Source of the DNA: Scytonema tolypothrichoides VB-61278
GTDB lineage: Bacteria > Cyanobacteriota > Cyanobacteriia > Cyanobacteriales > Nostocaceae
Length of the DNA: 64,000 bases
NCBI RefSeq assembly: GCF_000828085.3
Contig: NZ_JXCA02000027.1
Coordinates: forward strand, 224,483 to 288,482
Direction of reading: 5' to 3'
In this document: in pieces, positions 1 through 64,000 of the stretch
How positions within the stretch are numbered: the first letter of the stretch is position 1
How the letters are laid out: each line of letters opens with the position of its first letter
Notes under the pieces: generated by a model
Database searches by the model: none
Seen by the model: the letters and a program-made list of their open reading frames with translations, nothing else
What the model was told of the DNA's origin: nothing
Program-made: the position numbers and the translations under genes

Positions 1-11
1 CATTGTCCCCT

Positions 12-89
12 AAAAAATTGCCAGCCCTCAAACAACGAGTACCCGTTGGAGCCGACAGATCAACAAAATACAGGGCTGGCAATTTTTTT
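12..89 (+). terminator. Nested hairpin with long stem and T-tract
   Basis: A perfect 17-bp inverted repeat (12-28 with 72-88) has an A-run on the left arm and a T-run on the right, so it could terminate transcription in either direction. The loop holds a second hairpin, CAACG...CGTTG, at about 33-48. Any gene it serves lies left of the window. Confidence 0.6.
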
Positions 90-727
90 CGTGTTAGACC
101 CCCGTACCGTCTTATATCCACAGCGGTGTGGAGTACCACAATAGCGGGGGACTTACGACGAAGAAGTTAACTGATAACTGATAACTGTTAAATCCTTGTG
201 GGGTGGTTTGCAGTTCGTGATAGCTGCTTAATTTTTCCAAGGAAAACCGTTAAAAATTGTAAAAAATATCAGGAGTACGGCTTTTTTATTGATGTCAAAT
301 GTGTGAAAATAATAAGAAATTAAGAAATATTAAATCAATCAACAGTGAACAGTCAAACCAGTACTGTTAGCGCAGCTGGGCACAAAGTACCATATGAGGG
401 TTTCCTGACAGAGCAAACTGACGTGCGCTTTGCGCATACGGCGTAGGTGCTGCACGCATAACGCTTTCCCGTTGGATGTTAACTGTTAAAGAATGATTTT
501 AGTAAACTCTGCCATACCAGTAAATAACGCTTTGCTTTGTATCCGCATGAGCTACTCAATTTAAATACATTAATGATATTTTTTTGTTAATCACAAAAGA
601 AAGATATGAGTATCGATCAATCAGGGCTGAGCATACTTGGCTTTTTGTGCTAGGGAGCTTTTTCTACCAGTAGAATTACAATAAAAAGCGCCTAGTAGAG
701 TCGGTAACACAAGACAGGGACTCTCGC
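90..727. other. Non-coding upstream region of the cyanobacteriochrome kinase
   Basis: I see no gene here. It holds a TAACTGATAACTG-type repeat at about 167-190 and a GC-richer palindromic dispersed repeat at about 365-480 (gcgcagctggg ... gcacgcataacgc). The last 100 bases are AT-rich and should contain the promoter of the kinase gene; I could not assign a clear -10/-35 pair. Confidence 0.5.
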
Positions 728-2653
728 ATGAGTATCAATCCATCGGAATCAACCGCAGAGTTAACAGAATCAGCGTCTTTTTTTCAGCTACCCGCAGATA
801 GAGATGAGATTGGTACTAGTACCAATATTATTGAACACAAGCAACCAAAACAAGGGCTGCAACATCAAACAGCGCGGGAACAACTGCTAGGGGCAACTGC
901 CCAACGTATTCGTCAATCTCTTGATTTACAGACAATTCTGAATCAAACGGTGACGGAACTTCGGGAGTTTTTGGTGTGCGATCGCGTCATTATCAACCGC
1001 CTTGAGCCAGATGGGAGTGCTGTTATTGTTGTAGAATCAACTGTTGTCGGTTGTCCACTTTTAGGAACTATCATCAAAGACCCCTGTTTTACAGGGAAAC
1101 GTCTGGAGGGCTACAAGCAGGGTTATATTCACGCGGTGGAGGATATTCTTGCAGCCGGGCTAGCTCCGTGTTACATTGATTTGCTGACTTCTATGGAAGT
1201 TAGAGCTAAGTTGGTGGTTCCAATTTTATTAACACAAGATTTGTGGGGTTTGCTAATAGCCCAGCAGTGTCATCAACCGCGTCAATGGCAACAAACAGAC
1301 ATTGATTTACTTCAGCAATTGGCAGATCAATTAGGAATTGCTATTCAACAGGCACAATTACATAAGCAGATAGAGTGTTTAAAAGTTCAACAACAATTGC
1401 AGTTGCAAAAACAAACAAGCGAGTTGCAATACTTTCGTAAGTTTGAGCCTGTAGTCCGACGCATTACCGAACAAATCTGTGACAATCTAGATGAAATTCA
1501 GGTGCTGCAAGCAGCAATGCAGGAATTAGCACAAGTATTACAGGCAGACTGCTGTCAAATTGAACTGTATAGCAATAACCAAACAATTGCAACTATTGCT
1601 TATGAATACACCACGACTTTACCTCAATGTCAAGGATTGACTAGACTTGTAGCAGACTTTCCAGAAATTTATCAGTTACTGTTGCAAAAACAAACTACGC
1701 AATCAATGGAAATTGTTCCTGAATGGAACCCAAAGTTCAGTCTTGTTGCACAGATTGCTTGTCCTATTTTCGATGCTCAAGGGATTTTAGGAAATATCTG
1801 GGTGAAAAGACAAACACAAGTGGTATTTAATGAATTTGAGGTGAAGCTGGTACGGCAAGTGGCAAATGAATGTGCGATCGCCCTACGTAGAGCCAAACTT
1901 TATCAAGTCATCCAAACACAAGCAAGTGAACTAGAAAAACTTGAACACTTAAAACACGAATTCCTCAGAACCCTTTCTCATGAATTGCGAACACCGATAA
2001 CTAGCATTAATCTTGCCGCCCAAACTTTAGAAAGTCTTGTCAAGCAAGAAGAACTATTTGATATAGAACTCGTACTGCAACTATTACATATCCTTCATCA
2101 GGAGTGTGGGCGCGAAAGCAAATTAATTAATGATTTGCTCACACTCACATATCTTGAAGCAGAAGCCGAGCCTTTAACTTTAATCGTCATTGACCTAAAA
2201 ACCTGGCTTCCTTCTATTGTAGAACCTTTTCGAGAACTGACTCACTGTCAGCAGCAGCAGTTAAACCTGATAATTCCCAATGAACTTTCGTTTTTGGAAA
2301 CAGATATGACTGACTTGGAGCGTATCTTGACTGAACTGCTGAATAATGCTTGCAAATTCACTCCTGCGGGGGAAGCAATCACAGTTTCAGTTTCCGAAGT
2401 TGCAGACACAGTCGTTCTAAGCGTCAGCAATTCTGGAGTTGAAATTCCTTCGCACGAACTATTACACATTTTCGATCCATTTTACCGCATTCCTAACAAT
2501 GATCCTTGGAAATATCCTGGTACAGGACTGGGGCTGGCATTGGTACGAAAATTTGTGAAGCATATAAAAGCTTCAATTGAAGTTCAAAGTCTTTCTGGTA
2601 AAACCATATTCACTGTGAAACTTCCACAAATTTTTAATGTACCTGCAGCATAA
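728..2653 (+). CDS. Cyanobacteriochrome (DXCF-type GAF) sensor histidine kinase
   Basis: A 641-residue soluble light-sensing kinase. GAF 1 (about 60-210) carries the DXCF motif as D118-P-C120-F and a second Cys, C148, in the position of the canonical bilin-binding Cys, followed by Tyr instead of the usual His. The 28-residue spacing fits the two-Cys DXCF class (TePixJ type), which binds phycocyanobilin/phycoviolobilin and usually senses blue/green or similar light. GAF 2 (about 250-390) has no such Cys pair. The kinase core has the H-box LSHELRTP (H418), N-box ELLNNACKFTP and G2-box GTGLGLAL (598-605). The G1-box is degenerate (SNSGVEIP rather than DxGxGIP). No transmembrane segment and no response regulator gene nearby. 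Kinase identity is firm; the chromophore is inferred from motifs. Confidence 0.85.
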   Translation: MSINPSESTAELTESASFFQLPADRDEIGTSTNIIEHKQPKQGLQHQTAREQLLGATAQRIRQSLDLQTILNQTVTELREFLVCDRVIINRLEPDGSAVIVVESTVVGCPLLGTIIKDPCFTGKRLEGYKQGYIHAVEDILAAGLAPCYIDLLTSMEVRAKLVVPILLTQDLWGLLIAQQCHQPRQWQQTDIDLLQQLADQLGIAIQQAQLHKQIECLKVQQQLQLQKQTSELQYFRKFEPVVRRITEQICDNLDEIQVLQAAMQELAQVLQADCCQIELYSNNQTIATIAYEYTTTLPQCQGLTRLVADFPEIYQLLLQKQTTQSMEIVPEWNPKFSLVAQIACPIFDAQGILGNIWVKRQTQVVFNEFEVKLVRQVANECAIALRRAKLYQVIQTQASELEKLEHLKHEFLRTLSHELRTPITSINLAAQTLESLVKQEELFDIELVLQLLHILHQECGRESKLINDLLTLTYLEAEAEPLTLIVIDLKTWLPSIVEPFRELTHCQQQQLNLIIPNELSFLETDMTDLERILTELLNNACKFTPAGEAITVSVSEVADTVVLSVSNSGVEIPSHELLHIFDPFYRIPNNDPWKYPGTGLGLALVRKFVKHIKASIEVQSLSGKTIFTVKLPQIFNVPAA

Positions 2654-2741
2654 CTTGTTCCTGGGCTGCAGCCTGGGAACGCCTTACTAGAGGCTCCGCC
2701 TCCCTCTAATGTACAACCAACAGACATAAAATTCTTGGCAG

Positions 2742-3572
2742 ATGACTCTTTTTAAAAACCAAAATCGTTTCTTAATATATATCCCATTAATAGTTATAGC
2801 AGTTTTAACTTTATTTCCCCTGTTTTGGCTAATCAGTACAGCGTTAAAATCCTCAACAGAAAATATATTTCAATCTCCCCCGCAATTATTGCCAAGTCAA
2901 CCAACCATCGAGAATTTTGTTAATGTTTGGCAAACAAATCCATTTGGGCAATACCTATTTAACAGTACCTTTGTGGCGGTGCTGACTGTGTGCTTAAATC
3001 TGATTTTTTGCGCTTTAGCTGCTTACCCATTGGCAAGATTGTCTTTTCCAGGAAGAGACTGGATTTTTATTGCCATTGTTTGCACGATTATGATTCCTTT
3101 TCAAATCGTGATGATCCCGCTATACATTTTGACAGTCCAGTTAGGTTTAAGAAATACTTATTTGGGAATCATTTTTCCTAGTTTAGCTTCTGCTTTTGGG
3201 ATTTTTCTGTTGCGACAAGCTTTTATGAGCGTCCCCAAAGAGATGGAAGAAGCAGCACGCATGGATGGCTGTTCGGAGTTAGGTATCTGGTGGTACGTTA
3301 TGATCCCGGCAATTCGTCCAGCACTCGTCACTCTGTCAATTTTCGTATTTATTGGTTCTTGGAGTGACTTTCTGTGGCCTTTAATTGTTATTCAAGATGA
3401 AAACTTATACACCCTTCCTTTAGGAGTCGCCAAGCTTGCGGGTACATTTTCTTTGAACTGGCGTTTAGTCGCCGCAGGTTCAGTCATTTCTATCGCTCCA
3501 GTACTATTATTATTCCTGTTTTTACAACGCTACATTGTCCCCACAGAAACTGCTAGCGGTGTGAAAGGTTGA
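2742..3572 (+). CDS. Carbohydrate ABC transporter permease (MalG/UgpE type)
   Basis: A 276-residue inner-membrane permease with about six hydrophobic segments, the first at residues 10-32. The cytoplasmic EAA loop is clear (EEAARMDGC ... followed by IPAIRPAL near 168-190); it contacts the ATPase subunit. Family members import sugars or glycerol-3-phosphate with a second permease, a binding protein and an ATPase. None of those partners is adjacent, so this is an orphan subunit whose partners must lie elsewhere. The gene follows the kinase by 88 bp, which include a GC-rich dispersed repeat, so co-transcription is uncertain. Confidence 0.85.
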   Translation: MTLFKNQNRFLIYIPLIVIAVLTLFPLFWLISTALKSSTENIFQSPPQLLPSQPTIENFVNVWQTNPFGQYLFNSTFVAVLTVCLNLIFCALAAYPLARLSFPGRDWIFIAIVCTIMIPFQIVMIPLYILTVQLGLRNTYLGIIFPSLASAFGIFLLRQAFMSVPKEMEEAARMDGCSELGIWWYVMIPAIRPALVTLSIFVFIGSWSDFLWPLIVIQDENLYTLPLGVAKLAGTFSLNWRLVAAGSVISIAPVLLLFLFLQRYIVPTETASGVKG

Positions 3573-3731
3573 CCCTCGCTCCGCTCAAATTCAAAATTCA
3601 AAATTCAAAATTCAAAAATAATTAATAAATTTTAGCTTTCAGTTGAATTTGAGCAACGGTTTCAAGCCCAGACCGCCACGCTCCGCTCGCGGCGCTACGC
3701 GATTTTATTAATGGAAGGAGTCAATACAAAT

Positions 3732-4817
3732 TTAACGAACTTTAATAAATCCAGCCTGCTCAATAGCCTCTTGCCCTTGCTCAGTTAATAAAAGTTTGGC
3801 ATAGGCAACTCCTGCCCGCTGTTCCCGACTGTTGTTATGCTTAATAATCACAAACAGGTTTGTGGTGAGTGGATAGCTGCCATTTTTGATTGCTTCAGTA
3901 TTGAGCTGATTGCGTTTGTGTAAGCACTCCTCGGTTGGCACTTTTGGTTCACGGTAGGGGGGGATGAACTTAGTAGGAGTCTGACCAAGCGGCAAAAGCC
4001 TCACACTACATTGAGGAACTAGTGTACGAGCAGAAGCGTAATACAAACCGCCAGGGGTTTTACTGAGCCGACGCACCGCTTGCGTAGTAGAGTGGACATA
4101 CTGGACGTTAGAGCTAAACGCTTGATTTTTTAAGTCTTTATTGCTTGATTTGTTGTTTACAAACATAAGTGTATCTGCGTCCTCTGGACGTTGGGCAAAA
4201 GGAGTGATGGGTAAGTCTGGTCCATCTACTTGTTTCCAGTTTGTAATTTCTCCGTGATAAATTTGTTGCAATTGATCAATTGTTAAACCGGGCAGCGTGA
4301 GTGATGGGTTAACAACCACTGCTATTCCATCAATACCAACTTGACGTTGATCAAGTGTGAAACCTCGTTCCTTGGCTGTAGTGGATTCTTCAACTGTTAG
4401 CGGACGAGAAGACTGGGCGAAGTCCAATTGCCCGTCAAGCAACATACGAATGCCTGAACCAGAACCAGGACTGCCGTTAGTGGGTTTTACGTAATTTAAC
4501 TGCAATTCTGGATGAGCATTTTGGATTTGAGAATCTATTAATTGTCGAATAGGTGCCCACGCTGTACTGCCACCGTATTTGAATGAACCGACAGGAATAT
4601 CAGCAGTTGTCCCAAAGGCTAATTTAGTACTAGAAGTTGTGTTTGTATTTTGACTAGGCGAAGAGTTAATGTTATTGGTAATCAACAAGCGTGGCCGCAC
4701 TAGCCACCAGAACACTCCCCCAATGACCACAAGTGTCAACACTTTGCCAATAATTAAGCCTCTGATAAGGAGTGCCATGTCTCCTTGAATGACGATTCTT
4801 TTTCGGGTATTGTCCAT
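3732..4817 (-). CDS. PstS-like phosphate-binding protein, membrane anchored
   Basis: A 361-residue protein with an N-terminal hydrophobic segment (about 18-40), then a Ser/Thr/Asn-rich linker (about 48-66) and a periplasmic-binding fold. The phosphate-site motifs of PstS-like proteins are visible: GGSTAW (82-87) and GSPGSGSGI (115-123), then SSRPLT. The hydrophobic segment is not followed by a lipobox, so it is probably a membrane anchor rather than a cleaved signal. No pstC/A/B genes are nearby. It may bind phosphate for a transporter encoded elsewhere, or act as an accessory binding protein. Confidence 0.75.
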   Translation of the reverse strand: MDNTRKRIVIQGDMALLIRGLIIGKVLTLVVIGGVFWWLVRPRLLITNNINSSPSQNTNTTSSTKLAFGTTADIPVGSFKYGGSTAWAPIRQLIDSQIQNAHPELQLNYVKPTNGSPGSGSGIRMLLDGQLDFAQSSRPLTVEESTTAKERGFTLDQRQVGIDGIAVVVNPSLTLPGLTIDQLQQIYHGEITNWKQVDGPDLPITPFAQRPEDADTLMFVNNKSSNKDLKNQAFSSNVQYVHSTTQAVRRLSKTPGGLYYASARTLVPQCSVRLLPLGQTPTKFIPPYREPKVPTEECLHKRNQLNTEAIKNGSYPLTTNLFVIIKHNNSREQRAGVAYAKLLLTEQGQEAIEQAGFIKVR

Positions 4818-5319
4818 AATTTTTTGATTGACCCCTAATCGTTGTAAATATTTCAGTATAAATATGGCGGTTATTTATACATTAGTATTTTTCACCTAAA
4901 TCTGTACAGAAATAAGATTTTTCCTATTGAAAAAAAAGTTTAAGAAAGTTGAAAATGATGATTGTTTGTGAGAAAAGCCACTCTTAAGACAGAGGTATAT
5001 GATGCTTTTTTGTTCCGAGAGTTTGACTTGGTAAATGCTTTCGACAGATGTTATTAATTAGCCTACTTTGGTTTCCTATAAATATATGAGATTATCACAT
5101 TTTGCTTTCAGGAACGAGAAATGATACAAAAAAATGTGGAAAAGAAAGTGTTAGCAGTTATCAGTTATCAGTTACTAGTTATCAGGGGTTAAGAAATCGC
5201 TGACTCTGTTTACTGTTCACTGTTTACTATTCACTGTTTGAAAAGTGCCCCTAATCGCTAACGCCAGTCGCCACAACGGAGGGCTTCAAAGTCCCCTCTG
5301 GAGATAAGGGGACAAAATG
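4818..5319. other. Intergenic region with dispersed repeat
   Basis: No gene seen. AT-rich promoter DNA for the PstS-like gene lies at 4820-4930. Positions 5151-5240 hold a copy of the TTAGCAGTTATCAGTTATCAG-type repeat, whose right side is made of ACTGTTC-like heptamers. Confidence 0.5.
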
Positions 5320-8300
5320 CTAATCAACGATTCCCAAGGCGAAATTCACCGTATAAGGTTCCTCAAGAGATTGCTGAATACTAGGTTTGATGGCGTCGAG
5401 ATAACGAGTAACAGCCTGGAGTTGTTCAGTATTGGGACGATAAGTGAGATTTCCTTGTTTTTCAAAAAGTGGTGCCGCTGTTATCGCCTTATAGTTAGAA
5501 TTGTCACATGAACCTTGAGTAAGCCAGATGGCATCTGTGCTGGTGGGGATCAAGCCAGAAGGTAACTCACCTTCCAAGAAAGCCATCAGGCGTTGCTCAC
5601 AAGTGCGGGTATTAATGCCACGATTCTCAAATAACTGGATAACTTCGCTAAAAGATATCGCTCTTGATGGCAGAATTCGCAGCAATTCTGTGAACAAGAA
5701 ATAGTCGGTGTACTGTTGTCTGGGAACGTCTAAGACTTGAGGATGCAGAGGAAGTACTGCTAAACCATATGCAACCCGACTGCAATTGGGAGAGTTATTT
5801 TCACCGAGATACAAATCTTGGATAATTTTAGCGTTGGGCAGTTTTTGCCGCAGCCAACGACTCACGGCTGCAACAGAAGCAACCCCACCTGTGAAAATAG
5901 CTTGATTGATTGCTTCTGTTGGCATGCCTTTGGCAACAAGTAACCGATTGATTTCTCGGTTGAGGCGTCGAACAAATGGGACAAATACCTGGCTTTCTAA
6001 GTCTCGTCGCTGCAAAACCCATTGCTGATCTGCTAATTCCAGGGTAAAAGATTCTTGGTGTTGCAAAATCAACTTAAGAGCGATCGCCGCATCAATAATC
6101 GCCTTTCCTAAAAGTGAACTTTCTAAGCGTTGCTGTAGGCGAATGCGTTCTCCAACATCTGGTTCGCCAGCCCGAGGGAGGTTCAATTCTTCCAAGCCTA
6201 AACTAGAAAAGGACATCTGATCTAAACCAAGAATTGCTGGTTGCCAATTATTGGAATTTGTGGTATGAGTTTTGGTATCTTCCTGAGAACTCGTACGTGG
6301 TTGTCGCCATTTAGATGGCAATAGCAATTGACAAATAATGTCTTGCTCTAATTCTTTGCCAGCATAAGCAAAACCGTGAAGCATAAAATCACTATGGGTG
6401 AGGTCTTCCACGTTTTCCGGCAAATCAACTAACGCCATTTCTGTTGCAGCAGCACCGATATTAAGGACGAAAGTATTACCCACAAAAGGGCGATCGCTGC
6501 TTTTTGCAAAACGAGTCCCCTCACTATCTGTGATTTTTACGATTTCACCTTCAGCGCCGTCAAGTTCACAGAGCAAACAAGCAATTCCTTCTTCCAGAAA
6601 AAAGACTTGTTGGGGATGCTGCACGAGTTTGCTGATGAGTATAGCTTCTCGGATGTTGAAGCGGTATTGTTCCGACCAGTTGGATGGGCAAGTGCAAATA
6701 ACACCAGTAATCTCATTGATAATACGACGGAAGGTTTCTTGGTCTAGACCAACGGCAGCCGCAGTTAAACCCAACGTCGTGCTACTGCGATCCTCGGTGA
6801 ATGTTAAGAGTAGTTTCGAGAGCGATCGCACAACCCAAACCAATGGAACAGTAGAAAATTCGTTTAATTGCAAAACTGGTTCCCATTTTTGTCCCTCACT
6901 CTTGTAAGGTAAAGCAATTTGCAGATAAGGTTTCAACTGCGCTGAGAATAAGTTATGCGTTGCAGCACTCGACTGAGGTGATGGAGAACTCGTAGCCATA
7001 TTCTCAGGTACTTTTTCTTCAGCCACAGCCGCAGGTGGTATCTGGTCTTGTGGATGTGAACTTTCTGTTTCAGTGCTTGTCACCGAAGCTGTTGGCAGAT
7101 AGACTTCTGCTGGCAAACGAAATGATCGTTTTATAGAAGTTGCTTCCTCTTGGGTTTGTGCTGCTGACCAATACAAAGGATACACTTGTGTTGTTGAGCG
7201 ATTTAACAAAGCAGCAGAAATTCCGGTTGTACCCAAATCAATTCCTAAATACCAAATAGATTTACGGGCGTCGTTATTTGTGGAACCAGAAATGGAGACA
7301 GAAGAACCGTCAATTTCTTCTTTTACCACACTTTTTTCAAGTTCCGCTTCTGGTTCTATTGTGCTTGAGTTTGGCGAAGTCTCTGCTTTTTCTTGATTTT
7401 CGCTTTGAGTCAAAGGGTGCAACAAAGCATTTATCTCCCCATCAAAACTCGCTAAATCTTGTTCCAATTGATCCAACTGCGCTTCTTCCAAGGAAATATC
7501 AACCATTTCTGGAGATTGATTTTCTTCTGGAAATAACACATTCTCAATCGGTGAAGCAGGAACGTTGTTCTTTGAAGACTCTTCTACATCACGATTTTGA
7601 ATTCCAGCTGCCGAAGATTCAGCAACATTCTGTGGGGAGGTTTCTACGGCTTCTGAAGTGATAGGTGCTGTGCTTGCTGCTAGTGACTCGCGGTTTGTAT
7701 CAGCCAATAAATCAGTCAACACTGTAATTATATTTTCACTTGTTGGACTCACTGGGCTGGTACTGTCCAAATCTTCCACAGGCGGTAATTCTGCCAATAT
7801 ATTTTCCTGAGGAATGGATGATTGTTCTGTGGTTTCCAAGCTGACATCTTGTGTCTGTTTGGCATCATCAGTACTGAGTTTCACAAGATCGGCTTCTAGT
7901 TCCTCCAACCAGGGATCTGGAATCTCAACAATAGAATCGAGTTGTTGTTGATTTGTTGCAGCGTCTTCTGAAGTTTCAGAGAGATTCGACACTGATGAAG
8001 GAGTTGTGACATCTGTCACCGGCTTTGTTGGCACTTGCGGTGCTTCAAAAGTTATTTCATACAGAAACTCTGATTGTGGTTGATGAGTGACAGTTGGTGG
8101 TGAAGTGTCGGCAGATGAAGTGAGTGTTGTTTGATCAAATAACTCATCTATGACATTTGTCACATCCGTCACAGTTGTGTCATCATCTGTTGTCACGGGT
8201 GTGGTTGTCGTTTGCTCCTCAAAAAACTGATCTATATCAGGTTCAGATAATTGATTTGTGACATCTGTACATTGAACTTGATCCCCAGCAGGTGTGGTTA

Positions 8301-9702
8301 TGCTTTGCTCAAATAACTCATCTGTAAGTTCAGATAATGTGAGAGTAGATAATTCATCTGTGATAATTGTGACTTCACTGGGTGCTGATACAGTTGCTGT
8401 TGGCTCATCAAAGAACTCATCTGTGATATCGGTGACTTTATCTTCTGTTGCCACATCTGTCACGTCAACACCAAACAAACTGGCATAAAGTTGGTCTACT
8501 TGATCACGAATGAACTGAGAACTATTCTGGTGTATAGCACTTTTGTCAGGAGTCTCTACGGTGTTTTGTGCGTCTTGCCTGTCCTGAAAAACGACTGCAT
8601 TCAAATCTGATGCATTCGCACTCTCCTGTTGTGCTTCCAAGCTGAGTGCTTGGTTATTTGGTGTCACCTCAGGTAACTCTGAAGCTAACTCGTTTGATTC
8701 TACTAACTGTGGTGTTTCATCTTTGACATTCTCAACAGATGGTTGGTTGATGGAAGTTTGTTGTTGCAACTGCTGTGTAAAATTGCTGATGAAACTTGCC
8801 AACAACTGTTCCCCTTGGACTCCTTTGCTGTGCATTCTCGCCAGCGCCTGGGACAAAGATTCATGATAAGTGTGAATATTGCCTTGTAATGCCTCAAAAA
8901 CAACATTCACAGTTCCATCAAGGGCAAGTAACTTTTGATCTAACTTGTTCCCAAGCCTTGATAAGCGTTCCACTTGGTCTGATGACTCAACTACAGGTGA
9001 GCCAGCGCGGTCTTGGGGAGCCAGTCCTGCAGGAGGGTTTCCCTCCGTAGGGATCTGGCGTTGGTTTCCCCCATGAGCGACTGGCGAAGCCCAAAGGGGT
9101 AAAGTCGAAGAGGTTGGAGATTCTGTGTTACCTTGGTAATCTATCACCAAATGTTGCATTTGAGAATTGGCAGCAGTTTCTGTTGTTTGTGGTGTGAAAT
9201 CAGACACAATTCTGCTTTTGAGCACCTGCAAAAATTCGGAAATTATCTGCTCCTGATTCGCTAATTGCTGTGCTAGAGAGTAGTTATGTAGCCGTTTTTG
9301 TTCTAATTGCCTGATTTCCTCGACAAGATTTGATCGCTCTTGCAACAGTGCTTTGATTTCTTCTTGGAACGATGCTAGAACTGCCGCAAATGGATTGCTT
9401 TCTTGTCCCAGCACAACATTAATATTTTCCTGTTGCTGTAAAGATTGCTGCTGGGGTAAGGATTGGTGATGATCCTGAGCAACAGATTTGGCTGGTGGGA
9501 GAAATTGTTGTGATTGTCGCTCTTGGGAGGTTTGAACCTGAGGATAACTTTCTGATAAATTGACCAAAAAGTCGCGAATTCGTTCTAAAACTTGTCGTAG
9601 TTCTGACCCTTGATTAGAGAAAAGCCTCGGTAGGCGCTTGTTGGTGAGTAAGCGGTCAATGTCTGCAATCAGTTGTTCAGTTTCTGTTGCGCGGGAAGTC
9701 AC
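5320..9702 (-). CDS. Giant Hsp70-family (DnaK-like ATPase) protein with long N-terminal extension
   Basis: A 1460-residue protein. Residues 1-170 are Gln-rich and predicted coiled coil; about 330-800 are low-complexity, acidic and Thr/Ser/Val-rich, with degenerate repeats of the type VTDVT...DELFDE between about 400 and 560. The actin-like ATPase starts at about 815 with WYLGIDLGTTGISAALL (phosphate-1 loop), continues with LNIGAAATEMALVD (phosphate-2) and ends with FTGGVASVAAVSRWL (adenosine loop). The ATPase is about twice interrupted by Pro/Ser-rich inserts compared with DnaK, and there is no typical substrate-binding domain. Substrates are unknown. About 20-40 residues near residues 213-235 are encoded by a dispersed genomic repeat (8999-9062). 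Confidence 0.8.
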   Translation of the reverse strand: MTSRATETEQLIADIDRLLTNKRLPRLFSNQGSELRQVLERIRDFLVNLSESYPQVQTSQERQSQQFLPPAKSVAQDHHQSLPQQQSLQQQENINVVLGQESNPFAAVLASFQEEIKALLQERSNLVEEIRQLEQKRLHNYSLAQQLANQEQIISEFLQVLKSRIVSDFTPQTTETAANSQMQHLVIDYQGNTESPTSSTLPLWASPVAHGGNQRQIPTEGNPPAGLAPQDRAGSPVVESSDQVERLSRLGNKLDQKLLALDGTVNVVFEALQGNIHTYHESLSQALARMHSKGVQGEQLLASFISNFTQQLQQQTSINQPSVENVKDETPQLVESNELASELPEVTPNNQALSLEAQQESANASDLNAVVFQDRQDAQNTVETPDKSAIHQNSSQFIRDQVDQLYASLFGVDVTDVATEDKVTDITDEFFDEPTATVSAPSEVTIITDELSTLTLSELTDELFEQSITTPAGDQVQCTDVTNQLSEPDIDQFFEEQTTTTPVTTDDDTTVTDVTNVIDELFDQTTLTSSADTSPPTVTHQPQSEFLYEITFEAPQVPTKPVTDVTTPSSVSNLSETSEDAATNQQQLDSIVEIPDPWLEELEADLVKLSTDDAKQTQDVSLETTEQSSIPQENILAELPPVEDLDSTSPVSPTSENIITVLTDLLADTNRESLAASTAPITSEAVETSPQNVAESSAAGIQNRDVEESSKNNVPASPIENVLFPEENQSPEMVDISLEEAQLDQLEQDLASFDGEINALLHPLTQSENQEKAETSPNSSTIEPEAELEKSVVKEEIDGSSVSISGSTNNDARKSIWYLGIDLGTTGISAALLNRSTTQVYPLYWSAAQTQEEATSIKRSFRLPAEVYLPTASVTSTETESSHPQDQIPPAAVAEEKVPENMATSSPSPQSSAATHNLFSAQLKPYLQIALPYKSEGQKWEPVLQLNEFSTVPLVWVVRSLSKLLLTFTEDRSSTTLGLTAAAVGLDQETFRRIINEITGVICTCPSNWSEQYRFNIREAILISKLVQHPQQVFFLEEGIACLLCELDGAEGEIVKITDSEGTRFAKSSDRPFVGNTFVLNIGAAATEMALVDLPENVEDLTHSDFMLHGFAYAGKELEQDIICQLLLPSKWRQPRTSSQEDTKTHTTNSNNWQPAILGLDQMSFSSLGLEELNLPRAGEPDVGERIRLQQRLESSLLGKAIIDAAIALKLILQHQESFTLELADQQWVLQRRDLESQVFVPFVRRLNREINRLLVAKGMPTEAINQAIFTGGVASVAAVSRWLRQKLPNAKIIQDLYLGENNSPNCSRVAYGLAVLPLHPQVLDVPRQQYTDYFLFTELLRILPSRAISFSEVIQLFENRGINTRTCEQRLMAFLEGELPSGLIPTSTDAIWLTQGSCDNSNYKAITAAPLFEKQGNLTYRPNTEQLQAVTRYLDAIKPSIQQSLEEPYTVNFALGIVD
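8999..9062. repeat. Dispersed GC-rich repeat inside the hsp70-like gene
   Basis: The first 26 bases (8999-9024, core gcggtcttggggagccag) match the reverse complement of 62565-62590 at 25 of 26 positions; that copy lies between der and ecfT. The rest (ctgcaggagggtttccc...) resembles the repeat at 28875-28945. The insertion keeps the reading frame of the host gene. Confidence 0.7.
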
Positions 9703-10147
9703 GTTAATTTACCTTATCTAGAATTTTAACTCAGGTGGCGATAGAAATTTTTTTAACTGTTGCACTATGTTAGGCATTAGACAGGCATCCGGCAATATAT
9801 ATAATTGTAGTTTACTGAAAACAGCTAAAAATTCTAGGGTAGCAAAAATTAGTGACCATGAGTATTATTTATTTAGGTTGCCTATAGTTTTGAGTTTTAA
9901 GTATTGATGTTTACAGTGCTGCTAGTCTTCAACCAGGGAGCTGTAAGCTGTAGACTATTTATGATTGCGAGACTTTGGCGAAATCTTAGCGCGAGAACGC
10001 AATACTTTTGATAAAAAACGCTTGGCTCGCTTTATTTTGTAACATAATCTATTTTTAGATTCTAATGGCTGTACTTTAATAGCCTAGGCTTATAAAAGTA
10101 GCGTTATTTTTTGTGTATATTACAGATTTTATCAACAAAATGTCGTA
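9703..10147. promoter_or_regulatory. Divergent promoter region, hsp70-like gene / crp-like gene
   Basis: An AT-rich 445-bp gap between divergent genes. No ORF or hairpin of note. Promoters for both genes must lie here, but I could not assign boxes with confidence. Confidence 0.4.
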
Positions 10148-10846
10148 ATGGAAGACCGGTATAGCGTGCAAGCACTTACCAATCCCTTAAGGTACTTGGC
10201 ACCCTTTTTTCAAGGGTTACCAGAAACCGTTGTAGAACAAGCACTTACTCATCTGGTAACCCGCACTCATCCAGCTAATCAGGTGATTTTGTTAGAGAAT
10301 GATTGGGGTGGCTCCGTATATTTTATAGCTCAAGGATGGGTTAAAATACGCACATATAATCTGGAAGGCAAAGAAGTCACACTGAATATTCTCGGCCAAG
10401 GAGAATTATTTGGTGAAATGGCAGCTCTTGATGAAGTGCCTCGTTCCACTGATGTTATTACCTTGACTTCTACGATCATTGGTAGTATGCCAGCACAAGA
10501 TTTTGTCAAGTTACTTCAAACAGAACCAATGGCGGGAGTCCGACTGGCGCAGCTGATGGCACGTCGTTTACGGCAAGTAAATCGGCGATTGCGGTTAAGG
10601 GAATCTGACAGTCAATCGCGGGTAGCAGATACGTTATTGTTTTTAGCAGAGGGACAGGGAAAAAAAGGAGACGAGGGAATCAAAATTCCCAATTTACCCC
10701 ACAGGGAATTGAGTAGTTTAAGTGGACTGGCACGGGAAACTGTCACACGAGTCCTGACAAGACTTGAAAAAAAAGGATTGATTAAACGAGAGCAAGAGGT
10801 GATTTGTATTCCCGATTTGTCAGGCTTAGAAAAAATGATCGTTTAA
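10148..10846 (+). CDS. Crp/Fnr family transcriptional regulator
   Basis: A 232-residue regulator. The N-terminal cyclic-nucleotide-binding beta-barrel (about 20-125) has the phosphate-binding-cassette pattern GELFGE (85-90) ... PRS (98-100), which keeps the Arg-Ser pair used to bind cAMP in CRP. A long dimerisation helix follows (about 125-152). The winged helix-turn-helix (about 186-215) contains HRELSSLSGLARETVTRVL. It is not NtcA: the sequence differs throughout the effector domain. The DUF2232 gene starts 30 bp downstream on the same strand, so the two are probably co-transcribed. Ligand and regulon cannot be read from the sequence. Confidence 0.85.
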   Translation: MEDRYSVQALTNPLRYLAPFFQGLPETVVEQALTHLVTRTHPANQVILLENDWGGSVYFIAQGWVKIRTYNLEGKEVTLNILGQGELFGEMAALDEVPRSTDVITLTSTIIGSMPAQDFVKLLQTEPMAGVRLAQLMARRLRQVNRRLRLRESDSQSRVADTLLFLAEGQGKKGDEGIKIPNLPHRELSSLSGLARETVTRVLTRLEKKGLIKREQEVICIPDLSGLEKMIV

Positions 10847-10876
10847 CAGTTCTTCGTTCTTCTCATTTTAACTCCC

Positions 10877-11548
10877 TTGAAATTAATGGTCAGGCAAACA
10901 AAAGACTCTAACAAAAACTCAATGAAGCTGGAAGTGCCGTTAAGAATGGTAGAAACGGCATTTTTAGCAAGCACTGCTAGCTTGATTTGGTTTATTAATT
11001 TTTACCTTCCCTTAGGACCTGTATTACGAATATTTTTTCCTGTGCCGATCGCCCTAGTATACCTTCGTTGGGGCAAACGAGCGGCATGGATGTCAGCAGT
11101 CACATCTGGATTGCTGCTTTTGGTGTTGATGGGACCAGTCCGCAGTCTACTGTTTGTCATCCCCTTTGCCTTTATGGGCGTACTTTTGGGAGCAACATGG
11201 AATCGTCGTATTCCTTGGATTGTTTCCATCTCCTTGGGTGCACTATTGGGCACTATAGGAGTTTTTTTTCGTATATGGTTGATGTCTCTGTTGACTAGTG
11301 AAGACCTTTGGATTTATGTCATCAACCAAGTAACGGATTTGGTTGAGTGGGTTGTTCTCAAACTAGGAATTTTGGTGAGTCCTAGTGTATTTTGGATTCA
11401 AGTGTGGGCGATCGCCTTAATTATCTTCAACAACTTTATCTACTTATTTACAGTACACTTAGCAGCATGGCTGCTATTGGATCGCCTCGGTAACCCCATC
11501 CCCCGTCCTCCACGCTGGGTACAAGTGATTATGGATTATGAATCATAG
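10877..11548 (+). CDS. DUF2232 membrane protein
   Basis: A 223-residue integral membrane protein with about five to six hydrophobic segments (about 25-50, 60-75, 80-100, 110-130, 145-165, 170-200). It resembles the cyanobacterial DUF2232 family, whose function is not known; an ECF-type S-component-like fold has been suggested for related families, but nothing here proves that. It follows the crp-like gene by 30 bp. An alternative start is the internal Met at residue 16. Confidence 0.65.
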   Translation: MKLMVRQTKDSNKNSMKLEVPLRMVETAFLASTASLIWFINFYLPLGPVLRIFFPVPIALVYLRWGKRAAWMSAVTSGLLLLVLMGPVRSLLFVIPFAFMGVLLGATWNRRIPWIVSISLGALLGTIGVFFRIWLMSLLTSEDLWIYVINQVTDLVEWVVLKLGILVSPSVFWIQVWAIALIIFNNFIYLFTVHLAAWLLLDRLGNPIPRPPRWVQVIMDYES

Positions 11549-11550
11549 AA

Positions 11551-11613
11551 CAGGGAACAGGGAACAGGGAACAGGGAACAGGGAACAGGGAACAGGGAAC
11601 AGGGAACAGGGAA
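11551..11613. repeat. Heptamer tandem repeat (CAGGGAA)9
   Basis: Nine perfect copies of CAGGGAA directly after the stop codon of the DUF2232 gene. This is a short tandemly repeated repetitive (STRR) sequence typical of filamentous cyanobacteria. Confidence 0.95.
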
Positions 11614-11685
11614 TAGGGCGGATGATGTTTCTTAAGAGTAAGCGCATTCAAAGGCGTACCACCCGCTTGAAAAAAACACATTTTT

Positions 11686-11738
11686 CCCCTACACCCCTAC
11701 ACCCCTACACCCCTACACCCTTACACCCTTACACCCCT
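11686..11738. repeat. Octamer tandem repeat (CCCCTACA)n
   Basis: Six to seven copies of CCCCTACA, the last two with T replacing a C. A second, unrelated STRR just upstream of the cobT-like start codon. Confidence 0.9.
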
Positions 11739-11752
11739 GTATTTCTTAAATC

Positions 11753-13009
11753 ATGACTAATGACTTTATTCGTATTTATACTCAGATTGACCAAGCCCAG
11801 GAATGGATGAGCAAATATCGCGGTTGTTTACCCGTATTTGCTTGTGTTTTAGGATTTACTGAAACTGGTTTGATTCCTGGAATTTCCGCAGCTGGTCGTA
11901 CTTGTGAGGATAGAAAATACACCGCTTGTGCAGATGCTGAGTTTTTATATTATGGTGCAGAACATAAACCCAAGTATTCTCTACCACCGTTAGCGGCTGG
12001 GGCATCGCCCGTTATTATTTCTCGCGCTGTGGTTGAGGCGCTAAATATTCCAGTTTATTTATTTAATGCTGGTTTACCTCAGTCCCCTGCTGTCCCAGCT
12101 ATTGATTTAGGTGGTCATTATGCTGGGTGTTTAAGTCAAGGCGCTGCTATGGAACTGGCAACGGTACACCACTTGTTCAACCAGGGGCTGGTTTGGGGAG
12201 AACGACTGGGTAGAGAAATCCAAAATCGGTATTTAATTTTGAGCGAGTGTGTTGTAGGAGGAACGACAACCGCCCTAGCAATTTTAACTGGCTTAGGCAT
12301 ACCAGCAGTCGGAAAGGTTAACAGCTCTCACCCAGTTTGCAATCACGCGCAAAAGTGGGCAGTGGTGCAGGCTGGGCTGGAGAAGATGAGGAATAGAGAA
12401 GTTGGAAAAGAGGAAAAAATAGGAGTCAACAAAGGAGAGAGGGAAGGAAACGCTCACTCCCTCATCCCCTCATCTTCCGTAATTGATCCCCTTAAGTTAG
12501 TTGCAGCGGTCGGCGATCCCATGCAAGTTGTAGTCGCTGGGATGGCGATCGCTCTTAGCCGCAGTTGTGGCGTTTTGCTTGCTGGTGGAACACAAATGCT
12601 TGCAGTATATGCTCTCATCAGTGCCATTGCTCAAGTTTACGCCTTGTCCTGGCGACCGGAAGAAGTCGTTATAGGAACAACCCGTTGGGTAGCAGAAGAC
12701 CTGACGGGGGGCACAATTGAACTAGCGCAGCTAGTTGGTCAGAGCAACATAACTGCTGACGGAGTGACTCCACCGCTACTAGCGACTGAACTGAGTTTTG
12801 CTGATTCCCGTTATCCCCAACTTAGAGCCTACGAGCAGGGTTTTGTAAAAGAAGGTGTCGGCGCAGGAGGTGCTTGTATAGCTGCTCATCTAGTCCGAGA
12901 TTGGCAACAACATCAACTTTTGCAAGCAATTGAAGACCAATTAGAGCAATATCAAAACAAGTCAGAATACAGAAGTCACAATGATCCCATGTCTAAAAGC
13001 CAAGGGTAA
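11753..13009 (+). CDS. CobT-like nicotinate mononucleotide-dependent phosphoribosyltransferase (TIGR00303 type)
   Basis: A 418-residue member of the cyanobacterial family related to CobT, which forms the alpha-ribazole phosphate of the cobamide lower ligand from nicotinate mononucleotide and a base. Supporting features are the glycine-rich stretches PVIISRAVVEALNIPVY, CVVGGTTTALAILTGLGIP and VGAGGACIAAHL. Residues about 211-244 (Lys/Glu-rich, then SLIPSSS) look like an insertion compared with the flow of the fold and are encoded by purine-rich then CTCATCCCC-rich DNA like that found between genes elsewhere. Whether it makes cobamide or pseudocobamide ligands cannot be told. Confidence 0.75.
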   Translation: MTNDFIRIYTQIDQAQEWMSKYRGCLPVFACVLGFTETGLIPGISAAGRTCEDRKYTACADAEFLYYGAEHKPKYSLPPLAAGASPVIISRAVVEALNIPVYLFNAGLPQSPAVPAIDLGGHYAGCLSQGAAMELATVHHLFNQGLVWGERLGREIQNRYLILSECVVGGTTTALAILTGLGIPAVGKVNSSHPVCNHAQKWAVVQAGLEKMRNREVGKEEKIGVNKGEREGNAHSLIPSSSVIDPLKLVAAVGDPMQVVVAGMAIALSRSCGVLLAGGTQMLAVYALISAIAQVYALSWRPEEVVIGTTRWVAEDLTGGTIELAQLVGQSNITADGVTPPLLATELSFADSRYPQLRAYEQGFVKEGVGAGGACIAAHLVRDWQQHQLLQAIEDQLEQYQNKSEYRSHNDPMSKSQG

Positions 13010-13143
13010 GAATTTATGTAGCCAAGCACAAAACACGCTGAATTAAAGCGCAAATCGAACAAGAATGCAATGAAATTAGCTAAAAATGGTGTAGAAGCCT
13101 TCAATCTGAGTTGCTATCGTAAGAGTTTTAATTTCTTCGTTGG

Positions 13144-13527
13144 TTAAGAATGAATTCTTTTCAGTAGTAGTTGTTCTTCCAAAGCAGCAATGCGATTGTA
13201 TGCTGCTGTTAATTGGGCTGTCAGCCGTTGGATTTGAATTTCTGGTGTTAAACTTTTCTCTGAGCCTTGAAAATTCGTGCTATCTGGATACATGCCATCT
13301 GTGATGACGTCCTTATGTTCAAGCTCTGAACTGAAACTGCTTTGCCCTTTGAACTGATAGCGCCTTGCTTCGCTATTATCCAGTAAATTATCCTGAGCCT
13401 GTTGTGGTTTCACTAGGCAGCCTTCTGATAAAGCTTGAGAAACTTTACTATCAAGCTGCGAAATGACCTCAGAGAGGGCATCCAGTTTGTTACCCAGAGT
13501 TAGGACCTGCTTTTGTAATGGCTCCAT
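13144..13527 (-). CDS. Hypothetical coiled-coil protein
   Basis: A 127-residue soluble protein, not recognised. Residues 1-35 (LQKQVLTLGNKLDALSEVIS...) and 95-125 (IQRLTAQLTAAYNRIAALEEQL) have heptad patterns and should form coiled coils; the middle is polar and probably disordered. It converges with the cobT-like gene across about 135 bp. The regular heptads argue that it is a real gene. Confidence 0.55.
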   Translation of the reverse strand: MEPLQKQVLTLGNKLDALSEVISQLDSKVSQALSEGCLVKPQQAQDNLLDNSEARRYQFKGQSSFSSELEHKDVITDGMYPDSTNFQGSEKSLTPEIQIQRLTAQLTAAYNRIAALEEQLLLKRIHS

Positions 13528-14209
13528 TTAATACCCTCATCCGCTTACTTTCTCTATAGTATTCAATCTATGGACTAGGTTAACTATACTTATGATTTTT
13601 TTAACTTTTAATATGTTCTGTTGAAATGCAATACTTAAATTATTAATTGTAAATATATCTACATATTTTATACAAGTCTTAGTCCAAATTTTCTTGAGAA
13701 AAATTAATTTTGCGGATGTTCTTTGAGAAATACTTGCGAGCCACGTTTTCTGAGTGCTGGATTGCACAAGTTCCCAACGAATAACAACTTCTTTACATTG
13801 TTTCACATGGGGTTTGCAGGGGCTTAGAAACAGCGCTCTATTACGCTTGTTTGCAAAGGGCTAGTAGCGCTGGGCGTTCGTCAAAAGTCAAAAGTCAAAA
13901 GGCTTATACTGTAAGCTTTTTGTTGATTGAAAATGGTAGCCTTATTTACGCCGTGCTGTACTAGTTAGATGATCTTAAAGAAAAACGTTGCGAATTTCTC
14001 AAATGCTGTATTTAGTGCTGAATGTGTAGAAACCTCAAGCTAATCGTCGTGTTAAGTTCTTAGTAAACCTCTGGTGATAAATGCCCTGGATTAAGCGACA
14101 AAAACCTGTTTTTTGCCATAAATCAATTCACGATGTCAAACCTTTACCTCAACGCTTTTGATTTTAGGGACTGTAAAACAAAAAGTGAGAGACTCCGTAC
14201 TCAATACTG
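13528..14209. other. Long AT-rich non-coding stretch
   Basis: No convincing gene. An open frame on the minus strand (13537-13806) is AT-driven and lacks features. At about 13876-13905 there are AGTCAAA heptamers followed by a short hairpin GCTTA...TAAGC with a T-run. Confidence 0.45.
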
Positions 14210-14352
14210 GCTGTTTCTGTGAATAATTACTTAGGTAAAAGTTTACTAATAACTTACGGTGATTCGCGCGGGAGACTGAAAGCCCCCCAGGAGCAGGCAC
14301 TATGTGCCAAACTCCGTTCTTTAGACCGGGGATGAAAGACGACCCGGGAAAT
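14210..14352 (-). ncRNA. Hairpin-rich tail downstream of the RHH gene, possible IS-end RNA
   Basis: Reading on the minus strand from the RHH stop codon there are a GGGAAAT/ATTTCCC hairpin overlapping the stop (about 14344-14362), a GGCAC/GTGCC hairpin and GC-rich blocks ending near 14265. This resembles the structured right ends of IS200/IS605-type elements, but no transposase gene is attached. Tentative. Confidence 0.3.
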
Positions 14353-14502
14353 TCATTTCCCGCCAAGCTTTTTCTTTAGTGAACGTACTAGCTCTCTTAG
14401 TACGTCAGATTGAGTTCTGTCTTCTTGCTCACAGTACTGAAGCAAGATATCTTTTTCGTGTTCCGGGATTTGGAAAGTTATATAGCTCTTGGGTTTAGGC
14501 AT
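14353..14502 (-). CDS. Short ribbon-helix-helix (CopG/Arc-like) protein
   Basis: A 49-residue gene. The product starts MPKPKSYITFQIPEHEKD and ends VRSLKKKLGGK. The pattern is that of a ribbon-helix-helix DNA-binding protein: a beta strand (SYITFQIP), helix A (EKDILLQYCEQ), a turn (DRTQSD) and helix B (VLRELVRSLKK). Such proteins bind DNA as dimers and often serve as autorepressors or antitoxins. No toxin partner is adjacent. The gene lies between two paired hairpins upstream (14536-14579) and GC-rich hairpins downstream, so it may belong to a small mobile element. Confidence 0.6.
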   Translation of the reverse strand: MPKPKSYITFQIPEHEKDILLQYCEQEDRTQSDVLRELVRSLKKKLGGK

Positions 14503-14535
14503 TTACGATATACCAGAATAGGTGGTATAGTAATA

Positions 14536-14579
14536 TTATCAGGATGTTCCTGATAACTCAACTGGATGTTCTAGTTGAG
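14536..14579. repeat. Two adjacent hairpins with the same loop sequence
   Basis: TTATCAGG-ATGTT-CCTGATAA (14536-14556) is followed directly by CTCAACT-...-AGTTGAG (14557-14579). Both loops carry GATGTTC. They sit about 35 bp upstream of the RHH start codon and could be an operator pair or a transposon end. Confidence 0.5.
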
Positions 14580-14616
14580 GCTTAAAAACAAGTTGCTAAT
14601 AGCGAGAAAAAAGCAA

Positions 14617-14853
14617 CCACTGAAGTTCTATCTATCTATAGAGGGCTACGCGAAATCTTGCCAGAGGTAAAGACTGTAATGGTCGTGGTTGATAGATAGT
14701 ATGGGGTATTGGCAGTCCCCAGAGTTTCGACTCTCCCCTAATACTACCGTGAGGTAGTTCCAGAAACGGTAGGGGGTAACTCCATGAATACAGTTCCACG
14801 GGGAATTGGGCTAGATGGGAGAATCTCCGTGGCTTTAGCCCGGAGAGTGTCAA
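14617..14853 (+). ncRNA. Structured RNA resembling a standalone HEARO / omega RNA
   Basis: About 237 nt with many consistent helices: 14628-14636 with 14691-14699 (9 bp); 14702-14706 with 14717-14721; AGAGT-UUCG-ACTCT (14721-14734); 14735-14739 with 14771-14775, enclosing CTACC-GTGA-GGTAG (14744-14757, GNRA loop); and 14796-14804 with 14824-14832 (9 bp, one G-U). GGGCTA (14808-14813) in the last loop pairs with TAGCCC (14836-14841), giving an H-type pseudoknot. The 3' end reads GAGAGTGTCAA. From memory this layout and end fit HEARO, the guide RNA of IscB/IsrB nucleases. No iscB or isrB gene follows, so it would be standalone. The strand is inferred from the family resemblance. Confidence 0.5.
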
Positions 14854-15092
14854 ATCGGTATCAAATTGAAAAAGGAAATTCCAAATCAAATTGTCAACAA
14901 ACTCTGACAATCAGCTATATTGACTAGTATCACCTAAAAAGAAATATTTTTTCAGATAAAAATAAAAACTATAAATCAACCAACAGAGATATCTTTAACT
15001 CATCCCCTGGAATGGTCTAACTTAATTGTTGCTACACTTAGGTTTGTAAAACTGATACTACTAACACTTTTCCAAGCTAAAAGTTAAAATCA

Positions 15093-16235
15093 ATGGAGCG
15101 ACGGTCTTTTTTGCTAGGTACAAGTACACTCGCACTTTCACAACTGGTTGTTGGGTGTGGTAACAACAAACAGGTGCTAAACGTGGAACTGTTGAAAGGT
15201 TCTATCCCTGGTCAGGTCGTTAATCAATTTAGCCGTTTGCAGCCAAAAGTGCAATTAAAGTTTACTCCTGTAGAGCAATTAGAGGATTTATTTAAAAAAT
15301 TGCAAACTTGGCAGAAGAAAACGAATACCAGTGATGAGGAAGGATGGCGTCGCTTCTTACCATTTGCGAAATCTCAAAAAGTTACCAAAGCTGACTTAGT
15401 CACTTTAGGAGATTACTGGATAAGTTATGCAATTGAGAAGAAACTCATACAACCACTGGATGTGACAAAGATAGAACAGTGGTCTGCTTTGCCCAAAAAA
15501 TGGCAAAAATTGGTAACGCGTAACGACAAAGGTCTTGTCGATTCCAAAGGAAACGTTTGGGCTGTTCCTTACCGTTGGGGTAGTACGGTGATGATTTATC
15601 GTCGAGACAAGTTCCAAGAATTAGGTTGGACACCGAAAGATTGGGGTGATTTATGGAATGAGAAACTGCAAGGACGCATTTCTCTTTTAAATCAACCACG
15701 GGAAGTCATTGGTCTAGTTTTAAAAAAGCTGGGAAAATCTTACAACACAGAAAACTTAGATACAGTTCCAAATTTAGAAAAGGAACTGCAACTATTAAAT
15801 CAACAGGTGAAATTTTATGATTCTACTAGATACTTGGAACCTCTGATTATTGGGGATACTTGGTTAGCAGTTGGTTGGTCAAACGATATCGCGCCATTTC
15901 TTGGACGCTATCCACAACTTGCCACAGTGGTTCCTGACTCAGGAACGGCACTTTCGGCAGATGTATGGGTAACTCCTGTAGGTCAAGATAGGCAATCTTT
16001 GTTATATGAATGGATAAATTTTTGTTTAAAAGGTGACGTTGCTAAAAAAATATCTTTACTGACTAAAACAAATTCACCAATACCTACAAATATTTCTGAT
16101 TCGGATTTTCAACAATCATTACGTAGCCTGTTAGTTATTAATCCTAAAGTTTTTGATAAAAGTGATTTTTTACTGCCTTTATCCCAGCAAACAATGGCTC
16201 AGTATGAATCTTTCTTCGCCAAAATGAAGGGGTGA
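15093..16235 (+). CDS. Extracellular solute-binding lipoprotein (polyamine/iron-type ABC binding protein)
   Basis: A 380-residue protein with a signal sequence that has both a twin-arginine-like start (ERRSFLLG) and a lipobox ending at Cys22 (LVVGCGNN), so it should be an exported lipoprotein. The body matches family 1 binding proteins of the PotD/PotF kind: WAVPYRWGSTVMIYRRDKF (about 152-170) is a typical hinge region, and AVGWSNDIAPFL lies near 265. The ligand is not evident. There are no transporter genes beside it. It begins about 240 bp after the structured RNA and is followed by the nif3 pseudogene. Confidence 0.8.
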   Translation: MERRSFLLGTSTLALSQLVVGCGNNKQVLNVELLKGSIPGQVVNQFSRLQPKVQLKFTPVEQLEDLFKKLQTWQKKTNTSDEEGWRRFLPFAKSQKVTKADLVTLGDYWISYAIEKKLIQPLDVTKIEQWSALPKKWQKLVTRNDKGLVDSKGNVWAVPYRWGSTVMIYRRDKFQELGWTPKDWGDLWNEKLQGRISLLNQPREVIGLVLKKLGKSYNTENLDTVPNLEKELQLLNQQVKFYDSTRYLEPLIIGDTWLAVGWSNDIAPFLGRYPQLATVVPDSGTALSADVWVTPVGQDRQSLLYEWINFCLKGDVAKKISLLTKTNSPIPTNISDSDFQQSLRSLLVINPKVFDKSDFLLPLSQQTMAQYESFFAKMKG

Positions 16236-16275
16236 TCAGGCAATACGGTTGCTGTTAAGGGTTGATCCTCCCTAG

Positions 16276-16294
16276 CCCTCCTTAAAAAGGAGGG
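16276..16294. repeat. CCCTCCTT/AAGGAGGG hairpin (dispersed repeat, possible terminator)
   Basis: An 8-bp perfect hairpin 40 bp after the binding-protein stop codon. A related sequence (ctccttaaaaggagg) lies at about 47517-47532, so it is a dispersed repeat that may also end transcription. Confidence 0.5.
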
Positions 16295-16325
16295 AACTAA
16301 TATCGATCATAATAAGACATTATGA

Positions 16326-17054
16326 ATGATCACTGGAAGCAACTTGATTCTTTTACAAGAAATAGCAGAATTTTTAGACCAATTCTTTGCTGTTGAGCGC
16401 TACTCTCAAGAGGAAAGAGGTGGTGTATATTTGCCTTCAACACGTCCTGTTAGACGTTTGGGCTTGGTACTAGAACCCTGTGCGCAATTACAGGAATGGA
16501 CAAGCACTCAAGATATAGATGCACTATTCTTACATCGTCCTTGGAAACTTGAACCAGGACAACTGTCACCAGATATCGGTGTTATATCTTATCATTTACC
16601 ATTTGATGAGCGCTTGACGTTTTCTTTCAATTCCAGATTGGCACAAGTGTTGGGAATGTCTAGTTTAGAAGTGCTGGGAAACAAAGACGGCAGAGTGATC
16701 GGTATGATTGGAGAGATTCCGACTCAAAGATTTGCCCATTTGTGTCATTGTGTCAAGCAAATATTTGGTGGGTACGAGTAGGTACACGCAGCCCAAAGCG
16801 CTGAAGTTACACGAGTTGCTGTTGTTGGTGCAATGACTGACTCGCTCGTGCGTGAAGCAGCAACTCGCGGTGCTAATGTTTATATTACCGGACAGTTACG
16901 ACAAAGAGCTGAACAAGCATTGCTAGAAACAAAAATTGGTGTCATCGCCGTCGGTCATCGTCGTGGTGAAGTATGGGGTTTACGCGTACTTGCTGGAGTC
17001 CTAAGCGAACGGTGGTCTAGCTTAGAGGGGTTGTGCTTCACCATTCATAATTAA
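16326..17054 (+). pseudogene. Nif3-like dinuclear metal protein gene with one in-frame amber stop
   Basis: Two halves of a Nif3/YbgI-family protein lie in the same frame, separated by a single TAG at 16779-16781. The first half (151 residues) holds LFLHRPW and the central part; the frame then continues from 16782 through VTRVAVVGAMTDSLVREAATRG to ANVYITGQLRQRAE and VIAVGHRRGEVWGLRVLAG, which carry the second metal-site region (GH..GE). Without the TAG the product would be 242 residues, a plausible full length. Family members are widely conserved but their role is poorly defined. It is either a recent pseudogene, a sequencing error, or a site of readthrough or reinitiation at ATG 16833. Confidence 0.8.
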
Positions 17055-17151
17055 GTTATAGCAGGGAACTCTTAACAGGGAACAGGCTTAAAACTCTCTC
17101 AGTGTCTAAGTTTTATGTTGAGTTGACGATTAACCGTCAACCATCAACCGG

Positions 17152-18093
17152 CTAATAATTTTGCTGTTGGAACATAGCCTGAAAGCGCTCATCGTTGCTA
17201 ATTTTGGCAAATTCTGAGTTATTTTTGAGAATTTGCAAGTATTTGTCTGGACACAAATCAATTGCTCGTTGTAAGTTGTTAATTGCCTCTTCTATGTTAT
17301 TTTCTCTGACATAGCAGCGAGCTTTGTTGTACCAGATGGTATCATCGGATGGTTGTAACTCACAAGCGTGTTTGTAGCTGGCGATCGCCTCCGGATAACG
17401 CTGTAATTTTTCCAAAGCTATGCCACGATTGAACCAAGCTTTCTCATTGTTTGCTTGAATTGCAATCAGGCGATCAAAGCTTGCAAGTGCCTTTTGGTAA
17501 CGTCCCCACTCCATCAAATTCATGCCTCGGTTTTGCCAAGCCATTACATTATTGGGGTCAAACTCAATGGCACGGTCGTAACTGTCAAGAGCCTCTTTAT
17601 AATATCCTAACTGTTTAAGGGCATTACCTTTGTTATTCCATGCCCAATATGCGTCTGGTTGCAACTGTAAAGTGCGGTCAAAACTTTTGAGTGCTTTTTC
17701 ATACTGTCCCCAGTCACACAAGACAATACCGCGATTGTGCCAGATACTAGCAGCATGTGGATTCAACTCAAGGGCACAGTCAAAACTGTTGATTGCTTCA
17801 AGGTAGCGTTCTAACTTGCCTAACGCAATCCCCCGATTTTGCCAAACCCAGCAAGTATTCCATTGTAATTTTAGGGTTTGGTTAAAGCAGGCGATCGCAT
17901 CTTCATGCCGACCCAAGGAACCTAGAGCAAAGCCTTTTTGAGATAAGGCTTTTGGATAATCAGGTTTACACCTCAAAGCTTTGTCAAAACTGGCTATTGC
18001 CTCTTCAAACTTTGCTGCTTTGTTCTGGCGTAATCCTTGTTGGAAAAAAAATTCCGCCTCTAGATTCGTAGTCATTTTCATAAAGTTTGGCAT
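17152..18093 (-). CDS. Tetratricopeptide repeat protein
   Basis: A 313-residue protein built almost entirely of TPR units of 34 residues (about eight), from residue 10 to about 285. The repeats are very regular: blocks such as AWNNKGNALKQLGYYKEALDSYDRAIEFDP and WHNRGIVLCDWGQYEKALKSFD. There is no signal peptide, membrane segment or catalytic domain, so it is likely a cytoplasmic scaffold for protein interactions. Partners are unknown. The gene stands alone; it converges with the nif3 pseudogene. Confidence 0.85.
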   Translation of the reverse strand: MPNFMKMTTNLEAEFFFQQGLRQNKAAKFEEAIASFDKALRCKPDYPKALSQKGFALGSLGRHEDAIACFNQTLKLQWNTCWVWQNRGIALGKLERYLEAINSFDCALELNPHAASIWHNRGIVLCDWGQYEKALKSFDRTLQLQPDAYWAWNNKGNALKQLGYYKEALDSYDRAIEFDPNNVMAWQNRGMNLMEWGRYQKALASFDRLIAIQANNEKAWFNRGIALEKLQRYPEAIASYKHACELQPSDDTIWYNKARCYVRENNIEEAINNLQRAIDLCPDKYLQILKNNSEFAKISNDERFQAMFQQQNY

Positions 18094-18182
18094 CCGGCTT
18101 TAGATAGATTATTCTATTCTAGATACTCAAAATAGCATGACTCAACAAAGAGATCCAGTATCTGAAAGACAAAGCTTTATTT

Positions 18183-18446
18183 TTATACTATAAACAAGCG
18201 ACAGGCTATCATTCCATTTGAAGAAAGCGATCGCGCCCCCGTTCTGGACGATCCAGAAACAGGTCTGGTAACAAAAGTATCTTCGCGAGTGATTTGAGAT
18301 TGAGTGGATGAAGTTTGGGTCATTGTTGGCGATTGTGAAGTTGAACTTTGCGCTTGCATCTGGCTGCATGAGAAACCAACGGTTGTAGACAGAATTGCCG
18401 CAAAAAGAGCGTTAAGCCTACACTGCTTTGACCATTGCAGTTGCAT
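18183..18446 (-). pseudogene. 5' remnant of a lipoprotein gene divergent from LysR
   Basis: An 87-residue open frame starts with a good ribosome-binding site (GGAGG, 7 bases before the ATG at 18446). It has a lipoprotein signal: hydrophobic LNALFAAILSTTVGF, then SCSQMQAQ. After about 30 Ser/Thr/Gln-rich residues the sequence loses character and stops. The good start and poor end suggest the 5' part of a larger exported protein whose remainder is lost. Its position head-to-head with a LysR gene suggests it was the LysR target. It could instead be an intact small lipoprotein. Confidence 0.45.
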
Positions 18447-18497
18447 AACAAACCTCCAAAGCGTTTTAGAATGACAAATTTTTGATTACGAACTATC

Positions 18498-18529
18498 CAC
18501 ACTCAGGTGCATCTACCTGTCGAAGTGTG
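18498..18529. promoter_or_regulatory. Nested inverted repeat between lipoprotein remnant and LysR
   Basis: CACACT ... AGTGTG flanks an inner CAGGT-GCATCT-ACCTG hairpin. It sits in the divergent promoter region, where a LysR-type regulator would bind. An operator role is inferred from position. Confidence 0.35.
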
Positions 18530-18639
18530 AGGTGTGGCAATGAACGTTCTGTGCCTTACTTTCTACAGTAAGAACCAACGATAAATATGTCCAATACAAT
18601 TTTTGTTTTAGACTAAAACTTAAAAAGTATTAGAAAGCG

Positions 18640-19338
18640 ATCAAACTTCGTCACCTGCGTTACTTTGTGACTGTGGCTGAGGAACTGCATTTTGGTCGAG
18701 CTGCTCAACGTTTGCAGATTGCCCAACCGCCCTTGAGTCACCAAATTCGCCAACTTGAACTTGAACTCAACGTTCAACTTTTGCACCGCACTAAGCGCAT
18801 GGTACGACTTACGGAAGCGGGACAGGTGTTTTTACAACAGGCTCGTCAAATTCTGGCGAAATCTGAGCAAGCAATTGAGGCAGCACAACGAGCAAACCGG
18901 GGAGAGGTCGGTTGCTTGGGGATTGGGTTTGCCGGATCTGCCACTTACAGCATTCTTCCAATCACCTTGAGAACCTTTCGTCAGCGGTTTCCCGATGTGC
19001 GCCTGATCCTGCACGAAATGACGACAGCTCAACAGGTCGATGCTCTGCATGACAATCGAATTCAGCTTGGGTTTATTCGTCCACCCTTGAATGACGACGA
19101 ACTAAAGGTGGAGACAGTTTTACAAGAGTCGTTTGTGGCGGTGTTGCCAGAGGCTCATGCGCTCGCCACTCAAGCACAGGTGTCGTTGCGATCGCTCTGT
19201 TGTGAATCCTTTGTTCTATTTCCGCGTCATCTGGGAACAGGATTTTACGACCAGATTATCAGCATATGTCAACAAGCAGGATTTACACCTCAAGTGGCGC
19301 AGGAAGCGAATGAACTACATGTAGCCGTCTACGACTGA
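18640..19338 (+). pseudogene. LysR-family regulator, start codon lost and 3' end cut by IS200/IS605
   Basis: The DNA-binding half is clear (LRHLRYF followed by VTVAEELHFGRAAQRLQIAQ), and the effector domain runs to about residue 220 of the usual 300. The codons for LRHLRYF lie upstream of the first usable GTG (18667), directly preceded by TAG-AAA-GCG-ATC-AAA with no ATG, so the natural start is missing. At the 3' end homology stops near 19308 (QVAQEAN) and the frame runs into the insertion element and ends at 19338. The C-terminal third is not found on the other side of the element, which suggests a deletion as well. Not functional as it stands. Confidence 0.75.
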
Positions 19339-20570
19339 GCTACATGTTTCTGGCTCTTCCTCTGAGCAACTTGCTTGAAGCTTCCGCACCAAGTAGGGGT
19401 TGACTCATCCAAGCCTGTAGAGGCACGTTCCATACCCCTAGCGTAAGATAGCATTACCATTGCTGCGGCTACATCTCTGTCGCACTTGTAGTCACATTTT
19501 TCGCAATGATGTGTTCTTTGTGCTAGCGTTTTCTTTTTCTGATGACCGCAATTAGGACAAGTCTGAGAAGGTTTAACTTTAATTGTTGGAACTTCGATGT
19601 AGAAGCCTCCAGCCTCAGTAACTTTGTACTTAATCAAATCCTTGAGATTCCCGATTCCTACGTCCAGCAAAGACCGATTAAGTCCTGACTTTTGACGTTT
19701 CCTTTTGCCTTTTGACTTGCGAGTCATGCCTTTGAGGTTTAACTTCTCGGTCGCTACCAAGCTATTACAGCTAACTATTTGTGTAGAGACTTTGTGTTGC
19801 CAATCTTGTCTTTGACGAGCAACTTTTGACTGTATTTTGGCTACAGCTTTGTTTGCTTTCTTCCAGCGTCGTGAAGCTTTAACCTTCTTTTTAAAGTTTG
19901 ATGGTCTTTTTCTTCTACTGGTTTTAGCTATCTGATTAATTTTGGTCTGAGCAACTTTAACAAATCTGGGATTTTCTACTACCTCGCCATTAGAATCAGC
20001 AATTGCGTGGTAAATACCAAAATCTAAGCCAACAGCACCAATGCTAGTTTGTGGGCGAGTAGGTACACAGTCAACAGTAATTGAAGCATACCATTTACCT
20101 TGCGAAAAACAAATTGTGCAAGTTTTGGGTTTGCCCCAATCTCTAGCTTGACCGCGCATTTTGATGTTACCTAAATTAGATATTTTTAGATAACCGTTTT
20201 TGCCATTGGTGCAAGCTTTCCATCCCGCTCCACAAGGGTATGTCCATCCTTTGTAATGACGACTTGATTTAAATTTCGGATAGCCAGATTTAAGTTTAAA
20301 GAATCGCTTAAACGCAAAATCTACGCGCTTAACAGTATCTTGCAATGCATGGCTACCAAGCTCTTTATACTCTCCCCAACATTCCTTAAACTCTGGCAAA
20401 CGATTTTGCTGGTCAAAATAATCAACAGATTTCCCAAATTTTTTGTAGGACGTTTTACGATGTTCAACGCAAGCATTGTACAAATCCTTGTGCAATCTTC
20501 TCCAGTAATGCATTTTTGACGCTTGCGATTTAGATGGGTAAAGCCTAAAAGTAATTCGTTTGGTAGCCAT
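19329..20570 (-). CDS. tnpB: TnpB, RNA-guided endonuclease of IS200/IS605
   Basis: A 413-residue TnpB, an ancestor-type of Cas12 nucleases that cuts DNA with a right-end RNA as guide. The catalytic RuvC residues are all present: D183 (GLDFGI), E275 (ATEKLNL) and D366 (DRDVAAA). The zinc finger has C338-x2-C341 and C356-x2-C359. The N-terminal basic domain is complete (ITFRLYPSKSQ). The 3' end overlaps the predicted omega-RNA region at the right end of the element, so the guide would be taken from the LysR-derived flank. It looks intact and potentially active. Confidence 0.9.
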   Translation of the reverse strand: MATKRITFRLYPSKSQASKMHYWRRLHKDLYNACVEHRKTSYKKFGKSVDYFDQQNRLPEFKECWGEYKELGSHALQDTVKRVDFAFKRFFKLKSGYPKFKSSRHYKGWTYPCGAGWKACTNGKNGYLKISNLGNIKMRGQARDWGKPKTCTICFSQGKWYASITVDCVPTRPQTSIGAVGLDFGIYHAIADSNGEVVENPRFVKVAQTKINQIAKTSRRKRPSNFKKKVKASRRWKKANKAVAKIQSKVARQRQDWQHKVSTQIVSCNSLVATEKLNLKGMTRKSKGKRKRQKSGLNRSLLDVGIGNLKDLIKYKVTEAGGFYIEVPTIKVKPSQTCPNCGHQKKKTLAQRTHHCEKCDYKCDRDVAAAMVMLSYARGMERASTGLDESTPTWCGSFKQVAQRKSQKHVAQS

Positions 20571-20627
20571 AACATATCGACCTATCTGTTATATTGCGAT
20601 TATAGCACGCGATTATAGGCTGGCAAG

Positions 20628-21032
20628 ATGGAAGCTAGAAAAGGTTCTCATAGTGTTTTTAGTGTGCGGTTACACTTTGTGTTTGTAACACATTATCGTC
20701 GTAAAGCATTAAATAACGAAATGCTCAACCGATTAAAAGCAATGGTTGAGCAAGTATCGAATAAAATGAATTGCCAGTTAATTGAGTTTAATGGTGAATC
20801 AGACCATGTACATATTTTGTTAGACTTCCACCCGAAAAATTCGATTGCCGCAGTAGTAGGGAGTTTAAAAAGTTCTACAGCAAGAATGCTAAAAAAAGAA
20901 TTTCCCGAAGAAGTAAAAAAATATTATTGGGGAGATGTTTCTTTTTGGTCTAATTCTTATTACGTTGCCTCGTGTGGTGGCGCTCCCATAGAAGTCTTAA
21001 AGCAATATATCCAGAACCAAGCTCGACCCTGA
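20628..21032 (+). CDS. tnpA: TnpA, Y1 HUH transposase of IS200/IS605
   Basis: A 134-residue single-strand transposase. The metal-binding HUH motif is H60-V-H62 (DHVHILLDF), and the nucleophile is Y127 in VLKQYIQNQ near the C terminus. The length is standard for the family. It is read divergently from tnpB with 57 bp between the start codons. All catalytic residues are present, so the element may still be mobile. Confidence 0.9.
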   Translation: MEARKGSHSVFSVRLHFVFVTHYRRKALNNEMLNRLKAMVEQVSNKMNCQLIEFNGESDHVHILLDFHPKNSIAAVVGSLKSSTARMLKKEFPEEVKKYYWGDVSFWSNSYYVASCGGAPIEVLKQYIQNQARP

Positions 21033-21090
21033 CGCGCTATCCTTCCCCACCCCGCTGCGCTGAATCTCGTGACATACATCCCGCGAGGTC

Positions 21091-23631
21091 TTACGGCAAT
21101 CGATTCGCCATTGGACCACGAGTCACACCAAGCTGATTTTGCAACTTTAACTCCCGCCACAGTTGAGAACCTGTCATTTTCCCTTGCAGCAGTTGTTGAT
21201 AACAATGTATTGTTTGTGTCATTGTTTCAGGAGTCTCATTGAGAAATTCAATCCGGAAATTGTGTACACCAAGCTCTATCAAATGCTGTACGTATTCGGC
21301 AGCCGTTTGAGCGGTGCCATTAAATACAGTATTTCGACAACCTGCGTCGGCTTGGAGAATGTGTTCTGTCCCTACCCTATCCCGCAATTTCACTTCATGC
21401 TTCTCACAGGGACGTCCGCAGTTGGTGTAGTCATTTCCCTCAGAGAGAAAGGCACAAAAGACACAATGTTCCATATGGAACATGGGCATATGTTGATGAA
21501 TTGTCACCTCAAACCATTTGGGTGGACAACTTGTCAGCAAGTCTTCTAACTGAGTTATGTTCAAATCGTAAGATGCTGTCACCCGTTCTAAACCAAATTG
21601 ATGCTGAAAGTAGTGCGCCGTCAAGGGATTAGCAACGTTGAGAGAGAAATCCCCTATGCAACGTTCATTGGCAAAAAACTGCAGATGGTCATAGTTCCGT
21701 ACCAGATAGCCATCCGCGTCAGAGGAACGCACCTGTTGCAAAATCCAGTTTTCTCCAGGTTTGGTAATTCTCGGAGGCGCAACCCAGATGGAGTGCTGAG
21801 TATTTCCTTTACTTGCTTGGCGTACCATCTGCACTGCTTCCCGATAAGCGCGGGGGTCTTCAAATTCACAGTAGAGGGTTTCGATTCCCGCTTCCAGTGC
21901 AGCTTGTAGTTGCTTGAAGTTTCGCACGAGTACAATCAGCGACGGGGAGTTGGGAGTCCCTTGCACTCTTGAAGTGGAAGGGAGCAAGTCTTGTACACAA
22001 GCATGAGAGTTAAGTCGCCAGCGTTTGGGTTGGGAACGCAACTCTTCCAACTGCCCTACAACCTCCCGCCGTAAACGGTTCAATTCACTGACGGGTAGCA
22101 TGACTGCACCATTGAGGTGATTTGTCAAGCTTCCTAGAGAAAAGGGAGTATTGCCCAGACGACCAAACTGTTCGTGTAAACGTTCTGGGGTGAGGGGTTT
22201 GGTGTGCGCCTCTTCAAGGGGGATTGTAGATTCTACTTGGACAATGTGACCGAGTTCGTCGCGGGCGATCGCAGTTACTGACTGACCAACTTCACCATAC
22301 ACCTCTATGTGAATTGGACGCTGAAACTGGGGATTTTCTCCAGCAAAACTCTGACGTAGTTGCTTATCAAGTTCTGGGTCGTTGGTTTTCCAAATTTTGT
22401 CTCCTACGTGTATTCGTCGCAAGTTGAGATCACGACGACCAAAAGTCAGCACTGTCTCCTTAGCTTTTTGTTCCACCGCATAAACTCGACCGCCTTGTTC
22501 CTGCGCCTCTGGGTGACCGCAGTCAAAAACAACACCATCACCCGGCTTAACTGGGGCTTGTAACCGTACTATGACTTTTTCGTTACTGATGCGAGTGACT
22601 TCGCCCAAGTAAACTCCCCGCTTTTTACCGAAACGGGCATGAACAAGTTCCTGATTGTTAACACCGCGAAACCAACCCGTATACTGTCCACGAGAAAACG
22701 CCATCTCCAAGTTGTAGTGTTCTTGAAAAGATGTGGAGAATTTCTTATTGTTTCCTACATCCAAATCCGCCATCACCCGATCCAGGGCTTCTCGATAAAC
22801 ACGAGTCACATTGGCCACATACTCTGGTGTTTTCAAGCGACCTTCAATCTTGAGACAGCTGACCCCCGCTTGAACCAATTCTGGCAGTATTTCTAAGCCA
22901 GCTAAGTCTTGAGGACTGAGCAAATATTTGCGATTTCCTAAATCTACCAATTCGCCATCAGAGATTAACTCATAAGGCATTCGGCAAGCTTGGGCACATT
23001 CGCCACGGTTGGCAGAACGTCCCCCTAACGCCTCACTCGTCAAACACTGACCAGAATATGCGACACACAGGGCACCATGAACAAAAACTTCCAGAGGAAG
23101 TGAGGCTTCCTGTTGTGCTATTTGGTGCTGGATTTTTTCAATTTCCTTCAAGGAACATTCACGACCAAGAACTACCAACTGACACCCCAAAGATTTGACA
23201 AATTCCACTCCGGCTGCACTGGTGATAGTCATTTGTGTGGAAGCATGGATAGGAAAATCTGGAGACAGGTGACGAATAAGACGACAAATTCCGATATCTT
23301 GGACAATAACTGCATCCACGCCTGTAGCTATAATTGTACGGAGATATTGCTCTGCTTCTCTTAGTTCTTGCGGAAATATGAGTGTATTTAGGGTGACATA
23401 TCCCTTGACACCTCGATGATGGAGAAATTCCATCAACTTCGGCAAATCTGCCTCCGTGAAGTTTTGCGCCCGCATTCGCGCATTAAAGCGATCCAACCCA
23501 AAATAAATAGCATCTGCCCCATTTTCGACAGCAGCTTTCGCACAGTCCCAGTGACCTGCGGGGGCGAGTATTTCAGGGCGAGCAAACTTAGGTAAAGTCA
23601 TTTTAGGGGTTGGTTTGCGATCGGCTTTCAT
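21091..23631 (-). CDS. U32 family peptidase / rRNA-hydroxylation-type protein
   Basis: An 846-residue U32 protein. The N-terminal TIM-barrel-like domain begins PEILAPAGHWDCAKAAVENGADA and holds the Cys cluster typical of the family (GQCLTSEALGGRSANRGECAQACRMPYEL, about 195-225), which in relatives coordinates an Fe-S cluster. More Cys residues follow in the C-terminal region (HMEHCVFCAFLS ... CGRPCEKH). Members such as RlhA modify 23S rRNA, while others act as collagenase-like peptidases; which applies here is not known. The start could also be the Met at residue 11. The IS element lies just past its 3' end and the last few residues (MANRLP) may have been altered. Confidence 0.85.
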   Translation of the reverse strand: MKADRKPTPKMTLPKFARPEILAPAGHWDCAKAAVENGADAIYFGLDRFNARMRAQNFTEADLPKLMEFLHHRGVKGYVTLNTLIFPQELREAEQYLRTIIATGVDAVIVQDIGICRLIRHLSPDFPIHASTQMTITSAAGVEFVKSLGCQLVVLGRECSLKEIEKIQHQIAQQEASLPLEVFVHGALCVAYSGQCLTSEALGGRSANRGECAQACRMPYELISDGELVDLGNRKYLLSPQDLAGLEILPELVQAGVSCLKIEGRLKTPEYVANVTRVYREALDRVMADLDVGNNKKFSTSFQEHYNLEMAFSRGQYTGWFRGVNNQELVHARFGKKRGVYLGEVTRISNEKVIVRLQAPVKPGDGVVFDCGHPEAQEQGGRVYAVEQKAKETVLTFGRRDLNLRRIHVGDKIWKTNDPELDKQLRQSFAGENPQFQRPIHIEVYGEVGQSVTAIARDELGHIVQVESTIPLEEAHTKPLTPERLHEQFGRLGNTPFSLGSLTNHLNGAVMLPVSELNRLRREVVGQLEELRSQPKRWRLNSHACVQDLLPSTSRVQGTPNSPSLIVLVRNFKQLQAALEAGIETLYCEFEDPRAYREAVQMVRQASKGNTQHSIWVAPPRITKPGENWILQQVRSSDADGYLVRNYDHLQFFANERCIGDFSLNVANPLTAHYFQHQFGLERVTASYDLNITQLEDLLTSCPPKWFEVTIHQHMPMFHMEHCVFCAFLSEGNDYTNCGRPCEKHEVKLRDRVGTEHILQADAGCRNTVFNGTAQTAAEYVQHLIELGVHNFRIEFLNETPETMTQTIHCYQQLLQGKMTGSQLWRELKLQNQLGVTRGPMANRLP

Positions 23632-24115
23632 TAACTTAGGAATGGATTAGAGAGCACCATTGCGATTCTATCGTTTGTGCTCATCCGTAGCGAAGATAAG
23701 GTAGCAGGGGAACCGTTTTCACTCCATCCATCAGGAGTAAACCTTCCACTATATTTTTTTTTGACATTTTTTTGTCATATTTATCTATTAAACTCAAAAT
23801 ATAAAAACACTACAAAATCTAAAGTTAACAAAAAACAAGTACAATTTTATAGTTGCAGAGTTCGTAGATTTACATTCAAGAGGTTGATTTCTCTGCCCTG
23901 ACCAATCATTTCTTGATGGTGCAAGATATCAGGAACAAAACAATTTCATTGGGCACATCGCCCCTGGATTCATAGTGATTTTCGTTTGAATGCAATACAC
24001 GGTAAAGACGCACGCTCGTGTGTTCTGACAACAAATATGTTTTTTACGCAATTAAGAACTGCTATACCTATTTTGGTCAATTCAAAATCCAAGATCCAAA
24101 ATCGTTTGACTAACC
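23632..24115. other. Intergenic region upstream of the RND efflux genes
   Basis: No gene seen. It is AT-rich with a long T-tract near 23751-23776 (ttttttttgacattttttt). It must hold promoters for the divergent U32 gene and the efflux pair. Confidence 0.4.
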
Positions 24116-25507
24116 ATGAATAATCCGGAAGCTCAAGTCTCAAACTCTGATCAGCAAGGCACCTCTAATGTACTGGAACAGCAGCTTGAAACTGATGTTC
24201 TGAGGGAATTAGAACCGAAAAAGAAAAAGCCTTGGTTATGGTTGCTACTAGGTTTATCTCTAATATTTAATGGTGTAATCGTGTGGCGTATGCTTGTTCC
24301 AAATGGAACCCCGAAATCAGCCTTAGCTCAAAAGCAGCCGCAAGCGCAATCACCCCGTCCTGTGGAAACCGTTGCTCTGTTGAGGGGGAATGCGAATAGA
24401 AGTGTAGCATTACTGGGACAGGTGGAAGCGAGTCACCAATCAACGATTCGTGCTCAGACAAGAGGTAGAGTCAAAGATATTTTAGTCAGACCGGGCGATC
24501 GCGTGCGAGCGGGAATGGCGATCGCGACTTTAGACGATTCTGACCAACAGTTAGCAATATCACAGGCACAAGCACAGTTAGCACAGCAACGCAGTAATCT
24601 TGCCCGCCTAGAGGTGGGAACTCGTCCGGAAATCATAGCCCAAAGACAAGCCGCCGTCAATGCTGCCAAAGCGCGAGAACAAGAAGCACAGGATAACTTC
24701 CGACGCACCACAGAGTTGGTAAAACAGGGCGCACTCTCACAAAGGACACTCGTAGAAGCAAGAAGTGCTATAGATGATGCAAAGCAACAAATGTTGCAAG
24801 CCTCAGCAGTCTTAGCGGAAGCCAAAGCAGGCCCGATTAAAGAAGAAATAGCAGCCCAAAAAGCCAACGTCGCAGCAGCAGAAGCATCCCTGAATCAGGC
24901 ACGACTAGCACAGCAGCGCACCCGAATTATTTCTCCAGAATCTGGAGTGGTACAAACTCGCCATATCAGCCGTGGAGACCTCGTAGAAAATTCTGGCCAA
25001 ATTGTGACATTAGTCTCAGGAAATACACTAGATATCTTTCTAGAACTGCCAGAAGAACTCAGTGGTAGAGTCAACCCAGGTATGCAGATAGAACTGACGG
25101 CGCGGGCATTGCCCCAATGGAAAGGACGGGCAAGAATTACAGCCGTCGTTCCCTCCGCAGATGCAGCATCCAGACGGCAACGAGTGCGGGTGCAACTGAA
25201 TAATCCACCGCAAGGATTATTACCAGGGATGGCGATCGCAGGTAATTTGATTATGCCTATCCTACGACCCAGCCTTGTTGTCTCCCGTGATGCCCTCACA
25301 CAAAGACAAAATCAGTGGCTGGTGTTTACAGTTGCTGATGGCAAAGCCAAACAGATACCAGTGGAAATGGTTGCTGACATGGGTGAAAACGTCGCAATTT
25401 ACAACTCACAGTTACGTCCGGGTCAACGGATAGTTCTACGTGGTGGTGATAGTTTATCAAATGGCACTTCAGTAAAGGTTTTGGAGAGTCGGTCAACCAA
25501 CAACTAA
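24116..25507 (+). CDS. RND efflux periplasmic adaptor (membrane fusion protein)
   Basis: A 463-residue HlyD/AcrA-type adaptor. An N-terminal anchor (PWLWLLLGLSLIFNGVIVW, about 41-59) is followed by a split biotinyl-lipoyl domain (QTRGRVKDILVRPGDRVRAG ...), a long alpha-helical hairpin rich in Ala/Gln/Glu (about 140-265) and a beta-barrel (DIFLELPEELSGRVNPG ...). It bridges the inner-membrane RND pump to an outer-membrane channel. The pump gene follows after 28 bp. No outer-membrane channel (TolC type) gene is present here. Confidence 0.9.
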   Translation: MNNPEAQVSNSDQQGTSNVLEQQLETDVLRELEPKKKKPWLWLLLGLSLIFNGVIVWRMLVPNGTPKSALAQKQPQAQSPRPVETVALLRGNANRSVALLGQVEASHQSTIRAQTRGRVKDILVRPGDRVRAGMAIATLDDSDQQLAISQAQAQLAQQRSNLARLEVGTRPEIIAQRQAAVNAAKAREQEAQDNFRRTTELVKQGALSQRTLVEARSAIDDAKQQMLQASAVLAEAKAGPIKEEIAAQKANVAAAEASLNQARLAQQRTRIISPESGVVQTRHISRGDLVENSGQIVTLVSGNTLDIFLELPEELSGRVNPGMQIELTARALPQWKGRARITAVVPSADAASRRQRVRVQLNNPPQGLLPGMAIAGNLIMPILRPSLVVSRDALTQRQNQWLVFTVADGKAKQIPVEMVADMGENVAIYNSQLRPGQRIVLRGGDSLSNGTSVKVLESRSTNN

Positions 25508-25535
25508 CCTACTAGCCACTAATAATTGGTACATT

Positions 25536-28500
25536 ATGAATTTCATCCAAACAGCCGTTCGTTGGCGGCATGGTACGTTTGTTTTGTTTTGCATATTGGC
25601 AATCTTCGGAGTTTTCTCACTCCTGAACATGCCGCTAGAACTGCAACCCGGTGGCGACCGCCCAGAAATTACAATTACCACTCCTTATCCTGGAGCTGGT
25701 CCAACAACCGTTGAAGACCTAATCACCCGTCCGATTGAAGAGCGAATGGAAGAAGTCTTAGGTGTACGGGAAATTAGCAGTAATTCCCGGACGGGCTTCA
25801 GCACCATCACGCTGGAATTCACTCCAAACAGCAACGCTAACGAGCGGCTGGTAGATGTCGTCAACAAGTTGCAGCAGGTGGAAGCATTACCGGAGGAAGC
25901 CAGTGAGTCGAATGTAGAAGTGGTAGGGGGCAATAGCTCTCCGATGATGTGGGTGGTCTTAGCGCCCAAACAAGGACATCAGAGCGACCCAAATCATTAT
26001 CGAGACTTAATTGATGAGGTGATTCTACCTCGCTTACGTCGGGTTTCAGGGGTTGGGCAGTTTATCACGCCGGGGGGACAAGAGCGAGAAGTCGAGGTTC
26101 GAGTTGATCCCAAAGCGCTTTCGGATCGTAATCTGACGATTGGAGATGTCGTACAAATGTTACGGGAGAATAACCGTGACATTCGAGGAGGACCATTGGT
26201 GTTAGGTCGCCGGGAGTACCGGGTGCTTACCGAGAGTCGTTCGCAGCGGATAGAAGACATCGAAGGGTTTGTTCTGCGCCGCGATGCATCCGGCATTGTC
26301 TACCTGCGCGATGTTGCTCAGGTACAAATGGGTCGCAAACCGCAAGAAAGTGCGCTGATCTTCAATGGTACACGAGCCGCTGCAATCGGGATTATTCGTC
26401 GGGTGGGGTCTAACGTACCTGAAGTATCGCGCCAAATCCGGGCAATATTGACCGAAATAGAAGCTCAGTTTGATCGAGCAGGCGAGGGGATTCGCTTTGT
26501 CTATAACTACGATGAAAGCGATTACATCAATCAATCCGTGTCCCTAGTGCAGGAGAACCTAATCAGTGGGGCATTGCTGGCAACATTAGTGCTGCTTTTA
26601 TTTCTGGGATCAATGCGAACCGTTGCCGTTGTTTCCCTCACCATTCCTATCACCCTAATTAGCGTCTTTATCGTCATGCATCTGATGGGACGGACGCTCA
26701 ACATTATCAGTTTGGCAGCGCTAGGATTTGCCGCAGGGATGGTGGTAGACAACGCCATCGTCGTGATTGAGAACATTTTCACCCACATGCAGAAGGGCAA
26801 GAGTCCCCTAAGAGCAGCCATTGACGGCACCGAAGAAGTTGGCGGAGCCATGTTGGCTGCCACCTTGACAAATATTGCTGTGTTTGCCACCCTGATTCTC
26901 GTCCAAGGGGAGATCTCGCAACTTTTTAGGGATATGGCGATCGCCATCTCAGCAGCTGCGGTGATCTCGCTATTTAGCGCCTTAACTCTCGTTCCCATGC
27001 TTTCAGGCTTGTTTCTGAGCCAAGGGGAAGCGCAGCAAGTCCTCCAAGGCGAAATTTTAACCAATGGTAACCAATCAGCCAGACAGGCTGCTCCCTCACT
27101 TCTGCGTCGATTTGAACAAGCTGTGTTTTTCACCTCTGCGCTCTTTCGACGGTTCCAGGGAAAATTGGAAGCAGTTGTGGCTGCAACAGTGAAATGGGCT
27201 GTTAAACCGGAAGCAGTTACCCGTAGACTCTTGATTCTTTCTGTTCCTGTGTTGTTGATCTTCACAAGCATTGGCTTACTACCGCCACCGGACTACTTGC
27301 CAGAGGGAAACCGCAATCTACTTCTCTGGCTAGCCGAACCAATGCCCGGAACTAGCATCCCTGAAGCAATTCGTCAATCAGAACCCGCTAGAAATTGGCT
27401 GCGTTCTCAACCAGAAATTGATCGGGTTATGTTTGTCGAACGTCCTGGACGACGGTCAATCGCGGCGATTCTCAAACCAGAATTTGCCACGGGCAAAGGA
27501 TTAGCCGAGATGGTTGAGCGGATGCGGGCTCAAAGTAATAATTTTGCTGGATATCGCTTCCTGATTCCCAATCGAGTCTCAATTTTCCAAGATCCTGGTA
27601 AAGAATTTGAAATAGATATTGTCGGCGAAGATCTAGAACAGCTCAGCCAAATTGAAAAGCAACTGACTCCCAAACTGCGAGAACTGTCTGGGGTGCGAAA
27701 TGTGCGCTCTAACTTTGTCAATGGAGCCGCAGAACTCCGTGTGATTCCCAACCGGGAACGTTTAGCAGAAGTCGGAATCTCCGAAGCAGATGTCGGTTCA
27801 ATGGTGGAGGCAGCTTTAGGGGGTAGAATTGCCTCAGACTTTATTGATGGCAAAGAAGAGCTAGATGTCTCAGTGGAACTTCAGAATACTGCTGTAACAA
27901 AACCAGAGGAGTTACGTCAGTTGCCCCTCTACACCACTCGCGGACGACAGGTTCAGCTTGCCGATGTGGCTCTTGTACGGGAAACCACTGGTCCAGATGT
28001 CGTTAACCACGTTGATTTAGAGCGTTCCGTGACGCTGATTGTGGGATTAGCACCTGATGCTCCCCTCGGCGCATTGGTACAACGGGCTGAAACTGAAGTC
28101 CTGGCTCCTTTACGAGCTACTCTACCAGCTGGCTACCGCTTAGAACTAGCTGGATCGGCAGACCGTTTAGCCGAAACGGTCACCCAAATGGTTGCTGCTT
28201 TCGCCTTATCTGTTGTAATTATCTACCTGTTGCTAGTTGCCTTATACCGCTCTTTCCTGTACCCTGTCGTGATTATGGCAACCGTCCCGATGGGAATGAG
28301 TGGAGCACTCCTGAGCCTGATTCTAGCTAACGTCTTGGGGATGAGTGCAGCACTGGATATGATTACAGCCTTGGGATTTATTATCCTCACAGGCGTTGTG
28401 GTCAACAACGCGATTCTGATTGTAGAACGTGCTTTACAACTGCAAGAAGAAGGGCAAGAATATTACGCATCCCTTTACGACGGCACCAAAGATCGCCTGC

Positions 28501-28754
28501 GAGCTATCTTTATGGGAGCTGCTACCAGTGTCTTGGGAATGTTACCTCTAGCTGTTGTACCAGGACAAGGGGCAGAACTATACCAAGGTCTAGGAATTGT
28601 ACTGACAGGTGGTCTCGCATTTTCTACCATTTTGACACCAACAGTCGTACCAGCACTGATGGGATTGTTAGCTGATATATCCGGAAGAAAGCGATCGCAG
28701 CCTAGTCAGAAAGCGCCAGCAGTTATAGAGAGTAATGGGAAGGTAAGAATTTGA
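25536..28754 (+). CDS. RND efflux pump, inner-membrane permease
   Basis: A 1072-residue AcrB/MexB-like transporter driven by the proton gradient. It has the expected layout: TM1 (about 12-32), a large periplasmic loop, TM2-6, a second loop and TM8-12. The proton-relay motif GMVVDNAIVVIEN is at about residues 400-412, and a matching GVVVNNAILIVER lies in the second half. Length is standard for the family. It follows its adaptor gene by 28 bp, so they form an operon. The substrate is unknown; the sequence looks more like the drug/solvent (HAE1) branch than the metal (CusA) branch. Confidence 0.92.
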   Translation: MNFIQTAVRWRHGTFVLFCILAIFGVFSLLNMPLELQPGGDRPEITITTPYPGAGPTTVEDLITRPIEERMEEVLGVREISSNSRTGFSTITLEFTPNSNANERLVDVVNKLQQVEALPEEASESNVEVVGGNSSPMMWVVLAPKQGHQSDPNHYRDLIDEVILPRLRRVSGVGQFITPGGQEREVEVRVDPKALSDRNLTIGDVVQMLRENNRDIRGGPLVLGRREYRVLTESRSQRIEDIEGFVLRRDASGIVYLRDVAQVQMGRKPQESALIFNGTRAAAIGIIRRVGSNVPEVSRQIRAILTEIEAQFDRAGEGIRFVYNYDESDYINQSVSLVQENLISGALLATLVLLLFLGSMRTVAVVSLTIPITLISVFIVMHLMGRTLNIISLAALGFAAGMVVDNAIVVIENIFTHMQKGKSPLRAAIDGTEEVGGAMLAATLTNIAVFATLILVQGEISQLFRDMAIAISAAAVISLFSALTLVPMLSGLFLSQGEAQQVLQGEILTNGNQSARQAAPSLLRRFEQAVFFTSALFRRFQGKLEAVVAATVKWAVKPEAVTRRLLILSVPVLLIFTSIGLLPPPDYLPEGNRNLLLWLAEPMPGTSIPEAIRQSEPARNWLRSQPEIDRVMFVERPGRRSIAAILKPEFATGKGLAEMVERMRAQSNNFAGYRFLIPNRVSIFQDPGKEFEIDIVGEDLEQLSQIEKQLTPKLRELSGVRNVRSNFVNGAAELRVIPNRERLAEVGISEADVGSMVEAALGGRIASDFIDGKEELDVSVELQNTAVTKPEELRQLPLYTTRGRQVQLADVALVRETTGPDVVNHVDLERSVTLIVGLAPDAPLGALVQRAETEVLAPLRATLPAGYRLELAGSADRLAETVTQMVAAFALSVVIIYLLLVALYRSFLYPVVIMATVPMGMSGALLSLILANVLGMSAALDMITALGFIILTGVVVNNAILIVERALQLQEEGQEYYASLYDGTKDRLRAIFMGAATSVLGMLPLAVVPGQGAELYQGLGIVLTGGLAFSTILTPTVVPALMGLLADISGRKRSQPSQKAPAVIESNGKVRI

Positions 28755-29122
28755 GTAAACGACTCTCTGCTGCTTACACCAATTTGAAAAAAGAATGCGA
28801 CAGATACACATTCCCAAATCCTTGTTACGTCTGGCTTTCTTCATTTTGCGAAAAGTTTGCGCGTCCGGTAAGACAGCGCTGCAGGAGGGTCTCCCGACCT
28901 AGGCGACTGCGAATCCGAAGGGGTTTCCCGGCGCAAAACTTTTCAAGACGAATTTTGAATTTTGAATTGGTATTACGCTTCGCTGTGGAGTTTTCAATCA
29001 CCCTGAATTTTGAATTGCTTAAGACGCAACTAGGGGCAACTTCCCCGTGATTCCTCTCTCTATACGAGTAATCTCAGGGGTGCTGCCCCTAGCAATTGAT
29101 AAAAAGATTGTGCTAACTGTGT
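28755..29122. other. Convergent intergenic region with dispersed repeat and hairpin
   Basis: An open frame here (28751-29050) is repeat-derived, not a gene. Positions 28860-28945 hold a GC-rich dispersed repeat (ctgcaggagggtctcccgac...). CTAGGGGCA (29030-29038) pairs with TGCCCCTAG (29084-29092), a 9-bp stem between the convergent RND and heme oxygenase genes; it may help end transcription but lacks a T-run. Confidence 0.45.
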
Positions 29123-29839
29123 TTACTCAGCAGTTGCCAATTCTGTACTACCGCGTGTACGACGACGTGTAATGCTGTTGTAAAGCATGATTCCAACGGC
29201 TTTAATAAGATTGCCTTCCAACTCTTGGAACATCTTCATATTCATGCCAAAGGCGGCGTTTGCTTCATCGACAATGTGATCAGCAGTCGCCTCATCTATT
29301 GGTAGTTCATCCAAAGCTTGACGATATTTTGCTTTAAACCCCTTCTCGTCAGGAATCTCATTAAATTCATAGAAAGCGGTTCCTTGTCCATCAGAAAGGT
29401 TCATCGCAGTTTGAGCAATGCCTTTGAGAATTTGTCCACCAGATAAATCCCCAAGGTATCGGGTGTAAGAGTGAGCAACTAATAGTTCTGGTTCTTTTTC
29501 AGAGATTTCCCGAATCCTTTCCACGTAGGCTTTACCCGCCGTAGATAGTTGGATTTGCTCGCGCCAGTTTGCCCCGTAGTAGTAAGTGAGGTCTTGCTCT
29601 AAGGTCTGCTTACGGTGAAGTTGAGGAAAATTAATTTTTGAAACAATCGGATGACTGGCGTGCTTCTGCATCTCCTCTTCCATCGCTGAGTAGATGAAGT
29701 AGAAGTTAGCAACCAGCTTCCGATAGGAGTTTTTTTCTACGACTCCTTTTAAAAAACACTTGACAAAACCAACATTTTCTGCAATCGTGTGGGCTTTTTT
29801 GGTTCCGACACGTAATTTTGTTGCTAAATTGCTGCTCAT
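29123..29839 (-). CDS. ho1: Heme oxygenase, biliverdin-forming
   Basis: A 238-residue soluble enzyme that opens heme to biliverdin IXa, CO and iron using reduced ferredoxin; biliverdin is the precursor of phycobilins and of the bilins used by phytochromes. The proximal heme ligand is H17 (GTKKAHTIAENVGFV), and the distal helix motif YLGDLSGGQILKG is present near residue 125. Length and sequence match cyanobacterial HO1. The basic C-terminal stretch (ITRRRTRGS) is normal for the family. It stands alone, with a 530-bp upstream gap. Confidence 0.95.
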   Translation of the reverse strand: MSSNLATKLRVGTKKAHTIAENVGFVKCFLKGVVEKNSYRKLVANFYFIYSAMEEEMQKHASHPIVSKINFPQLHRKQTLEQDLTYYYGANWREQIQLSTAGKAYVERIREISEKEPELLVAHSYTRYLGDLSGGQILKGIAQTAMNLSDGQGTAFYEFNEIPDEKGFKAKYRQALDELPIDEATADHIVDEANAAFGMNMKMFQELEGNLIKAVGIMLYNSITRRRTRGSTELATAE

Positions 29840-30369
29840 GCTAAAATACTCGACTTTAAAATGTCAACTGCTGAAGTCTAATTTACGAACGGCTACAAAA
29901 GCCACTAAAACGTTACAGTAGAACTATTTGATGAGAATTTATATTAAAAATTTTTAAGTTGACACGACTTGATAGACTTCTGAGTACCGAACAGACGAAG
30001 TATTAAATCAGTTAGCAGTTATCAGTTATCAGTTACGAGGCGGGCTAGTGGGGGATGCGCTCCCCGCCAGCAATGTCTTCCACGCTCTTGGTGGGGGACG
30101 TAAGACCCAAGGATTTAACTGATAACTGTTCACTGTTCACTGTTCACTGTTAAGTTTCTCTTAAATCAGTAGAAATACAAAATTTATCATATCTTCATAA
30201 ACAGAACAAAAGACTTAAAAAATACTTAGAAGTATTTTTACTAAAAAAATGAAAGAATATAGAAGTAAGAATATAGTAAAGTTTCCCGATTAAAAGGTAT
30301 CCTCCAGGAATTGTTGAATAAAGTTTAAAGTGTTATTCTCCAGTGTGACTGTGTGGGGTTTTTTTACTT
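29840..30369. other. Divergent region between ho1 and glmM, with repeat
   Basis: No gene. A dispersed repeat fills 30011-30153. The last 200 bases before glmM are AT-rich and should hold its promoter; ho1 promoter DNA lies at 29840-29960. Confidence 0.45.
30011..30153. repeat. Dispersed repeat bounded by TCAGTTATC/GATAACTG arms
   Basis: The left arm (GTTAGCAGTTATCAGTTATC) is inverted relative to the right arm (TTAACTGATAACTG, followed by CACTGTT heptamers). The middle is GC-rich (ggcgggctagtgggggatgc). Related units occur at 5151-5240, 33200-33364 and 33588-33767. Confidence 0.7.
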
Positions 30370-31842
30370 ATGGTTTCATACATAACTCGAACTCAAGGTA
30401 ATATATCAGAGAGTTCAACTTCCAAAGTTAATGAATCGAAAAAGGAAGTTAATGAGGGCGGTTTTGGGCTGAACTTAACATCACTTCTGGCAACACCCCT
30501 ATTTGGTACAGATGGTATTCGCGGACGAGTGGGAGACTTGCTGGATGCACCCTTAGCATTGCAAGTGGGCTTTTGGGCAGGTACTGTTTTGCGTAGTCAT
30601 GCTTCCAACCCAGGACCAGTTATCCTCGGACAGGACTCCAGAAACTCCAGCGATATGCTGGCGATGTCCTTGAGTGCAGGGTTAACAGCAGCAGGGATAG
30701 AAGTTTGGCATTTGGGGCTATGTCCGACTCCTTGCGTTGCATATCTCACCAGCATCACCAATGCTATAGGTGGGGTGATGATTTCTGCTAGCCACAATCC
30801 GCCAGAAGATAACGGTATTAAGATTTTTGGCGCGGATGGGATGAAGCTATCCCAAGCTTTGCAAATGGAAATAGAAGCAGGATTACGCGGTGTGGGTTCT
30901 GCTAATTGTAGCGATTGCGGACGGTATTACTCGCGCTTGGATTTAGTGGAAAATTATGTTGAGGCGCTGAAAAAACCGCTGCACGGTGTGATGAATTTTC
31001 AGGGCATGAAAATTGTTTTAGATTTGGCATGGGGAGCGGTTGTTGGTTTAGCACCATCCGTATTCAAGGAGATGGGGGCCCAAGTCATCTGCTTGCATAG
31101 CGAACCAGATGGCGATCGCATCAACGTCAACTGCGGTTCCACTCACCTAGGAATTCTCCAAGCCGCAGTCCAAGAACACAATGCCGATTTAGGTTTTGCT
31201 TTTGATGGTGACGCAGACCGCGTTTTAGCTGTAGACAACACCGGAAGACAAGTCAATGGTGATTATATCCTCTATCTGTGGGGACAAAAGCTAAAGCAAA
31301 AGCAAGAACTGCCAAGTGACCTCATTGTTTCCACTGTCATGGCAAACTTAGGTTTCGAGAAAGCATGGAAGCAAATTGGTGGTCAATTTATTCGCACAGC
31401 AGTTGGTGATCAGTACGTCCAGGCAGAAATGATGCGGACTGGAGGAATGCTTGGGGGCGAACAATCTGGTCATATCCTCTGCCGTCACTATGGTATGACT
31501 GGAGATGGTTTACTGACAGCCTTACATATAACAGCTTTGGTCAAACAAGCTGGCGTTCCTTTATCAGAAATGGTGACTCAAAGCTTTCAAACCTATCCGC
31601 AACTGTTGCAAAATGTCCGAGTTGAGGACAAGTCCAAGCGTTTGGGATGGAAAGAATGTGAAGCGCTGAAAGCGGCGATCGCCCGCGCCGAAGCAGCAAT
31701 GGGAGATTCTGGTAGAGTTTTAGTCCGCGCTTCTGGTACAGAACCTCTGATCCGAGTTATGGTGGAAGCCGAAGCAGCTGAACTTGTCACTTACTGGACA
31801 CATGAATTGGTGACGCAAGTCCAACAACACTTAGTCGCTTAA
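30370..31842 (+). CDS. glmM: Phosphoglucosamine mutase
   Basis: A 490-residue enzyme that turns glucosamine-6-phosphate into glucosamine-1-phosphate for UDP-GlcNAc, needed for peptidoglycan. The catalytic serine loop is ISASHNP (S141), the metal loop is FDGDADR (about residue 278), and the phosphate-binding end has [12 protein letters not shown] (about 455). The 40-residue N-terminal extension before [11 protein letters not shown] is longer than in E. coli but usual in cyanobacteria. It stands alone. Confidence 0.95.
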
Positions 31843-32096
31843 AAATAATTTTTGTTCAAAATAATTTTTGTTCGATACAGCATCAAAAGCTAGTTTCTCG
31901 GTCACCTTGAAACAATGCTGCACGACAGAAGAGAAATTGTCACGATGGCGTGCAGCGCTAAATTGTACATTTTTGTTCACGTTTTTTAATAGCAAGTGGT
32001 GAAAGCAATCCTGGAAAAAACTAGCATTTTGACATCGCTATTTCACACCAGTGTTGCTCAACTCACCTTAATTTCCTAAATTGTGTAGTATCAGCT
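31843..32096. promoter_or_regulatory. Upstream region of the AraC gene with inverted repeat
   Basis: Two direct copies of AAAATAATTTTTGTTC lie at 31843-31874. GCTGCACG (31917-31924) pairs with CGTGCAGC (31949-31956) across 24 bases, a possible operator. Roles are inferred from position. Confidence 0.35.
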
Positions 32097-32999
32097 ATGC
32101 AAGAAAACAAGTTCTTGACAGTTGACCCAACAAAGCAAAAGGAACTAAAGCAGGTTATTCCACAAACCCCCGTTTTCTTTACCAAGCAAGCATTGTGGCA
32201 TAAGGTTCGCGTCGCCCACTATCAGCTACCACCGAGTGAGTCTCCTGAACACACCTTTTCAACCCACATGATTAGTATTCATGTGGGAAATTCAGCTTTT
32301 GTCGAACGAGTTGTGGACAATCACGTTCAAGGCGAACACTTTGTCGATGGTGATATCATCTGCATCAACCCGGCGCTGTTGCAGCGAGTCATGCGATCGC
32401 CACACCCAGCTCAGTTTTTCCATCTGTATTTGGAACCAAACTTCCTGAGTCACATCGCCCATGAATCCGTTAACCCTGAGCGTGTTGAACTCTTACCTCA
32501 ATTTAAACTGCACGACCCACTTATTCAACAAATTGCCTTAGCTCTCAAATCCGAAGCCGAATCTGGTGTGGAAGCAGACTCGCTCTATATTGAGGCAGCA
32601 GCAATGATGTTATCTGCTCACTTGCTGCGGCGATATGCAAGCAGGAAATCATCATTTCAAGACTATACGGACGGATTAAGCAAGCGCAAACTGCGAGAAG
32701 TTCTTGATTACATCAACAATAATCTCGACCGAGAGTTAACTATTACAGAACTTGCTGAATTAGTGCAGATGAGCTACTACTACTTTATCCGCTTGTTTAA
32801 ACAATCCACAGGACTAACACCTCATTGCTACATCGTTCAACAGCGGCTAGAACTTGCTAAGCAATTATTGCATTCGACTGACTTATCTATTTTAGAGATT
32901 GCCTATCGTGTTGGCTTTAGCTGTCAATCTCGGTTTGCAACGGTGTTTCATCAGTATTTAAAAATCTCTCCCAGACAATATCGACAGCAAATCAAATAA
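32097..32999 (+). CDS. AraC family transcriptional regulator
   Basis: A 300-residue regulator. The C-terminal AraC/XylS DNA-binding domain (about 200-300) contains two helix-turn-helix units: ITELAELVQMSYYYFIRLFKQSTGLTP and ILEIAYRVGFSCQSRFATVFHQYLKISPRQYR. The N-terminal part (about 1-180) is a likely cupin-like effector domain with HMISIHVGNSAFVER and DGDIICINP. The inducer is unknown. It is separated from the BNR/NTF2/cupin genes by 936 bp that contain the inverted repeat, on the same strand; it may control them. Confidence 0.9.
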   Translation: MQENKFLTVDPTKQKELKQVIPQTPVFFTKQALWHKVRVAHYQLPPSESPEHTFSTHMISIHVGNSAFVERVVDNHVQGEHFVDGDIICINPALLQRVMRSPHPAQFFHLYLEPNFLSHIAHESVNPERVELLPQFKLHDPLIQQIALALKSEAESGVEADSLYIEAAAMMLSAHLLRRYASRKSSFQDYTDGLSKRKLREVLDYINNNLDRELTITELAELVQMSYYYFIRLFKQSTGLTPHCYIVQQRLELAKQLLHSTDLSILEIAYRVGFSCQSRFATVFHQYLKISPRQYRQQIK

Positions 33000-33199
33000 C
33001 CTACATCAGGTTTGGTTGAATATTTCTAATCGTCAAATTACAGCGTTTTTCATCTATTTGAACCACAATCATTCGTAGGGGCGGAATGCCTTGCGCCCCT
33101 ACAGCGCCCCTACAATGTGGTCTATTTACCCGAAAATTGCTGTAATAATTTTTCATAGCAACTGGGTTAATGGCGAAAGCTCAATTGGAATCAAGGCTA

Positions 33200-33364
33200 T
33201 TTAACAGTTACCAGTTATCAGTTACCAGTTACCAGTTAATCCCCATGAATGAATTGCTGGGGATTTTAAAGCGGAATAACTTTTCTTTTTTTTCATAAAT
33301 AAATTTAGGGGCTTGCACCCAGAAATGTGAACAGTGACTGGTAACTGTTCACTGTTCACTGATT
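33200..33364. repeat. Inverted repeat arm, left copy
   Basis: Begins TTTAACAGTTACCAGTTATC and ends GTTCACTGTTCACTGATT. Aligned with the reverse complement of 33588-33767 it matches over its whole length with scattered differences. Shared landmarks are CCAGTTAATCCCCAT, GGGGATTTT and CACTGTTCACTGATT at the outer or inner ends. Confidence 0.8.
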
Positions 33365-33587
33365 CTGTCATATTTATTTACAAATAGATAAAATTTATAA
33401 CAAATATATCAAAATACTGATACAAAGCAGGATTCATAAAATTTTCGCACAAAACAGAAAGACAGAAGTATCGTTAAAAATTTAATATCTTTTTCAATAT
33501 CGGTGACATCATCGATAGCACTTTAAAAGCGATCGCTGTTAGGGAAAATCTCAAATTATTCCTTATCTTCCTGATAAGTGGTTACCA

Positions 33588-33767
33588 AATCAGTGAACAG
33601 TGACCAGTGACCAGGTAATAGATAGATTTCTCGCTGTTCACGCTTCTGGTACAAAGCCCCCAAATTCATTTGTGGAAAAGAAAAAAGTTGTTCCTTGTCA
33701 AAATCCCCGCTCATTTATTTATGGGGATTAACTGGTCACTGGTAACTGATAACTGGTAACTGTTAAA
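33588..33767. repeat. Inverted repeat arm, right copy
   Basis: Reverse-complement relative of 33200-33364, about 15 bases longer. With its partner it could form a very large hairpin, or the two are separate insertions of one repeat family in opposite directions. Confidence 0.8.
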
Positions 33768-33935
33768 GTACTAAGCCACAATCCCATCAAGGGTTTTGTA
33801 GTGCCGATGTTAGCTTCATCAAGCAGGTACTTTCTGCTTTACTTATCAAACTTTCATTTGCCTCCATTTCAATTCAATTGACTGCAAGCTAATAACTACA
33901 ACTAACACTCTCATCAAACAAAGGAGAATTTATAC

Positions 33936-35072
33936 ATGATTCCACTCTCACCAAGTGGTACAACTACACAGCAAGTTACCAAACCTTCAAACCAAATGGT
34001 TGTTGGTACTGCATCAGGTGTTGTTTTTCTTGAAAAAAATGAATCCGGCGAATGGCGAGTTCAGAGTATTTCTCTTGAAAACTCTTTTGTCAGTTCGGTT
34101 ATTGAGCTTGGTAATGGTGTGTTAGCAGTAGGTACGCACGGTGATGGTGTTGCTGTCAGTGAGGACAACGGGAGAACTTGGCAGTTTTGCAACCAAGGTC
34201 TTAAATTTCAGGATGTGTGGGTACTCAAAGCTGCCAAATTAGGTGGACAGCAGGTTCTTTTGGCTGGTACGGAACCGGCGCATTTATTTATCTCCAAAGA
34301 CTTAGGTCAGAATTGGAGCGAACTTGAGAATATGCGTAACGTTGAGAGCGTGCAGCATTGGTTTTTTCCTCCACCACCACACATCGCCCATGTTAAGGAT
34401 ATCTTTATTGACTATACCCAAGGTGGTGAAAGTCTTTACGTCTCTATCGAGGTTGGCGCACTACTTAGGAGCGATGACGGAGGTACCTCGTGGCGCGAAC
34501 ATCCAGTTGAAGCTGATCCGCGAAAAATTGATGCCCACCGCCTGATTATTCACCCAGACCGACCTGAACGCTTGCTTCTAGCAACCGGATGGGGACTTTA
34601 CGTTAGTGACAATAAGGGTGCAACCTGGGCAAAGCAGAGCGATCTACCAGGTATCGGCTATCCAGATCCCTTCGTAACACATCCAACCAATCCAAACTTA
34701 CTGTTTGTCGCTGGCGGCGATAGTCAACCACACAATTGGCTTGAAACAGGACGCTCTAACGCCAGAATTGCCCGTAGCCGTGATGGTGGAAAAAATTGGG
34801 AGCATCTGTGTTCAGGTTTACCAGAAGGACAGCGAGCCTCTTACGGTGCGATGTCTCTTGAAGCTTATCCAGACGGTTATACAGTTTACGCGGGAAATAC
34901 TGACGGTGAAATCTTTTGTACGACTGATGGCGGTGACAACTGGGGAAAAATTGCAACAGTTGCGCCAATCTCTAAAGGTTTGCACTACAAAATATTAGCA
35001 GCAGAAGGTAACCGCGAAGCTCCAACAACCAATGACCTGAAGCTACCATTTCCTTTTCCCAACAAAGATTAG
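33936..35072 (+). CDS. BNR / Asp-box beta-propeller protein (WD40/YVTN-like)
   Basis: A 378-residue protein with six Asp-box motifs (S-x-D-x-G-x-x-W): SEDNGRTW, SKDLGQNW, SDDGGTSW, SDNKGATW, SRDGGKNW and TTDGGDNW, spaced about 45-60 residues apart. This predicts a sialidase-like propeller. No signal peptide is seen, and sialidase catalytic residues (the Arg triad and FRIP motif) are not evident, so it is not likely a sialidase; relatives are often called glycosyl hydrolases without proof. AAGGAGAA lies 10 bases before the ATG. The NTF2-like gene starts 23 bp downstream, pointing to an operon. Confidence 0.8.
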   Translation: MIPLSPSGTTTQQVTKPSNQMVVGTASGVVFLEKNESGEWRVQSISLENSFVSSVIELGNGVLAVGTHGDGVAVSEDNGRTWQFCNQGLKFQDVWVLKAAKLGGQQVLLAGTEPAHLFISKDLGQNWSELENMRNVESVQHWFFPPPPHIAHVKDIFIDYTQGGESLYVSIEVGALLRSDDGGTSWREHPVEADPRKIDAHRLIIHPDRPERLLLATGWGLYVSDNKGATWAKQSDLPGIGYPDPFVTHPTNPNLLFVAGGDSQPHNWLETGRSNARIARSRDGGKNWEHLCSGLPEGQRASYGAMSLEAYPDGYTVYAGNTDGEIFCTTDGGDNWGKIATVAPISKGLHYKILAAEGNREAPTTNDLKLPFPFPNKD

Positions 35073-35095
35073 AAGCTCGCTTCCGATTATTTACG

Positions 35096-35512
35096 ATGCT
35101 AAAACAAACCAAAGATACCCAAAGCGATTTGACTCAAAAGGCAATTACCCTTGCCCAATCTTTTCTCCAAGCGATTAAGCGGCGAGAGATGGAGTTAGCA
35201 CAGAGTTTTTTAGCTCCCGAATTTCGCATCATTGTGCCAGGTGGTATCACCTTCCGCACATTATCTGAACACGTTGCTTGGGCAAAAAGTCGTTACAGTC
35301 GAGTTACCACAGCTTACGAATATTTTGATGCAGCTTTCACCCCGCAAGGTATTGCCGTTTACTGCGTCGGTAGACTAACGGGTGAGTATCCAGATGGCAC
35401 CACATTCTCAAGCATCCGATTTGTCGATCGCTTAGTTGTATGTGACTCAAAACTAGTCGAACTACAAATTTGGAATGACATGGCTACTGCTTTGCAACAG
35501 CAGTGTGATTGA
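35096..35512 (+). CDS. SnoaL/NTF2-like protein
   Basis: A 138-residue protein with the cone-like alpha+beta fold pattern of the NTF2/SnoaL superfamily: an N-terminal helix (ITLAQSFLQAIKRREMELAQSFLAPEFRII) followed by strands ending YCVGRLTGEYPDGTTFSSIRFVDRL. Such domains may be small isomerases, cyclases or ligand-binding proteins. No catalytic dyad can be assigned with confidence. It lies between the BNR and cupin genes on the same strand. Confidence 0.7.
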   Translation: MLKQTKDTQSDLTQKAITLAQSFLQAIKRREMELAQSFLAPEFRIIVPGGITFRTLSEHVAWAKSRYSRVTTAYEYFDAAFTPQGIAVYCVGRLTGEYPDGTTFSSIRFVDRLVVCDSKLVELQIWNDMATALQQQCD

Positions 35513-35616
35513 AAGCAGAAAGCATGAATGATTTAGATTTGAGATTCAATTCAAAATCCAAAATTATCTTCCCATTATTCAACAAACGCACCACGACAGC
35601 AACAAGGAGAAATGTA

Positions 35617-36114
35617 ATGACGAACAATACTTCCGCACTCCTAACTAAAGGTGAAGGTTCAAATCTTTGGTGGGGCGACATTCTCGTCACCTTCAAAGTC
35701 ACGAGTCAAGACACAGGTGGTGCATTCAGCGTTATGGAAGACATTGTTCCACCCCACTATTCAACGCCCTTGCACGTTCACACCCTAGAAGACGAACGTG
35801 TCTACATCGTCGATGGTGATTTTAAATTTCAAGTTGGAGAAGAAATTTTCCACGCCAGTAAAGGTGATTACGTGAATATGCCCAGAGGGCTGTATCACAA
35901 GTTTGAGAACATTGGTGATACCAAAGGCGTTCTTTTGGTAACGTTCTCACCATCAGGTATCGAAGATATGTTCTACGAAATGGGTCGTCCAGTAACCGAC
36001 CATAACACACCACCGCCCACCTATACACCAGAAGAGATGAAAAATATAGTTGCTATAGCGCTACGTTACGGCGTTACTATCAAGCCACCTGCACCGCGTA
36101 CACCGGAAAACTAG
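35617..36114 (+). CDS. Cupin-domain protein
   Basis: A 165-residue cupin. Motif 1 is seen in PLHVHTLEDERVYIVDGDF (H, H and E metal ligands), and motif 2 in MPRGLYHKFENIG. Homologues include dioxygenase-like and quercetinase-like proteins; here the function is open. I chose ATG 35617 because AAGGAGA lies just upstream and homology begins there; the open frame extends upstream to TTG 35509, but those residues look non-coding. The gene follows the NTF2-like gene by about 100 bp and completes the BNR/NTF2/cupin group. Confidence 0.8.
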   Translation: MTNNTSALLTKGEGSNLWWGDILVTFKVTSQDTGGAFSVMEDIVPPHYSTPLHVHTLEDERVYIVDGDFKFQVGEEIFHASKGDYVNMPRGLYHKFENIGDTKGVLLVTFSPSGIEDMFYEMGRPVTDHNTPPPTYTPEEMKNIVAIALRYGVTIKPPAPRTPEN

Positions 36115-36158
36115 CCCGTAAAAACAGACACAGTCATATAGCAAGAAGCAGCGCCTAA

Positions 36159-37397
36159 CTATTGACCAAAGAACAAAAATGTTGTTTGCATCAATCCCAC
36201 AACAAAGCCTAAAATACCGCCTAAATTCACAATTGCCTGCAATTCATTTTTGACAATTCCCTCAATTGCTGCTTCTAAATCAGCAGGCGAAGTTGATTTT
36301 ACCCGGTCAACAATCACTTGGTCAATTGCCAAAATAGGAATTGCCTGAGTGACTATTGCTTCTAAATCTTTCTCCAAATACCGCTCTAAAACAAGAGCCA
36401 ATTCTTTACTGACGACTTCAAGTGAAGCACTCACAACAGCAGAAGAACTAAGGCGATTCACCAGCAACATACCAATATTTTCCCAGTCAACGGAACTACC
36501 TAATCCTTGGAGTAAATCGCTACCCCGTGTTTGCACGTAATGGCGGACGCTTTCGCGTGTTGTCTTTCGCAGTTGTCGTACTGTACCTATTGGCAAATTT
36601 TCTAAAGAAAAACTTTGTAGAAGTTGCTTGAGGCGATCGCGCACCTGTAACTGTAGAATCAGTTCTTGTAAGCGAGCATTCGTAGCATCTTTTTCATCTA
36701 AGCAGTAAGTTCGTAGACGGGTCAAAGTATTGCGTAAGCCAAATAGATTTGCCACAACCCAATATGTACCGCTGGTTTTTTCCCGAAAACTTTCGTCAAT
36801 AGTTTGAATCGTGCGATCTGTCAAAAAGTCAATGACTGCGAGTCGCAAAACTTCAGGCGGTATAACGACTTGCAACAGCCAATCAGCAAGGCGACTGGCT
36901 TGTTCTTCAGTAAGTTGAAACTCCAGTAATATCTGGTCAAAAATTTGATTGACTTGTGCCTCTAAAAAGTCTTCCCGCCGCGCCAAAACTTTCAAAAGAC
37001 GTGGTAACGATTCTCCCAACAAATCCCGCAAGACTCCTGACAAAATCTTGGCAGTTTTCTGCTCTTTATCAGATTTTAGTTGATCAATTGCTAGCCGCAA
37101 TATCCAGAGAATTGCTCCTTGCACGCGTTCGGTTTGCAACAATCGCCGTGCTAATTTTTGCAACTCTTCTGGTGTCAGTAGCGACCCCATGATTGTATCT
37201 GAGACATTCTTAGCAAGCCGTTCCTGATTGCGGGGAATCAATCCAGGCGTAAAAGGTACCCTTCGTCCACTGATATAAATTGCCCGGTAGGGACGAAATA
37301 ACATTTTAATGGCTATATCGTTAGTGAAATAGCCAATAATTCCACCCACTATTGGGGGAGAGACATAAAGCCAAAGATGAGACCAATCCAGAGTCAT
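36159..37397 (-). CDS. DUF445 family membrane protein
   Basis: A 412-residue protein with hydrophobic ends: [25 protein letters not shown] (about 10-35) and [19 protein letters not shown] (about 392-410). The centre is helical and charged and should be soluble. The [15 protein letters not shown] motif followed by [20 protein letters not shown] is a signature of the DUF445/YheB family. Function is unknown. It converges with the cupin gene 44 bp away. Confidence 0.85.
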
Positions 37398-37463
37398 TTG
37401 TCATGAGTCATAAGTTATTAGTTATTGGTGATTAGCAAACTACTACTCACTAATAATTAAGAA

Positions 37464-37736
37464 CTAAGCTTTCGTTATCAGTAGCACTCCCATCATACCG
37501 TTCGCAATGGGGTAGTGTGTTGCTGCTGCAAAACCAACTTGATAAGCTATCTCTACAAATTTAGTTTCTGTGAGAAAGCGGTCTAAGCTGGGACTGATGT
37601 AAGCGTATTCTTCTTTTAAACCCAGGTAGTTAGCGACTGGAACAACAAGATTGTCCAGATACCACTGCTGAAGTGTCCGGCTTTGAGGATTGCTGGGACG
37701 ATGAAAGTTTAAAATTGCAGCTTTAGCACCCGTTAG
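37464..37736 (-). pseudogene. 3' fragment of menG (phylloquinone methyltransferase-like)
   Basis: About 90 codons without a start codon encode the C terminus of the cyanobacterial MenG/UbiE-type methyltransferase: GAKAAILNFHRPSNPQSRTL, EEYAYISPSLDRF and HYPIANGMMGVLLITKA, then TAG. The enzyme methylates the naphthoquinone ring in phylloquinone synthesis. The SAM-binding N-terminal two thirds is absent; the fragment abuts the end of the response regulator gene and even overlaps its stop codon in another frame. It is a rearrangement scar; a complete copy is expected elsewhere. Confidence 0.8.
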
Positions 37737-38680
37737 AGAACTGCGCGGAGTGCGATCGCCATGAGTTGAGTAGATAAATCAAGGAGTTTTAGTTCATCTT
37801 CGCGCAAAGTGTGGGGTTTTTGCCACTGTAGTGATAACACCGCTAATACTTCTTGGCGATAGGTTATTGGAATAATCAGATGTGCTTGAATTCCGTTAGC
37901 ACTATAATGAGTAACACCAGTTAACCTTTTGTCATCAGGTACATTCAGTGAGACTTGCATTTGCTTAGAGGCGATCGCCTCATTTGTGAGTGGATCTTGA
38001 GCTAGCCAGTTTTCCACTTGACCTGTTGTACTGTAAGTCCCTCGATTCGCAATTAGAGTACTACTTTCTACTAACTGCACTACACAGCCGTCAACTGCAA
38101 AATTTTCCGCAAATGCTCTGACGATAGAGTTGAGAGTTGTCTCTAAACGAGTAGATTCTTGAGTGACTTGCACCAAAACACTCAGTAGTGCCATTTGAGC
38201 ATGAGCACGTTGCAATTCTTCTGTACGTTGCTTAAGCAAATCATAGCTTTGAGCTGCTTGTTGCACAACTGCTTTCAATTCCTCTGGGTTCCAAGGCTTG
38301 GTCATGTACTTGTAAACTTGTCCTGTATTAATCGCTTCTACTAAGTCTCCAATATCAGTAAAACCTGTGAGGATAATTCTTACGGTATCTGGAAACTGAG
38401 GCACTGTCTGACGCAAAAACTCAGTTCCTTTCATTTGCGGCATTCGCTGATCAGATATGATAACAGCGACTTCTCCTTGGGTTGCCAACACTTGCAGAGC
38501 GCTCATACCACTGTCTGCTTTAAGCACATCAAAGTCGCGGCGGAAGGTACGATAAAGTAAATCTAAATTATCTTGTTCGTCATCAACTACCAAAATTTTC
38601 TGCTTTTTTGGTTTTTCTATAGTTATTAATGGATGCCGAATTTTATCTAGTTCAGAAACTTGATTATCCATAAAAAGCAA
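37733..38680 (-). CDS. Response regulator with REC and GAF domains
   Basis: A 315-residue protein. The receiver domain (about 27-145) has the acidic pocket D33-D34, the phospho-acceptor D77 (IISDQRMP), T105 and K128 (YMTKPW). It is followed by a helix (QSYDLLKQRTEELQRAHAQM) and a GAF domain (about 165-310). The GAF lacks the bilin Cys motifs. The WNPEELKAVVQQA linker is like that of RpfG-type or sensory-kinase-linked receivers. The 3' end joins directly to the menG fragment, so the gene may itself have lost C-terminal sequence. No partner kinase is adjacent. Confidence 0.85.
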   Translation of the reverse strand: MLFMDNQVSELDKIRHPLITIEKPKKQKILVVDDEQDNLDLLYRTFRRDFDVLKADSGMSALQVLATQGEVAVIISDQRMPQMKGTEFLRQTVPQFPDTVRIILTGFTDIGDLVEAINTGQVYKYMTKPWNPEELKAVVQQAAQSYDLLKQRTEELQRAHAQMALLSVLVQVTQESTRLETTLNSIVRAFAENFAVDGCVVQLVESSTLIANRGTYSTTGQVENWLAQDPLTNEAIASKQMQVSLNVPDDKRLTGVTHYSANGIQAHLIIPITYRQEVLAVLSLQWQKPHTLREDELKLLDLSTQLMAIALRAVL

Positions 38681-39009
38681 TCTTTAAATCCTCATATGAT
38701 ATTTTGTTATATTTAATACCAAATCCAAGTGAAAACAGACTACAGTCAGAAGTAGTACATATCCGGATAATTTATAAATAAATTGACTATTTTAACCTTG
38801 ATTTGTTATTTTTGTAAATTTTGGACGAAAACAAATCATGTATAAGTGTAATTACGTAAATCAAGAAACTAGAAACTATCTTTTCTATTGATAACTTAAT
38901 AAATCCACTTCACAGCAAAGTAATTGCAAGACATTCGTTGACCGTTTGACAATACAATAAGACTTGCTGCACATATATCAACTGCTTTCCCTTGAAGTCT
39001 TAGCGGATT
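38681..39009. promoter_or_regulatory. Divergent promoter region, response regulator / raf1
   Basis: A 329-bp AT-rich gap with no ORF. Promoters for both divergent genes must be here. I saw no clear operator. Confidence 0.4.
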
Positions 39010-40113
39010 ATGACTGACCTACCACCCAATGCTCAAAATTCTGATAATCATGATGTCGCACAAGATTTGCTGCGAAAGCTTAGACAAAAGCAAGGCACTT
39101 GGGTGGAATGGGGAACTGCCATAGCCCAACTGCAAAAATTTGGTTATGATCCTCAAGCCATCTTTGAAGCAACTGGATTTGAGCCAATACAACAAAATCA
39201 AGTCATTGTTGGTGCTCAAGTTTACAATTCTATAGAAAAGGCAGGTGCATCCCAAGCAGTGCGATCGCACTACACCACGCGCGGAAGTGATGTTCTGTAC
39301 GAACTGCGCCTACTCACCCAAGAAGAACGCGCCGCTGCAGCAGAACTGACATTCCTACATAAACTTGACGTTGATGAAGCGCGGGAAGTCGCCAAAGCAG
39401 TGAAAGATTTCTCTCGCTTCCCTACCTTACCGGAAGGATTTGAAAATCATCCGGGAGATGCAGTGGCGTATCAATGCTGGAAACTCGCCCGCCAAAACTC
39501 AGACTTACAAGAACGCTCCCGCCTCATAGCCAAAGGTTTGCGTTTTGCTCACTCACAAACAGCAAGGAAACAAATCGAACAGTTATTAACAGATTTTACA
39601 GTAGTCCCCAAACGTCCTGCTCCCTTGTTACCCTTTTATCGCCTGGATTCAGAGGAAGAATTACCGCGTATTATACCAGTTGTGGGTGAGTTACCATTGA
39701 CACCACAAGAATTGAAAGCAGTACCCATAGTAGAAGGGATAGAACCATTTGGTATGGTTAAGTTTGCTGGAGAGCAAGCTTGGGTAGCATTACCAGGTTG
39801 GCAGATTTTGTTGAGTGCAGAAGATCCAGTGGTGATTTTGTGTAAGAGTGATAGCGAAGCGCTGCTGCGAAGCGCAGATCGGCTTCCCAACCAAACACAA
39901 AATTCTTCACAAGTGTTAGTCGTTGTAGACCGCGATCAACGAGAATGGGACTCTAACAGTTACTTTGTCGTTGATAATTCTGGTGAATTAGACTTTCAGT
40001 GGTTTGAAACAGCACCGGAAATTCATTTGCTTGGGAAAATCATTGTGATTGTGCGACCGAAGAAGATTTTGGATGAAAATGTGACCAAGGATTTTTGGCA
40101 GATAGACGAGTAG
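39010..40113 (+). CDS. raf1: RuBisCO accumulation factor 1
   Basis: A 367-residue assembly chaperone that holds RbcL dimers during RuBisCO assembly; found in cyanobacteria, algae and plants. The N-terminal alpha-helical domain is clear, with LLRKLRQKQGTWVEWGTAI and IFEATGFEPIQQNQ, then the long helical YNSIEKAG...LLTQEERAAAAEL region. The C-terminal beta dimerisation domain starts near 210. A small palindromic repeat (AGCGAAGCGCTGCTGCGAAG, about 39855-39875) encodes part of ALLRSADRL near residue 290 and may be a repeat insertion. It is not beside rbcLS here. Confidence 0.9.
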   Translation: MTDLPPNAQNSDNHDVAQDLLRKLRQKQGTWVEWGTAIAQLQKFGYDPQAIFEATGFEPIQQNQVIVGAQVYNSIEKAGASQAVRSHYTTRGSDVLYELRLLTQEERAAAAELTFLHKLDVDEAREVAKAVKDFSRFPTLPEGFENHPGDAVAYQCWKLARQNSDLQERSRLIAKGLRFAHSQTARKQIEQLLTDFTVVPKRPAPLLPFYRLDSEEELPRIIPVVGELPLTPQELKAVPIVEGIEPFGMVKFAGEQAWVALPGWQILLSAEDPVVILCKSDSEALLRSADRLPNQTQNSSQVLVVVDRDQREWDSNSYFVVDNSGELDFQWFETAPEIHLLGKIIVIVRPKKILDENVTKDFWQIDE

Positions 40114-40210
40114 ATATTGGCTACTCATTAGAACAATTTGGCGGTATCACTTTTAGTGAGCGATCGCGAAAAAAGTAGCTAACTCATCTCACGTATTAGC
40201 CGTGGAAGCG

Positions 40211-41722
40211 TCAAAAGTCCGCGATTAACCTTGCTTTCCTCAAAAAGAATTCCAGCACAGTCTCTTCTTTAGAAATAATATCGGCTGTGCCCTCCATCCC
40301 CAATTGCACAGAACACAGTTTTTTGCCTTGATATAAAGAAAGGTTTTCTGGCTCAATTGTGACTTCATAGAAAGCACCGATAACAGATGCTTTTTGGCTT
40401 GTCGCTGTTGTGGGAGCAACTGCAGTTGCACCATTGGCTTGAGGAACAAAAGCATCTGGAGAAATTGTTTTGACCTTACCTTTAAGAGTGCCGTAATCTG
40501 GATAGGGACAGGAAGAAACTCGCACGAGGACTTTTTGTCCTTCTTTCAACTTGCTTTTCTCCTGAGATGGGACAGATGCTTTGACTACCAAAGGAGCATC
40601 ACTAGGAACAATTTGAGCAATTTCTTCTCCTGGGCGCACAGTTTGACCAGAGTTTCGTAGGTTGAGTTTGGATATTATACCATCTGCTGTGGCAATAATG
40701 ACGGTTTGGCTCTTGTCGATTTCTACTTGTTGGAGTTCCCTGACGTCGCGTTCTAGCTGTTTTTGGGTTTCAATCTGTTTTTGAATCAGAGTTTTACGTT
40801 CTTTGTCTAAAGTCGCTAAGCTGGCAAGTCCTGTGGCTTTTTCTTGGGCAATGCGTTGTTGTGCGATCGCCACTTCTGCACCACTCGGATTAAGGATAGC
40901 TACTGCGCGTCGCCTTCTAGCAACAGCTGCCGAGACTGCTTGTTGTAGCCGTTCAATTGTTTGTTTTTGCGCCTCAATTGCTCCTTTTTGCTCTTCCACA
41001 GCTGACGATTGCTGCTCAACAGCCAGTTGTGCTTCCTCGAATTGATCCATAGAAAGCGCTCCTTGTTTGGCGACCTTTTGATATCGGTTTCGCTTTGACT
41101 GAGCTGCTGCTAAGGTAGCGACTGTTGCTCCCAAGTGAGCTTGATTTGACTTTAATTCTGCTTGAGCTTTTTGCAATTCCTCCTGGGCTATTTTGACGTT
41201 AGCCTCGGCTTCTTCGACATCAGCGGTGGTGGTAATTTTTTTATCTTCATATTCACGACTGCGACCGCTTAATTCAGCTTCGGCTGAGGCGACAACGCGG
41301 TTTATGCGATCGGTTTCGGCTGTTATTTGGTTATTAAGAGCACTTATCTGAGCGTTAATTTCAACCAGTTGTAACCGGGACTGTTGGATGCTACTTTGCA
41401 ATTGGCTGTGTTTAGTTTGAAGGCGACTGGCGTCGAGAGTAGCAATGACATCTCCTTTTTTGACAACTTGATTCTCTTTAACCCAAACACGCATAACAGG
41501 ACCTTCCGTTGCAGCTTGAACAATCCGCAACTCACCAGCAGGACGGAGATTCGCCTGTGCTTTAACGGTGACTTTGTATTTTGTCACAGAGGCAAGACCA
41601 AGAGCAAGAGCCAGAGCAGTGAGCATAACCAGTCCGCCAACAGTAGTCCAACGACTGATTGGCGGTAGAAAATCGTTTTCTTGAATTGGAGGGAGAAAGT
41701 CAGAGTTCGAGTGACTAAGCAT
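40211..41722 (-). CDS. HlyD family secretion adaptor
   Basis: A 503-residue membrane fusion protein of type I secretion. One transmembrane segment (VGGLVMLTALALALGLASV, about 28-46) is followed by a lipoyl half-domain (MRVWVKENQVVKKGDVIATLD), a very long coiled coil (about 110-340) and the second lipoyl half (IIATADGIISKLNLRNSGQTVRPGEEI) plus a beta-barrel. It starts 7 bp after the C39 ABC transporter gene ends, so the two form one operon. It would couple the exporter to an outer-membrane channel that is not encoded here. Confidence 0.9.
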   Translation of the reverse strand: MLSHSNSDFLPPIQENDFLPPISRWTTVGGLVMLTALALALGLASVTKYKVTVKAQANLRPAGELRIVQAATEGPVMRVWVKENQVVKKGDVIATLDASRLQTKHSQLQSSIQQSRLQLVEINAQISALNNQITAETDRINRVVASAEAELSGRSREYEDKKITTTADVEEAEANVKIAQEELQKAQAELKSNQAHLGATVATLAAAQSKRNRYQKVAKQGALSMDQFEEAQLAVEQQSSAVEEQKGAIEAQKQTIERLQQAVSAAVARRRRAVAILNPSGAEVAIAQQRIAQEKATGLASLATLDKERKTLIQKQIETQKQLERDVRELQQVEIDKSQTVIIATADGIISKLNLRNSGQTVRPGEEIAQIVPSDAPLVVKASVPSQEKSKLKEGQKVLVRVSSCPYPDYGTLKGKVKTISPDAFVPQANGATAVAPTTATSQKASVIGAFYEVTIEPENLSLYQGKKLCSVQLGMEGTADIISKEETVLEFFLRKARLIADF

Positions 41723-41729
41723 AATAATT

Positions 41730-43955
41730 TTATTTACTGATTGCAGGAGATTTGCCGTTAGATTCAGATTTGGGGGAAGATTTCACCACCAAACCATTCT
41801 TTGATGGGGCAAAGTCGTCTAAAAAGTCTAAGTGGTCACCAGGAACAAGCCGTAGTTCCTGTGGAGTGCCTTGGATTTTCAAGCGTCCTTCCTCAAGCAG
41901 TACAATCCAATCGGCTCGCCCAATGACTTTCGGGCGATGGCTAATCATAATTGTGGTTTTCCCTTGTCGGTAGTACAGCAATTTATCTAGCACTTGCGCT
42001 TCACTCACTGGGTCGAGAGCGCCAGTAGATTCATCTAAAATCAGTACAGGCGGTTCAGTCACTATTGCCCTGGCTATAGCCAATCTCTGCCGTTGTCCAC
42101 CAGAAAGATTTGCGCCAAATTCTCCTAAAACAGTTTGATATTTGTCGGGCAGTTTACTAATAAACTCGTCTGCACCTGCTATCTGACAAGCCCTGACAAT
42201 TTGCTCAAAACTGATGTTCGGATAACTGAAGCGGAAGTTATCAATAATTGAACGACTCCAAAAGTGGGGTTCTTGAGGTACCAGAACGACCTGTTGTCGC
42301 AGACATTCTAGAGAAAGGTCTTGCTGATTATAAATACCGTAGCGAATATTACCAGATTGCAGGGAATATAAACCAGCAATCAGTTTGGCGAGAGTACTTT
42401 TGCCACAGCCAGATTTACCAATCAGGGCAATGACTTGACCGCCAGGAATAGTGAGGGAAAAATCTTCCAGCAGGTCAACTCTACCTGCGTGGTGAAAGTT
42501 TAGGCTGGTACAGATAATATCTGCATTGCCCGTAATTTCTGCGATGGGCTTTTTGAAGTCATTTTCATCTTCCGGGGTAGCGTCAATCACCTCTGTCAGG
42601 CGTTGGATGACAATCCCAGCAGTGATAAACTCATCAACTAACCCGATGACTGAGCCCAAAAAGCCGAGAAAGTTACCACTCAAGCCGTTATACGCCATCA
42701 ACTGACCGATGGTTAAGGTGCGATTAATCACCAAATAGCTACCTAACCAAAGTAAGGCAATACTGGTAAAACTGGAGAGAATACTGGTGATAGTGCCGGT
42801 GTAAAGTCCCAGCTTCATCGTACTCCAGCCCAAGTTCGCAAGACGACCATAATTCGTTTGATACTCTTGCCAAGCTTGGGGTGTAGCTTGGGTAGTTTTG
42901 AGAACCTGGACACCGCGAAAAGTTTCCACAAGAAAGCCTTGGTTTTCTGTACCCAAGACAATCTGGTTGCGGGTTTTCTGGCGCAAGGCGGGGAGAAAAA
43001 GCAGGTTGACTCCCGTGACGACAACAAAAGCGGCGAGGGAAGCCACAGTCAGTTCCCAACTGTAAAAGAGCATGAAACCCAACGAAACCAAGGCGATGAA
43101 AAATTGGCTGGGTAACCCGAGGACGATTTGGGAAACTAGAGTATTGATGGCGTTAACATCGGCAATCCGGCTAACAACTTCCCCACTGCGCCGTCCTTCA
43201 AAATATGAAAGGGGCAAATGCAGGAGTTTTCGCCCGTATTCCAGGATGAGTCCTAATTGCAACCGCTGACCAAAGTGACCAATCAGGTGAGATTGTACCA
43301 AGCCAATGGCACTTCTAAATAAGTTCATAGCAATCACCCCAATTGCCACTGTGGTAAGCAGTTGGGTATCTCCCCGCACCAGCACGTCATCGGTGAGCAG
43401 TTGCATCATCAACGGCGAGGCGAGGGAGAGAAGTCCAATGGCGATGTTGATGGCGATCGCCTGGGCGAGAATGAAGCGATAAGGCCAAACGCGCGCCAGA
43501 TAACGCCCAAAGCCGCCAACTTTATCTTCCGGTTGTTGATAAAAGCTACTGTCATCTGGTTCCAGCAGCAGCATCACGCCATTGCCCCAACCCGCCATTA
43601 ACTCAGAGCGGGTGAGATAGCGAATGCCCACGCCTGGGTCAGCAAGTGCATATTTTTTCCCCTTTTGCCCGTACAAAACGACCCAATGGTAGCCTTTCCA
43701 GTGTATGATGGCAGGTAGGGAGACTTTATGCAAAGAGTCAAGCAGTTGTGGAGAAGCTTTGACTTGACGGGCATTGAATCCTAAAGCTTCGGCTCCCCGT
43801 CTCAACCCTAGTAGGCTAGTTCCTCGTGACCCAGTGCCGACTGTTTCACGAACGCGACTGATGGCAAAGGTGCGTCCGTAATGTTTGGCAACAGTAGCAA
43901 TGCAGGCAGCACCACAGTCTTCTTCACTGTGTTGTAGTACACTGTTGTATTTCAT
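41730..43955 (-). CDS. C39-peptidase-containing ABC exporter (PCAT)
   Basis: A 741-residue leader-cleaving exporter. The N-terminal C39 peptidase has C14 (EEDCGAAC), H90 (WKGYHWVV) and D106 (LADPGVG), so it should cut after double-glycine leaders. Six membrane helices follow (about 165-430), then the ABC ATPase with Walker A GKSGCGKST, signature LSGGQRQR and Walker B PVLILDEST. I chose ATG 43955: homology starts at MKYNSVLQHS. An upstream GTG would add 29 residues that come from a dispersed repeat (44042-44075). The HlyD gene follows, and the crystallin gene precedes it on the same strand. Confidence 0.92.
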   Translation of the reverse strand: MKYNSVLQHSEEDCGAACIATVAKHYGRTFAISRVRETVGTGSRGTSLLGLRRGAEALGFNARQVKASPQLLDSLHKVSLPAIIHWKGYHWVVLYGQKGKKYALADPGVGIRYLTRSELMAGWGNGVMLLLEPDDSSFYQQPEDKVGGFGRYLARVWPYRFILAQAIAINIAIGLLSLASPLMMQLLTDDVLVRGDTQLLTTVAIGVIAMNLFRSAIGLVQSHLIGHFGQRLQLGLILEYGRKLLHLPLSYFEGRRSGEVVSRIADVNAINTLVSQIVLGLPSQFFIALVSLGFMLFYSWELTVASLAAFVVVTGVNLLFLPALRQKTRNQIVLGTENQGFLVETFRGVQVLKTTQATPQAWQEYQTNYGRLANLGWSTMKLGLYTGTITSILSSFTSIALLWLGSYLVINRTLTIGQLMAYNGLSGNFLGFLGSVIGLVDEFITAGIVIQRLTEVIDATPEDENDFKKPIAEITGNADIICTSLNFHHAGRVDLLEDFSLTIPGGQVIALIGKSGCGKSTLAKLIAGLYSLQSGNIRYGIYNQQDLSLECLRQQVVLVPQEPHFWSRSIIDNFRFSYPNISFEQIVRACQIAGADEFISKLPDKYQTVLGEFGANLSGGQRQRLAIARAIVTEPPVLILDESTGALDPVSEAQVLDKLLYYRQGKTTIMISHRPKVIGRADWIVLLEEGRLKIQGTPQELRLVPGDHLDFLDDFAPSKNGLVVKSSPKSESNGKSPAISK

Positions 43956-44041
43956 GGTTAAATTACTGAATTGTTCAATGCCTTTGAGGCAATATAGACG
44001 ATTAAGTAATATAAAGTTCGGATGATCGGTGCAAAAACCCA

Positions 44042-44075
44042 CAACCCCTCTCCTAACTTGGGAGAGGGTTGGGGA
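44042..44075. repeat. Dispersed hairpin repeat (cccctctcc...gggagaggg)
   Basis: A palindromic unit, CAACCCCTCTCCTAACTTGG and its complement side, upstream of the C39 exporter gene. A common type of dispersed repeat in cyanobacterial intergenic DNA. Confidence 0.6.
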
Positions 44076-44106
44076 TGAGTGAAGTTTTAATAGAGGACTG
44101 AGATAC

Positions 44107-44147
44107 TAAACTGCCCCAGAAATGGATGAATACCCTGAGGCAGTTTA
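44107..44147 (-). terminator. Stem-loop after the crystallin gene
   Basis: TAAACTGCC (44107-44115) pairs with GGCAGTTTA (44139-44147), extended by three more pairs. It lies 45 bp downstream of the crystallin stop codon and has no T-run on the minus strand. It may be an attenuator or an RNA-stability element between cargo and exporter, letting the cargo be made in excess. Confidence 0.5.
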
Positions 44148-44191
44148 ACCGTCTAAGCAAAAATCTTAGAACGGATGCAGACAAGTCAAAT

Positions 44192-44536
44192 CTATGCTAC
44201 ACGTCTGAGAGAACTCACCCAGTCATTTGGAAATCCCGTGTCTCGAGGAAGAACAGGGTATGATCCTGGTCCCAGAATTCTACTTGGACCCTGATAGTTT
44301 ATGTCTCTGAAAAACTCCCATCTTTCTCCCGCCGAAATAAAAATAGATGAGGTTTTGTCGTTGAAATTAGAGTTACGCAGGTCGCGGTCACCAAACCCAA
44401 CCGGTGCAAAAACCGTCGCTACACGCCCTGGGGCAAACGGTCCATTCTCGTATAAATCTACATAACCTCCACTACAGGTAGCAGCAACCTCATTGTCAAG
44501 TTCCGTAAACAATTGTTCATGCTGATTGTCTTTCAT
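44192..44536 (-). CDS. Beta/gamma-crystallin protein with double-glycine leader (predicted exporter cargo)
   Basis: A 114-residue protein. Residues 1-24 form a leader ending TCSGG (G23-G24), of the type cut by C39 peptidases, with L13 at position -12 and acidic residues before it. The remaining 90 residues are one beta/gamma-crystallin domain: VDLYEN starts the first Greek key, and two Ca-binding signatures (N/D-N/D-x-x-S/T-S) are present as NDKTSS (59-64) and NDWVSS (104-109). AGGAG lies 8 bases before the ATG. The C39 exporter and HlyD genes follow on the same strand, so this is their likely cargo. It would be exported as a small Ca-binding protein. Export is inferred. Confidence 0.8.
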   Translation of the reverse strand: MKDNQHEQLFTELDNEVAATCSGGYVDLYENGPFAPGRVATVFAPVGFGDRDLRNSNFNDKTSSIFISAGERWEFFRDINYQGPSRILGPGSYPVLPRDTGFPNDWVSSLRRVA

Positions 44537-45082
44537 CTTTTTTCTCCTAATTAAGTGTGATTGTTCTGTGTCGTTCCTTGAGGAACTGTCGTTTTGGAAA
44601 GCAGACGCAAAACCTGTTGTTTTGATCTGCTACCTACTTCTCGGTGAGTTATGCCTGTGTTTTATGCAAAGCATTAGTTCTTGTAACATTTCTTCACAAA
44701 ACGAATGGCAAGGCTGGCTGCACCCCAGTCTTGTTCACTATGCTGTACACTCTGGTAGTTCATAATCACGAAGAATGGTAGCTACTCTTGGGTGTGAATT
44801 TTTCTGTTTCGTCTTCACGTTTTCCAACTGGGAAAGATGTTTAGGTTTCCCTCTTTTTCCTTCCCACACCTCTAGAATCCTCTTTCTACAGAGACTTGAC
44901 GGCGCATCTTTGGCGCATCCTTGGCTCAGTTTTTGGTTCACTGCCTTTGCCCGTGTGTCAAAATATATGTATGGATAAAATGCGGTTAAAAAACAAAAGC
45001 ATCTCAATCCAAAATGCTGTAACTGTAGTCTGTAGCTTGGTATATTACCGCACGCATTGAGATGCACCCCTTGAGGACGACT
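44537..45082. other. Region between crystallin gene and NB-ARC pseudogene
   Basis: It holds the crystallin promoter (near 44540-44600), the C39 fragment at 44674-44763, and otherwise no gene. The minus-strand frame at 44738-45067 has no family features. Confidence 0.5.
44674..44763 (-). pseudogene. Decayed N-terminal fragment of a second C39 peptidase gene
   Basis: A 29-codon frame encodes MNYQSV-QHSEQDWGAASLA..., which aligns with the start of the intact exporter MKYNSVLQHSEEDCGAACIA. The catalytic Cys is Trp here, one residue is missing, and the frame stops after VKKCYKN. It lies 140 bp upstream of the crystallin ATG on the same strand. It is a relic of a duplicated or rearranged exporter gene. 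Confidence 0.7.
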
Positions 45083-46334
45083 ATGGCAAGTTCACTCCGC
45101 GCCTCGCCCCAAGGGCTAAAAACAGTTGACCAAGCAAGAATCGGCAAGGGTTGGGATAGGCAATCTGCTGCTTGGGCAGATGCAGCTAAGGCTTCAGTCG
45201 CAACTTTGAAAAGGTTTTGGCAAAAAAAGTATATTCAAGCACAGTTTTTTATCGATATTTGTGCGGTAGTTGGAGTGCACTGGCAAGAAATTGTTGATAG
45301 TTTTGTGAATGAAGATTGGGACGAAGCGCCAGATGTACCAGTTTTCTATGGACGTATGGAAGAACTAGCCACGCTACAGCAATGGATTGTACAAGACCAC
45401 TGCCGTGTGGTAGCAGTACTAGGTATGGGGGGAATTGGCAAAACTACTCTGGCGGTACGCTGTGTAGAACAAATTAAAGGTGAGTTTGAGTATGTGATTT
45501 GGCGATCGCTCACCAGAAGCCGTTCCGCGTCTACGTTTCGTCATCCTCCATCGGCTAGCGATTTACTAGCAAGTTTGCTTTTTTTCTTTCATCAGAAGCA
45601 GGATAATCAGGCAACATTATCACAATTAGTTGATTATTTACGTCAACACCGTTGTTTAGTGGTATTAGATGATTTAGATGCAATTTTGGACAGTGCTGGT
45701 GAAGGATACGAAGGTTATGGAGAACTCATTAGACGACTTGGAGAAGAACGTGATTTGCCAAGTTGTTTAATACTAACTAGTCAACAAAAAGCAAAAGAAA
45801 TTGTTTTGTTAGAAGGTCATAAGCTTCCTGTGCGGTCGTTTCTACTGAAGGGTTTGGGAGAAGCAGCTCATGAAATTCTCAATGAAGTAGAGTTGACGTA
45901 GAAACTACAAAAAGGGGAATAACTTATTCAAATGTACCGAGGAAATCCCTTGGCGTTGAAAATAGTTTTTTAAACTATCAAAGACTAGTTTGGAGGTAGT
46001 GTAGCTGAATTTTTAAGACACAACACAATAGTACTTGGTGATATATTTAGAGACATTTTAGATCTACAGTTTCAACGACTGTCAGAGCTATAAAAAAAAA
46101 GTTATGCACGCCTTAGTTATTTATCAACAGCCGATTCCCTTACAGCAATTAAGAGAAAATATATCATCAACTGTATCAACATCAGAAATCATTGAAGCTT
46201 TAGACTCTTTGAGTAGGCGATCGCTTCTTGAAACCACTAAAGAACAAAGTAAAGTGCTTTACACACTACAACCGGTTGTGATGAAGTACGTTAGAAGAGT
46301 TTATCCACAAGGTTTGTCAAGTCAGAACGATTAA
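45083..46334 (+). pseudogene. NB-ARC ATPase gene with multiple stops and a frameshift
   Basis: The N-terminal helical domain (MASSLRASPQGLKTVDQARI ... LKRFWQKKYIQAQFFIDICAVVG) is typical of cyanobacterial NB-ARC signalling proteins. The P-loop GMGGIGKTTLAVRC and the kinase-2 motif CLVVLDDLD are intact, but the frame is lost near 45899. Downstream, matching sequence continues with in-frame stops (LIQMYRGNPLALKIVF-stop-TIKD-stop-FGGSVAEFLRHN) and a slip in the A-run at 46092-46100 before MHALVIYQQPIPL. No WD40 or TPR sensor part follows. Relatives act in STAND-type signalling or anti-phage defence; this copy is dead. Confidence 0.8.
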
Positions 46335-46563
46335 TGGTTCACTCATAAATTTCATCCCGTTTTCATGTATCCAGAAAGTATATGATGCAATTTCAAGGCA
46401 CAGTACTCTGCCCGTCTCTCAAGTTTTCAGTCACTGCATCATGAGCTACTGCATCAACTGGTTGTACCAACAAAAACCCCAACTGAGACGGGCATCAGTT
46501 GGAGTCAACGGGCAAAATATTCAATGAGCGTTTATTTCACGCCAAAACGCTATTCACTATTCA

Positions 46564-47076
46564 TTACTGAATGGTGAATCCTTGGGATCTGATTGCGTCT
46601 TCCAAATCAGCCCCTTGCAGGTTTGCCCCCACTATGTTCGCATCTGTGAGATTTGCTTTCTCTAAGTCCGCATCAAATAGGTTTGCTCTCTCTAAGTTTG
46701 CTCCTATGATGTTTGTCTTACCTAAATCTGCTCCTTGCAGGTTCGCACCAGCCAGGTTAGTTCCCTGTAAGTTTGCTCTCTCTAAATCAGCATTTTGCAA
46801 GTTTGCGTTCTCTAAGTTTGCAGCTTTTAGGTTTAGATCGTTGAGCTTTGCGCCAATGAGATTGCAGCCTACACATTCGTTGGTTTCTAGTAAATGCCTA
46901 ACATTTGCTGCTACAGATGTTATGGGAGCAGGTGTAGATTGCGTCGTGGTAATAGATGGTGTTTGTGATTGAGCGCTCGCATTGGGCTGGTTAAGCAGAG
47001 AAAATGCGACTACAAGTACTAAAAATACTGTAGTTAACAGCCAGTTAGTTAGTTTTTTTGAGTTTGATTTATTCAT
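46564..47076 (-). CDS. Exported pentapeptide-repeat protein
   Basis: A 170-residue protein. A signal peptide (basic start, hydrophobic LLTTVFLVLVVAFSLL, then NASAQSQ with likely cleavage after ASA) is followed by a Thr/Pro linker and about 17 pentapeptide repeats of the A(N/D)L-x-x type (residues about 73-160), predicting a right-handed beta-helix. An ECVGC pair precedes the repeats. It should reside in the periplasm or thylakoid lumen. Function unknown. Confidence 0.85.
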   Translation of the reverse strand: MNKSNSKKLTNWLLTTVFLVLVVAFSLLNQPNASAQSQTPSITTTQSTPAPITSVAANVRHLLETNECVGCNLIGAKLNDLNLKAANLENANLQNADLERANLQGTNLAGANLQGADLGKTNIIGANLERANLFDADLEKANLTDANIVGANLQGADLEDAIRSQGFTIQ

Positions 47077-47218
47077 TAGACTTCGGCGGCTTTACTTCTA
47101 TGAAGCCGCCACTAAAGTACTTGATGTTTTCACTTTAAATAAGTTGATTGATAGAATCAAACATTATTTTTATTCAAACTTATAAATTCAACTAATCAAA
47201 AGATGAAAAACAAAAAAA

Positions 47219-47242
47219 GGTAGAGCTGTTGGATGCTCTACC
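47219..47242. terminator. Bidirectional hairpin terminator
   Basis: GGTAGAGC (47219-47226) pairs with GCTCTACC (47235-47242), with A-run on the left and T-rich sequence on the right. On the minus strand it lies just after the clpC relic and is probably the original terminator of that lost copy. Confidence 0.7.
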
Positions 47243-47280
47243 TTTCTTTTCTCACAAAAAATAAATATTAAGTCTTCTTT

Positions 47281-47327
47281 CTTTCTATTCAACGACAGGG
47301 ATCAACAATTCTTAGCGCTGTTCAGCT
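47281..47327 (-). pseudogene. Relic of a duplicated clpC 3' end
   Basis: Near-identical to the last 14 codons of clpC (47710-47753): the relic reads AEQR-stop-ELLIPVVE-stop against [13 protein letters not shown]-stop. A short match to another part of clpC (aatctatcggta) lies at 47354-47365. The rest of the copy is gone. Confidence 0.75.
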
Positions 47328-47382
47328 CCATTATCAAGGGTAACGCCCCTGCAAATCTATCGGTACTCCGAACGATTGCCCG

Positions 47383-47412
47383 AAGGGCAGACGCCAAAGG
47401 CGTATCGCCCTT
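47383..47412. repeat. REP-like palindrome
   Basis: AAGGGCAGACGCC-AAA-GGCGTATCGCCCTT: two nested paired segments. A dispersed palindromic repeat type. Confidence 0.6.
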
Positions 47413-47638
47413 AATATTTTGCGCCGAAATGGTTATTCCTCCATCACATCAGCCCAGAGATTTACCTCTAATGATATTGACAAACTCTTATTCTTTGTGG
47501 GATGAAACAGCCCTGCTCCTTAAAAGGAGGGGTTCTCACGCTCCCGCGCTACCTTGATAGAACTTGGGCTGATTTAGAACTGGGGATGAATGTGCAGGTG
47601 ATTCGTTAGTTCATTTCTCGTTCTTAGCGCTAAATAAA

Positions 47639-47660
47639 AAAGTCCGCGTAGGCGGACTTT
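47639..47660 (-). terminator. clpC terminator
   Basis: AAAGTCCGCCTACGCGGACT followed by TTTTTT on the minus strand; 49 bases past the clpC stop codon. The 9-bp stem has a 4-base loop. Confidence 0.8.
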
Positions 47661-47709
47661 GTTTGTGTAACCCTACCCTTCTAGGGTGGAGGGATTTAAA
47701 TTTCGTTTC

Positions 47710-50178
47710 CTATTCAACGACAGGGGTCAACAATTCCCGGCGCTGTTCAGCTCTGACAATCACATTACCAGTGTCATCCACATCAACAATGGCTGTATCA
47801 CCATCTTTAACGCGACCAGATAGAATCTCTTCGGCTAGGCTGTCTTCCAACAAGCGCATAATTGCCCGACGTAATGGTCTTGCGCCGTAGCTGGGGCTAT
47901 AACCTTCTTCGATGAGACGGTTGTTGAATCTATCGGTAACTTCCAGTGTGATGCCTTTTTCTGTCAGGCGACCAAACACTTCCTTGAGCATGATCGTGGC
48001 GATTTGAGAGACCTCTTCTTTGCTCAATTGACGGAAGACAATGATTTCATCCAGTCGGTTGAGGAACTCAGGACGGAAATATTGCTTGAGTTCTTCGTTA
48101 ACCAAGGATTTAATCCGGTTGTACTGTGCTTCTGTTTGATCTTCAGCGACATCAAAGCCGAAGCCGCTACCACTCTTCTCGATCACCTTGGAACCGATGT
48201 TGGAAGTCAAAATCAGCAAGGTGTTCTTGAAGTCTACGGTGCGACCTTTAGCATCGGTTAAGCGACCGTCTTCTAAAATTTGCAATAGCATATTAAAGAC
48301 GTCGGGGTGTGCTTTTTCGATTTCGTCGAAGAGCACGACTGTGTAAGGACGACGACGCACGGCTTCCGTCAGTTGACCGCCTTCGTTATATCCGACATAA
48401 CCAGGAGGCGAACCAATCAGCTTGCTGACGGTATGGCGTTCCATGTATTCCGACATATCTAGGCGAATCATCGCTTCTTCGGAACCGAAGAAGTAAGAAG
48501 CCAAAGCTTTTGCTAACTCGGTTTTACCTACACCTGTTGGACCAGAGAAAATGAAGCTAGCAATGGGTCGATTAGGATTTTTCAAACCGACACGAGCGCG
48601 ACGAATTGCCCTTGAAACTGCTTTGACAGCATCTTCTTGACCAATCAAGCGTTGATGCAGGGTGTCTTCCATGTGCAGCAGCTTTTCGGATTCAGATTCG
48701 GTGAGTTTGTTCACCGGAACTCCAGTCCAGGAAGCGACAATGTGAGCAATGTCTTCTTCCGTTACAACAGGTTCGTCACCTTCAGTGCGGGTAGAATTCG
48801 TTTTGCTTTGAGCAATGGCGCGAATTTCGGCTTTGATTTCCATCTCGCGATCGCGCAACTCCCCAGCTCTATCAAAGTCTTGAGCGCGGACTGCATCGTC
48901 TTTTTCTTTTAAAATCTGACGCAGTTCTTTGTCCAATTCTTTCGCTGCGGGGGGTAATTGCGAGTTAATCAAGCGTACCCGACTTCCGGCTTCATCAATC
49001 AAGTCGATTGCTTTATCTGGGAGGTAACGGTCACTGATATATCTATCAGATAACTTCGCTGCTGCAACCAAAGCTTCATCGGAGATTTTCAGCTTGTGGT
49101 GCTGTTCGTAGCGATCGCGCAGTCCATAGAGAATCTCAATAGTTTCGTCTACTGACGGTTCACCCACCATGACTGGCTGGAAGCGACGCTCTAGGGCTGC
49201 ATCCCGCTCGATGTGTTTGCGGTATTCATCTAGAGTTGTGGCTCCAATACACTGCAATTCACCCCGCGCCAATGCTGGTTTGAGGATATTTGCTGCATCG
49301 ATTGCGCCTTCTGCCGCACCTGCACCAATTAAGGTGTGTACCTCGTCAATTACGAGAATGACATTGCCCGCCTGACGGATTTCATCCATAATTTTTTTCA
49401 GGCGTTCTTCAAATTCACCCCGGTACTTGGTTCCTGCGACAAGTAGACCGATATCCAGAGTTACCACACGCTTGTCTTCTAAGATGTCCGGCACATCTTT
49501 ATTAGCAATGCGTTGTGCTAAACCTTCGGCGATCGCGGTTTTACCTACCCCTGGTTCCCCAATTAGTACGGGATTATTTTTTGTCCGGCGACCCAAAATC
49601 TGGATCACACGTTCAATTTCTTTGGCGCGTCCCACCACCGGATCAAGCTTGCCATCCGCAGCCATTTGCGTCAGATTGGAGCCAAACTCGTCCAATGTTG
49701 GGGTTTTATTCCCGCGTGGTTGACCACCAGCGCTCACCTCAGCTGTTTCTCCCAGCATTCGGATCACTTGGGTTCTTACCTTAGAAAGATCTACCCCTAG
49801 GTTTTCTAGCACTCTAGCTGCTACACCTTCCCCTTCTCGGATCAAGCCCAACAGCAGATGCTCGGTGCCAATGTAGTTATGCCCTAATTGGCGCGCTTCT
49901 TCCAAGGATAGTTCCAGAACGCGCTTTGCCCGTGGCGTAAACGGAATTTCCACAGCGACAAAGCCAGAGCCTCGACCTATGATTTTTTCTACTTCAATCC
50001 GAGCGTCTTTGAGATTGACACCCATAGACTTCAGCACCTTAGCCGCCACTCCGGTACCTTCTCCAATCAGACCCAAGAGGATCTGCTCGGTACCTACGAA
50101 ATTATGCCCAAGACGGCGAGCTTCTTCTTGGGCTAGCATAATTACCTTTATGGCTTTTTCTGTGAAGCGTTCAAACAT
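47710..50178 (-). CDS. clpC: ATP-dependent Clp protease ATP-binding subunit ClpC
   Basis: An 822-residue AAA+ unfoldase that feeds proteins to ClpP; essential in cyanobacteria. Two N-terminal Clp-N repeats (about 1-145: [24 protein letters not shown] and [23 protein letters not shown]), AAA-1 with Walker A GEPGVGKT (207-214), the UVR middle region ([21 protein letters not shown]) and AAA-2 with GPTGVGKTE. The C-terminal region keeps the [13 protein letters not shown] box. The start [13 protein letters not shown] is standard. It has its own terminator and stands alone. Confidence 0.97.
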
Positions 50179-50573
50179 ATGGCATTCATCCCATCACCTG
50201 CGTCGTGCCGGTACGCTGATTTTAGCACAGGCTAAGATTGCGGATGCTTGTATAAACAAATAGACATCCGACAATGCTTGACCCAAGTTGATGGGGCAAT
50301 TGCTAATTTTTCATGACTTTTATTTAATTTTCTTTACTGTTGTGCGGTCAGTGTGCTGAGGAGCGTAATCTTGTTTACCTTTTCAGGCTTAACCACGGAT
50401 AATTAGTGGCTGGATTGAAAAGTTTTTTCTTCAATCCCAAATAACACCTAATATCATATTCTCAGTTTCATCTCAAGTGGTTTTGGAACTTTATGAGAAT
50501 TTCTTATACAAGATTAGAAATCAGACAAAAAAAATCATCAAAAGAGCCAAGTAAGAAGCGCATGATGACCGAC
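50179..50573. other. Upstream region of clpC
   Basis: A 395-bp gap with no ORF. It should hold the clpC promoter. No CIRCE-like inverted repeat was seen. Confidence 0.4.
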
Positions 50574-51113
50574 TTATGACCCAGACGCTTTTGTCAAGCG
50601 ATCGCTAATGATTGTATCCCAGTCATGTAAAGTTTTCTGAAATTGTGGCTGTTGTAAATCTCCAAGCCAAAATATCAGCGCGTCTTCATCGTTATCTTTG
50701 TAATAGCGCCGCCGCCGACCAGCTATTTTAAAGCCAAATTTTTCATATAAAGAAATTGCCGCTGCATTAGAAGCTCGGACTTCCAGGGTCGCTCGCTCCA
50801 AACCGCGTTTGCAAGCAGTCTTCAGCACAGAATACAAAAGAGCCTGTCCAAAGCCTTGGCGATGGTATTGAGGATGAACCGCCAAGATAGTGATGTGAGC
50901 TTCATCTAAAATTGACCAAAAACAACTTATTCCCAGTAGCTTGACAACAGAGACACGGGAGAACAAACCCAGTAAATCACTGTTAGGGCTATCTAACTCG
51001 CGTTGGTAACCTTCGAGAGTCCATAAACCACCGAAGCAGATTTGGTCGAGTTCTAGCACTGCACTCAAATCTGCTGAAGTTAGGTGTTTGATTTCTAATT
51101 CTAATTTGCTCAC
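50574..51113 (-). CDS. rimI: Ribosomal-protein-alanine N-acetyltransferase
   Basis: A 179-residue GNAT enzyme, about 25 residues longer than E. coli RimI at its C terminus. The acetyl-CoA loop is HPQYHRQGFGQALLYSVL (about 98-115), then ERATLEVRASNAAAISLYEKFGFKIAGRRRRYY, the RimI signature. It acetylates the N-terminal Ala of ribosomal protein S18 in the known case. It is divergent from lysA, 90 bp apart. Confidence 0.88.
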   Translation of the reverse strand: MSKLELEIKHLTSADLSAVLELDQICFGGLWTLEGYQRELDSPNSDLLGLFSRVSVVKLLGISCFWSILDEAHITILAVHPQYHRQGFGQALLYSVLKTACKRGLERATLEVRASNAAAISLYEKFGFKIAGRRRRYYKDNDEDALIFWLGDLQQPQFQKTLHDWDTIISDRLTKASGS

Positions 51114-51203
51114 ACTTGTTCGTAATGGTACAAGGGCTTTGTAAACTGAGAAGCGGAGGAATTACTCACGCCTATAATTTAGACAAGGACAACTCTTATA
51201 GTT

Positions 51204-52610
51204 ATGGTATCGACACACCCTGCTGGGGTTCAACATTCTGGTAGTCAGTATTTACCACAAACAAACCCTCAAAACATAAGTCTTTCACCAAATCAGCAAC
51301 TTCTGCCGTTAACAGCCAGAGTTAACAATCATGATCATCTCGAAATTGGCGGTTGTGATGTCACAACGCTAGTTGAACAATTTGGTTCACCGCTATATAT
51401 TTTAGATGAGCAAACCCTGCGAACAGCTTGTCGTCAGTATCAAGACAGCTTCAAGCGTTACTACAAGGGTGAATCTCAGGTACTGTACGCTTCCAAGGCG
51501 TGGAGTTGTATTTCTGTTTGTGCGATCGCACACGATGCTGGTTTAGGAATAGATGTCGTCTCTGGGGGTGAACTCTACACAGCCCTGAGTGCGGGTGTCA
51601 ATCCTGATAAAATCTACTTCCACGGCAATAATAAATCTCACCAAGAACTGACTTTTGCCATTGAGTCTGGCTGCATCATTGTAGTAGATAACTGGTATGA
51701 GTTACGTACTTTGGTGGAGATAGCCACGGAAGCAGCAGGAGAATCTCCTATCCGCATCATGTTGCGATTAACACCCGGCATTGAATGTCACACACATGAA
51801 TATATTCGTACGGGACATTTAGATAGCAAATTTGGCTTTGATCCCAATCAACTAGATGATTTGTTTACTTTTGTGAGTCAACAATCTATCATTAACTGTC
51901 TGGGATTACACGCTCACATAGGTTCCCAAATTTTTGAACGTCAACCGCATCAAGATTTAGCTGCGGTGATGATGCAGTGGATGAATAAAGCTGCTGGGTA
52001 TGGTTTATCGATCAAAGAGTTGAATGTGGGAGGCGGCTTAGGGATTAAGTATACAGAATCGGATGATCCACCTAGCATTGAAGAATGGGTGAAACCGATT
52101 TGTGAAGTTATTCAACAAGCAAGTGAAGCAAACAATTTGCCTTTGCCCAAATTATTATCTGAACCAGGGCGTTCACTGATTGGAACAGCTTGTGTGACAG
52201 CATACTCTGTTGGCTCATCCAAGGTTATTCCAGAAATACGTACCTATGTAGCAGTTGATGGGGGAATGTCTGACAATCCACGCCCAATCACATACCAGTC
52301 TGTATATCGCGCAGTCGTTGCTAACCGAATGTCGGCTCCACTTACAGAAAGTGTAACAATAGCTGGCAAACATTGTGAATCTGGGGATATTCTAATAAAA
52401 GATGCCCGAGTGCCAAAAATTGAATCTGGGGATATTCTTGTAGTTATTGCGACTGGTGCTTACAATTACAGTATGGCATCTAACTACAATCGTCTGCCCC
52501 GACCGGCAGCTGTTATAGTAGCGAATGGCGAAGCAAACTTGATTTTGCGACGCGAAACTTATCAGGACCTAATTCGACAGGACTGCCTACCGCAAAGACT
52601 TAAAAGCTAG
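51204..52610 (+). CDS. lysA: Diaminopimelate decarboxylase
   Basis: A 468-residue PLP enzyme that makes lysine from meso-diaminopimelate. K98 in VLYASKAWSC is the PLP lysine. Other signatures: GLHAHIGSQIFE, GGGLGIKY, EPGRSLIG and AVDGGMSDNPRP. The C-terminal CESGDILI ... ATGAYNYSMASNYNRLPRP is as expected. The N-terminal 50 residues are a variable extension common in cyanobacteria. cdaA lies 330 bp downstream; a shared transcript is possible but not shown. Confidence 0.95.
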   Translation: MVSTHPAGVQHSGSQYLPQTNPQNISLSPNQQLLPLTARVNNHDHLEIGGCDVTTLVEQFGSPLYILDEQTLRTACRQYQDSFKRYYKGESQVLYASKAWSCISVCAIAHDAGLGIDVVSGGELYTALSAGVNPDKIYFHGNNKSHQELTFAIESGCIIVVDNWYELRTLVEIATEAAGESPIRIMLRLTPGIECHTHEYIRTGHLDSKFGFDPNQLDDLFTFVSQQSIINCLGLHAHIGSQIFERQPHQDLAAVMMQWMNKAAGYGLSIKELNVGGGLGIKYTESDDPPSIEEWVKPICEVIQQASEANNLPLPKLLSEPGRSLIGTACVTAYSVGSSKVIPEIRTYVAVDGGMSDNPRPITYQSVYRAVVANRMSAPLTESVTIAGKHCESGDILIKDARVPKIESGDILVVIATGAYNYSMASNYNRLPRPAAVIVANGEANLILRRETYQDLIRQDCLPQRLKS

Positions 52611-52940
52611 TTATTAGGAGCCACTGAGTCCTTGGAGGTTTCCTGCAAAGATTGCTGTGGAATTAGGCAGTGCGCCCTTTCGGGTTTCCCGACAGTCGCG
52701 CAACTGCCGTAGGCGCAAGCGTACGCTAAAGGTATACGCACAAGCGTCCCAACGCGAGTAGCGTGTTAGCTCTTGCCTCCAGGAGGCACGTGAACACAGA
52801 ACACAGAAGCAATGCTTACTGGCATTGCCCGTGCCAGTGGACTGTAGAAGGCACGCAACTGGCGTTTATTAATTAATCACGCACTTGAGCTGTTAACTGT
52901 TGACTTACTTTATTAGAGGCAAAAGGTTAAATCCAGAGTC
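52611..52940. other. lysA-cdaA gap with dispersed repeats
   Basis: No gene. Positions 52625-52870 are GC-rich repeats (gtgcgccctttcgggtttcccgacag..., cgcaactgccgtaggcgc...) like those near 400-480 and 28870-28945. Confidence 0.5.
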
Positions 52941-53867
52941 ATGGGAGATTGGTGGACGCAATGGCTGGCAAACCTAGGAAGGTCACAGTCCTTGCTGATT
53001 GGGACTCTGGATATTGGGTTAGTACTGGCGCTGACGTACATGATACTTGTTATTATTAGTGAGCGCCGGACATTGTGGATGGTTCGGGGATTTATTATTC
53101 TGATGCTCGCATCAGCAATCAGTAGCAGATTACATTTACAACTGCTAAACTTTGTACTCGAAAAGTTAGTAATTGGCTGTGCTGTGGCAATGGCGGTTGC
53201 TCTTCAATCAGAGTTCCGCCGATTTTTGGAACAGTTAGGACGCGGCGAATTCCAGCAGTTGTTTCAACCCTCCCGTCTGGCGATTCCCAAATACAATAGT
53301 GTCATTGATGAAATTGTTGATGCTGTTAGAGAACTGTCAAAAAATCGAATTGGAGCTTTGCTCATTTTGGAAACCACTGATCCTATTGATGAGCGGGATT
53401 TTTCTGTGCCAGGAGTAAAGCTGAATGCCGAAGTGTCAAAGGAACTTATACAGACAATATTTCAGCCGAAAACTTTATTACACGATGGGGCGACGTTAAT
53501 TCGTGGCTCACGGATTGTAGCATCAGGTATAATTTTACCGTTATCGGGACGCACAGCCTCACGCCAGTTGGGAACACGCCACCGAGCGGCGATGGGAATT
53601 ACTGAGCGGGTCGAAAATTGCATTTGTGTCGTTGTATCAGAAGAAACGGGTTCTATTTCTTTAGCGGAACGAGGAATCTTAAATAGACCGCTGACAATCA
53701 CGAAGCTCAAAGAGTCTCTTGAGACTCGCTTTTCCCCAAATGTAGATCGGGAAGCAGTTGCTCCTGATTTGTTAAGTTTGGGTCGTCAAATTCGTAGTAA
53801 GGTACTAGCACTGTTTTCACGTTTACTCGGATTACCATCGACCGCTTCGCGACGAGATAAAAAATGA
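52941..53867 (+). CDS. cdaA: Diadenylate cyclase CdaA
   Basis: A 308-residue membrane enzyme that joins two ATP into c-di-AMP. Three N-terminal helices (about 18-38, 48-64, 75-90) precede the DAC domain (about 100-260) with DGA (182-184, [11 protein letters not shown]) and RHR (213-215, GTRHRAAMG), both needed for catalysis. The C-terminal 50 residues are a basic extension. c-di-AMP controls osmotic balance and night survival in cyanobacteria. The stop overlaps the uppS start by 4 bp, so the two are translationally coupled. Confidence 0.93.
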
Positions 53868-54613
53868 CAGCACAACACACTGAACTGCGAGATTTGCCCT
53901 CTGACTTGAAACAAGAATTATTGCCCAGACACGTTGCGGTCATTATGGATGGCAATGGTCGATGGGCTAAGCGTCAAGGTCTACCCCGGATTATGGGTCA
54001 TAAAGCTGGTGTAGATGCGCTGAAAAATTTACTACGTTGTTGTGATGATTGGGGAATTGGGGCGCTCACAGCTTATGCTTTTTCCACTGAGAACTGGGGA
54101 AGACCGACCGAAGAAGTCGATTTTTTGATGACTCTATTTCAGCGAGTTTTGCGCCAAGAACTGCGCGAAATGATGAAGGAGAATGTTCAAATTAGATTTG
54201 TCGGTAATTTGAGCGTTTTACCCCGTCCGCTTCAAGAAGAAATCTCTCATTCAATGGAAGCAACAAGAAACAATCGCGGTATAAAATTCACAGTCGCAAC
54301 CAATTACGGAGGTAGACAGGAGATTTTACAGGCATGCCGTACAATTGCTCATAAAGCACAGCAAGGTTTACTTCAACCAGATGAAATTGATGAGGAAACA
54401 TTTGAACGTCACCTCTACACAGAAGGCGTTTGTGACCCAGATTTATTAATCCGTACAAGTGGGGAAATGCGAGTCTCAAATTTCCTTCTCTGGCAAATTG
54501 CTTATGCAGAAATTTATATCACAGAAGCTCTGTGGCCTGATTTTAACCGCAATGAATTTCATCGCGCCCTGTGCGCTTATCAGCAACGAGAGCGTAGGTT
54601 TGGCAAAGTGTAA
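53864..54613 (+). CDS. uppS: Isoprenyl (undecaprenyl) diphosphate synthase
   Basis: A 249-residue cis-prenyltransferase, making the C55 lipid carrier for peptidoglycan and polysaccharide. The catalytic D29 lies in [14 protein letters not shown], and [26 protein letters not shown] and [23 protein letters not shown] are all present. ATG overlaps the cdaA stop by 4 bp. The link between c-di-AMP and cell wall synthesis is a sensible reason for the pair, and the order cdaA-uppS is common in cyanobacteria. Confidence 0.95.
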
Positions 54614-54777
54614 GAAGAGGGGATGAGGAGGGGAGATGTTGGCAGGGAGAAAGGGAGACGAAGAGCTAATGTCCATTAACTTTTCTTCCCCCCCCAGCAA
54701 GATCGCAAGATCGCCCTGTTTCCTCTTGTGACCTCACTTCCACACTTTCACACTCCCTTATCTGGTCTATCCTTGTT

Positions 54778-55062
54778 CTAGGGTCCTGAAAAAACAGCTC
54801 GTTCTACGTCTTCTCGACTGAGGGAATACTTGAAGGCGCGCTGGATATCTTGTCCATCATCTCCAGCTTCGAGATATCGCACGATGATTTGCTCAATATC
54901 TAGCGAAAGTTCTGCTTGCCAAGTAGAACGCACAAGCCGCCAGCAATGCAGTTGTTTTTCGTCTCGTTCACAACCTTGCTCTCTCAACCAATATTCAATT
55001 TGGGGGAGAGGATGGTTGTATAAGGGTGTTTCTGGGGGAGGTAGTGCCATAAGTTCAGTCAA
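54778..55062 (-). CDS. DUF3143 family protein
   Basis: A 94-residue acidic protein of the cyanobacterial DUF3143 family: PLYNHPLPQIEYWLREQGC, then WRLVRSTWQAELSLDIEQIIVRYL and a C-terminal helix AFKYSLSREDVERAVFSGP. Function unknown. It is the last gene of the chaperone group on this strand (45 bp after the J-protein gene) and may work with it. Confidence 0.75.
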   Translation of the reverse strand: MTELMALPPPETPLYNHPLPQIEYWLREQGCERDEKQLHCWRLVRSTWQAELSLDIEQIIVRYLEAGDDGQDIQRAFKYSLSREDVERAVFSGP

Positions 55063-55107
55063 TAGTCAATAGTTAAAAGTTAAAAGTCAAAAGTTAAAAA
55101 ATAATTT

Positions 55108-55662
55108 TTAATTTAGAATTTCTGAAGGGATAGTTGGTTGAGAAATACTGGTATTGGGTTGTTGTATTGCTGGGGTATGCACTCGTTGTGTTTGAAAGGC
55201 ACCTTCACCACGGGTTAAACCGATGGCGATCGCTAACAACAAGCAACCCAGAAGTGTCAATCCTAGAATAAACAAAGCAAATATTTCACCAGGGCTGAGT
55301 GGGCGATCGCTGGCATCAAGGTAAGCAGATTTAGACCAATCGTAAGAATCGGAAACTGGGTGATTCAAGTCGAGGGGTGCTTGGATGACTCCAAAGCGCG
55401 AATAACCAATTTTCAGGTCGTAGCTAAACCGTCTTTCTGGGTTGCTGAGAGTGGCGTACGCCTCGTTAAGTTGCTGAAATTTGCCAGTAGCGACAGCAGT
55501 GGGTAATTTTGTGGTATCTGGATGATAGTGCTTGCTCAATTCCCGGTAAGCACGACGGATTTCGATTACCGATGCTGAGGGATGTAATCCTAGAAGGGAG
55601 TAATAGGTTGGTTTGCTGCTTTGTGGCATTGCCCCATTTTGATTCACAGCCGTTTCACTCAC
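55108..55662 (-). CDS. J-domain protein with C-terminal membrane segment
   Basis: A 184-residue protein. The J domain (about 19-82) has the HPD motif (HYHPDTTKLP) that stimulates DnaK. A transmembrane segment follows (FALFILGLTLLGCLLLAIAIGL, about 128-149), with a Thr/Pro-rich tail, so it anchors a DnaK to a membrane. It lacks the Gly/Phe, zinc and client-binding domains of full DnaJ. It lies between dnaJ and the DUF3143 gene. Confidence 0.85.
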   Translation of the reverse strand: MSETAVNQNGAMPQSSKPTYYSLLGLHPSASVIEIRRAYRELSKHYHPDTTKLPTAVATGKFQQLNEAYATLSNPERRFSYDLKIGYSRFGVIQAPLDLNHPVSDSYDWSKSAYLDASDRPLSPGEIFALFILGLTLLGCLLLAIAIGLTRGEGAFQTQRVHTPAIQQPNTSISQPTIPSEILN

Positions 55663-55818
55663 CTAGCTAAACGTTTTTTATAATATTCTAAACCTAATTA
55701 TTCCCTTCGGCTCCGCTCAGGGTGAACCCTCAGCAGTTTAAAGCCGTCATGAGTCTGTGATTGCTTGTTGGTTGTGAGTTGTCAAAAACGACTACCAACA
55801 ATTAACGATTAATCATCC

Positions 55819-56808
55819 CTACTTTACCAAATCCGCGCGGGGTTTAAAGGTTTCTATCTGCCGTAACTTTTCGTAAAGTTCACGTTCTTGCTCACTAATA
55901 TTTTTCGGGGCTACGATCTGAATTTCTACCAATTGGTCACCACGTTCACCGTTTTCCTTGGGGTAGCCTTTGTTGGCAAGACGGAACCGTTGACCTGAAC
56001 GTACACCAGGGGGAATAGACATTTTTACTGGTCCGTCTAGAGTTGGTGCTTCTATCTGTCCTCCTAAAACTGCTTCAATGGGAGTAACTGGTACCTGACA
56101 AAAGACATTTGAGCCTTCTATTTTAAATAAATAATGAGGGTTGACTGTAATTTTTAAATATAAATCGCCATCATTGATACCTTGGTTTTTGAGGCGGATG
56201 GTTTGACCTGTGACCATACCGGGAGGCATATTGACTTCAAGCGATCGCCCATCTTCCAAACGAATCCTCTCGGTTCCACCTTTGTATGCTTTTTCCAAAG
56301 GTAGGGTCAGTCTTGCTTCTATATCTCGACGAGTGGGGCGAGAATTAACTGTATATTGAACTTTTCTGTTTGTGGAACTGAAGGGATCACTCTCCACTCC
56401 AGTTGTGGAAGTTCCATTTTTGGTGTCTTTGCGAACACCTACACCAATGACTTGATTGATAAAACTATCAAAATCAGGATATCTACCAGGATCTACCTCT
56501 TGATTGCGCGTACGACCGTTAGTACGATTCCAGCCATTTTCTCGTGATGCTGCTTGTTTATCAAAACCTTTTTGTTTCCAAAAACGACTAAATTGGTCGT
56601 ATTGCGCCCGTTTCGCTGGGTCGGAAAGTACTTCATAAGCCTCTCCGATATCCTTAAATTTTTCTTCTGCTGCTTTGTTTCCTGGATTGAGGTCTGGGTG
56701 ATATTGACGCGCTAACCGTCGATAGTTCTTTTTGAGATCTTCATTTGACGCATCTTTCGTTACTCCTAAAATCTCGTAGTAATCCCGAAAATTCTGCAAA
56801 TTTGGCAT
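55819..56808 (-). CDS. dnaJ: DnaJ/CbpA-type co-chaperone
   Basis: A 329-residue class B J-protein. The J domain (about 7-72) has HPD in [11 protein letters not shown] Gly-poor linker (about 75-170) leads to the client-binding beta domains ([20 protein letters not shown] ... [31 protein letters not shown]). The Cys-rich zinc domain of class A is absent. It follows dnaK by about 230 bp on the same strand, a usual arrangement for a matched pair. Confidence 0.92.
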
Positions 56809-57037
56809 AGTTTCAGTTGTTTATCTTTAATTTTTAAACTTTAACTTTTTTACTGGCTATTCATTAATTCTTGAACGACTAACTAATTACCTATTACCTC
56901 TTACGAATGACTCAATCCGAATTTGAAATCAACCTTTTTCTCTTGATTCCATTTATGAGGACTTTATTTGAGGTTCACCCTGAACGTAGCCGAAGGGTAC
57001 TAGGGGCGGGGTTTCCCGCCTTAATATCTATCAGACG

Positions 57038-59263
57038 TTATAACCAATTATCATCGTCATCATCCCAGTTATCCTGGTAATTAGGACGGGGTTTGCGTGA
57101 ATAACCGCCCTCATCAGAGGAACGACCTCTCCTGTCATAGTCTCTGTTGTAGTCCTTGCCATAATTTCTGTCGTAGGAATCGCGATCGCGAAGCGGGCGC
57201 TCTGCGCCATCGCGCCTTGCACGGCTCCCTTCGGGAGTATCGCGTTCGCGCAGCGTGCCCGGAGGGCTCAGCGGGCGCTCTGCGCCATCGCCCCTTTGGC
57301 GGCTTCCTCCAAACGAATCGCGGTATGTATCCCTTGAGTAATCGCGATCATCGCCTCTTGGGCGGCTTCCTCCGGGAGGATCCCGGTCTTTTTCGCCAGT
57401 GAAGATTTCACGGATAGTACCAAACAAGTCATCCTCTTCATCATCATCGTAGTACTGGCGGACTTCCCGGTTTAGGTCATACAAAGCATCTTGTAGGTCA
57501 GCATAAGCTTGGTCAATCCCTCTGTCATCATTTTCTTTCAAACTTTCGCGGAGTTCTCGACAGATATTATCAATTCTTTGACGGCGGCTGCGAGCAAACT
57601 GCATCCCAAAATCCAACGCCACTTCTCTGAGTTGTCGTTCTGCTTGTATAATCAATGCCTCAGCACGAGTGCGTTTTTCTACCCGTTCTTTGCGTTCCCT
57701 GTCAATTTCAGCGTATCTCTCAGCATCCTGAATTGCCTGTCTGATTTCTCCTTCGCTCAAGGTAGAAGCACCTTGAACTGTAATACTCTGTTCTCTACCT
57801 GTGGTTCTATCCAGAGCAGTCACCTGTAAAATTCCGTTAGCATCTATATCAAATGATACTTGTATCTGTGGAATGCCACGTGGTGCTGGAGGAATACCAT
57901 ATAGTTTAAAGCGTCCGAGAGACTTATTATCTACTGCCATTTCCCGTTCGCCTTGGACGACGTGGACTTCCACTGTATTTTGATTATTTTCTGATGTGGA
58001 AAAAATATCAGAGCGGCGTACTGGTATAGTGGTGTTGCGAGGAATCAGTTTTTTCATCACGCCGTTGACGGTTTCTAATCCCAAAGACAAGGGCGTGACA
58101 TCCAACAGCAGGACATCTTTGAGTTCACCGGCGAGAATACCCGCTTGTATTGCTGCACCTACCGCCACAACTTCATCTGGATTGACGTTTTGGTTGGGTT
58201 GTTTGCCAATCATTGCCCGTACAAGCTGCTGTATCATTGGCATTCGCGTAGCACCACCAACTAGCACAACTTCATCAATGTCTGCGGGTGTTAAACCAGC
58301 ATCTTTCATGGCGCGTTTGACTGGAAGGCGTACACGTCCAAGTAAGTCATCAGATAAAGCTTCAAACTCAGAACGAGTCAAACGAGTTTCCAGATGTTTT
58401 GGACCTTCTTCATCAGCAGCGATAAAAGGTAAGTTAATATCGGTGACGCTGACAGAGGAAAGTTCGATTTTGGCTTTTTCGGCTGCTTCTAACAAACGTT
58501 GTAAAGCTGAGCGATCGCGTCTTAAATCTACCCCCTCGGTTTCTAAAAATTTCTCTGCCAACCAATCGACTATTTTTTTATCAAAATCATTTCCACCGAG
58601 TTGCGTGTCTCCACTCGTGGATCTGACTTCAAACACTCCATCCCCAACGTCGAGAATCGACACATCAAACGTGCCACCGCCCAAGTCAAAGACTAATATA
58701 GTTTCAGTGCTGCCGCGATCCAATCCGTAAGCCAAAGAAGCAGCTGTCGGTTCATTGAGAATTCGCAGTACTTCCAAGCCTGCTATTCTACCAGCATCTC
58801 GTGTTGCTTGGCGCTGAGAATCATTAAAATAAGCAGGAACGGTGATAACTGCCCCTGTGACTGGATCACCCAGGTACTTACTGGCGTCTTCTGCCAGTTT
58901 CTTTAGCACCATTGCGGAAATTTCTTCTGGAGCAAAATCTTTATTGAGACGAGGACAAGAAATTTTGATGTTACCAACCTCATCTTTACGGATAGTATAT
59001 GGCACTCGCTTTGAATCTGGGCTTAGTTCGCCATACCTGCGCCCAATGAAGCGTTTCACGGCGAAAAAGGTATCTTGTGGGTTGAGGAGGGTTTGTCGTC
59101 GTGCCATTTGCCCAACAACTCTTTCGCCTTCTTTGGTGAAGCCAACTACGGAGGGAGTCGTTCGCATTCCTTCTGCATTGGCAATCACCACCGGCTTGCC
59201 ACCCTCCATGACGGCAACTACTGAGTTGGTTGTACCCAAGTCAATGCCGACTACCTTGCCCAT
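57038..59263 (-). CDS. dnaK: Chaperone protein DnaK (Hsp70)
   Basis: A 741-residue Hsp70, about 100 longer than E. coli DnaK. The ATPase domain starts [35 protein letters not shown] and [11 protein letters not shown] follow; the peptide-binding domain begins [13 protein letters not shown]. The helical lid ends near 620. The C-terminal tail (about 630-741) is highly charged ([20 protein letters not shown]..., DDDDDNWL). Two copies of GDGAERPL or RDGAERPL in it are encoded by a 21-bp identical repeat (57193-57213 and 57271-57291), a repeat insertion in frame. Cyanobacteria have several DnaKs; which paralogue this is is not certain. Confidence 0.95.
57193..57291. repeat. GC-rich repeat in the dnaK tail
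   Basis: A 21-bp sequence (core gggcgctctgcgccatcgc) occurs twice, 57193-57213 and 57271-57291, inside a palindrome-rich stretch (cgcgatcgcg, cttcgggag, gcgttcgcg). It keeps the reading frame. Confidence 0.75.
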
Positions 59264-59380
59264 GCGTTTTTGTTCTCCTATAGTGTCTTATAAATTAATT
59301 TGTTTAGATCTAATGCTTGATTTATTGTATCTTGCTGTTGAGAATTACACGGTCAAACAGTGTTCCTCGTTAGTTAATTT

Positions 59381-60229
59381 GTGAATCTAAAGAATCAGCT
59401 CGAAAGTCATCTCACCTCGATAGTCCGCGATCGCGATCCCTATCTAGCGACTGCTGGACATTTTTTTGTCCAAGAATACATTCGTCAACAATTTGCTCAA
59501 TGGGGAAGTGTGGAAATCCACACCTTTAGAGTCGGGAGCAAAACTTGTCAAAACCTCATTTTGAATTTACCTTCACAACCTGAGTCCGAAAAAAGAGATT
59601 TACCTCCTATTTTAATTGGTGCCCATTATGATGCTGTTCCTGGAACACCAGGTGCAGATGATAATGCTACAGGTATAGCAGTTTTGCTGGAATTGGCAAG
59701 AATGTTTGCATCCGTTCCAACAAAATATCCCCTGCAACTGGTCGCTTTTGACATGGAAGAATACGGTTTATTAGGTAGCACGGAGTATGCGGCTTACCTC
59801 AAGCAAGAGCAGCAACCGTTACGCTTAATGATTTCTTTGGAAATGCTTGGATATTGCGACCCAACTCCAGGTTCTCAAAGTTACCCGTCTCCTCTGAAAT
59901 ATTTTTACCCTAATTGTGGTGATTTTATTGCTTTAATTGGTAATTGGCGAACAATTCGTGACCTAATTTGTATTAGCCGCAGTATTCGTAAAGTCGGTGT
60001 ACCAAGTCAGTGGTTACCAGTACCTAATAGAGGTTTAATCGTTCGTCAGACAAGACAAAGTGACCATGCACCTTTTTGGGATGCAGGTTATCCAGCAATC
60101 ATGGTGACAGATACAGCATTTATGCGTAATCCAAATTATCATAAACCTAGCGATACTATTGATACTTTAGATTTAGATTTTCTCACTGGTGTTTGTCAAG
60201 GTTTGGAAAGCGGTATTCGGCATTTGTAA
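59381..60229 (+). CDS. M28 family zinc peptidase
   Basis: A 282-residue aminopeptidase-like protein with no signal peptide. The zinc ligands and catalytic residues of M28 are visible: H82 (IGAHYDA), D93 in GADDNATGIAV, E126-E127 (DMEEYGLLGS) and the last His in NPNYHKPSDTIDTLD; DHAPFWDAGYPAIMVTDT also fits. The start is GTG 59381. It is divergent from dnaK. The substrate is unknown. Confidence 0.88.
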   Translation: MNLKNQLESHLTSIVRDRDPYLATAGHFFVQEYIRQQFAQWGSVEIHTFRVGSKTCQNLILNLPSQPESEKRDLPPILIGAHYDAVPGTPGADDNATGIAVLLELARMFASVPTKYPLQLVAFDMEEYGLLGSTEYAAYLKQEQQPLRLMISLEMLGYCDPTPGSQSYPSPLKYFYPNCGDFIALIGNWRTIRDLICISRSIRKVGVPSQWLPVPNRGLIVRQTRQSDHAPFWDAGYPAIMVTDTAFMRNPNYHKPSDTIDTLDLDFLTGVCQGLESGIRHL

Positions 60230-60321
60230 AAAGACAGATATTTTTTATTGAAAAGTATTGAACTATAAGGTTTAGGACAAGAGTTTTTAAAATATGTTTA
60301 TGAGCGACAGGTAACCTGATT

Positions 60322-60885
60322 ATGGTTAAGACAAGTATCAGAAAAAAACTCACGTTAGAAGAATTTATGGCGCTTCCACAAGGAGATGTCAACTATGAGT
60401 TTGTAGATAGTTATGCAGTGCCTAAAGTGTCCCCCAAATTCTTTCATTCGACTTTACAATTAACTCTGGGACTCTTGCTTCGTACTTGGTGTAAAGGAAA
60501 AGGTAGAATCGGTTCAGAGTGGGCAATTATTTTAAAGCGTCAGGGGCAAGATTGGGCACTTGTACCGGATTTGACTTATATTTCTTATAAACGTTTACCG
60601 AAAGTGTGGAAGCGCAATGAAGCTTGTCCTGTTCCTCCGGAATTGGTAATTGAAATTATTTCTCCAGACCAAACAATGAAGGAATTTGAAGACAAAGCAC
60701 GAGATTATTTTGCTGCTGGAGTGTCACGAGTTTGGATTGTCGATCCAGAAGCAATAACTATCAAAGTCTTTGTCTCGGCTGAAGAAAGTCAAGTTTACAG
60801 TGATAATATGCCGATTGTAGATACTCTGCTTCCAGGTTTGGAGTTAACAGTTAGACAAGTTTTTGAAGAGGCAGAATTGCTTTGA
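60322..60885 (+). CDS. Uma2 family (DUF820) PD-(D/E)XK nuclease-like protein
   Basis: A 187-residue protein of the Uma2 family, highly expanded in cyanobacteria. Motifs: LTLEEFMALPQ at the start, the nuclease-core PDLTYISYKR and PELVIEIISPD, then YFAAGVSRVWIVDPE. The fold is that of restriction endonuclease-like enzymes, but the role is unknown. It lies 92 bp after the M28 gene. Confidence 0.85.
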   Translation: MVKTSIRKKLTLEEFMALPQGDVNYEFVDSYAVPKVSPKFFHSTLQLTLGLLLRTWCKGKGRIGSEWAIILKRQGQDWALVPDLTYISYKRLPKVWKRNEACPVPPELVIEIISPDQTMKEFEDKARDYFAAGVSRVWIVDPEAITIKVFVSAEESQVYSDNMPIVDTLLPGLELTVRQVFEEAELL

Positions 60886-61063
60886 ATGCTGGTGGTGCTC
60901 TTGTGATTAAGAATAATTAGAATTTATCACCCAAAGTTAAGAAAACTTTTCCCTCTAAGTTAGTTATTGTCTGTAAACTAAGTTTCCTGAGTTTTTTCTC
61001 CAACAGACAATAGTATCAGCAGAAACCGCTAGAATAGAGATTTGGAGCATTGTGCATCCGCTT

Positions 61064-62425
61064 ATGAGTCTTCCTATAGTTGCTATTATTGGTCGCCCGA
61101 ATGTAGGCAAATCTACCTTGGTGAATCGTCTTGCCGAGGAACAATCTGCTATTGTTCATGATCAACCAGGTATGACGCGCGATCGCACTTACAAACCAGC
61201 ATACTGGCGCGATCGCGAGTTTACAGTTGTTGATACTGGTGGTTTGGTCTTTAATGATGACACCGAATTTTTACCACTAATTCGCCAACAAGCAATGGCA
61301 GCACTCACAGAAGCAAGTGTTGCTATTTTTGTAGTAGATGGTCGCACAGGACCAACACCCGCTGATGAAGAAATTGCTGAGTGGTTACGACAACAAAAAG
61401 TCCCTGTTCTGCTGGCTGTTAATAAATGCGAATCCCCAGAACAAGGTTTCATTCAAGCTGCTGAATTTTGGGAATTGGGTTTGGGCGAACCTTTCCCAAT
61501 CTCCGCTATTCATGGAAGTGGTACAGGAGACTTACTTGATGTAGTGATTAACTATCTTCCTGCTACAACAGAAGTCCCAGAAACTAATGAGATTAAAGTG
61601 GCAATAGTGGGACGTCCAAATGTCGGTAAATCGAGTTTATTGAATGCTTTTGTGGGAGAAACAAGGGCAATTGTTAGCCCAATTTCTGGTACCACCCGTG
61701 ATGCAATTGATACTGTCGTGGAACGAAAGGGGCAAATTTACCGCTTGATTGATACGGCAGGAATTCGCAAAAAGAAGAATGTAGAATATGGCCCGGAATT
61801 CTTCAGCATCAATCGTGCTTTTAAAGCAATTCGTCGCGCTGATGTGGTTTTATTGGTGATAGATGCCCTTGATGGTGTCACAGAGCAAGACCAAAAACTA
61901 GTTGGGCGTGTTACTGAAGAAGGTCGAGCTTGTATTATTGTGGTCAATAAGTGGGATGCTGTCGAAAAAGATTCTTACACGATTTATGATTACGAAAAAC
62001 ATCTGCAAGAACGACTGCATTTTACTGAATGGGCAGAAACGATTTTTGTCAGTGCCTTGACTGGGCAACGGGTAGAAAAGATTTTGGAATTGGTCGATAA
62101 AGCAGCCGAGTCACACAAACGTCGTGTGAGTACAGCGGTTATTAACGAAGTTTTGGAAGAAGCAATGGGTTGGCACTCGCCGACAGTTTCTCGTTCTGGA
62201 CGCCAAGGCAAAATTTACTATGGCACACAAGTTAGTAGTCAACCGCCTACAATAGCATTGTTTGTCAACGATTCAAAACGCTTTAACGATAACTACCGCC
62301 GCTATATCGAGCGACAATTTCGCGAACATTTGGGCTTTCAAGGAACTCCTATCCGTATACTATGGCGGAGTAAAAAAGTCCGTGAAGTTGAAGGTACTAA
62401 TGCCAATCGAGCTACCCGCGTGTAG
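61064..62425 (+). CDS. der: Ribosome biogenesis GTPase Der
   Basis: A 453-residue GTPase with two tandem G domains: G1 [10 protein letters not shown] and NKCESP in the first, [10 protein letters not shown] and VNKWDA in the second, then a KH-like C-terminal domain ([18 protein letters not shown]). It helps assemble the large ribosomal subunit. ATG 61064 matches the family start [13 protein letters not shown]; the frame opens at GTG 61052, with GGAG at 61044-61047, so the longer form cannot be excluded. ecfT follows after 227 bp. Confidence 0.95.
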
Positions 62426-62652
62426 TGCTCACAAGTCATCAGTCATGAGTATTTGGCAATTGACCCTTACGGGAACGCGGGTCGCCTCTGTCCGGAAAAC
62501 GTCAGGTGCTCTACTTGGGGAGACACGCCAGGTGCTACAAGTCGGCACAGCGTTTCCCTTCGCACTGGCTCCCCAAGACCGCACTGGCTCCCCTCCAGCA
62601 GCGCTGCCTCACTCATGACTCATGATTAACGACTCATGATTAATAATTATAA
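62426..62652. repeat. der-ecfT gap with dispersed repeat
   Basis: Filled mostly by GC-rich repeats. Positions 62565-62590 share 25 of 26 bases with the repeat inside the hsp70-like gene (8999-9024, reverse complement). TCATGACTCATGATTAA-type short repeats end the gap. Confidence 0.65.
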
Positions 62653-63579
62653 ATGGATTTACTGCGATCGCTACCAATTGGGCTTTACTTAGAACAACCT
62701 CAAACTTGGTTACATAAACTCGACCCACGAGTCAAGTTAATCTGGTTGATGAGCTTTCTGACAACTTACATTCTTGCCAATAACTTATGGCGCGTGCTGT
62801 TGGTAGTACTGTTGATTATTGCTACTTTAATAGCGCGAATTCCCCGAAAAGTTTGGCAGCAGCAAATGGGGTTGGTGTTGACAGCGTCCTTTTTTATTTT
62901 AGTCATTTTACCTATCACTCCTGATGGACTTGGTATCAAGTATCAACCGCGCTTACCAATTAACCAACAAGTCTTAACAGAACAATCAGCTTCGACTCCG
63001 TCTACTCCAGCAGCTTTGTCAGCCAATAAGCAGCAAGGTTATAAGTATGTGTTGTTTGACAAAGGTTCAATCAAAGTGACTCGCCGTTCTTTAGATTTGG
63101 CAATAACTGCGAGTACAATGCTGTTTACTCTTATTTACAGTAGCAATTTGTATCTGTTGACAACCGCAACAGAGGAAATCACCGCTGCTATAGAAAGCTT
63201 AATGCAACCCTTGCGACGCTTGAAGTTACCTGTGACTGAGATAACTTTGACTTTAACTTTATCGTTACGATTTATTCCCCTCGTTTTAGAAGAAATCCAA
63301 AATTTAATTCGTTCTGTAATGACGAGGGCTATAAATTGGAAAAAGTTAGGATTGAAAGGAGCTGTTAAAGTTTGGATGTTGGTAGCAGAACGCCTGTTGG
63401 AAAATTTGTTACTCAGGGCAGAGCAAATGGCGAGTGCAATGACGGTGCGAGGGTTTACAAGTCCTAGTGAACATCGTGTGCAATGGCACGATTTACGATT
63501 GAGAAGAGGTGATTGGCTGGCGATCGCAATTTTAATTTTATTTTGGGGACTGCGCCTAGCAATAGGAACTGAAGTTTAA
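62653..63579 (+). CDS. ecfT: Energy-coupling factor transporter transmembrane protein (EcfT/CbiQ)
   Basis: A 308-residue membrane protein, the scaffold subunit of ECF vitamin/metal importers. Hydrophobic segments at about 28-60, 70-90, 150-175, 195-215 and 285-302; DPRVKLIWLM near the start and AMTVRGF near 270 are typical of EcfT (the latter is the Arg-Gly coupling motif). The ATPases and S subunits are not here. It follows der, as in other cyanobacteria. Confidence 0.85.
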   Translation: MDLLRSLPIGLYLEQPQTWLHKLDPRVKLIWLMSFLTTYILANNLWRVLLVVLLIIATLIARIPRKVWQQQMGLVLTASFFILVILPITPDGLGIKYQPRLPINQQVLTEQSASTPSTPAALSANKQQGYKYVLFDKGSIKVTRRSLDLAITASTMLFTLIYSSNLYLLTTATEEITAAIESLMQPLRRLKLPVTEITLTLTLSLRFIPLVLEEIQNLIRSVMTRAINWKKLGLKGAVKVWMLVAERLLENLLLRAEQMASAMTVRGFTSPSEHRVQWHDLRLRRGDWLAIAILILFWGLRLAIGTEV

Positions 63580-63814
63580 AAAATATGCTTATTAAAGGCA
63601 ACAACAATTAGTTTCTTAACTTTTAGGTTAAACCGTCAGAAGCCCCACACTGTACTTTGAAAAAGTCAGTGTCCCATGAATGGCAACTTCTGGTATTTTT
63701 AATGAGTCAATTAACTGATCAATCACTTGACTCATAGTTTTTTCTGTTAAAGCTGCATATAAACGAAGCGATTATCAATCTCCGCTCTGATATTCTAACT
63801 CTGAGATATTTATC
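63580..63814. other. Gap after ecfT with a possible protein fragment
   Basis: On the minus strand 63735-63628 encodes MSQVIDQLIDSLKIPEVAIH... ending KYSVGLLTV and a TAA stop. Codons for RLYAALTEKT lie just upstream in the same frame, then two stops at about 63770. It looks like the 3' end of a lost gene; I do not recognise it. Confidence 0.35.
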
Positions 63815-64000
63815 TTTTGTCAAAGTTAACCCGAATAACACCAGTCAACTTTGCTCTTGTTGTAACGCATACGTACCGAAAGATTTGTCAATGCGTTTAC
63901 ACGAATGTGAGTGTGGTTATGTCGCAGATAGAGACGTAAACGCCGGTGTGAACATCAAGAGAGTTGGGCAGGGCGTCTTCCCAACTATAAAACGCCGAAA
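63815..64000 (+). pseudogene. tnpB: 3' part of a tnpB gene (IS200/IS605 type), cut by window end
   Basis: An open frame encodes FVKVNPNNTSQLCSCCNAYV and then HECECGYVADRDVNAGVNIK, and GVFPTIKRR at the edge. These are the zinc finger (C-x2-C and C-x-C) and the last catalytic Asp (DRD) of TnpB. The upstream domains are not present before 63815, so it is a 5'-truncated remnant, unless the missing part was lost by a frameshift further left. It differs from the intact tnpB at 19329-20570. Confidence 0.75.

Follow-up and report, generated by a model that had tools for sequence, protein, structure and literature searches.

The closest described relatives of the locus presented here are the cyanobacterial double-glycine 'bacteriocin' clusters of group III, which, in the passages of the survey that describe them, likewise combine a short C39 exporter with HlyD and carry GG-leader precursors next to the exporter, often several of them (PMC3140520). 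The precursor classes that Wang et al. 2011 name there are NHLP, N11P, HetP, DUF37 and 150 'other' sequences, whereas the cargo of our locus is a 90-aa beta/gamma-crystallin; the word 'crystallin' is absent from the main text of that paper, and crystallins with a GG leader may be among its 'other' precursors (PMC3140520). A second relative is the system of Synechococcus elongatus, where EbfG1-4, likewise GG-motif proteins, need the C39 exporter PteB and have their role in biofilm formation rather than as antibiotics; in the available text of these papers, in which 'crystallin' does not occur, EbfG1-3 form amyloid and mature EbfG1-4 are without a domain of known function, unlike the crystallin studied here (PMC4997328, PMC9981879). 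On the side of the cargo, protein S of Myxococcus xanthus and M-crystallin belong to the beta/gamma-crystallin sequence family, as our protein does. Protein S, which forms a Ca-dependent spore coat, has two domains where ours has one, and the account of it in the cited source mentions no GG leader (PMC10574481). RTX type I secretion, finally, combines glycine-rich nonapeptide repeats with an exporter whose C39-like domain is inactive, whereas the C39 domain encoded at our locus has C14 and no RTX-type nonapeptide repeats were seen in the 114-aa product.

The window, by which we mean the whole stretch of 64,000 nucleotides from Scytonema tolypothrichoides VB-61278 that was analysed, carries on its minus strand a crystallin precursor gene (44192-44536, an ORF with an ATG start) whose 114-aa product begins with a double-glycine leader of 24 aa, MKDNQHEQLFTELDNEVAATCSGG (residues 1-24, ending in GG; 44465-44536, minus strand), and continues as a mature crystallin domain (residues 25-114; 44195-44464, minus strand) of 90 aa and 10.1 kDa, with a pI of 6.4, a GRAVY of -0.42 and no cysteine. 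Colicin V is comparable in size to this domain. In a Pfam scan the product matches PF00030 (Crystall) at 7.5e-8, with 32.8 bits against a cut-off of 25, and a profile of 31 relatives (A1), compared with the PDB, matches solved beta, gamma and microbial crystallins across the domain, protein S (1prr, 3.1e-13) and M-crystallin among them; the best PDB match of the window crystallin as a single sequence is again M-crystallin. Two Ca-binding signatures fit the strict motif [ND][ND]xx[ST]S, namely NDKTSS (residues 59-64; 44345-44362, minus strand) and NDWVSS (residues 104-109; 44210-44227, minus strand), and when the mature sequence was shuffled 200,000 times, at least two such motifs arose in 59 cases. 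Paired signatures of this sort are, with the double Greek-key fold, hallmarks of the family. A first-pass annotation of this DNA, which gave no strand, had described a 114-residue product with a 24-residue GG leader and a single crystallin domain bearing these two signatures, and the description was borne out on each of these points. Gene and leader are confirmed as a real observation, and it is not a matter of chance, since the gene pairing recurs and all 31 aligned relatives have the GG. The crystallins closest to this one, at loci L044 and L076, are 47-48% identical to it.

Downstream of the crystallin gene, with 236 nt from its stop to the exporter start, lies the gene of a C39 peptidase-containing ABC exporter of 741 aa (41730-43955, minus strand), followed by that of an HlyD-family membrane fusion protein of 503 aa (40211-41722, minus strand; PF13437 at 3.2e-16, TIGR01843 below its cut-off), which is the same-strand order that the first pass had proposed. 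The exporter consists of Peptidase_C39 (PF03412, 1.1e-34), ABC_membrane (PF00664) and ABC_tran (PF00005). Its residues 2-707 match PCAT1 (4ry2), and its sequence resembles PCAT1 and ComA over nearly its whole length. The C39 catalytic residues that it shares with the PCAT1, ComA and CvaB exporters, here C14, H90 and D106, are all present together with Walker A, signature and Walker B, and it shows the fusion of a C39 domain having Cys, His and Asp with TMD and NBD by which a PCAT is recognized. All NCBIfam models among the 25 matches listed for the exporter remained below their own cut-offs, and the score for the NHLP bacteriocin exporter model TIGR03796 was 413.8 bits against an equivalog cut-off of 853.3. 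Scans for RNA families and promoters gave nothing above chance. A REP-like imperfect palindrome can be seen by eye at 44043-44074, in the gap that separates the crystallin and exporter genes, and a NB-ARC/NACHT (STAND) gene, perhaps truncated, occupies 45062-46334 on the plus strand, upstream of the cassette (ORFs of 279 and 76 aa).

Because a choice of loci by their exporter was to be avoided, the recurrence of the pairing was surveyed in 291 genomes of the order starting from PF00030. A match at E<=1e-3 was found in 34 of these genomes and a match over the cut-off in 28, the 43 matches over the cut-off corresponding to 39 genes. A GG leader was recognized in 18 of the 39 (leader HMM, at least 7 bits), 14 of which adjoin a same-strand C39 exporter at a distance of 90-3664 nt; three of the other four (L078 twice, L079) meet a contig end on the exporter side, and L074 is an orphan with no exporter within the region fetched. 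Among the 21 crystallin genes without a leader match, the only one that adjoins an exporter is a broken GG-leader gene (L057), and the other 20 do not adjoin one within the roughly 8 kb fetched per side where the contig allowed (only 0.7 kb downstream at L090), up to 12 kb upstream being fetched for exporter loci; L075 is a 64-aa fragment whose start is possibly lost. The association of leader and exporter gives a Fisher value of 6.5e-9 when the broken gene and those GG genes that are doubtful are left out, and of 2.6e-6 when every doubtful gene is counted against the pairing. The leader HMM had no match of at least 7 bits in 19 loci of leaderless crystallins. Conservation among its matches is partly a selection effect, because its training set consisted of 37 leaders from the very loci under study; in the 31 aligned relatives, whose rows were chosen partly by leader score, E16, A18, A19 and S22 are nearly as invariant as the GG itself. 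Profile A1 found 13 matches at E<=1e-5 in 386 genomes of the phylum, every one in the window's order. The window crystallin itself has the N-terminal leader ending in GG and the gene position next to the exporter that define the group. At L057, the broken gene (7315-7611) is interrupted by stops and lies next to intact copies, and at L089, L090 and L091 a leaderless crystallin domain is followed by what looks by eye like a CAP/SCP-like region (ORFs of 217-258 aa).

Exporters of this kind are present in at least 145 of the 291 genomes in a search at 1e-150 (three candidates scored per genome). Among the matches listed, we compared 34 loci with an exporter identity of at least 80% (set A, window included, two of them partial) with 40 control loci at 63-74%: by the crystallin HMM, crystallin cargo occurs at 14 of the 34 listed set-A loci against none of the 40 listed controls (Fisher 3e-6), L076, which has crystallin cargo and an exporter cut by a contig end, being excluded from the 34. 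HlyD adjoins the exporter at 31 of the 34 listed set-A loci. In a tree built from 83 exporters, among them named relatives, 39 A-type tips form one clade with a support of 0.842, two of these tips (L038 and L056) being a single record fetched twice; the set-A exporters of L064, L068 and L073 lie outside the clade and are without a leader ORF. Crystallin cargo is found on 18 of the 39 tips and requires at least four changes. Since none of 1000 label shuffles needed so few, its distribution on the clade is patchy but not random.

Besides crystallins, other GG-leader proteins are encoded next to these exporters. Clustering of cargo over the loci gave 35 crystallins, 10 members of a family with TIRNKT-like motifs and seven of an Asp-rich family (A2), which by eye looks C2-like, besides a third family of four proteins, a fourth of three distinct ones, a pair of amphipathic peptides, one DUF4189 protein and singletons. 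When 20 cargo proteins were scanned with Pfam, only crystallins and DUF4189 exceeded a cut-off; a PHROGs search with six proteins returned nothing, and a PDB profile search for two non-crystallin families returned nothing credible. The DUF4189 protein (PF13827, 2.6e-22), with a GG leader and the same exporter type nearby, is encoded at 8820-9218 of locus L037 in Nostoc sp. CHAB 5836, and a GG-leader cargo at 2467-2862 of L050, on which Pfam is silent, has an end that resembles an H-type lectin by eye. In set A together with L076, the 51 mature cargos have a median of 90 aa and 10.3 kDa and a maximum of 12.8 kDa, and 29 of them exceed 10 kDa; the relevant part of a review puts the limit for active C39 exporters, whose substrates it describes as of bacteriocin type, at about 10 kDa (PMC8277102). 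With the leader HMM, which is biased against the controls, 10 ORFs were recognized at 7 of the 40 control loci, their mature parts being 20-81 aa long.

Comparison of cassettes, defined as a cargo gene with up to 250 nt upstream (65 distinct ones after removal of a duplicate record), suggests that leader and cargo act as separate modules. DNA homology into the coding start was found in 129 pairs of cassettes with different cargo, which involve 38 cassettes, 17 of them of crystallins, and are not independent; it ends at or before GG in 128 of these pairs (4 nt tolerance) and runs 12 nt past GG in the one exception. Homologous leaders and upstream DNA thus precede unrelated domains, as module exchange predicts, with the reservation that unrelated cargo cannot match past the leader. 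In genome G233, for example, a crystallin and an Asp-rich cargo have a stretch of 98 nt in common (87%), which begins 14 nt ahead of the start codon and extends to GG. Because relatives put closely related leaders on quite different small proteins, the exporter appears to deliver interchangeable cargo. Synonymous divergence is of little help in dating such exchange: of the 15 pairs suited to the comparison, 8 have a lower dS in the cargo than in the exporter and 7 a higher one. This says nothing clear on exchange, and the idea of recent cargo exchange drawn from low dS was set aside as a mixed signal. The first pass had made its proposal, that the crystallin is cargo of the C39 exporter, depend on a conserved pairing in other genomes and on a leader conserved alongside the domain. 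With 14 of 18 GG-leader crystallin genes next to a C39 exporter, and with leaders that are conserved and common to unrelated cargo while the domain is the variable part, the proposal is supported by the genomic evidence; what stands is a recurrent pairing, and what falls is any notion of a dedicated partner, the crystallin being one of several interchangeable cargo types.

The window offers a direct view of this variability. The constant 5' block of its cassette, made up of the upstream region and the first 12 codons (44501-44711, minus strand), precedes other cargo in relatives: it is 90% identical to 7824-8036 of L040 and 93% identical to 7112-6901 of L167, and the homology ends at 44501, the final base of leader codon 12. 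The block is present in three of seven genomes of the genus, the window's included. In L040, from Brasilonema sp. UFV-L1 (also L168/G590), which by the grouping used belongs to the window's genus, the DNA matches the window at 93.4% over 43955-40193 (exporter and HlyD), at 91.5% over 46317-44501 (1.8 kb upstream) and at 93.4% over 49000-47696, with no match in the DNA comparison between 44501 and 43955; the crystallin occupies this interval in the window, and in L040 it is filled by two other cargos, with a copy of the 5' block in front of each. Scytonema hyalinum (L039) matches at 86% over exporter and HlyD, at 85% over 46315-44792 and at 92% over 49000-47698, and its cargo consists of a crystallin only 33% identical to that of the window and a protein resembling one from L040. 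Since cargo differs between matching flanks, these are three species with three cargo sets in one place, where the window's crystallin may be either a newcomer or a retained cargo. In the congener L167 (G588) two non-crystallin cargos adjoin the exporter, at a place that may differ from the window locus, because its flanks did not match the window.

The window's leader itself is a hybrid. For its nucleotides 1-36 the best agreement is with leaders that precede other cargo types (35 of 36 with L040_7299), and for its last 40 nt it is with the leaders of crystallins (36 of 40 with each of L051, L043, L039 and L034); the two leader types that meet in it have the EL codons in common. To judge from the sequences, this hybrid could have arisen by recombination between cassettes or by deletion within a tandem leader, either being conceivable because both leader cores stand in tandem at L032, L033, L034 and L039. 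The second crystallin cluster of the window's own genome (L051, on contig C3) was considered as the donor but does not stand out as such: the leaders of L043, L039 and L034 match equally well, and its crystallin, at 37% identity, is not the closest one. Upstream of the cassette, at 44708-44763 on the minus strand, there is a remnant of an exporter 5' end, which across 59 nt has 78% identity with the opening codons of the exporter gene in the window, and such a remnant is also found at 7131-7222 of L040. Tandem duplication, with the exporter start carried along, may account for a spread of the cassette block.

Our preferred reading, to which we give a probability of about 0.78, is that the window encodes a secreted beta/gamma-crystallin, cleaved by C39 and exported through ABC/HlyD, which is an exchangeable cargo with a surface- or matrix-binding role. 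Following the known C39 mechanism, the exporter would bind the leader through its C39 domain, whose cysteine would cut the precursor after G24, and the 10 kDa domain would pass through the ABC/HlyD channel and fold outside, where Ca could fill its two sites. Efficient secretion of GG proteins in S. elongatus needs the C39 cysteine, according to the experiments described for that system (PMC4997328). The cassettes of the exporter clade would consist of a more constant part, the 5' region with the leader, and an exchangeable cargo domain, and the window's hybrid leader would have been built by recombination or deletion within leaders. That the delivered domain is a surface- or matrix-binding module would be the weakest step; by analogy this role seems most likely, because the EbfG proteins, likewise exported, serve the biofilm matrix and protein S is a Ca-assembled coat. 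A broader proposal, towards which we lean slightly, is that the exporter clade would be a dedicated platform for interchangeable small folded domains (crystallin, the Asp-rich family, several unnamed families, DUF4189), with the 5' region and leader as the address and recombination in the leader swapping the domains behind it, which would result in a species-specific, polymorphic secretome, possibly with Ca-triggered folding on the outside.

Other functions of the same genes have to be weighed, the first pass having named a matrix, adhesion or antagonism protein as possible. The crystallin could be an antagonistic effector, comparable to a bacteriocin or killer toxin, with cargo exchange reflecting an arms race. 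Five GG-leader crystallins at L062 and six at L052 would fit this, four of those at L062 having leaders 95-100% identical and cargo 40-75% identical, as would the cargo dN/dS (NG86) of 0.2-2.4 in 17 of 18 pairs, the remaining one being saturated, compared with 0.05-0.13 for the exporters. A crystallin-like fold also occurs in some killer toxins with antifungal activity, made by yeast and Streptomyces. On the other hand, none of the 18 cargo pairs shows a significant excess of dN over dS (NG86; lowest p 0.085, in the L078 pair), and no ORF of at least 60 aa, as a possible immunity gene, lies between crystallin and exporter; even with the description of C39 exporters as bacteriocin carriers in parts of the review literature (PMC8277102), we regard an antagonistic role as possible but rather unlikely. 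The calcium sites suggest another alternative, in which the domain would be disordered in the Ca-poor cytoplasm and fold on Ca outside, driving export as in RTX proteins, which the cited account describes as working in this way with cytoplasmic Ca below 100 nM (PMC3034196). The window protein, with its two strict motifs, may well bind Ca, another cargo family of these exporters (A2) is Asp-rich, and the bacterial crystallin hahellin is reported in the same vein to be disordered without Ca; however, M-crystallin, the best single-sequence PDB match, is folded with and without Ca in that report (PMC8639718), and the 31 aligned GG-leader crystallins have both strict motifs in 15 cases, one in 8 and none in 8. 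Binding of Ca is therefore not required by the exporter clade, universal Ca-gated folding is weakened, and gated export seems to us a doubtful, tentative idea. For the Ca-binding crystallin cargo proposed in the first pass, this means that both motifs hold for the window protein and that the property does not extend to the 8 of 31 relatives with neither.

Two further readings concern the identity of the protein and its link with the exporter. PF03995 (Inhibitor_I36) is a weak second match on the crystallin ORF, barely over its cut-off (21.4 against 21.1 bits), from which one might propose that the protein is secreted to inhibit peptidases, as a relative of family I36. The Streptomyces I36 inhibitor is disulphide-bonded, in contrast to the cysteine-free mature domain of the window, and the Crystall model scores higher, at 32.8 bits; an I36 identity was rejected as the weaker of the two matches, and an inhibitor is improbable. 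It could also be that leader and exporter are neighbours of the crystallin by chance and that the protein stays intracellular, as the leaderless crystallins of cyanobacteria may, 20 genes without leader match occurring in the same order, the broken gene aside. Both Fisher values for the pairing, and the leader HMM with its lack of matches in the 19 leaderless loci, argue so firmly against coincidence that we give this reading hardly any weight.

The secreted, exchangeable crystallin that we favour is assembled from familiar parts, exporter, GG leader and crystallin domain each being of a known kind. New, it appears, are the repeated association of these parts, the way in which it is concentrated in a single exporter clade, and the swapping of domain-sized cargo at the leader; among the matches listed in a search of titles and abstract starts in open-licence PMC literature, there was no report of crystallins as GG-leader cargo. 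The sufficiency of the leader alone as an address becomes directly testable. If such a clade regularly has crystallins and other domains of some 80-113 residues as its cargo, C39 exporters would be a route for folded proteins in cyanobacteria, some bacterial beta/gamma-crystallins would have a site at which to act, and combinations of leader and cargo already tried by nature would be available for secretion engineering.
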